From IMG/VR virus record IMGVR_UViG_3300042319_003398, positions 1 through 25,848 of that record: a stretch of DNA of 25,848 bases. The stretch is one strand, 5' to 3'. Origin of the DNA: a virus. This document shows, one piece after another, positions 1-25,848 of the stretch. Under the pieces are notes generated by a model, which was not told the origin of the DNA, made no database searches, and saw nothing but the letters and a program-made list of their open reading frames with translations. A program made the translations under genes and the position numbers. The number at the start of each line of letters is the position of its first letter. The first letter of the stretch is position 1.

Positions 1-161
1 GCCTCGCGTAAGCCGGCACTCGCGAGCAGTGTCGCCACACCGCGCCCGCCGCAGGCCCGCAGAAGCGTCGTGTGCTCGCGCTCGGTGAGCAGCACGGTGA
101 CGCGCACGGTGCGCACCTCGGCGGGCGGCTTGGGTGGCCGTCCTCGGCGCGGGGCCTTCAC
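1..161 (-). CDS. Partial ribbon-helix-helix-like DNA-binding protein, cut by the left edge
   Basis: This leftward reading frame starts with GTG at 161 and stays open to the window edge (53 codons seen). Its start overlaps the stop of the upstream gene in a GTGA, the coupling used throughout this genome. The N-terminus is basic and proline-rich with an AT-hook-like RRGRPPK (residues 5-11). It is followed by a short beta-like stretch RTVRVTVLLTEREH (17-30) and a helix-rich segment. That order is typical of small ribbon-helix-helix proteins such as MobC-like or Arc-like regulators. What is seen is the open frame and the motif order; the family call is inference, and the missing C-terminus prevents a firmer one. 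A DNA-binding regulator or mobilisation accessory protein is the most likely role. Confidence 0.55.
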   Translation of the reverse strand, partial: MKAPRRGRPPKPPAEVRTVRVTVLLTEREHTTLLRACGGRGVATLLASAGLRE

Positions 162-406
162 GTGTGCTCGCTCGTGTGCTCGCTCGTGTCGACGCGAATG
201 AGCATGTCGCATGCGTCACCGTCCGTGTCAGCGTCGCGCTCGTCCTCGTCGCGGTAGACGGGCACGCTACCGTCATCCCACCTGGCGCCGATGACGAGTC
301 CCGCTCGCTTTGCTGCGTCGCGGAGCTCGGCAACGGTGCCCTTCGCCCCGTTGCGGAAGCTGCCGAAGGATTGGCCGGTGGTGATCGTCACGTGTGCTTG
401 GGTCAT
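158..406 (-). CDS. Small acidic hypothetical protein
   Basis: The chosen start, ATG at 406, gives 82 residues beginning MTQAHVTITTG, with a purine-rich GAAAG tract about 8-12 bases upstream. In-frame ATGs at 436 and 454 are possible alternatives with no better ribosome site. The protein has a short beta/helix N-terminal half and a very acidic middle (YRDEDERDADTDGDACD), and ends in a duplicated SEHT-SEHT encoded by a 12-bp tandem repeat. No domain is recognised. It lies about 120 bases downstream of the SLOG-family gene and overlaps the next leftward gene by four bases (GTGA), so it probably belongs to the same operon. Confidence 0.5.
   Translation of the reverse strand: MTQAHVTITTGQSFGSFRNGAKGTVAELRDAAKRAGLVIGARWDDGSVPVYRDEDERDADTDGDACDMLIRVDTSEHTSEHT
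162..185. repeat. 12-bp tandem repeat, two copies
   Basis: The unit GTGTGCTCGCTC occurs at 162-173 and again at 174-185. It encodes the terminal SEHT-SEHT of the leftward small protein. Because the unit is a multiple of three, it could expand or contract without a frameshift. Confidence 0.7.
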
Positions 407-452
407 GGTGTCTTTCGCTTTCTGTCGTCCGGTCATCCCGTCGACAAAGAAC

Positions 453-481
453 ATTATTGACCCAATCTTAAATAACGCCAG
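453..481 (-). promoter_or_regulatory. Possible internal leftward promoter
   Basis: The 120-base spacer between the SLOG gene and the small acidic gene is AT-richer than its surroundings. On the minus strand it contains AATAAT (458-453), 17 bases after CTGGCG (481-476). The -10 match is fair and the -35 poor. No terminator-like hairpin was seen in the spacer. Confidence 0.2.
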
Positions 482-526
482 TGCTCGCGTGTCGATTGTT
501 GCGATTCGCACGCAAACAAAGGCGAT

Positions 527-904
527 TTATTTTTGCGCGCACGGCTCGCGCATGTCGAGCTCCACGACCACAAGCCCCTTTTCGCGCGCCTGTCGCATCA
601 CATCCGCGCTGCCTGGCCCGCCGTCGTGCAGGCACACGAGCGCATCGGCCATCGCGACCATGCGCCCGTTGCGACGGGGCCCCGCAGAGCGCCCCCACGA
701 GCCCCAGTCGGCTGGGATGCGCTGGACCGGGACACGTCGCCACGCGGCCCACGACTCACCGATCGTGTCCATGCCCTTCGCGGTGCCGCTGATGACGAGC
801 GTGATGCGCCCCTTGTCCGCTTCGAGAGCATCAAGGGCGCCCTTCAGAGCGCGCAGCCACCGGTTGCCTTCAGCGTGCCGTGAGCCTGCAATGATGACCT
901 TCAC
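527..904 (-). CDS. DUF2493 / SLOG-family protein
   Basis: The 125-residue product begins (V)KVIIAGSRH, the nucleotide-binding GSR signature of DUF2493 in the SLOG (YpsA-like Rossmann) superfamily. It continues with an SGTAKGMDTIGESWA segment (about 39-53), typical of the second nucleotide-contacting loop, and a terminal strand-helix containing DALVCLHDGGPGSADVMRQA. The start is GTG at 904, overlapping the stop of the preceding gene (GTGA). SLOG proteins bind nucleotides or nucleotide-derived ligands. Those on phages and mobile elements are often linked to signalling or defence conflicts, but the ligand here is unknown. The length matches the family's compact members and the motifs look intact. 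Family assignment is firm; biological role is not. Confidence 0.85.
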   Translation of the reverse strand: MKVIIAGSRHAEGNRWLRALKGALDALEADKGRITLVISGTAKGMDTIGESWAAWRRVPVQRIPADWGSWGRSAGPRRNGRMVAMADALVCLHDGGPGSADVMRQAREKGLVVVELDMREPCAQK

Positions 905-1323
905 GGCGACCTCTGCGCGAGACGCTTGGCCGCGTCTTCACGGATGCGCGGATCGACGTTCGGGCACACGGCGAGGCGGTGCAAAGGCGGCTCGTTGCGG
1001 TTCACTGCTCGCCCTGCCTCGTAGCCGCACGCAAGGCACGAGTGCGGAGGTGCCTTGCCGTCGATGATGCGCAGTGACCAGCGCGCGACCGCACGGAGCT
1101 TGACGCGCATGTCCTCCTCGGCGTCGGCGAGCGTTGACGCTGAGGCCATCAAGCGCAAGCTGTCGCCGTAGTCGAGCGCCACCTTCCAGCGCGCGCCCAC
1201 GATCGAATCTGGGTCCTCAAAGACAACGATGACGGCGCCGATTTCACGCACCGCGTCTTGCCCGCTGATCCATCGATCGGGGAACCGCTCCAGTTCGAAG
1301 CCGAGGAACTTGATCGCCGTCAT
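901..1323 (-). CDS. Hypothetical protein, 140 residues
   Basis: The ATG at 1323 is preceded by GGAG about nine bases upstream, so this is the first gene of the leftward group to the left of the attachment-site candidate. The N-terminal 75 residues look like a mixed alpha/beta domain, followed by a basic helix (DMRVKLRAVARWSLRII, 85-101). The C-terminus contains HSCLACG and a further Cys (LAVCPN) that could form part of a metal site, although only three cysteines are present. I do not recognise the family. It is coupled by GTGA overlap to the SLOG gene, suggesting co-expression with it. Confidence 0.6.
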   Translation of the reverse strand: MTAIKFLGFELERFPDRWISGQDAVREIGAVIVVFEDPDSIVGARWKVALDYGDSLRLMASASTLADAEEDMRVKLRAVARWSLRIIDGKAPPHSCLACGYEAGRAVNRNEPPLHRLAVCPNVDPRIREDAAKRLAQRSP

Positions 1324-1353
1324 CTCATATCTCCATATGATTCTCTGTTACGA

Positions 1354-1372
1354 GTGGCCAGCGCTGGACCAC
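1354..1372. repeat. Inverted repeat in the attachment-site intergenic region
   Basis: A near-perfect palindrome is centred on CCAGCGCTGG, flanked by GTGG on the left and CCAC on the right with one extra A. It lies between the leftward gene start at 1323 and the tRNA-like segment. It could be an operator for the leftward genes or an integrase/accessory-protein arm site. Confidence 0.4.
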
Positions 1373-1406
1373 TACACGCAAAACACGCACGCCCTGAGCG
1401 GCACAA

Positions 1407-1453
1407 CCGGTCTTCTAAGCCGACGGTCGATGGTTCGATTCCATCTGGGGACG
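1407..1453 (+). other. 3' half of tRNA-Arg(UCU): candidate phage attachment site (attP core)
   Basis: Read on the plus strand, this segment has an anticodon arm 3' portion with loop CTTCTAA (anticodon TCT, 1414-1416). A five-base variable loop ending GGTC follows (1424-1428). Next comes a perfect T arm, with GATGG (1429-1433) pairing with CCATC (1441-1445) around TTCGATT. A seven-base acceptor 3' strand TGGGGAC (1446-1452) and a discriminator G complete it. Upstream there is no matching GTCCCCA acceptor 5' strand and no D arm, so it cannot be a working tRNA. A tRNA 3' half close to an integrase gene is the classic form of a tyrosine-integrase attachment core. Integration would then restore the host tRNA gene. 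Seeing phage genes on both sides argues for attP rather than attL or attR, but this is inference. Confidence 0.6.
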
Positions 1454-1484
1454 CTTTCAGATGCCTTGTGTTCTAAGGCGATTT

Positions 1485-1871
1485 CTATTTAAGCGATTGC
1501 CGCGCAGATTCGGCGCTGACCACTTGTGGCCCACTTTGCGTAGCGTCATTCGGCGAAAGGTGGGCGGGGAACGGCTGGAAAAGATGTGCTGGAAATGGCT
1601 CCGACACGTCAACGCCAAGCTCGCTGACGCAGTGACTGCAGACTGGTCCCCATGCTGCCCAACTTGCGCTGTCTGACTCTTCGATGAGTGTGTCGCAGAC
1701 GGCGCATGTGGGCGGCTCGCTGCGCCTCGGGCACTCCATTGGAACGTTGCGTGTGGTCAGCACCAGCAGCCCCGTTGGGCGGCACTTGCCAAAAGCGAAT
1801 CCGCCAGACTCGTCCTCGAAGTGGTCACAGTTCAGACACTCAAGGTCTGTACGCAGTTGATACGCGCTCAT
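1485..1871 (-). CDS. Cysteine-rich hypothetical protein, probable zinc-binding
   Basis: This 128-residue protein carries several cysteine pairs: CLNC (13-16), single Cys near 30 and 47, CAVC (56-59) and CSHC (78-81). Such spacing suggests two zinc ribbons. The C-terminus contains a short duplication, EPFPAHL-QPFPAHL. It is the last gene of the 17-gene leftward chain, starting with ATG at 1871 in an ATGA overlap and ending at TAG next to the attachment-site candidate. No family is recognised. Metal binding is inferred from cysteine spacing; a DNA- or protein-binding role is possible. Confidence 0.6.
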   Translation of the reverse strand: MSAYQLRTDLECLNCDHFEDESGGFAFGKCRPTGLLVLTTRNVPMECPRRSEPPTCAVCDTLIEESDSASWAAWGPVCSHCVSELGVDVSEPFPAHLFQPFPAHLSPNDATQSGPQVVSAESARQSLK

Positions 1872-2074
1872 CGCTCCCTCTGCGTTTTCAGTGCGTCAAG
1901 AGCATCGTCGACCGCTTGTGATCTCTTTGGCAATGCAAGCACTGCATCGATCAACGCGTGCATCTCAGGAGAAAGAAGGAGGCGGCTGAAGAGCGCTTGT
2001 TGGGATGCCCCACGCTCAAACGCTTCAACCTTCTTGCGGAGTCTTTCCACCTCCCATCGAAGTTCGCTCGTCAT
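1868..2074 (-). CDS. Small coiled-coil hypothetical protein downstream of integrase
   Basis: The ATG at 2074 overlaps the integrase stop (ATGA) and gives 68 residues. The first 20 or so residues (MTSELRWEVERLRKKVEAFE) are strongly predicted coiled coil, followed by two more helices (SPEMHALIDAVLAL and AVDDALDALK). A longer in-frame reading to 2281 exists but lies inside the integrase gene and lacks protein-like character. Position next to the integrase might suggest an excisionase role, but there is no HTH or winged-helix signature to support that. Function unknown. Confidence 0.6.
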   Translation of the reverse strand: MTSELRWEVERLRKKVEAFERGASQQALFSRLLLSPEMHALIDAVLALPKRSQAVDDALDALKTQRER

Positions 2075-3234
2075 GGCTGCTTGCCTCCGATCTCGATCAC
2101 ATCTGCCTGCCTCGGCGCGACCATCGCGCCAGACGTCATCGCCGCCGCGTCGTGCAGGCCTCCCGGCCGCAAGTGCGCGTACCTCTCCGTCATCTTGATC
2201 GACCCATGCCCGAGCCAGTCGCGCACTTCGGGCAGGCTCCACACGCGGCCCCAGGTGCCTTGCACTAGGTGCGAGCCGCACGTATGCCGCAGGTCATGCC
2301 AGCGCACCGCGGGACGAATGCCAGCAAGCTCTTTGATGCGGTCCCAACCGGGCGTGTACGCGCCGCGGTGGCAGTGCCCATCGATCGCCGGGAACACGAG
2401 CGCGTCGCCGACGCCGGGACACACGCGCTGCCACTCGGCGAGCGCCTCACGAGCGGGTGCCAGCAGCGGCACTTCGCGGGGCTTGCCGCTCTTCGTCGCG
2501 AGCTCGCGCGAGTACCTCACGACCACGCGGGGCTGTGGCCCGTCGAGGCGCACGTCACGCCATCGCAGCCCCCAAAGCTCGCCCGCACGCATCCCGGTGT
2601 AGATGGCGACGATACTTGCCGAGCGTTGCTTTGTTGTGATGTGACCAGCCTTCCGGTAGCCGTTCGCGACATTGGGTGAGGTGTCGTGCACGGGCAGAGC
2701 GAAGAGGCGCTGCAGTTCGTCGACCGTCATCCAGTGCCAGCGCTCCTTCGTGTGCTCGTCGCGGGCCGTGATGGGTGCGCCTCGGGCGGGGTTCTCGTCG
2801 ACGAGTCCATCGTTGAGCGCGGCCTCAATCGCGCCCACGACCAGCCTGCGGGCGGTGCGCATCGTCGAGTGCGCGAGACGTGGCTCTTTCGCGGCGAGGT
2901 CGCGCAGCCAGCGCACGACATGGTGACGCTTGATGCGGGTGAGCGTCATCGCGGCGAGCTCGGTGCTTGCGACGTGGGCGCGCCATGCGCTTCGCTCCTT
3001 GTCGATGCCTCGCACGCGTTTGCTTCGTTCGCGCTCATCGAGCCACGACTCGCCCCACGCGCGAAGCGTAGTGCCGGATTCTTTCGCACCGCGTGCTTCG
3101 AGAGCGGCCGCTTCGACGTCCTCGGCTTCCTCGCGCGTCGTGAACACGCCGTAGGACACGCGCACGCCTTCGACGAACACGCGGACGCGGTAGCCGATCG
3201 CGCCGTTGCGCTGTCGGTAGAGAGAGAGGCTCAC
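2071..3234 (-). CDS. int: Tyrosine integrase (site-specific recombinase)
   Basis: The 387-residue protein starts with GTG at 3234 in a GTGA overlap with the upstream gene. The N-terminus (about 1-50) resembles an arm-type DNA-binding domain, with an aromatic/basic strand and a TTREEAEDVEA helix. A SAM-like core-binding domain follows (about 55-150). The catalytic domain has the first Arg in TGMRAGEL (R216), a Lys candidate in the ATKSGKPRE hairpin (K248 or K251), HDLRHT (H313, R316), LGHGS (H343) and the nucleophile Tyr352 in TERYAHL. All catalytic residues are therefore present. It would integrate the phage at the tRNA-Arg(UCU) gene whose 3' half lies about 0.6 kb downstream. Unusually, it is buried inside a long translationally coupled operon rather than having its own visible promoter. 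Confidence 0.95.
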   Translation of the reverse strand: MSLSLYRQRNGAIGYRVRVFVEGVRVSYGVFTTREEAEDVEAAALEARGAKESGTTLRAWGESWLDERERSKRVRGIDKERSAWRAHVASTELAAMTLTRIKRHHVVRWLRDLAAKEPRLAHSTMRTARRLVVGAIEAALNDGLVDENPARGAPITARDEHTKERWHWMTVDELQRLFALPVHDTSPNVANGYRKAGHITTKQRSASIVAIYTGMRAGELWGLRWRDVRLDGPQPRVVVRYSRELATKSGKPREVPLLAPAREALAEWQRVCPGVGDALVFPAIDGHCHRGAYTPGWDRIKELAGIRPAVRWHDLRHTCGSHLVQGTWGRVWSLPEVRDWLGHGSIKMTERYAHLRPGGLHDAAAMTSGAMVAPRQADVIEIGGKQP

Positions 3235-3455
3235 GTGCGCTCCGTCGTGCGGTCGATGACGAGCCGCAGTGCATCGACGCGAGACAGCGTCATCGCCAAG
3301 TCCGCGGCCGACTGCATGAGCGTTTGGCACGGACCCACGCCGATCACGTTGCGTTCGGCGAGGAGCGCTTCCGCTTCGACGATGTGCGCTCGGAGCATTT
3401 GCAGGTGCACGGCCGCGCGCTTCTCTTCGCCGCTGAGTATTTGCTGGAGGGTCAT
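3231..3455 (-). CDS. Small helical hypothetical protein
   Basis: The 74-residue product begins MTLQQILSGEEKRAAVHLQ and is predicted to be almost entirely alpha-helical. Its second half contains CQTLMQSAADLAMTLSRVDALRLVID. It overlaps the gene before it (ATGA at 3455) and the integrase after it (GTGA at 3234). No family is recognised. The conserved coupling on both sides supports it as a real gene. Confidence 0.6.
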   Translation of the reverse strand: MTLQQILSGEEKRAAVHLQMLRAHIVEAEALLAERNVIGVGPCQTLMQSAADLAMTLSRVDALRLVIDRTTERT

Positions 3456-3652
3456 CGCGGTTTCCTTCGGTTCCTTCGCGCGACGTGCTCAGCGGCCTTC
3501 GCCGATGCGACGCGGACCTTGCGCTCGATGCGCTTGGGTGGAGGAGGCGGAAGAGGTGACACGAGAGCGAGCGCTTCACGGGCGCCGGCCTTTGCCGCGC
3601 GGGCGATGATCGCTTCGAGTTGCTCGGGCGTGTACTGGAGCGCGGCGCTCAT
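3452..3652 (-). CDS. Small basic hypothetical protein
   Basis: This 66-residue protein has an N-terminal helix (YTPEQLEAIIARAAKAGAREAL), a polyproline hinge (SPLPPPPPKR) and a very basic tail (RNRRKPR). It is coupled by ATGA overlaps on both sides. The basic C-terminus suggests nucleic-acid contact, but that is inference only. Confidence 0.6.
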   Translation of the reverse strand: MSAALQYTPEQLEAIIARAAKAGAREALALVSPLPPPPPKRIERKVRVASAKAAEHVARRNRRKPR

Positions 3653-3873
3653 TTTGAGGCCTGAGGTGTTGAGATCTCACGCTGCAAGATGTCGCGAACC
3701 CACGTCGAGACGTCGCGCTTCGCTCGCTTCGCAAGTGCCTTGATCGCGACCTTCTCGGATGCTGTGACGAGCACTTCGATTCGTGCATCACGAAGCTCGA
3801 CTCGCGCCGGGACGGTTCTCGATGAGCCTGCGACCCACTTGTAGGGGCGTTCGTATGCTCGGTCGCGCCTCAT
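3649..3873 (-). CDS. Ribbon-helix-helix-like small DNA-binding protein
   Basis: The 74-residue protein has a basic N-terminus (MRRDRAYERPYKW), then a beta-like strand ARIEVLVTASE (30-40), helix KVAIKALAKRAKRD and helix VSTWVRDILQREI. The order strand, helix, 'DVSTWVRD', helix is typical of Arc/MetJ/MobC-type ribbon-helix-helix proteins. It is coupled by ATGA overlap to both neighbours. As a short regulator inside the early leftward operon, it may autoregulate this transcription unit or act as an integration accessory factor; neither role can be settled from sequence alone. Confidence 0.65.
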   Translation of the reverse strand: MRRDRAYERPYKWVAGSSRTVPARVELRDARIEVLVTASEKVAIKALAKRAKRDVSTWVRDILQREISTPQASK

Positions 3874-4103
3874 TCGCAGGCCTTCTTTTTAGGACCGGAT
3901 GTAATCGCGGCCGCGTCTTGAATCGCCTTCCTTTGAGTACGAATCGCGCGGATTGCAGTCGCGCGCACGTCACGCACTTGGCGCCATATGACGCGGTAGT
4001 GAGGTGCCCGTCGCCGGTTCTCGCGATGGGCTTGTACAAGCGTTCGCCACTGCTTGAGCAGTTCCGTTTCGGCCGCATCGAGCTTTGATTGTGTCGGGTT
4101 CAT
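3870..4103 (-). CDS. Arginine-rich helical protein, duplicate copy A
   Basis: The 77-residue product begins MNPTQSKLDAAETELLKQW and continues with HRENRRRAPHYRVIWRQVRDVRATAIRAIR. About 41 of its first 61 residues match the N-terminal part of the product of the gene at 4318-4647, so the two are diverged duplicates separated by one small zinc-ribbon gene. The protein is predicted to be helical and very basic. This copy ends soon after the shared region. Starts and stops overlap both neighbours (ATGA). Function unknown; nucleic-acid binding is plausible from its charge. Confidence 0.65.
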   Translation of the reverse strand: MNPTQSKLDAAETELLKQWRTLVQAHRENRRRAPHYRVIWRQVRDVRATAIRAIRTQRKAIQDAAAITSGPKKKACE

Positions 4104-4321
4104 GTCCCGCCTCGCAGCGCGCGCTCGAGCTTGCCCACGGTTGACGGGTCCGCGCAGAAATCAAGCTCGTTGAGCACGACCGCAAAGAGCAATCGCACGC
4201 GCTCGATAGCGGCGTACTTCCCGACGCACACGTGGCACGGGTTGTCGCGCATCTTGCCCTCGGGACAGATGCCGCAGCGCAGTCCTGCGATGATTCCGTC
4301 AAGCGATTCTTGAACGGTCAT
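4100..4321 (-). CDS. Small zinc-ribbon-like hypothetical protein
   Basis: The ATG at 4321 gives 73 residues. It is chosen because it overlaps the stop of the upstream gene (ATGA), whereas the longer open frame upstream is only a shadow. The protein carries CGIC (16-19) and CHVC (29-32) separated by a short charged linker, a standard four-cysteine zinc knuckle. A hydrophobic helix (RVRLLFAVVLNELDFC) follows. It lies between the two duplicate basic proteins. No named family is recognised. Confidence 0.6.
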   Translation of the reverse strand: MTVQESLDGIIAGLRCGICPEGKMRDNPCHVCVGKYAAIERVRLLFAVVLNELDFCADPSTVGKLERALRGGT

Positions 4322-4647
4322 GGGCGCACCTCGTGCTCTTCGATGGTCGCACCGTCGCAGAATGACGCAGCGTGCTCTGCCGCATCGCGCGTCGCGAAGA
4401 CGTCGAAGCCGGCACCAGACGGCGATGGGAAGTGCGCGACCCACACCTTTGCCGGGGCCGCATCGAGCGCCTTCCGCATCGCACGAATCGCACGGATAGC
4501 GGTGGCGCGCGAGTCGCGCACCGCACGCCATTGCATCCGGTAGTACACCGCCCATCGGCGGTTCTCGCGATGCGCTTGGATGAGCGCTCGCCACTGCTCG
4601 AGCAACACCGCTTCTGCGGCGTCGAGCTGCTTCCGGCTTGGGTTCAC
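4318..4647 (-). CDS. Arginine-rich helical protein, duplicate copy B with C-terminal extension
   Basis: The GTG at 4647 overlaps the stop of the cytosine methyltransferase (GTGA) and gives 109 residues. It also aligns exactly with the start of copy A at 4103, which supports this choice. Residues 1-62 repeat the copy A sequence, with shared blocks LDAAE, QAHRENRR and RATAIRAIR. The remaining 45 residues form a separate small alpha/beta segment (AKVWVAHFPSPSGAGFDVFA, then a helix and an acidic tail) absent from copy A. Either copy A lost the tail or copy B gained it. Function unknown. Confidence 0.65.
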   Translation of the reverse strand: MNPSRKQLDAAEAVLLEQWRALIQAHRENRRWAVYYRMQWRAVRDSRATAIRAIRAMRKALDAAPAKVWVAHFPSPSGAGFDVFATRDAAEHAASFCDGATIEEHEVRP

Positions 4648-6191
4648 GACGCCATCCTCGCTTCCTGCGCGCAGACATTCGCCCGCACGATTGCCGCCGC
4701 CATCGGCGGGCACACGCTGTTGCCCGCGAGTTCGATCTGAATCGTCTTCGAGAGCGCCTTGCCGTTGTGGTCGATGTCGATGCGATAGCTGTCGGGGAAG
4801 GACTGCGCGCGGAACAGCTCCCGCGGCGCCAACATCCGCATGCCGATGTCGCTGGGCAGAAGCCCGCGCTCGCGCACCTCTTCGATGTGCTTCATCGAAG
4901 GCGTCGATCGGCAGTATCGAAGCAAGAACTCGATGACTTCATCAGTGCGGTCCGTGCCGTACTCGGCCACCGTCAGCGAGTGATGGTCTTGTGTCGTGAC
5001 CGTTCCGAGCGGTCGCTCAAGGTCGTGCCCAACGACGCCCCCGTAGTGCTTGGTGACGAAGGCGACGAGGGCATGCTTGACGCCGTTGACCATCGTGCCG
5101 ATCGGCTTGTCGAGCCCAGGCACACGAGGGGCTTGGCCAGGGCGCTCGCCGTAACCGGTTTGGATGAGCGTGGGGATGACGAGCGAGTGATGCCCGCCGC
5201 CGCCTGCTGTGACGGTCGCCAATGGCTCATCGATGCTGCGCCCAACGCTCTGCCCGTAGTGGCTCGCGATGAATGGCGTGACGAGCGCGAGCTCGCCGCG
5301 GTTGGCGCACGTGATCGTCTTCGTGGGCTCGTCGAGCGAGTGAACGCGCACTGCGCCGTGGTGCGTGAGCGGGACAATGAACGGCTGCGCGCACGTGAGA
5401 ACATGGCGATGCATGCCTTCGCCGATGCGTGCACACGTCGCTTCAGCAAGGGGCTTCTTGCGCGAGAAGATCGAAGGGCATCGCAGGGACCAGTCGATGA
5501 TCTCTGCGGCCGTCCGCCATGGGTGCACACGCCCTTTGCCGTGTGATGGCTCGGGCCACGTGATGCGGTGTCCATCGCATCGAGCCACAAGAAACAGGCG
5601 CTTGCGCGTGGTCGGTGCCCCGTAGTCCGCGGCGACGAGTAGACGATGCTCGATCACATAGCCGAGCGCTTCAAGCGCACGCTTCCAATCGGCGAACGTC
5701 TCGCCCGCAAGCTTCGCGATGGGCTGGCCATCGTCATCGAGCGGGCCCCACGTCACGAACTCTTCAACATTCTCGAGCACGATGACGCGCGGGCGCACTT
5801 CACTGGCCCAGCGCACCGCAACCCACGCGAGCGACCTAGTGTTTTTGTCGCGTGGCTTGCCGCCCTTTGCTTTGCTGAAGTGCGTGCAATCCGGCGACAT
5901 CCAGAGCAGCCCAACAGACTTGCCGCCACACACGCGAAGCGGGTTCACGTCGAAGACGTCTTCGCGGTAGTGCGTCGTGGTTGGGTGATTCACGGCATGC
6001 ATCGCGAGCGCGAACTCGCTGTGGTTCACGGCAATGTCCGGATGGCGGCCCGTCGCCTCGTAGATGCCGGTCGACGCGCCACCGCCGCCGGCGAACAGAT
6101 CGACGATGAGCTCGTGGCTCTGAAGCGAACCATCGCCAACCGGGTGCGACGGCTTGCGACGCACGTGGTGCGTGAGTTCGGTCTGAATCAC
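4644..6191 (-). CDS. C5-cytosine DNA methyltransferase
   Basis: The 515-residue enzyme starts with GTG at 6191 in a GTGA overlap. It transfers a methyl group from S-adenosylmethionine to carbon 5 of cytosine. Motif I is DLFAGGGGAS (31-40). The catalytic loop is SPDCTHFSKAKGG (C102), motif VI is LENVEEF (E140) and motif VIII is TTRKRLF (194-200). The C-terminal SAM/structural motif is AGNSV (489-493). The catalytic PDC, in place of the usual PCQ, is seen in a known phage-type subgroup. The target-recognition region (about 285-407) consists of four diverged repeats of the pattern D-x-P-hydrophobic-x-T-hydrophobic followed by LV-x-P/A-F-hydrophobic and YG. It probably protects phage DNA from restriction. 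No cognate restriction enzyme is visible, so it looks like an orphan methyltransferase. Confidence 0.93.
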   Translation of the reverse strand: MIQTELTHHVRRKPSHPVGDGSLQSHELIVDLFAGGGGASTGIYEATGRHPDIAVNHSEFALAMHAVNHPTTTHYREDVFDVNPLRVCGGKSVGLLWMSPDCTHFSKAKGGKPRDKNTRSLAWVAVRWASEVRPRVIVLENVEEFVTWGPLDDDGQPIAKLAGETFADWKRALEALGYVIEHRLLVAADYGAPTTRKRLFLVARCDGHRITWPEPSHGKGRVHPWRTAAEIIDWSLRCPSIFSRKKPLAEATCARIGEGMHRHVLTCAQPFIVPLTHHGAVRVHSLDEPTKTITCANRGELALVTPFIASHYGQSVGRSIDEPLATVTAGGGGHHSLVIPTLIQTGYGERPGQAPRVPGLDKPIGTMVNGVKHALVAFVTKHYGGVVGHDLERPLGTVTTQDHHSLTVAEYGTDRTDEVIEFLLRYCRSTPSMKHIEEVRERGLLPSDIGMRMLAPRELFRAQSFPDSYRIDIDHNGKALSKTIQIELAGNSVCPPMAAAIVRANVCAQEARMAS

Positions 6192-6661
6192 GACGCCTCC
6201 GGAAGTGCGAGAACGAGATGCTCGTTGCCCTGCGCATCGGTCACGAGCGTCTTGTTCGCCGCATCGATGCACGCCTTGAACTTCGCCTCATCGCCGCTGA
6301 CTGCGATGTAGATCACCGCGCACATCGTCTCGAAGAGACGCATTGGCACCACTGCGTGCGTGCCCTCGTTGTCACGCTTCGCGATGACGACGCACGGACG
6401 TGAGTCTTGGGCCATCTTGGCATCGCGTCGCGCTTGCCGAATGGCGCCCCACACGTCGGGCTTCGATCCGACTTTGCATTCGATCCAAAACGGCGTCTTC
6501 TCGACGTCGCAGCCCTCGCGCGCGGCCTTGCGTGACTGCGAGATGTTTCGCTCGGCATGCGGGAAGAACGCGCGCATGCGGTCGGAGACCTCACGTTCGA
6601 AGACGGCGCCCTTTGTGCGCGATCGGCGCCCGTTCTGGGACTTGGTCCTTGGCTGAATCAT
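6188..6661 (-). CDS. PD-(D/E)XK nuclease, possible phage Holliday-junction resolvase
   Basis: This 157-residue protein has a basic N-terminus (QPRTKSQNGRRSRTKG), then FEREVSDRMRAFFP (21-34, with E24), EGCDVE (D52), the catalytic FWIECKVG (E61, K63) and a following helix with Gln76 (IRQARRDA). This E...D...ExK...Q pattern defines the PD-(D/E)XK fold, and the 'PFWIECKVG...QA' arrangement matches small phage nucleases annotated as putative Holliday-junction resolvases. The C-terminal 50 residues form an extra alpha/beta segment. It sits between a sigma-like protein and the methyltransferase, coupled by ATGA and GTGA. Fold assignment is strong; substrate is inferred. Confidence 0.78.
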   Translation of the reverse strand: MIQPRTKSQNGRRSRTKGAVFEREVSDRMRAFFPHAERNISQSRKAAREGCDVEKTPFWIECKVGSKPDVWGAIRQARRDAKMAQDSRPCVVIAKRDNEGTHAVVPMRLFETMCAVIYIAVSGDEAKFKACIDAANKTLVTDAQGNEHLVLALPEAS

Positions 6662-6981
6662 GACGCGATCCTTTCTTCGTACGTGGCCCTGAGTTGCGTG
6701 CGCAGCTTTCGCAGCGCCGCAGTTTCAATCTTCGAGATGGTTCGCTGGTCGACGCCGTAGACGTCGGCGATCTCTTCCTGTGTGCGTGGAGCGGTCGCGA
6801 GCTCGCGCGCGGTGGCGTCATGCGAGAAGGGCACGTCGAGCAAGTCCACGCTCAACGCATCGCCCGCGGAGCTGAGGCGCACTGCGCGAAGGTCCATCGC
6901 CCGCTCTGGGCTCCATCCGTACTTGATGCGTTTGCGAACGCGGTCGCGCTCTTTGCGCGATGCCCACTTCTTCGCGCTCAT
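6658..6981 (-). CDS. Sigma-70 region 4-like HTH regulator
   Basis: The ATG at 6981 (ATGA overlap with the MazG-like gene) gives 107 residues. The N-terminal 30 residues are very basic (KKWASRKERDRVRKRIKYG). The C-terminal segment 66-95, RTQEEIADVYGVDQRTISKIETAALRKLR, matches the helix-turn-helix of sigma factor region 4, including the trailing helix rich in Arg/Lys. There is no region 2, so it cannot act as a complete sigma factor. Phage proteins of this kind may work as transcriptional activators or anti-/co-sigma factors for late genes. It is coupled to both neighbours by four-base overlaps. Confidence 0.7.
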   Translation of the reverse strand: MSAKKWASRKERDRVRKRIKYGWSPERAMDLRAVRLSSAGDALSVDLLDVPFSHDATARELATAPRTQEEIADVYGVDQRTISKIETAALRKLRTQLRATYEERIAS

Positions 6982-7331
6982 GTCGCACGCAGCTTTCCTT
7001 CGAGTCGCGCAAGCTTCTGCTTGATCGCCTGCTCGACGTCTTTGCCGGTCGGGTCGATGACCATGCCGACCTGCGCGCACATGATCACAACATCGGCGAT
7101 CTCTTCGATGACGCCTTCGCGTGCCCACTTCCGGTCGCGGCGAAGTTGATTCGCTGCTGCGCCGAGCTCGCAGCACTCTTCTGAGAGCTGCGCGAGCTGC
7201 TCATTCAGGCCCCACTTCGTGATGGCTTCTCGGCAGATGCGCTCGCGTTCGTCGACTGAGCGCGAGTTATCCATGAGCCATGCCGCGTGGTCCGCAGGCA
7301 CGGTGATGTCGACAGTCTTCCGCTCGCTCAC
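6978..7331 (-). CDS. MazG-like NTP pyrophosphohydrolase
   Basis: The 117-residue protein starts with GTG at 7331 (GTGA overlap). It contains the two metal-binding motifs of all-alpha NTP pyrophosphatases: SEECCELGAAA with E52/E55, and EEIADVVIM with E77/D80, separated by a short basic helical linker. These match the ExxE...ExxD signature of MazG and phage homologues. Such enzymes hydrolyse (d)NTPs to the monophosphate and pyrophosphate. Phage versions may lower alarmone levels or remove unwanted nucleotides. Length is typical of single-domain phage MazG-like proteins. The N-terminus (DITVPADHAAWLMDN) is a short extension of unknown role. Confidence 0.8.
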   Translation of the reverse strand: MSERKTVDITVPADHAAWLMDNSRSVDERERICREAITKWGLNEQLAQLSEECCELGAAANQLRRDRKWAREGVIEEIADVVIMCAQVGMVIDPTGKDVEQAIKQKLARLEGKLRAT

Positions 7332-7807
7332 GACGCACGCGTCCTCTCTGCAGGCATCGCGCTCCGCGCCTGCGAAATCGTCTTCCAGACAAGCCCCTGT
7401 GAGACGCCAAGACTCTTGGCGATGTCTCGCTGGCTCTCGCCTGCGTCGGCTCTGCGCACGACGTCAGGGACAAGGTGAGGAGGAATCTTCGGGCCGCGCA
7501 CGACCTTCGCCCCGGCGTCCTTCCAGATTCGCCCCGCGCGAATCGCTTTGATCGTGTTCATCGAGACGTTCGGGAATCGCTGAAGAAGCTTCTTCAACGG
7601 CTCATTCGAGCGACGAATGACAACTGCGTCCTCGTGCTTGAGCTTTGCCGATGGGTTGAACTCGCCAGCGACGCTTCCGAACTTCGGGCCGCGCTTCTCT
7701 GGTGTCCACTGGCGTTGCTCGCGAAGCCAAAAGCCGTTGGCGATTTCGTCCCAAGGGATCGCCGCATACCCAAGCGAATCGACGTCTGAGAGTTCGACGA
7801 ACATCAC
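7328..7807 (-). CDS. Putative DNA-binding protein with two HTH segments
   Basis: The gene begins at a GTGATG: either GTG at 7807 (GTGA overlap, given here) or ATG at 7804 (one-base overlap). The product is about 159 residues. A first HTH-like segment lies around KKLLQRFPNVSMNTIKAIRAGRIWKD; its 'I+xGxxW' ending resembles DNA-binding modules of HNH-associated proteins. A clear C-terminal HTH, RRADAGESQRDIAKSLGVSQGLVWKTIS, resembles Hin/resolvase-type HTHs. The N-terminal part (GYAAIPWDEIANGFWLREQ) is unrecognised. No nuclease residues are visible, so it is best seen as a regulator or DNA-binding accessory protein. Confidence 0.6.
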   Translation of the reverse strand: MMFVELSDVDSLGYAAIPWDEIANGFWLREQRQWTPEKRGPKFGSVAGEFNPSAKLKHEDAVVIRRSNEPLKKLLQRFPNVSMNTIKAIRAGRIWKDAGAKVVRGPKIPPHLVPDVVRRADAGESQRDIAKSLGVSQGLVWKTISQARSAMPAERTRAS

Positions 7808-9267
7808 GACGCACGCATCCTCTCTACGAGCGCAGTGTTGCGCGCCGTGTCGCTGGTCTCCTTCACTGCACGCTTGAGCCCTGCCTCGTCGCCCACGATG
7901 ACGACACCGATCTTTGCTCGAGTGATCGCCGTGTAGAGCAGGTTGCGCGTGAGCATCTTCGTGTGCGTCGAGTGCACGAACACAACGACCCACGGCCACT
8001 CGCTGCCCTGGCTCTTGTGGATGGTCAGCGCGTAAGCGAGCGCAAGCGCATCGCATTTGTTCTTCGGGTACTCAACACGGCGTTCGCCGGCGCCATCGGG
8101 GAAGCGCACTGTCACGCCAGGCGCGAACTTCTTTGCGCCCTTGCATGCGCTGCACGTGACCATCGCGTCTTCGTCGGAGAGCTGCATGCGCCCCTCGCCA
8201 TCGCACGCGGTGCACGTCGTCCACATGTTGTGCGCGCGCTCGATGACGCCGACCTCCCCGTTCATCACGAGGAGCGTGTAGTCGTTCTTCGTCTGGATGA
8301 CGCGGTCACCAACGCGCAGGCGATAGGGTCCCGACTTGATCGCCTCTTCGTTGTCGCCGCGCTCTGGATTCAAGAGCGCTTGAAGGCGCGTGTTGAGCAC
8401 CTCGCCGCCTGCAGGTCCGATTCGTTGCGGCACGAGCGTCTGAATGTCTTCGCGCGAGGTCTTCTTCTTGTCTGGAAGGAACTTCGTCACAACGTCGACA
8501 AGCGCGCTTGCTGCGCTGTCGCGGTCGCTGATCTTCACCCACAAGAAGTCAGGGCGCGCGTTGGTGTCGGGAAGTTCGCCCGCAAGGATTTGCGGGGCCT
8601 GCGTGCACACCCACGACTGCGCGGCCGCACGGTGCAGAACCGTCAAACGCGCCACATTCTCAGGCGGCAAGGCTTCGATGAGGTCAGCGAAAACGCGGCC
8701 AGGTCCCACGCTTGGAAGCTGGTTCATGTCGCCCACGAGGACGAGGCGCGTGGTTGCTGGATTGATGGCGGCGAAGAGCGACGCCGCGAGCTCTACGTCG
8801 AGCATGCTGGCTTCGTCGATGACGACGAGGTCCGCTTCGATGGGGATCAGCTTGTTCCTTCGGAAGCCCATCTCACCGTTGCCGGTCGGGCCGTAGTCGA
8901 GCGCACGGTGCACGGTGGTGCAGAGGCGTCCCGTGGCCTCCGTCATGCGCCGCGCAGCCTTGCCAGTCGGCGCGCAAAGCACGTAGACGCTCGTGCGTCC
9001 GGTGCCTCCGCACTGGTAGCAAACCTCTTCGTACGCATCGCCAAAGCCATCGTCGACAAGCGACCTGCCCGTGCCGCGACAGTTCATGCACTGGCGACCT
9101 CCGGACGCATCGATGCGATCGAGCGCCGTGCGAAGGCACGTCGTCTTGCCGGTGCCAGGGCCACCAGTGACAACGCCGATGCGAGCGCGGGCGACGAGCT
9201 CAACGGCGCGTTCCTGCGAAGGGTCGAGCGCGAAAACGGGGAGTTCCTGGGTTGTCGTTTCGGTCAT
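7804..9267 (-). CDS. RecD2-like SF1B helicase with two inserted DnaJ-type zinc motifs
   Basis: The ATG at 9267 (ATGA overlap) gives 487 residues. Motif I is GGPGTGKTT (35-43), motif Ia lies in APTGKAARRM, motif II is VVIDEASML (148-156), and motif III lies in LVGDMNQLPSVGPG. The KSQGSEW element (418-424) and YTAITRAK correspond to motifs V and VI. All are intact, so an active 5'-3' DNA helicase is expected. Two cysteine modules interrupt the usual fold. One (CMNCRGTGR...CYQCGGTGR, 60-91) lies between motifs I and Ia. The other (CTACDGEGR...CSACKGAKK, 352-380) lies in domain 2. Both have the CxxCxGxG spacing of DnaJ zinc fingers. The protein lacks RecD2's N-terminal domain, which is encoded by the separate gene at 9926-10828. 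Confidence 0.9.
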   Translation of the reverse strand: MTETTTQELPVFALDPSQERAVELVARARIGVVTGGPGTGKTTCLRTALDRIDASGGRQCMNCRGTGRSLVDDGFGDAYEEVCYQCGGTGRTSVYVLCAPTGKAARRMTEATGRLCTTVHRALDYGPTGNGEMGFRRNKLIPIEADLVVIDEASMLDVELAASLFAAINPATTRLVLVGDMNQLPSVGPGRVFADLIEALPPENVARLTVLHRAAAQSWVCTQAPQILAGELPDTNARPDFLWVKISDRDSAASALVDVVTKFLPDKKKTSREDIQTLVPQRIGPAGGEVLNTRLQALLNPERGDNEEAIKSGPYRLRVGDRVIQTKNDYTLLVMNGEVGVIERAHNMWTTCTACDGEGRMQLSDEDAMVTCSACKGAKKFAPGVTVRFPDGAGERRVEYPKNKCDALALAYALTIHKSQGSEWPWVVVFVHSTHTKMLTRNLLYTAITRAKIGVVIVGDEAGLKRAVKETSDTARNTALVERMRAS

Positions 9268-9929
9268 GGCGATTGCTCCGGCGCTTGGTTGCCCCACACA
9301 CGCCACCCTGGGCGTGCGATGCGGGCGAAGAACTCGATGCGGCTCCCGACGCTCACGCGCTCGATGAGGTCATACGAAGCACGCGGCTTGCGGGAGTGGA
9401 TGACCTTGCCGTCCGTGCCCCGCTCATGCGGTGCGAAGAGCACACTCGGCACATCGCGCGCGCCGCTCCACACGCTCGGGTCTTGGCCTTTGCCGCGCAC
9501 GCCGAAGAGCAACATCTCGTGCGCTCCGCGTGCGTACTGACCAATGCCGATTTTGACGGCGGGCGTGCCGTCTTCGCGAAGCGTGAGTTCGCCCTCGAAG
9601 CCGCACCCGGTCTCGAAGTCGAGCGCGCTCGGCTTGTCAGCGCGGACCTTCACCCATTGGTAGGTGCGCTTGTACTCAAAGCCCAAGCTCCGAATCAGGT
9701 CTAGCCCGTCCTGCAGGAACGTATCGGTCACCCACATCCAGCAATGGGCGTTCTCGGCCGGGTTCCAATCGCCCGACGTTCGGATGATTTCGAGGATGTC
9801 CTTGGTGCTCGCAAGGTTGTAGTGCCGATCGGCACCACGCTTGATCTTGCCGCCGCCACGTTCAGCCCAAGGCGGGTCGAGCAAGGCGCACTGCCATGCA
9901 GGCGACGTTGCAAAGAGGTCGCCCGTCAC
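9264..9929 (-). CDS. MT-A70 family adenine DNA methyltransferase
   Basis: The GTG at 9929 gives GTGA overlap with the previous gene, and the longer in-frame ATG at 9959 is less likely. The product is 221 residues, with the catalytic DPPW at 18-21 (CALLDPPWAERG) that defines the MT-A70 N6-adenine methyltransferases. An HCWMWVTDTFLQDGLDLIRSLGF segment follows. The C-terminal half holds the family's SAM-binding region (HSRKPRASYDLIERVS, then IEFFARIARPGWRVWGNQ). Phage members methylate adenine in DNA, usually to evade restriction. A stretch rich in Gly/Glu (DFETGCGFEGELTLREDG) sits in the middle. The gene lies between the two genes that together make up a RecD2-like helicase. Confidence 0.9.
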   Translation of the reverse strand: MTGDLFATSPAWQCALLDPPWAERGGGKIKRGADRHYNLASTKDILEIIRTSGDWNPAENAHCWMWVTDTFLQDGLDLIRSLGFEYKRTYQWVKVRADKPSALDFETGCGFEGELTLREDGTPAVKIGIGQYARGAHEMLLFGVRGKGQDPSVWSGARDVPSVLFAPHERGTDGKVIHSRKPRASYDLIERVSVGSRIEFFARIARPGWRVWGNQAPEQSP

Positions 9930-10828
9930 GCCGCGCTCCGCAGCATCATCGATGCGCACTCGGCCACCGACACCTCGGCCTGAAACAACTCGATGCGGAA
10001 GAGCTTCGTGCCATCGCGGGCAATGCGCTTCTCCTGCTCAAGCGCATCGACTTGGTCCGCAACGACGCTTCCGCTCAGACCAAGCACATCGGCGCTCATG
10101 CGCACGAGCGCACCCTGCGGCACGTACACGTGGCCCTGCCCCTCGGCCTCGCCGAGCATGTGCATGAGGCACGCGCGGATGCGGCCGGGGTGCGTGGTGG
10201 GAGTGCCCATCTTGCGGGCCACTTCATCCGCGCGAACGAAGCCAAAGCCGTGCACCTCACGGCACAGGGCGAAGGGGTCTTGCTGAAGGTTCAAGACCAC
10301 GTCCTTGCCCCACTTCTCGCGGGCCTTTGTGATCTGCGTCTCCGTCAATCCCCAACCGCGAAGCGTGACCATCTCCGCGCGGTCGCTCTTCACGCGCCGG
10401 TACTCTTCGCCGATGGCGCGCGATCCTTCGAGCGTGATGCCAGGCACCTCAACCAGCGTCTCGCAGTTGGTGTCGAGCAAGTCCCAGAGCGCCGGGATTC
10501 CGTAGCGCGTGACGAGCTCGGTGGCGCGCTTGCGGCCAAGGCCTGGGAGCTTGCTCGACAGCCACGCGATCGCGCCGCTCGCATCGCTGGGAACGATGGT
10601 CACAATCGAGCTCGCCTTGAACTGCTTGCCGTAGCTCGGGTGCGTGTCCCAACGACCCTTGCACTCGACGGTGGTGCCCGTGTCGATGCCAAGCACGGTG
10701 CCCATGACGGTAGTCGTCGCGGCGTCACCGGAGCCCGCGCGAATCATCGCGCGTCCCCAACCGTCCTTGAGCAGCTTCACGCTCGCAACCTCGCCGCGAA
10801 TCGTCTCTTCTTGAACCTGCGGTCTCAT
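9926..10828 (-). CDS. RecD2 N-terminal-domain protein (separate subunit)
   Basis: This 300-residue protein matches the first part of RecD2/YrrC-type helicases and contains no ATPase. Residues 1-75 are OB-like (GEVASVKLLKDGWGRAMI, then VECKGRWDTHPSYGKQFKA). They are followed by helix-hairpin-helix repeats: LPGLGRKRATELVTRYG, and LVEVPGITLEGSRAIG. Next come GWGLTETQITKAREKWG and the conserved DPFALCREVHGFGFVRADEVARKMG and RIRACLMHML blocks. In usual RecD2 these precede Walker A in the same chain. Here the helicase part is encoded two genes downstream (7804-9267). The start ATG at 10828 has GAGG about eight bases upstream and is the first gene of the 17-gene chain. The two proteins probably assemble as a complex; that is inference. 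Confidence 0.8.
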   Translation of the reverse strand: MRPQVQEETIRGEVASVKLLKDGWGRAMIRAGSGDAATTTVMGTVLGIDTGTTVECKGRWDTHPSYGKQFKASSIVTIVPSDASGAIAWLSSKLPGLGRKRATELVTRYGIPALWDLLDTNCETLVEVPGITLEGSRAIGEEYRRVKSDRAEMVTLRGWGLTETQITKAREKWGKDVVLNLQQDPFALCREVHGFGFVRADEVARKMGTPTTHPGRIRACLMHMLGEAEGQGHVYVPQGALVRMSADVLGLSGSVVADQVDALEQEKRIARDGTKLFRIELFQAEVSVAECASMMLRSAA

Positions 10829-10853
10829 ATGAAAACCTCATCAAAATATGAAA

Positions 10854-10879
10854 TGGACCTGCGCAGGAATCGAACCCGC
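10854..10879 (-). other. tRNA T-arm/acceptor-like element in the leader of the leftward operon
   Basis: On the minus strand GCGGG (10879-10875) pairs with CCTGC (10867-10863) around the consensus T loop TTCGATT. GCAGGTC (10862-10856) follows in the position of an acceptor 3' strand. A possible partner GGCCTCT lies about 60 bases upstream, pairing 6 of 7, but no acceptable D arm or anticodon arm can be drawn. So it is not a standard tRNA. An 8-bp inverted repeat (TTTGCGCG at 10881-10888, CGCGCAAA at 10910-10917) lies just beside it. It could be a decayed tRNA, a tRNA-mimic leader, or a second attachment-like sequence. Confidence 0.35.
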
Positions 10880-11041
10880 CTTTGCGCGAACCGTTTGCCC
10901 GGGTCAGTGCGCGCAAACTCCAAGAGGCCCAGAACCGGAATCGCGGGGGCGAATACGCGAAAGGCATCCGGTGCCGTCTTACCGGCTGTAGCGAGTAGTC
11001 CGTGGTCGCTCGCTCACCACCGCCTATTGAGGTGCTATCGA

Positions 11042-11082
11042 AACGCTCATTGAGCGTTCTTTGCGCGGCGGTATTGCCGCGC
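11042..11082 (-). terminator. Two hairpins downstream of the leftward operon end
   Basis: Just past the stop at 11093, in the direction of transcription, are two stem-loops. Seven bp GCGCGGC/GCCGCGC surround a 6-base loop at 11063-11082. Seven bp AACGCTC/GAGCGTT surround ATT at 11042-11058. No good U-run follows on the minus strand, so efficient intrinsic termination is doubtful. The rest of 10829-11092 shows no gene. Confidence 0.35.
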
Positions 11083-11092
11083 GAAGTCGTGG

Positions 11093-12010
11093 CTACTCGA
11101 AGCGAGTGGCCGTCTCGGGCTCGGCCTTGGTGTCGATGAAGCCCTTGGCATTCGCGCCGTAGTCGAAGCCGGTGTCGTCTGCGCCGCCTTCGGAGTCGGT
11201 GGACTCGGCGACCTCACGCACACGGTCGAGATACAGCTCTTGCACGCCACGTGCGGTTTCAAGACAGAAGGCGATGTCTGCGCCGGAGAGCACTTCGCCG
11301 CGCTCGAAGACGGGGAGCGCGTAGGCGTTCGATCCGTTCTTCTCAAGCTTCAGCGAGAGCTTCGTCTTGAACGTGAAGAGCGGGTAGTGCGTGCGCGCGC
11401 CGTTGACCACGCGCTTGCCGAGGAAGTGCTTGTTCAGATAGGTCTTCCACGGGTCGAGGCCAGTCTTCTTGAGGCGCAGCATCACGAGCTCGCCGCCGCG
11501 CTCAAGGTCGCTCGCAACGACGTTGTGCACGTCGCCGCAGTTGCGCTTGTTCTTGCCATCGGGCCCGCGCTGCCAGCCGTAATCGGGGCAGCCGGCACAC
11601 TTGCGAACCTGGCCCGACTCGGTGCGCCCTTCGATGTTGTCCCACGAGGAGCATCGGCGAACGGTGCCCTTGTCCTGAACGAACTCGGCCCACTGGCGCG
11701 ACTTGCGGAGGACAAGGAGCGCGAGATCGGCGCTCTTCACGCTCTCTTCGGTGAGCGTGTTGAAGAGCATCGTCTTCGGTCGCTCTTGTCCTGTCTTCTC
11801 GTCGATGCCGCCAAGGTTCCAGACGAGAGATGCCAACCGGAAGTCATCCGCCGAGATGTCCTCAAGGCCCGTCATGTCGACGGACATGCCCTCGAGCTCA
11901 TCGCGTGAGAGCGCCGCAAGTGTGCCCGTCGCGAGCGCGTTGTTCTCGACCTTCGCCAAGGTTGCTGTCTCACTCATCGTCGCCTCTTCCTTCTTTGCTT
12001 TTGTCGCCAT
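11093..12010 (-). CDS. Phage zinc-binding protein, probable ssDNA-binding or recombination accessory
   Basis: The 305-residue protein starts at ATG 12010 with AAAGGA about 10 bases upstream. The central part has a cysteine cluster: RRCSSWDN, VRKCAGCPDYGW and NKRNCGDV (about 119, 138, 141 and 157). This gives a C...CxxCP-x(2)-W...C zinc site like that of phage-encoded proteins found beside recombination nucleases. The flanks contain beta-rich segments (ARTHYPLFTFKTKLSLKLEKNG) consistent with an OB-like fold. The C-terminus is acidic (ESTDSEGGADDTGFDYG), as in many single-stranded DNA-binding proteins. It is the last gene of its operon, next to the Cas4-like nuclease. An SSB role is inference; the family is not firmly recognised. 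Confidence 0.5.
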   Translation of the reverse strand: MATKAKKEEATMSETATLAKVENNALATGTLAALSRDELEGMSVDMTGLEDISADDFRLASLVWNLGGIDEKTGQERPKTMLFNTLTEESVKSADLALLVLRKSRQWAEFVQDKGTVRRCSSWDNIEGRTESGQVRKCAGCPDYGWQRGPDGKNKRNCGDVHNVVASDLERGGELVMLRLKKTGLDPWKTYLNKHFLGKRVVNGARTHYPLFTFKTKLSLKLEKNGSNAYALPVFERGEVLSGADIAFCLETARGVQELYLDRVREVAESTDSEGGADDTGFDYGANAKGFIDTKAEPETATRFE

Positions 12011-12033
12011 ATGGATTCAGTCCTTTCGTTCGT

Positions 12034-13224
12034 TCACGCGACTTCGGGGAGCAGACCGGCGAGGTCCAATCCTTCGAGCGCATCGTTGATTTCGCGGGCG
12101 TTTGCCGCGCTCATGTCGTGGCCTTCGTTGAGGCACTCCAGGCGGTACGAGCACCGCGAGCACTGCTCGCCGAGGCGCTCAAGGAAGCGCCCCATGCGGG
12201 CCGTTCCGATGATGTTCTTCATGCTCACCAAGAGCCGTGCGCGGTCGTCTGCTGCGCGCTTGCTGCGGTGCCAGATGTCGGCGTCGAGACGTGCGTTCTC
12301 GATGCTTCCTGACGCTTCCCAATACGTATCTTTGCCGCGCCTGAGCTTGCGAGCGATGCCCGCTTTGTTCGCCGCAGTGAGCAGTGCCGCGACGGATGCC
12401 GCGTTGAGCTCCCAGCCTGCTCGAGCAAGTACAACTTCAAGCTCGGCGCGTGTGAGCGTGGCATTGCTGAGTGCGCGGTGAGCGGCGCGCATGCGCTCGA
12501 TCGCAACGTACTCTCGAAGCTGCACCACAAAGACATCAGAGGCCTTCGCCGCGAGCCGCATCTCTTGCTCGGTGCCCGGGAAGAGAACGCCGTGCTCGAT
12601 GGCCTCGGCATAGATGGAGACCTGGTAGCCATGATCGAGCACCGCAGGCGCCGCCTTGCGCTCGCCCGTCTTCCAGTCGGCCACTGACACCGTGCCTGGT
12701 TGCTCACGTGGCTCGAAGAGAAGGTCGATGGTGCCGGTGGCGTGGTAGTCGCCGATCTGCACCAAGAAAGGCGCCTCGACGGCGACGATGCTGAGTGCAC
12801 GGACAGAGACGGTGCGAAGTGCGCCGATCACCATCCATCGCGCTTTGATGAGCTCGTTCTGCTCGTTGTCTTTGCCCCAATCGATCTTGAGGCCTTCCGC
12901 CGCACGCAGCATCTCTTCGCCCATCACGCGATTCAGCGTATCGGGTTGCGGCACGCGGCCCGCAAGGACGGCCGCACGCATCTGCTCGTTCTTCAGCGCG
13001 CGCTCAATCGTCGCGTGCACAGCCGTCCCCAGCGTGCGCTTCCACGGCGCCATCTGGCTCTGGCTTTCGCGTGTCTCGCCGCGCGCCTCAGCGTCGCGCT
13101 CGTACTTGTATCGCTTGGCGCAACCATCTTGCGACGAGAAGGCGTTGAGGCCCGACTGGCGCACAGGGTCTTTTGCAGTGCCCCACGCGCGGTGGTCCCA
13201 GGTGGGAAGGTGGAGCTTGGTCAT
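12034..13224 (-). CDS. Cas4/RecB-type PD-(D/E)XK exonuclease with Fe-S cluster cysteines
   Basis: This 396-residue nuclease has H70 in LGTAVHATIERA, E150 (VAVEAPF), D167 in TGTIDLLF, the core VADWKTGE (D183, K185) and the QxxxY motif in YQVSIYAEA (Q201, Y205). Together these are motifs I-III and Q-x-x-x-Y of the RecB/AddB/Cas4 nucleases. Cys35 (DGCAKRY) and the C-terminal CSRCSYRLEC (C355, C358, C364) give the four ligands of a 4Fe-4S cluster, as in Cas4 and AddB. A long helical insert (about 215-330) separates the nuclease core from the C-terminal cysteines. It is probably the phage recombination exonuclease, working with the zinc protein encoded just downstream. It overlaps the upstream gene by ATGA. 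Confidence 0.85.
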   Translation of the reverse strand: MTKLHLPTWDHRAWGTAKDPVRQSGLNAFSSQDGCAKRYKYERDAEARGETRESQSQMAPWKRTLGTAVHATIERALKNEQMRAAVLAGRVPQPDTLNRVMGEEMLRAAEGLKIDWGKDNEQNELIKARWMVIGALRTVSVRALSIVAVEAPFLVQIGDYHATGTIDLLFEPREQPGTVSVADWKTGERKAAPAVLDHGYQVSIYAEAIEHGVLFPGTEQEMRLAAKASDVFVVQLREYVAIERMRAAHRALSNATLTRAELEVVLARAGWELNAASVAALLTAANKAGIARKLRRGKDTYWEASGSIENARLDADIWHRSKRAADDRARLLVSMKNIIGTARMGRFLERLGEQCSRCSYRLECLNEGHDMSAANAREINDALEGLDLAGLLPEVA

Positions 13225-13664
13225 GGCTTGCGGCTCCTGTAGAGACCCGCGCGGATGTTCTCCGAGAGTTGCTCCATCATCCCCGCGTAGAACGCGCTTT
13301 GGCTTTCGGGCATGTGGTCAGAACCGAGGTTCTCGGCGCCAAGGTCGATCCAATCAGCGATGGCGTCGCGCTCTTCGTCGCGTACGGCCTGGGACACATC
13401 GGATGTCACATCCGCGGCTGTCTCTGCAGCCCACGGGAACGCCGCGTCGAGGTCCGCGATGGCCTCCTTCGCCGTCGCGGGGTTGGCTGAATCCATCCAG
13501 GCGCTGAGCCCGTCGAGGAACGCTTCCCACGCGGCAAGCTCTTGCTGCGTCGCGCTCGCGAAAAACGCTTGGCGATGCTGATGCGCGCGCATCGACTTCT
13601 CCCTCGCGACCGCTTCTTCTTTCAAAGAGCGAATGATGAGGACTTTGAGTTCGTCGAGTTTCAC
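13221..13664 (-). CDS. Hypothetical acidic helical protein
   Basis: The GTG at 13664 (GTGA overlap) gives 147 residues. The protein is helical and acidic, with a first helix KLDELKVLIIRSLKEEAVAR, a Trp-containing middle (AAWEAFLDGLSAWMDSA) and a C-terminal DAIADWIDLGAENLG. No cysteine site, HTH or membrane segment is seen. It lies directly upstream of the Cas4-like nuclease and is coupled to it by an ATGA overlap, so a partner role in recombination is possible but unproven. Confidence 0.6.
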   Translation of the reverse strand: MKLDELKVLIIRSLKEEAVAREKSMRAHQHRQAFFASATQQELAAWEAFLDGLSAWMDSANPATAKEAIADLDAAFPWAAETAADVTSDVSQAVRDEERDAIADWIDLGAENLGSDHMPESQSAFYAGMMEQLSENIRAGLYRSRKP

Positions 13665-14146
13665 GACGCATGCTCCATCGCGAGCGACTGAAGGAGCGCG
13701 AAGGCCTCGTCGATGTCGCGTGCAACGAAGGCACACAGGCACGAGAAGACGCTTCGCTCTTCGTCGCCGACCCACACGACAAGCTTGCCCAAGGTGAGCG
13801 CACGATCAGCTTCGAACCACGCGCCGATCGTCGGGCTGCCCTGTGACGGCACGAGCACCACACACACCTCGCACTCCATCACGCCTCGGATGCAGTCGAG
13901 TGCGATGCCAGTGCGCTCCTGGCGCGTCATGCCTTGGTTGGCGCCGAGCCCGACAGTCTGCATGCGGTCGAGGACAAGCTTCGGCCAGTCGTGGGTGACG
14001 ACGATGCCGCGCTCACGAAGCGCATCCATGAACGCTTTCGCTCGATGGAGTTCGAGTCCCGTCGAAGACCCCGCAACGTAGACGCGAAGGGGCTTGCGCT
14101 CCGCCGTCATCACGGCGGGCGCGGTTGAAATCATCTGTTCCATCAC
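13661..14146 (-). CDS. Nucleoside 2-deoxyribosyltransferase-like protein
   Basis: The gene begins at a GTGATG, either GTG at 14146 (GTGA overlap) or ATG at 14143; the product is about 161 residues. The first strand and loop, LRVYVAGSSTGLE, are typical of the nucleoside 2-deoxyribosyltransferase/SLOG-like Rossmann folds. They are followed by a long helix, GIVVTHDWP, a strand ECEVCVVLVPSQGSP and GAWFEADRALTLGKLVVWVGD. In the family the Glu of the GAWFE-type segment is the nucleophile and the preceding Asp/Ser residues bind the sugar. It may exchange bases on deoxynucleosides (salvage) or sense a nucleotide signal. Family fold is fairly certain; substrate is not. Confidence 0.72.
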   Translation of the reverse strand: MMEQMISTAPAVMTAERKPLRVYVAGSSTGLELHRAKAFMDALRERGIVVTHDWPKLVLDRMQTVGLGANQGMTRQERTGIALDCIRGVMECEVCVVLVPSQGSPTIGAWFEADRALTLGKLVVWVGDEERSVFSCLCAFVARDIDEAFALLQSLAMEHAS

Positions 14147-14331
14147 GCCTCGACTTTCGATCGATGCACCGCCGAAGCGATGCGCATCTCAGGTGAACCA
14201 ATGGCCTTATTGCGCTCCTCAGCGAGCACAGCGGCCGTCATCGTCACGACGAGCAGGTTGCTGCGCGCTGCGCGGCACTTGCACTCACGGTCCGGAACGT
14301 CGGAGCCGCATCGCATGCAGACGACGATCAC
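14143..14331 (-). CDS. Small zinc-finger-like protein
   Basis: The GTG at 14331, overlapping the previous stop (GTGA), gives 62 residues. The first 19 residues hold CMRCGSDVPDRECKC, a compact four-cysteine knuckle. A helix (NLLVVTMTAAVLAEERNKA) and a basic tail follow. A longer open frame to 14502 is a shadow of the upstream gene. No named family is recognised; regulatory or protein-protein contact roles are possible. Confidence 0.55.
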   Translation of the reverse strand: MIVVCMRCGSDVPDRECKCRAARSNLLVVTMTAAVLAEERNKAIGSPEMRIASAVHRSKVEA

Positions 14332-14549
14332 GTTGCACCGTCCAAGCTCTCGACCTTGCCGAAGCGAAGCTCCGTGCTCTGGCCGACCGTCTTCTTGAGC
14401 CACGCAAGCTCGTCGCGTGCGCTGAGCAGCTCGTGCATCAGCGCCCCTGACACCATGCACTCGTCGCTGGGAGCAACCGACTGCCGGTTCTCCTCCCACC
14501 ACTTGCGCTCAGTATCGAGAAGCGCGGCGCTCTCTCCAAGAACGCTCAC
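14328..14549 (-). CDS. Small helical hypothetical protein
   Basis: The 73-residue product starts with GTG at 14549 (GTGA overlap). It has helix ALLDTERKWWEENRQ (9-23) and a second helix MHELLSARDELAWLKKTVG (38-56) suited to a coiled coil. Nothing identifies its function. Overlaps at both ends support the gene. Confidence 0.55.
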   Translation of the reverse strand: MSVLGESAALLDTERKWWEENRQSVAPSDECMVSGALMHELLSARDELAWLKKTVGQSTELRFGKVESLDGAT

Positions 14550-14692
14550 GACAGCACCGTTGAGAGCGCGGTGAGAAGCGACGTGCCCGAAGTCTCAGCG
14601 CCAGCGCGAGTCGTGACCTTCCATGTGCCCGCCTCGCAGCGAACCCGAACACCAAGCGCACGAAGGCGCGCGGTGACTTCGTGAAGGCTCAT
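14546..14692 (-). CDS. Very small hypothetical protein, 48 residues
   Basis: The ATG at 14692 overlaps the stop of the previous gene (ATGA), and the frame ends with TGA inside the GTGA start of the next. The product begins MSLHEVTARLRALGVRVRCE and has a short beta hairpin (GTWKVTTRAGAE). A start helix followed by two strands resembles small winged or beta-hairpin nucleic-acid-binding peptides, but no family is claimed. Coupling on both sides is the main evidence that it is real. Confidence 0.55.
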   Translation of the reverse strand: MSLHEVTARLRALGVRVRCEAGTWKVTTRAGAETSGTSLLTALSTVLS

Positions 14693-14997
14693 GCCGCACG
14701 TCGCGATGTCTCGCCCGCAACGCGCCCCTCAGCGGCGCGCAGCATGTCGGCGTAGGGCGATGGGCGAACGCAACCAGCGTGCGCCGCCGTGACAGCGGCA
14801 TCGCGCGTTGCGCCGCCACCAGTCGCAGAGACGCGACGCGCGTTGTCGCGAACGAGTGCTTCCCACGCCTGGTAGGGCGCCGGGCGACGGGCCGCAGAAA
14901 CTGAGAAGCCGACCGCAACAAGCGACTGCTCGAAGGCGGAAGGCTGCTCGTCGGGGGCGAGCGCGGAGGGAGCGGAGGCGGAGACTGGGGCGCTCAC
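14689..14997 (-). CDS. Hypothetical alanine-rich protein
   Basis: The GTG at 14997, overlapping the upstream stop (GTGA), gives 102 residues. The N-terminal 25 residues are low-complexity (VSAPVSASAPSALAPDEQPS). A helical part follows, containing FEQSLVAVGFSVSAARRPAPYQAWEALVRDNARRV and a C-terminal helix with MLRAAEGRVAGE. No domain is recognised. It is the second gene of its operon. Confidence 0.5.
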   Translation of the reverse strand: MSAPVSASAPSALAPDEQPSAFEQSLVAVGFSVSAARRPAPYQAWEALVRDNARRVSATGGGATRDAAVTAAHAGCVRPSPYADMLRAAEGRVAGETSRRAA

Positions 14998-15158
14998 GAC
15001 GCCACCGCGAACGAGTCGAGCTCGCGCTGAAGCGTCACCGCCGTGCACGGCGAGCACACGAATCGATGTGCCGGAAGTGCTGCGCCGCGTTCGCCGCAGC
15101 CGTGCTTGGCAGGCTGCTTGGCTGTCGCCTTGGTCTTGGCCGTCGTCGTTGTTTGCAT
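14994..15158 (-). CDS. Small basic protein with Cys/His residues, first gene of operon
   Basis: The ATG at 15158 gives 54 residues: a Lys/Thr-rich N-terminus (MQTTTTAKTKATAKQPAKHG), then CGERG and CSPC near residues 21-38. It ends in a TGA overlapping the next gene's GTG. Together H19/C21 and C35/C38 could bind one zinc ion. There is no strong ribosome-binding site. A possible promoter would start transcription close to the ATG, so the message may be nearly leaderless. Function unknown. Confidence 0.5.
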   Translation of the reverse strand: MQTTTTAKTKATAKQPAKHGCGERGAALPAHRFVCSPCTAVTLQRELDSFAVAS

Positions 15159-15272
15159 TCCCGATTAATGACAGTTGCCATGGATGAATGCAAGCCCGAA
15201 GTCATAATAGGCGTGCGTTAGCTCACGCAAACGTGGCGTCAGTACCTGCGTCTTGGCAACGACGATCTGGCG
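15159..15272. promoter_or_regulatory. Divergent intergenic region between leftward operon and protease gene
   Basis: This 114-base spacer is AT-richer than its surroundings. On the minus strand TTGCAT (15193-15188) is 17 bases from CATTAA (15170-15165), a modest sigma-70-like promoter for the leftward operon. The inverted repeat GCGTG...CACGC (about 15211-15228) could be an operator. On the plus strand the codons upstream of the GTG at 15273 are open back to TAG at 15219, but contain no ATG, GTG or TTG. Confidence 0.35.
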
Positions 15273-15692
15273 GTGGAAGCAATCGAGCTAGAGCAAATCG
15301 CTTGGAAAGTAAGCGAAAGAAGCGGGTTCACCGATCGTCCACGATGCGACCCGCGTGCAATCGCGGTGCAACACTTCGGGCTTCGCCTCTGCCCCTGGCC
15401 CCATGCTCGCCCTCGGCTTGAGCGTGGCGTGATCTGGTACCCGTCAGGCGCGAAGGAGACAGCGCAGGCCTACTTCGTCGCGCATGAGCTCGGGCACGTG
15501 CTTCTTTCTGGGGAGCCCGAAGGCGAGCACTTGGAGCGAGCGTGCTCGAGGATCGGTGTCGCCCTCATGCTTCCCCGGCCCGCGTTTGTGCGCGACGTGG
15601 AGGAACGCATCGACCTGCGCGAAGCTTGGCCCCTGGCAACGCGGATGGTGCTCAAAAGAAGGCGAGCGGAGGTCTACGGCTTGGCCGCGTAG
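15273..15692 (+). CDS. ImmA/IrrE-like metallopeptidase
   Basis: The 139-residue protein (GTG start) has the zinc-protease motif AHELGHVLL, with His71, Glu72 and His75. A downstream Glu88 lies in the LERACSRIGVALMLP segment, the usual third ligand and 'LLMP'-type ending of ImmA/IrrE peptidases. In phages and ICEs, ImmA-type proteases cleave the neighbouring HTH repressor and trigger induction. This gene runs convergently into the repressor gene, with the 3' ends overlapping by 19 bases. The start is uncertain because the ribosome-binding site is weak and the frame stays open upstream without an ordinary start codon. Confidence 0.8.
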   Translation: MEAIELEQIAWKVSERSGFTDRPRCDPRAIAVQHFGLRLCPWPHARPRLERGVIWYPSGAKETAQAYFVAHELGHVLLSGEPEGEHLERACSRIGVALMLPRPAFVRDVEERIDLREAWPLATRMVLKRRRAEVYGLAA

Positions 15693-16183
15693 AGGGCCGT
15701 CGCAGCGTCCATCGCGGACACTTGCTCAGGGCTCATGCCTCGACGGGCGCCCTCGATGACCTGATACAGGCTCTCAACCGTCCAATTGCAGTAGGGCATG
15801 CTCGTCGCCCATCGAATCTCTTGCGCGGTCGGAGCTGGAACGAGCATCGCGGAGAGTCGAGCAAGGACCTCGGCAGACACGAGCGAGGACTCGACTCGTG
15901 ATTCCAAGTCGGAGTGCTGCTGGTAGTCGGGGGAATCGCCAAGCAACGGGTCGTAGAAGAAGGAGGGCTTGATCTTCAGCTTCGAAATCAACGCGCCGAT
16001 CACGGTCGTGCCAGCGTCACGCGATGTCTTCTTGAGTTTCGAAAGCGTCGTCTGGTGGATGCCTGTGATTTTGGAAAGTTCAGCCTGCCAACCACGGCCA
16101 TGCTCGGCGGCAAACGATTCCACTACGAGAAGTGCACGACGATGAGCGAGCTCGCTGGCATCCATGCCAAAAGTCTTGCACAT
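15674..16183 (-). CDS. HTH transcriptional repressor (phage CI-like)
   Basis: Starting at ATG 16183 (ATG 16165 is an alternative; neither has a clear ribosome-binding site), the product is 169 residues. The N-terminal HTH is WQAELSKITGIHQTTLSKLKK, a XRE/lambda-repressor-like helix-turn-helix. A short linker and SFFYDPLLGDSPDY follow. The C-terminal part (about 90-169) is helical, with no S24 serine-lysine protease signature, so RecA-type self-cleavage is not expected. The adjacent protease offers an alternative switch. It faces the Cro-like gene across a short operator-containing spacer, the standard layout of a temperate immunity region. Confidence 0.78.
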   Translation of the reverse strand: MCKTFGMDASELAHRRALLVVESFAAEHGRGWQAELSKITGIHQTTLSKLKKTSRDAGTTVIGALISKLKIKPSFFYDPLLGDSPDYQQHSDLESRVESSLVSAEVLARLSAMLVPAPTAQEIRWATSMPYCNWTVESLYQVIEGARRGMSPEQVSAMDAATALYAAKP

Positions 16184-16198
16184 CAAAACATGGCAGGG

Positions 16199-16219
16199 GG
16201 CTTGACTCCCAAATAAGCC
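16199..16219. promoter_or_regulatory. Palindromic operator overlapping a rightward -35 box
   Basis: A 21-bp imperfect palindrome with arms GGCTT (16199-16203) and AAGCC (16215-16219) lies between the divergent repressor and Cro-like genes. It overlaps TTGACT (16202-16207), a good rightward -35 box; the matching -10 (CATGGT, 16226-16231) is poor. Repressor binding here would block rightward transcription. Confidence 0.5.
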
Positions 16220-16237
16220 TCGTGTCATGGTTGCGGG

Positions 16238-16495
16238 ATGAACCCCAGAACCCGTCTTGCGAACTTCCTGGCGTGGAAGGGCTGGTCGCAGAGTGACCTT
16301 GCTTGCGCGTGCGACGTCCACCAGACGACCGTTTCCAAGCTGATTGAGGGCCACCGTGGCGCTGGTCTTGGCTTGGCAGTGGCGATTGAGCGCGTCACCC
16401 AGGAGTGGCCGGAAGGGGCGATTCTCGCGAAGGACTGGGTTGGTGCGCATGACCAGAGCGTGGCCACGACCGAGCCGACTCGGGAGGTCGCGTGA
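16238..16495 (+). CDS. Cro-like HTH regulator
   Basis: The 85-residue protein begins MNPRTRLANFLAWKGWSQSDLACACDV and contains the XRE-type HTH QSDLACACDVHQTTVSKLIEG (18-38). A helix with AVAIERVTQEWP follows, the 'aia.iT.g.v' part typical of YdaS/Cro-like phage regulators. It is the first rightward gene, with GCGGG just upstream of the ATG and the operator at 16199-16219 before it. It probably represses the CI-like gene and helps commit to lytic growth. Its stop overlaps the next start (GTGA). Confidence 0.82.
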   Translation: MNPRTRLANFLAWKGWSQSDLACACDVHQTTVSKLIEGHRGAGLGLAVAIERVTQEWPEGAILAKDWVGAHDQSVATTEPTREVA

Positions 16496-17016
16496 GCTTC
16501 TGGCGCCCCACTGGACCTTTCATCAGTGCTGCCCAGACGCTGACCGCTGCTCGGGCTGAGTCGTCTCGTGCGCTTCGTGCGGCGCTCGCCAAGTGCGAAG
16601 CGTCGCGTGCGCAGGTTGCGGCGCAGCTCGCTTGCTCGGACTCACGCTTGTCGCAGTTCGTCGATGAGCAGGCGGACCCAACGATCGACATCGCACGCGC
16701 CGCGCTCTTGCCGGTGCCCGCGCGCATGGCGATTGCTGAGTGGATCATGGGCGACGGCTATCGCGTCGTCGCCGTTCCGGACTCGTCCGATGCGAGCGAC
16801 CTTGAAGCGACGGCGCTCATCATCCGGCAGTCGTCAGAGCTTGCTGCGACGCACCTTTCCGCATGCGCCGATCACAAGGTCACGCGCGCCGAGGGGCACT
16901 TGCTCGAGAAGGCTGCTGAGCCGCTCGCGCGTCTTTGCCTTGGCGTGCTCGAGCTCGCTCGCAGTGCACAACGCGAGGGCGTTGTCTCGACGCTTCATCG
17001 GGTGAAGTCGGCGTGA
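16492..17016 (+). CDS. CII-like phage regulatory protein
   Basis: The GTG at 16492 overlaps the Cro-like stop. The 174-residue product has an N-terminal helical region with a HTH-like block SRAQVAAQLACSDSRLSQFVDEQ (38-60). The 'DPTIDIARAALLPVPARMAIAEWIMG' segment after it and a long C-terminal helical domain (112-165) are arranged like phage regulatory proteins of the CII/CP76 type. Such proteins activate establishment of lysogeny. Position directly after cro fits the same role. Similarity is by layout, not by clear motif identity. Confidence 0.55.
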   Translation: MSFWRPTGPFISAAQTLTAARAESSRALRAALAKCEASRAQVAAQLACSDSRLSQFVDEQADPTIDIARAALLPVPARMAIAEWIMGDGYRVVAVPDSSDASDLEATALIIRQSSELAATHLSACADHKVTRAEGHLLEKAAEPLARLCLGVLELARSAQREGVVSTLHRVKSA

Positions 17017-17165
17017 TCGGCGTCTTGCTGGCCTGCCTCACGTGGGGCGCGCTCGTGACCTGGCTCGCGCATCGCGAGCTCGTGCGCATCGAAGAGCACA
17101 TCGCGCGGATTGAACGCGTCGAAGCTGAGCACGACGCGCGCAAGTGGGACGCGCCGAAAGAGTGA
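17013..17165 (+). CDS. Small single-pass membrane protein
   Basis: The GTG at 17013, overlapping the upstream stop (GTGA), gives 50 residues: an N-terminal transmembrane helix VIGVLLACLTWGALVTWLA followed by a charged helical tail (RIEEHIARIERVEAEHDARKW). The N-terminus would lie outside or in the membrane, with the tail in the cytoplasm. It could be a superinfection-exclusion or inner-membrane accessory peptide. There is no known family and no function is claimed. Confidence 0.6.
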   Translation: MIGVLLACLTWGALVTWLAHRELVRIEEHIARIERVEAEHDARKWDAPKE

Positions 17166-17193
17166 CCGGGCATTTGTGCCCTGAGGAGAACCA

Positions 17194-17628
17194 ATGTCGA
17201 AGAGCAAGTTTGAGAGAGAAGACCGTGAAGAAGAGGCAGAACGCCGCGAAGCCCAAGTCGACGAGGGCGCGCGCGCCTTCTCTCGATTCTTCGAGCTGCT
17301 CTGCGAGGGCGATGCGCACGCCCACGCCAGCGAGGAGCTGAACAAGCTTGGGATCGTCCTGCAGAAGGAATCGCTCGCGCGCGATGCCGAGGTGAAGGGC
17401 TCGCTGTCCCTCACGATCAAGTTCACCGCCTCGCCCCGCGGCGTGGTCGCGACGAACTACGAGCTCAAGACCAAGCACCCTGCGCCCAAGACGACAGCCG
17501 GCACGCTCTTCCTCACGCCCGGCGGCAACTTCTCCACGGAGTCCCACCGCCAGCCAATGCTTCCCGGCATGCGTGTGGTGAAGGACGTCCATGAGGCGCC
17601 ACGCGCAGCGAAGGTGGTGGGCGAGTGA
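17194..17628 (+). CDS. Conserved phage-type hypothetical protein upstream of DUF2303 gene
   Basis: The ATG at 17194 is preceded by a strong ribosome-binding site (GAGGAGAACCA). The 144-residue protein has a charged helical N-terminus (KFEREDREEEAERREAQ) and a segment ELNKLGIVLQKESLARD. A beta-rich domain follows (VKGSLSLTIKFTASPRGVV and TKHPAPKTTAGTLFLTPGGNFSTES), ending in a Pro/Arg tail. The 'L.I...A...G......V..K.P....G..F.TP.G......' pattern recurs in phage proteins sitting next to DUF2303/YfdQ genes, often in early operons. No biochemical role is known to me. Confidence 0.6.
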   Translation: MSKSKFEREDREEEAERREAQVDEGARAFSRFFELLCEGDAHAHASEELNKLGIVLQKESLARDAEVKGSLSLTIKFTASPRGVVATNYELKTKHPAPKTTAGTLFLTPGGNFSTESHRQPMLPGMRVVKDVHEAPRAAKVVGE

Positions 17629-18527
17629 GCAACCCCAACCTCCAGGCAGCCACGCTGCAAACCGCGAACAGCGACGCGAAGGACATCATCGATGCCGTCG
17701 AGCGCTTCGCAGAGCCGGGGATGCTCTCGGGCATTCACGGCGCTGTGGATGGCGAACTCATCGTCATGCAGAAGGGTCAGCAGCTCGTTGACTTGCTGCC
17801 CTTCATCGACGCGCGTGCATCGGCCCCGCGACGCCTCAAGGGCAAGTCGACGCACACGACGCTCGACAGCTTCATCGCGCACACGAACCGCTTCAAGGAC
17901 GATGGCTCGGCCGTCTTCGCGTCCACGCAGTCGGTCACGACCGTCTTCGACTACCACCGTGCTGGCGAGCAAGGGCAGCGCTTCAGCGAGCATCGAAGCG
18001 TCTACAACTTTCCCTACTCCGAAGAGTGGAAAGCGTGGCAGTCGGCATTCGGGCGTTCCTTGGCGCAAGCCGACTTCGCGACGCTCATCGAAGACCGCAT
18101 CGCAGATGTGAGCGAGCCCTCGTCGCTCGGCGAGAAGATGTCGGCGATCGTCGCGCGTCTGGGCTTTGTGGGTGCGGGCGCTTCGGCGCTTCTGACGCTC
18201 TCGCGCAATGCCCAGGTGAGCGCATCGACGCGCGTCAAGAACGTCGTGAACCTCTCGACCGGCGAGGCGCAGGTGTGCTTCGAGGAGTCGCACGAGGGCG
18301 CCGTGAAGATCCCCGGCGGCTTCGTCATCACGGTCCCCGTGTTCACCGGTGGCCAGCCGTACCAGCTGCCCGTGCGCATTCGGTACCGCCTGCAGAACGG
18401 CGCAATCGCTTGGTCGCTCGTGCCCTTCCTGATGAACGCGGTCCTTCAGGACGCCTTCGATGGAGTCTGCGCCCAGGTGCGTGATGAGACGGGCCTGCCC
18501 GTCTTTCAGGGCCAGCCAGAGTCATGA
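17625..18527 (+). CDS. DUF2303 (YfdQ family) protein
   Basis: The GTG at 17625 (GTGA overlap) gives 300 residues. Typical family features are the N-terminal DELIVMQKGQQLVDL-like segment (here GELIVMQKGQQLVDLLPF, about 44-61). Also present are TTLDSFIAHTNRFKDDGSAVFAS, VTTVFDYH, and a C-terminal beta-sandwich-like region with IPGGFVITVPVFTGGQPYQLPVRIRYRL. DUF2303 proteins are common in phage early regions; their function is unknown. It lies directly upstream of the primase-helicase (ATGA coupling), so a role in replication or early takeover is plausible. Confidence 0.85.
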   Translation: MSNPNLQAATLQTANSDAKDIIDAVERFAEPGMLSGIHGAVDGELIVMQKGQQLVDLLPFIDARASAPRRLKGKSTHTTLDSFIAHTNRFKDDGSAVFASTQSVTTVFDYHRAGEQGQRFSEHRSVYNFPYSEEWKAWQSAFGRSLAQADFATLIEDRIADVSEPSSLGEKMSAIVARLGFVGAGASALLTLSRNAQVSASTRVKNVVNLSTGEAQVCFEESHEGAVKIPGGFVITVPVFTGGQPYQLPVRIRYRLQNGAIAWSLVPFLMNAVLQDAFDGVCAQVRDETGLPVFQGQPES

Positions 18528-21106
18528 CCGAGAAGCCCGACACGTCTGAAGGTGTTCGTCGAAAGGGTGCCACTTTGCACGTCCTGCCAGCGCGCAAACG
18601 CGCATTGAGTGACGCCCATCGCGAACACCTTCGCGCGTCGGGTTTGACCGATGAATCGATCGACCTCGGTGGCTTCTACACGGAGCGCGATCCCGCTTCG
18701 ATCGCCGCCATCTTGCATTGGACTTCATGGCCACGTGGACGGGGTGACGTGCTCGTCATCCCGTTCTCCTTGCCCGGCCAGCCTGAACCTTTCTTTTCCC
18801 GTGTGCGTCCCGACTCGCCACGCACGAACAAGGACACCGAAAAGGTCATCAAGTACGAGCAGCCCAAGGCAACGCCGATGGCGCCCTACTTCGCGGCGCG
18901 TGCTCGAGCGAACGGCTGGCTTGCCGACACGAGCAAGCCGCTGGTTCTCACCGAAGGCGAGAAGAAGGCTGCGCTGCTCGACCAACTTGGATTCGCATCG
19001 ATCGGCGCAACGGGCGTCGCCTGCTTTCACGACGCGGGCTTCCGCCGTGACGAGGGCGAGTACCGCCTGCACGAGCTCATCCGCAAGCACGTGACGGTGA
19101 AGGGGCGCGAGTGCTTCATCGCGTTTGATTCGGACAGCAAAGACAACGAGAACGTGTCGCGCGCAGCCGATGTGCTTGCCGCCATGCTCCGCGCTGAAGG
19201 CGCCTCTGACGTGCGGATGCTGAGCATCCCCGCAGAGAAAGACCAAAAGCTCGGCATCGACGACTTCTTCGCTCGCTTCGGCGAGTCCAAGACGCGCGAA
19301 CTCTTTGGCACCGCAGAATCCGTGCAGGGCAATCTCGGCCGCTCTGCGCACGTGCTCTTGTCGAGCTTCCGTGCGCTCGCTGGGGCCCCACTTCCGGAGA
19401 AGCTCCGCATGCCGCAGGGCTACGACCTGGGCAAAGGCGGGGAACTCACGCGCTACGACGAGAAGAGCCACGGCCAAGTGCCAGTGGAGCGCGCCGGCCT
19501 TTTCGTTTCGCGCTTCGTCGCCGACCTCTACACGGGCAACGAGAACGTCGAGCTCGTGTTCAAGCGCGCGGATGTGTGGCGGCGCGTGGTGGTTGCACGC
19601 AAAGCCATTGCGGACTCGCGCACGCTGGTGAGCGATCTGGCGCCCCTGGGTGCGCCCGTCGACTCCAACACGGCCTCGGACATGGTCCGTTGGTTGCGTG
19701 ACTTTGAGTCAGCGAACGAGACGCGGATCCCGCGCTCAACGTCGGTGGGTCGATGCGGGTGGCACACCGTCGAGAACGCCGACGTCTTCGCGCTTGGGTC
19801 TGAAGTGCACGCTGCCGCAGGCGAGTGCGATGTGCTCGTTGAGCGTGGCGGCGACCGTGGGCGCCTGTTTCGTGGTCTCAAGACCAAGGGCAACATCGAA
19901 GCTGCGCTCTCTGCCCTGCGTGACGCGTGGACGGCGTCGCCCATCGCTGCCGCAGCAATCTGCGCATCGCTCGCCGCGCCCCTGCTCAAGCCGCTTGGTG
20001 CGCCGCTCTTCGCAATGCATCTCGCGGGCGATTCGAGCCGCGGCAAGAGTTCGATGCTCAAGCTCGCGGCCAGCATCTACGGAGACCCGCGCGACGAGGA
20101 ATGGGTCGCGTCGTGGAACTCAACATCGGTGGGTCTCGAGGTGAGGGCCGCGATGCTCTCCGACCTGCCGCTGTGCATCGATGAGGCTGGCGTCGTCGAT
20201 GCCAAAGACCGCGAGAAAGCGGTCTACATGCTCGTCAATGGCGTGGGCCGCACTCGTGGAGCAAAGGACGGCGGGCTTCGTGAGGGCCACTCGTGGCGCA
20301 CAGTGGTGCTCTCGACAGGCGAGTCGAGGCTCGTGACCGAGGAGAGCGCGACAGGCGCACAAGTGCGCGTCCTCGACCTCGCGGTCGACGGATTCGGCAA
20401 GCTCACGGCCGCTGGTGTCGATGCGCTCGTGCGCTCGTGCGTCGAGAACTATGGCGTGGTTGGTGCGCAATGGCTCAAGGCGCTTGTGTCGGTCGACGCA
20501 GACGCGTGGGCAGATGAGCGCGACCGGCTGCGGACACGTACCAAGGCCTTCGCCGATCGAGCGGCGACTGGGTCGCTTGCGGCCCGTCAGTCAGCGTTTT
20601 GGGCGTTGCTCGCACACGTCGAAGCAATCGCGTTTGAGGAGCTCGGCATTGGCATTGAAGGTGGCGCATCGATGGCCCGCCTGTTCGCCGAGCAGAGCGA
20701 CCCGAAGAAGGCACTGATGCGCGAGGCAAGGACGGCCAGCGACCGAGCAATCGATGTGGTGCGCGAGTGGATGATTCGCGACGGCGCGAAGTTCCCGCGC
20801 CTCGACATCAACCCGGCTGGCAAGAAGGTGCCCAAGTTCTCTGGAGGTGGTCGCGAGGTCGCGGGGTACATCGATCAGGACAGAGGGCTTCTCGTCGTCC
20901 CCGGCGCCCTGCGCGAAGCACTCGCTCGATCAGGGATCTCCGACGCAGTGGTTCTCCGCGACTGGAGACAGCGAGGGCTCATCGACTGCGACGAAGGCGT
21001 CATGTCGAAGACGGTTCGCATCGATGGAGCGAAGGTGCGTGTCATCGCAATCGGCTGCGAAACAATGGGGATTGAGCCCGCGAGCGAGGAGTTCGGCAAT
21101 GCCTGA
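18524..21106 (+). CDS. Replicative primase-helicase (DUF3854 + DUF927)
   Basis: The 860-residue protein starts at ATG 18524 (ATGA overlap). The N-terminal 280 residues form a DUF3854/Toprim-like primase-associated module: LVLTEGEKKAALLDQLGF (E144, E146), ECFIAFDSDSKDN (D202, D204) and KLGIDDFFA. Residues about 300-640 form the DUF927 helicase, with the Walker A GDSSRGKSS (502-510), Walker B LPLCIDEAG (548-556) and a sensor-like ATGAQVRVLDL. The C-terminal 200 residues are a HTH-like DNA-binding tail. It would unwind the phage origin and prime synthesis. The repeat cluster 20 bp beyond its end, in the next gene, is a natural substrate site. Confidence 0.88.
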   Translation: MTEKPDTSEGVRRKGATLHVLPARKRALSDAHREHLRASGLTDESIDLGGFYTERDPASIAAILHWTSWPRGRGDVLVIPFSLPGQPEPFFSRVRPDSPRTNKDTEKVIKYEQPKATPMAPYFAARARANGWLADTSKPLVLTEGEKKAALLDQLGFASIGATGVACFHDAGFRRDEGEYRLHELIRKHVTVKGRECFIAFDSDSKDNENVSRAADVLAAMLRAEGASDVRMLSIPAEKDQKLGIDDFFARFGESKTRELFGTAESVQGNLGRSAHVLLSSFRALAGAPLPEKLRMPQGYDLGKGGELTRYDEKSHGQVPVERAGLFVSRFVADLYTGNENVELVFKRADVWRRVVVARKAIADSRTLVSDLAPLGAPVDSNTASDMVRWLRDFESANETRIPRSTSVGRCGWHTVENADVFALGSEVHAAAGECDVLVERGGDRGRLFRGLKTKGNIEAALSALRDAWTASPIAAAAICASLAAPLLKPLGAPLFAMHLAGDSSRGKSSMLKLAASIYGDPRDEEWVASWNSTSVGLEVRAAMLSDLPLCIDEAGVVDAKDREKAVYMLVNGVGRTRGAKDGGLREGHSWRTVVLSTGESRLVTEESATGAQVRVLDLAVDGFGKLTAAGVDALVRSCVENYGVVGAQWLKALVSVDADAWADERDRLRTRTKAFADRAATGSLAARQSAFWALLAHVEAIAFEELGIGIEGGASMARLFAEQSDPKKALMREARTASDRAIDVVREWMIRDGAKFPRLDINPAGKKVPKFSGGGREVAGYIDQDRGLLVVPGALREALARSGISDAVVLRDWRQRGLIDCDEGVMSKTVRIDGAKVRVIAIGCETMGIEPASEEFGNA

Positions 21107-21902
21107 ATACATGCGTTCAGGGGTGGAACAGGTGGAACAGGGTGGAACAGGTGGTGGAACAGGTGCACCTGTTCCACCTATTCGCATTCAAAATAAGGGG
21201 ATTTCTCGGCGCGGGTGGGGTGGAACAGGTCAGACGGGTTTTGAAACAATCCTAACGCGCGAGAACGTGGAGAGCGAAGCGCCTACCTGTGCGCGCATAT
21301 GTACACTTGATTGTACCTGTTCCACCTGTTCCACCTGTTCCACCTCAAGCAAACGCCTTGAATCGAGTGAGATTCAGGTGGAACAGGTCGATCAGGCGCT
21401 ACCTGTTCCACCTGTTCCATCCTCCGAGTTTGCGGAGGTGGAAGCGCTTGAAGTGCGCTTCCTCGGCGCGCTACCCGTGCCATTCACCCTCACGCTGACC
21501 CAGGAAGGCGCCTCAGAGCCTTTCTACGTCTCGACCGACGCTGGACACGTCCAAGAGCTTCGGCGCCTTTCCAGGCCTGTCTGGGCGCCAGTAGGTTTTG
21601 AGTACGCCGCTTGGGCCATCCAGCAAGACCGGGCGACGGCGTCAGACTTTGCTCGGTGGTGTGGACGTTTGCGCACTGGCTGGCGTCTTGGGCTTGATGA
21701 GGCGTGCGCTGGCGTACCTGGGCTGATCGACATGTGGCGGGACGCGAAGACCGCAACGGGCGTCCGCACCGAACCGAGCATCACGCTTGGAGCTTTGCTG
21801 CGGCGCGTAGGCGCTCGCGTGACGGCGCTTGAGTTCGCAGATGAGCGCCAGGGTAGGCAGTCGGTCACGAGCGCTCAGGCGCAGGTGGAGGCGGCATGGT
21901 GA
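21099..21902 (+). CDS. Hypothetical protein whose gene contains the repeat cluster
   Basis: The ATG at 21099 overlaps the primase-helicase stop by eight bases and gives 267 residues. The first 110 or so residues are low-complexity and contain the peptides VEQVEQ, GGTGGGTG, CSTCSTCSTSS, VEQVDQ and PVPPVP. All come from one 9-10-base DNA repeat read in different frames or orientations. The C-terminal half (FTLTLTQEGASEPFYVSTDAG, then WAPVGFEYAAWAIQQDRATASDFARWCGRL) looks like a folded domain, but no family is recognised. A later translation start is possible. The arrangement recalls lambda O, where origin iterons lie within the initiator gene; that role is only inferred here. Confidence 0.6.
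   Translation: MPEYMRSGVEQVEQGGTGGGTGAPVPPIRIQNKGISRRGWGGTGQTGFETILTRENVESEAPTCARICTLDCTCSTCSTCSTSSKRLESSEIQVEQVDQALPVPPVPSSEFAEVEALEVRFLGALPVPFTLTLTQEGASEPFYVSTDAGHVQELRRLSRPVWAPVGFEYAAWAIQQDRATASDFARWCGRLRTGWRLGLDEACAGVPGLIDMWRDAKTATGVRTEPSITLGALLRRVGARVTALEFADERQGRQSVTSAQAQVEAAW
21122..21421. repeat. Bidirectional GGTGGAACAG repeat cluster: candidate replication origin iterons
   Basis: Exact plus-strand copies start at 21122, 21131, 21141, 21153, 21219 and 21377. Reverse-complement copies start at 21169, 21317, 21326, 21335, 21403 and 21412 (the last with one mismatch). Several are tandem at 9-base steps. AT-rich stretches lie between them (about 21181-21207 and 21237-21255), in an otherwise high-G+C region. 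The repeats are read as VEQ, GGT, CST and PVP, so the DNA rather than the peptide appears conserved. A replication origin is the favoured reading because the primase-helicase gene is adjacent. A packaging (pac) site near the terminase genes is an alternative. Confidence 0.75.
21153..21178. repeat. Perfect 26-bp palindrome within the repeat cluster
   Basis: A plus-strand repeat copy and an inverted copy meet at the centre GGTGCACC, making a perfect palindrome with 13-base arms beginning GGTGGAACAGGTG. It can form a cruciform or a dimeric protein site and may be the nucleation point of initiator binding. Confidence 0.7.
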
Positions 21903-22438
21903 GCGAGGTCCGAACTGTGCTGGGTGTGCGCCCCAACGTTCACCTATTCGGCTACGCGTTCGTGCGCTTCCCAAAGAGGGGTGGCGAGGTCGTGCTTGAA
22001 GCGGGCCTTCTGCGTGCTCGAGCGAAGTGGGGGCAAGCGGGGCAGGCGGAGAGTCAAGTCAAGCAAGGGCGAGACCTCGCGGGCCTGCTGCGGATCGTCG
22101 CGCAACGCGAAGACATCGTCGCTATCTGCGCCCCTACGCTCACCACAGGTGGGCGTAGCAAAGAAGAACTCGCTGACGACTCACGAGCGTGGGGACAGGT
22201 GGACTTGCTTGCAGAGGTGCTGCGTGTGCCCGTGGTCGTGGTCGCATCCGACTACATCGAAGAGTGCATGCCTGTGCTCATCGAGCGGCACCGCGCTGGC
22301 GCCTGGCTGGCGCAAGAAGAGTTCTCGGGCATCCGCAAGCGCGAGCTCGTGCGGCACACATGGTCCGCCGTTGGGGCGGCAATAGCTGCGGCGTCCTCAG
22401 GGCGCCTGCAAGAAGCAATCGGGAGACAGGTCGCATGA
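21896..22438 (+). CDS. RuvC-like resolvase fold protein with altered active site
   Basis: The gene begins at ATGGTGA; ATG at 21896 is used, with GTG at 21899 as an alternative. The 180-residue product opens with VLGVRPNVHLFGYAFV, which aligns with the RuvC first strand 'ILGIDPG...GYG'. Here the catalytic Asp is Arg and the Gly is Asn. The second acid of RuvC (in 'aIE') is replaced in EDIVAICAPTL. Later strands (VPVVVVASDYIEE) and helices fit an RNase H-like fold. If homologous, it has lost the usual metal ligands and may be structural or regulatory, or use other residues. A different fold is possible. Confidence 0.4.
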   Translation: MVSEVRTVLGVRPNVHLFGYAFVRFPKRGGEVVLEAGLLRARAKWGQAGQAESQVKQGRDLAGLLRIVAQREDIVAICAPTLTTGGRSKEELADDSRAWGQVDLLAEVLRVPVVVVASDYIEECMPVLIERHRAGAWLAQEEFSGIRKRELVRHTWSAVGAAIAAASSGRLQEAIGRQVA

Positions 22439-22890
22439 CCAAGACGAAGGTTGACGGGGCCACGACAAAACCAGACAGGTCGCGCGCGCGTGCGAAGAAG
22501 ACGACAAATGCCGTGGCGAAACAGCGGGCCATCGAGATGCTGACGTCAGGCACGCCCGTTGGAGAAGTGGCGAAAGCTATCGGTGTGTCACGGCAGACCA
22601 TCCACGAATGGAGCAAGTCTCTCGACCTCGCCGCCAAGGCGAAGGAGATGCTCGACACCGCGGTGGAGCGAGGGCGTGAGCAGCTCCTCAAGCTCGTCGA
22701 CAGCTCCACCGTTGTAGTGCGTGAGTGCCTGGACTGCAGTGCGGCGAGCAAGGCCGATGCGTCGGCCATGCGTGTTCGCCTCGAGGCGGCGAAGCTCGTC
22801 TTCGATCGCGTGGGGCTCTGCGCCAAGCAAGAGGTCGAGGTGACGAACCAGAGCTTGGTGAACCTCGTCGAGAAGTTCGGTGGTGCGTGA
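22435..22890 (+). CDS. terS: Terminase small subunit (HTH)
   Basis: The ATG at 22435 (ATGA overlap) gives 151 residues. A basic N-terminus precedes a homeodomain-like HTH, AIEMLTSGTPVGEVAKAIGVSRQTIHEWSK (about 34-63), the DNA-recognition part of small terminases. Long helices (AKAKEMLDTAVERGREQLLKLV, then MRVRLEAAKLVFDRVGL) suit oligomerisation, and an acidic/hydrophobic C-terminus could contact the large subunit. Position directly before the large subunit supports the call. It recognises the packaging site and recruits TerL. Length and layout are typical. Confidence 0.75.
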   Translation: MTKTKVDGATTKPDRSRARAKKTTNAVAKQRAIEMLTSGTPVGEVAKAIGVSRQTIHEWSKSLDLAAKAKEMLDTAVERGREQLLKLVDSSTVVVRECLDCSAASKADASAMRVRLEAAKLVFDRVGLCAKQEVEVTNQSLVNLVEKFGGA

Positions 22891-24347
22891 CAGCGGGATT
22901 CGCCCGCACGTTGGATCGGTGGCGAGCCCGCCCATCGTCCTTTGCGAAAGAGTTTCTGCTTGTCGACCTGTGGACAGGTGACGACGGCGAGAGTGACCAG
23001 GTGAAGCTCGTCGACTCGTGGCCAAAGCACTTTCGTGTCGCTGCGCGCTCGGGTCACAAAACGGGCAAGTCGATGAGCGGCGCAGTGCTCGCTTGGTGGG
23101 CGGCAACGCTCCACGACAAGGGCCGCGTCATCCTTGTCGCGCCAACGCGCCGCCAGATCCAAGAGGTGCTGTGGCGTGAGATCATCGACGTGTTCGAGCG
23201 TGCCAAGCGGGCCGGTCACGACATCGGCGGCCGGTGCTTCACGAACGTGGAGAAGGGCTGGTCTGGGCCAGGCGGGAAACAAATCATCGGCGTGGCCGCG
23301 GACAACAAAGACGCGTTCAATGGCTTTTCAGGCCCCAACGTCTTCTACATCGTCGATGAGGGCGCAGGCGTGGACGACGAGATCCACGAGGCCATCGAGG
23401 GCAACATGGCCGGCGGCGCGCGAATGATCACTTTCGGCAACCCGACGCGCACCGAAGGTTGGTTCTTCGACGCCTTCCACGACATGTCGCACGACTACGA
23501 GCACCATTGGCTATCGAGCGAGCGCACTCCGAACGCGCGCGGTCGCGAGGGTAAGCCAGGGCTCGCAACGAAGGAGTACGTCGACGGCAGAAGGCTCGCG
23601 TGGGGCGAAGACTCGCTGAAGTACCAGGTGCGCGTGCGCGGGAACTTCCCAACGCAGGCCTCGTCGTCGGTGTTCTCGCTTGCCGTCTACACCGAAGCGC
23701 AGCAGCGCTGGACACCTACACCGCCCCTCTCTGCGATGACGCGGCCGCTCGAAGCGGGGCTCGACTGCGCACGCTTTGGTGACGACCGCAACGCGCTGGT
23801 GATGCGCCGAGGCGGCTACGTGTACGAGCCGAAGCGGTGGGGCGGGATGGACTCCATCCAGGTCGCGGGGACCGCCCGCAAGATGCTGCACGACATGCTC
23901 ACGCCGCTCGAGCGCGCGCGCGGCGTCATCCCGCGCGTGCGGGTCGACGTGATCGGCATTGGCGCAGGCGTCTTCGACCAGCTCGCCAGCTTCCCCGACA
24001 TCGACGCCATCCCGGTGAACGTGGCGATGTCTCCGACCATCGGAGACGCGGGCGACGACGACGAGAACGGGCACGATGTGGAGCGCTACGAGAACCTCCG
24101 CGCGCAGGTTTGGTTCGTCGCGGCCGAGCACGCGAAGAGGGCAATGTTGCCGCCCGATCGAGAGCTGCGCGCAGACTGCCTCGCCCCGCAGTACCGATTC
24201 ACGAAGCTCGCGAAGACCATCGTCGAGAGCAAAGACGACATCAAGAAGCGCTTGAAGCGCTCTCCCGACGCCGGGGACGCGCTCTGCCTTGCGTTCTACG
24301 AGCCCCCGATTTGGCGCCCCGAAGCATTCAACATCCCAGGACTTTGA
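22887..24347 (+). CDS. terL: Terminase large subunit (packaging ATPase/nuclease)
   Basis: The GTG at 22887, overlapping the terS stop (GTGA), gives 486 residues. The ATPase has Walker A RSGHKTGKS (54-62), an APTRRQIQEV segment, Walker B FYIVDEGAG (153-161) and coupling motif ITFGNPTR. The C-terminal RNase H-like nuclease has AGLDCARFGDDRN (first Asp), VDVIGIGAGVFDQL and SPDAGDALCLAFY (last Asp), in the usual order. Both activities look intact. It would pump DNA into proheads and cut concatemers. The portal gene follows after two bases. Assignment is secure. Confidence 0.93.
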   Translation: MTAGFARTLDRWRARPSSFAKEFLLVDLWTGDDGESDQVKLVDSWPKHFRVAARSGHKTGKSMSGAVLAWWAATLHDKGRVILVAPTRRQIQEVLWREIIDVFERAKRAGHDIGGRCFTNVEKGWSGPGGKQIIGVAADNKDAFNGFSGPNVFYIVDEGAGVDDEIHEAIEGNMAGGARMITFGNPTRTEGWFFDAFHDMSHDYEHHWLSSERTPNARGREGKPGLATKEYVDGRRLAWGEDSLKYQVRVRGNFPTQASSSVFSLAVYTEAQQRWTPTPPLSAMTRPLEAGLDCARFGDDRNALVMRRGGYVYEPKRWGGMDSIQVAGTARKMLHDMLTPLERARGVIPRVRVDVIGIGAGVFDQLASFPDIDAIPVNVAMSPTIGDAGDDDENGHDVERYENLRAQVWFVAAEHAKRAMLPPDRELRADCLAPQYRFTKLAKTIVESKDDIKKRLKRSPDAGDALCLAFYEPPIWRPEAFNIPGL

Positions 24348-24349
24348 CC

Positions 24350-25848
24350 ATGGACGACGACGCACTTCTCAAGGCCCTTCGCAGCAAGCGAGCCGACTAC
24401 GACGAAGAGCTGAAGTGGCATCGCTTCCTCTTCGATGCGTACCTGGGAACAGGCGGATTCGAGGGCGGCATCAAGAAGCCGTCCGCGTCGTTCTGGGGCA
24501 CTGGCGCACGCACGTACCAGGCGTCGAAGGAAGCGAAGCAGAGCTATCTCGACAAGCACCCGCGCGAGGACGGGCCGAAGTTCGAGCGCCGTGTCGCTTC
24601 GTCGTACTACCCCTCGCCCGTCGAGCCCGTGGTCGACATCCGGCTCAGCTACATCCACCGCAAGAGCAACACGCGCGAGGGCATCGATGCGCCAGCGGTG
24701 AAGCGCTTCATCGAGGATGCGACCGGCAACGGCATCTCGTGGGATGACCTGCGCCGCGATGTCATCGATGTGCGCGCGGAGGTGCTGGGATGGACGCCGG
24801 TGTTGCTCGATATGCCGCCAGCGGAGGCGCCAGATCTCACGGTGCAGCAGGCGAACGAACTTGGCATTCGCGTGCGCGCCATCCCGCTCTTCCCGGCCAA
24901 CCTCTACGATTGGGAGGAGAAGGACGGCGAGCTCGTAGCCGTCAAAGTCGTCACCGCTTGGAGTGAGCGCGCAGACCTTTTGAGCGAGGCCGTGAGCGTG
25001 CGCCGCTACACCATCTGGACGCGCACCAAGGTGCAGGTCTGGGAGACCGTCGGCGACGAAGGACAGGAAGCGTTGCGACCTGGCCGAGCGTGGGAGCAAA
25101 CCAACATGTGGGGCTTCATTCCGCTTGTCATCTTCAAGCACGCCCCAGCGCCCGAAGACGCAGTGCGCGGCGTGTCTCTCGTGCGCAACGTCGCCCTCGC
25201 CGCGAAGAAGCAGTTCAACGTGCTCTCGCAGCTCGACGAAGTTCTTGGGACGTCCGCGTTTCAAATGCTTCAGGTGCCCATCAAAGGCAGCGCGGCCCCG
25301 AAGGGCACAAGTGCGATGGGCGGGCAAGTTGGGGTGATGACGATTGGCGCTGGCAACGCGCTGCCTGTACCGATGGACTCAACGCGCGACTACAAGTGGA
25401 TTGGTCCTGATGTCGGTGTGGCCGAGATACTTGAGCGACGCATCGAGAAGCTTGGCAACGACATCACGGCCATCGCTCGCATGGAGTACTCGGGCCAAGA
25501 CGCGAGCAGGGTGCAGAAGGCGGCGCTCTCTCGTGCGTTCGAGTTTGAGAACATGAACCGCGCGCTCGTCGACACCGCACAGCAACTCGCCAACGCTGAG
25601 CAGGACGTGTTCCGCAAGGTGCACGTGATGGAGGGCGGGCAGGATGAGAAGACGATTCGCAGCACGGCCCCTGAGCGCTTCGATGTGGAGGAGATGGCCG
25701 CGGAGCTCGAGCGTGTGATGAAGGCGATCACTCTGCCCTTCGGACCCACCGCGAAAGCCGAGCTGATGAAACGTGCGGCGAGGACGGCGTTGCCGAACAT
25801 CGACCCGAAGGTGCTCGTGCAAATCGACTCGGAGATCGACGAAGAGCA
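24350..25848 (+). CDS. Portal protein, partial (right edge)
   Basis: The ATG at 24350, two bases after the large terminase stop, has CCAGGA about 11 bases upstream. The frame is open to the window edge (499 codons). Residues include the N-terminal helix DDDALLKALRSKRADYDEELKWHRFLFDAYLG and SYYPSPVEPVVDIRLSYIHRK. A middle portion has IPLFPANLYDWEE and VWETVGDEGQEALRPG. The clip/stem-like ISWDDLRRDVIDVRAEVLGWTP and the long C-terminal helices (VQKAALSRAFEFENMNRALVDTAQQLANAEQ) match the general layout of portal proteins that follow TerL. The exact portal family (for example DUF4055-like) is not settled. The C-terminus is missing. Confidence 0.75.
   Translation, partial: MDDDALLKALRSKRADYDEELKWHRFLFDAYLGTGGFEGGIKKPSASFWGTGARTYQASKEAKQSYLDKHPREDGPKFERRVASSYYPSPVEPVVDIRLSYIHRKSNTREGIDAPAVKRFIEDATGNGISWDDLRRDVIDVRAEVLGWTPVLLDMPPAEAPDLTVQQANELGIRVRAIPLFPANLYDWEEKDGELVAVKVVTAWSERADLLSEAVSVRRYTIWTRTKVQVWETVGDEGQEALRPGRAWEQTNMWGFIPLVIFKHAPAPEDAVRGVSLVRNVALAAKKQFNVLSQLDEVLGTSAFQMLQVPIKGSAAPKGTSAMGGQVGVMTIGAGNALPVPMDSTRDYKWIGPDVGVAEILERRIEKLGNDITAIARMEYSGQDASRVQKAALSRAFEFENMNRALVDTAQQLANAEQDVFRKVHVMEGGQDEKTIRSTAPERFDVEEMAAELERVMKAITLPFGPTAKAELMKRAARTALPNIDPKVLVQIDSEIDEE

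What the first reader, a model, noticed from the sequence alone, without database searches (positions are those of the whole stretch)
21122..21421. Twelve copies of a 10-base sequence in both orientations inside a coding gene, likely the phage origin
GGTGGAACAG and its complement are repeated over 300 bases just after the primase-helicase gene. Different peptide repeats (VEQ, GGT, CST, PVP) arise from the same DNA unit in different frames, so selection acts on DNA. AT-rich gaps suit strand opening. This matches the in-gene iterons of lambdoid O genes, but the 9-base tandem step and mixed orientation are unlike usual iterons. A pac site or a regulator-binding array are alternatives.
Basis: partly seen in the sequence, partly recalled or inferred. 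Interest (0 to 1): 0.82.

Follow-up and report, generated by a model that had tools for sequence, protein, structure and literature searches.

The report
Phage replication-origin iterons after helicase gene
The repeat cluster is very probably where this phage's own helicase docks to start copying its DNA, and the same kind of landing pad, spelled with different but related short words, sits behind this class of helicase gene in many other phages and bacterial genomes.

Summary
Confirmed: 12 copies of GGTGGAACAG (11 exact, one with a mismatch), six per orientation, at 21122-21421, starting 16 bp after the stop of a DUF3854-DUF927-HTH_56 primase-helicase gene; shuffles give none like it. Best reading: the phage's replication origin, read by the winged-helix C-terminus of that primase-helicase, not by the 267-aa protein. 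Evidence: (1) In DUF927 genes sampled without regard to repeats, 24 of 41 have a similar array within 450 bp downstream, against 2/30 upstream and 8/663 random windows; the words differ but mostly share a GG-N-ACA core. (2) Arrays fall into two opposed halves. (3) Viruses with this word in mixed orientation carry DUF927 in 9/16 records even when the gene is far away; 0/24 controls. (4) The C-terminus is homologous to SaPIBov1 Rep and SCCmec Cch, whose relatives bind iterons just downstream of their own gene. (5) A diverged relative (49% identical C-terminus) keeps the array, while the array's codons show no protein-level constraint. P4 crr has nearly the same word (GGTGAACA), 9-nt step, mixed orientation and position. 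The kind is known; the cross-family word grammar appears undescribed in the library searched. No experiment was possible.

The parts
18524..21106 (+). Primase-helicase, proposed initiator (860 aa: DUF3854 TOPRIM-like primase, DUF927 AAA+ helicase, HTH_56/Cch C-terminus)
   Evidence: Pfam DUF927 2.6e-46, DUF3854 2.3e-17, HTH_56 7.8e-07; PHROG primase/helicase 1.4e-81; PDB 8tch SaPIBov1 Rep and 5dgk Cch by sequence
20591..21073 (+). C-terminal winged-helix region (about residues 690-850), proposed iteron reader
   Evidence: Homologous in 61 proteins; profile hits 5dgk 1e-8 and 8tch 3.5e-4; model matches 8tch Z 13.8 and TcpK bound to oriT DNA 5vfx Z 11.2
21122..21228 (.). Left half of the iteron array: copies at 21122+, 21131+, 21141+, 21153+, 21169-, 21219+
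21229..21316 (.). Central gap without iterons, 52% GC (window 64%), candidate melting region
21317..21421 (.). Right half of the iteron array: copies at 21317-, 21326-, 21335-, 21377+, 21403-, 21412- (one mismatch)
21099..21902 (+). 267-aa ORF whose first ~107 codons span the array; conserved domain of unknown function from about residue 110; ATG overlaps the primase-helicase stop
   Evidence: no family or fold match

Best explanation
The array is the replication origin (initiator-binding region) of this temperate phage. Copies of the primase-helicase encoded just upstream bind the GGTGGAACAGGT sites through their C-terminal winged-helix domain. The two oppositely facing half-arrays position two helicase assemblies around the central gap, which opens; the helicases load and the TOPRIM-type part primes. 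Shown here by computation: the array, its place, its symmetry, the homology of the C-terminus to SaPIBov1 Rep and Cch, and the recurrence of arrays behind DUF927 genes. Inferred: that this protein binds these sites, that the gap melts, that replication is bidirectional, and that the array is sufficient as an origin.
For: Position 16 bp after the initiator gene. 24 of 41 DUF927 genes not chosen for repeats have an array (>=5 copies of a 7-mer) within 450 bp downstream; 32 of 49 if 8 loci from genomes preselected by the pattern scan are counted; 2/30 upstream, 8/663 random windows. Same position in named phages FP_Epona, THSA-485A, phiAH14b and Klebsiella P12620-1. The word switches along the C-terminal tree, e.g. 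GGTGGAACA in L321 and GTGGTACA in its near relative L393. Antisymmetric halves in 37 arrays: mean 0.57 against 0.29 permuted, 0 of 2000; gap AT-richer than the arms in 29/37. DUF927 in 9/16 virus records with distant mixed-orientation arrays, DUF5906 in 3 of the other 7, 0/24 controls. Homology to SaPIBov1 Rep and Cch. [quoted passage not shown] Gram-negative PICIs have two iteron sets flanking an AT-rich region and pri-rep-ori supports plasmid replication (PMC6092414). P4 crr: GGTGAACA, mixed orientation, 9-nt step, just past alpha.
Against: No binding or replication data. In this window the gap is no richer in AT than the arms (0.53 against 0.54 GC). 17 of the 41 sampled DUF927 genes show no such array. 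GC skew is confounded by gene direction. Only one informative relative (L090) of the window phage was found.
Confidence: 0.87

Rival explanations
1. Terminase recognition (pac) site: the small terminase binds the repeats to start packaging.
For: Small and large terminase genes follow within about 1-1.6 kb; in a large marine group the arrays lie near terminase genes.
Against: The same kind of array follows DUF927 genes across sampled bacterial genomes and in the P4 satellite, beside the initiator rather than a terminase; words change along the initiator's C-terminal tree; the marine records carry DUF927 or DUF5906 elsewhere.
Confidence: 0.05
2. Operator array for a transcription regulator, or autoregulation of the primase-helicase operon.
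For: Short sites in both orientations; iteron initiators can also regulate their own genes (general knowledge).
Against: The array lies after, not before, the initiator gene; two opposed halves around a gap are origin-like; the same place is known as the origin in SaPI/PICI and as crr in P4.
Confidence: 0.05
3. Coding repeat: the peptide repeats (VEQ, GGT, CST, PVP) are what is selected.
For: The frame is open through the array here and in L090 (3.6% of shuffles are open); single-orientation TGGAACA repeats coding Gly-Gly-Thr are common in tail proteins.
Against: Both orientations used in several frames; no codon-position bias against L090; arrays recur in intergenic DNA elsewhere.
Confidence: 0.02
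4. Lambdoid-O-like system in which the 267-aa protein itself binds the array in its own gene.
For: The array lies in the 5' part of that ORF; DUF6291 genes elsewhere do carry such arrays inside the gene.
Against: No family or fold support for a DNA-binding domain; a dedicated winged helix exists in the upstream protein.
Confidence: 0.04

Closest known systems
SaPI / PICI rep-ori modules and the SCCmec Cch/Cch2 putative origins
   Same: DUF927 helicase of the SaPIBov1 Rep and Cch family, C-terminal DNA-binding domain, iterons directly downstream, two iteron sets around a gap
   Different: Primase (DUF3854) fused to the helicase; carried by a terminase- and portal-bearing temperate phage, not a satellite; word GGTGGAACAGGT; array runs into the next ORF
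Phage P4 alpha protein, ori and crr (type I iterons GGTGAACA)
   Same: Near-identical word, both orientations, 9-nt step, array just past the 3' end of a primase-helicase gene
   Different: P4 alpha is Zn_Ribbon-Toprim_3-D5_N-DUF5906-Pox_D5, not DUF927-HTH_56; P4 has a second, separate ori; one base fewer in the word
Lambdoid O-gene iterons
   Same: Iteron array overlapping a coding frame
   Different: The array lies in the gene after the initiator, short words in both orientations; the initiator is a primase-helicase rather than an O-type protein
pRN1-type origins downstream of a primase-helicase
   Same: Origin immediately downstream of a primase-helicase gene with a C-terminal winged helix (PMC4234260)
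   Different: pRN1 uses a stem-loop and has no iterons

Membership tests
SaPI/PICI-type rep-ori (DUF927 initiator) | Initiator helicase with a DUF927 domain | tested here: met
   Pfam 2.6e-46; phmmer to 8tch 8.7e-15 and 5dgk 1.3e-11
SaPI/PICI-type rep-ori (DUF927 initiator) | C-terminal DNA-binding domain related to SaPIBov1 Rep / Cch | tested here: met
   Profile 1.1e-8 and 3.5e-4; Foldseek 2e-6 to 9e-5; Z 13.8 and 10.1, with large rmsd over the whole chain
SaPI/PICI-type rep-ori (DUF927 initiator) | Iterons directly downstream of the initiator gene | tested here: met
   First copy at 21122, stop codon ends at 21106
SaPI/PICI-type rep-ori (DUF927 initiator) | Two iteron sets flanking an AT-rich region | tested here: inconclusive
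   Two sets met; the gap is 52% GC, below the genome's 64% but not below the arms
SaPI/PICI-type rep-ori (DUF927 initiator) | Cloned initiator plus array replicates autonomously | not testable with these tools
   Needs an experiment
P4 alpha / ori-crr | Type I iteron GGTGAACA | tested here: not met
   The word is GGTGGAACA, one base longer
P4 alpha / ori-crr | Alpha-type initiator: zinc ribbon, Toprim_3, D5_N, DUF5906, Pox_D5 | tested here: not met
   P4 alpha has these; the window protein has DUF3854, DUF927 and HTH_56
P4 alpha / ori-crr | Array just past the primase-helicase gene, both orientations, 9-nt step | tested here: met
P4 alpha / ori-crr | Two separated cis regions (ori and crr) | tested here: not met
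   A single cluster in the window; the record may be incomplete
Lambdoid O in-gene origin | Iterons lie in the gene of the protein that binds them | tested here: inconclusive
   The array is in the next ORF, which has no recognised DNA-binding domain; binding itself untested

The most novel reading that the evidence does not exclude
A shared, evolvable iteron grammar (mostly GG-N-ACA, arranged as two opposed half-arrays) is used across many phages, satellites and prophages by winged-helix initiators of several helicase families (DUF927, VapE-like, D5/DUF5906), with element-specific letters that switch together with the initiator's C-terminus. It would be a readable specificity code for a large class of phage origins, of which this window carries one word.
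Probability: 0.5. Interest if true: 0.8.

Novelty: new member of a known kind. Interest (0 to 1): 0.62.

Why it matters
Few phage origins are mapped, and computational prediction of them is hard. If the rule holds (look just downstream of DUF927, VapE or D5-type primase-helicase genes for opposed GGNACA half-arrays), origins of very many uncultured phages could be called from sequence. The natural panel of word and winged-helix pairs, including close relatives with different words (L321 and L393; L384 and L394), makes initiator-origin specificity and replicon incompatibility directly testable.

Tried and rejected
1) The tandem 20-mer alone is a poor probe: most of the >=119 viral hits are single-orientation Gly-Gly-Thr coding repeats; mixed-orientation patterns were used instead. 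2) BLAST of the array against named phages gave only weak, repeat-driven hits. 3) Searches with the primase-helicase and the 267-aa protein found only near-identical viral contigs; the divergent relative L090 came from the pattern scan. 4) Literature searches for the word found no origin paper. 5) The hypothesis that the window protein is a P4-alpha homologue was dropped: different helicase and C-terminal families. P4's own origin-binding domain structure did not appear among the fold matches, which is not evidence of absence. 6) GC skew: the cumulative minimum near 15 kb follows the switch of gene direction, so it is uninformative. 7) No useful DUF927 sample in one further phylum. 8) My first count, 32/49, included eight loci from genomes preselected by the pattern scan; the clean figure is 24/41. 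For VapE, one preselected locus (L447) makes the clean figure 6/17.

Full report
OBSERVATION. GGTGGAACAG occurs 11 times exactly and once with a mismatch at 21122-21421, six copies on each strand; one other single-mismatch site exists in the whole window and none of 100 shuffles comes near. Random genomes of the same dinucleotide make-up give at most 4 copies of any 10-mer in 300 bp. Sites read GGTGGAACAGGT; same-strand steps are 9, 10 and 12 nt. The order is ++++-+, then an 88-bp gap without iterons, then ---+--.

SURROUNDINGS. The array starts 16 bp after the stop of an 860-aa protein with DUF3854 (TOPRIM-like), DUF927 and HTH_56, a PHROG primase/helicase. It lies within ORF 21099-21902, whose ATG overlaps that stop. 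Small terminase, large terminase and portal genes follow; an integrase lies at 2071-3579: a temperate tailed phage.

PROTEIN OR DNA? L090 is a diverged relative (initiator C-terminus 49% identical) with the same layout. Aligned codons of the array part show changes spread evenly over codon positions (47/45/48), 12 of 73 changed codons synonymous; the rest shows 57/54/87 and 41 of 116. The array part is thus not held by protein selection, while the words are kept, some as TGGAACG. The frame stays open in both, so the part may be translated as an unconstrained linker.

HOW WIDESPREAD IS THIS WORD? Single-orientation matches are mostly Gly-Gly-Thr coding repeats. Mixed-orientation patterns, expected well under once by chance in such collections on my estimate from the number of specified bases, hit 76 and at least 120 viral stretches and 73 genome stretches in many phyla. 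Clusters of neighbouring genes show arrays within 72 bp of the 3' end of primase-helicases of several architectures: DUF927 with DUF3854 or zinc ribbon plus Toprim_3, Toprim plus DUF5906, PrimPol or RepB primase plus D5_N, and VapE-like.

TEST FROM THE INITIATOR SIDE. DUF927 genes were collected from about 500 genomes of two phyla without reference to repeats. Leaving out eight loci from genomes preselected by the pattern scan, 24 of 41 have at least 5 copies of a 7-mer within 450 bp downstream (32 of 49 with them), against 2/30 upstream and 8/663 random windows. The words differ: GGGAACA, GGGGACA, GTGGGACA, GTGGTACA, GGTTACA, GGCAACA, GGTGGACA, GGTAACC and others, mostly of the form GG-N-ACA. 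None of the 41 has five or more copies of TGGAACA, so the window's word is one allele among many. Weaker but present for VapE-like (7/18, or 6/17 without a preselected locus) and D5_N (6/24) genes against 0/215 and 0/305 controls. Named phages FP_Epona, THSA-485A, phiAH14b and Klebsiella P12620-1 carry arrays at the same place.

ARCHITECTURE. Across 37 arrays the two sides of the largest gap point in opposite directions (mean score 0.57 against 0.29, 0 of 2000 permutations) and the gap is AT-richer than the arms in 29. A few arrays entered through a mixed-orientation pattern, which slightly favours mixed signs. In the window the gap is 52% GC, below the genome's 64% but equal to the arms.

CO-OCCURRENCE. 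In 16 marine and other virus records whose arrays lie more than 5 kb from any recognised initiator, DUF927 was found in 9 and DUF5906 in 3 of the other 7; in 24 records with the same word in one orientation, DUF927 was found in none. The 16 records are partly related, so the test is not fully independent.

The window protein's C-terminal region is homologous across 61 proteins found here and to SCCmec Cch (5dgk) and SaPIBov1 Rep (8tch). The predicted model (mean pLDDT 75.6; winged helix mostly 84-93) matches 8tch (Z 13.8) and TcpK bound to oriT DNA (5vfx, Z 11.2, 2.3 A over 92 residues). On a tree of C-termini the word switches repeatedly; near relatives L321 and L393 use GGTGGAACA and GTGGTACA. 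The 267-aa protein has no family or fold match.

KNOWN SYSTEMS. P4 annotates type I repeats GGTGAACA in both orientations with a 9-nt step in crr, just past alpha, and more in ori; alpha is a D5-type protein, so the window works like P4 but is not of its initiator family. SaPI Rep reads iterons directly downstream of its own gene with its C-terminal domain, and the C-terminal domain of Cch2 binds its putative origin (PMC7581432). Gram-negative PICIs have two iteron sets flanking an AT-rich region and a functional pri-rep-ori (PMC6092414). pRN1 has its origin downstream of a primase-helicase, as a stem-loop (PMC4234260). The array here also folds strongly as single-stranded DNA because of its inverted halves (z -8.7).

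VERDICT. A replication origin of the SaPI/PICI-like, initiator-adjacent iteron kind, confidence 0.87. What is new is the breadth and common grammar of the words, for which no report was found in the library searched; this is a lead and needs relatedness-controlled analysis and binding tests.

Noticed in passing
L198:2805-2935 and L175, L191, L194, L148, L270, L280: Mixed-orientation TGGAACA arrays lie inside genes of DUF6291 proteins, a lambda-O-like in-gene arrangement with the same word.
   Followed up: partly
L131:3430-3596, L140, L172, L187, L189, L190, L196: Arrays 22-53 bp from the 5' end of an rve-type transposase gene; possibly an element inserted beside an origin or an array of its own.
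   Followed up: no
L200-L307 (marine virus contigs): A large group of marine phages has 10-13-site TGGAACA arrays in intergenic DNA near terminase genes, with the DUF927 or DUF5906 initiator far away.
   Followed up: partly
window 11093-13224 and 7804-10828, minus strand: Early gene block: a PD-(D/E)XK nuclease-like protein and a RecD2-like helicase that appears split into two ORFs (9926-10828 with the N-terminal and HHH parts, 7804-9306 with the motor).
   Followed up: no
window 4644-6272, minus strand: A 542-aa ORF that by eye resembles a C5 cytosine methyltransferase (motif DLFAGGGGASTG); not searched.
   Followed up: no
L353:6207-6638: A mixed-orientation TGGAACA array in a contig labelled Thaumarchaeota; may be a binning error or an archaeal element.
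   Followed up: no
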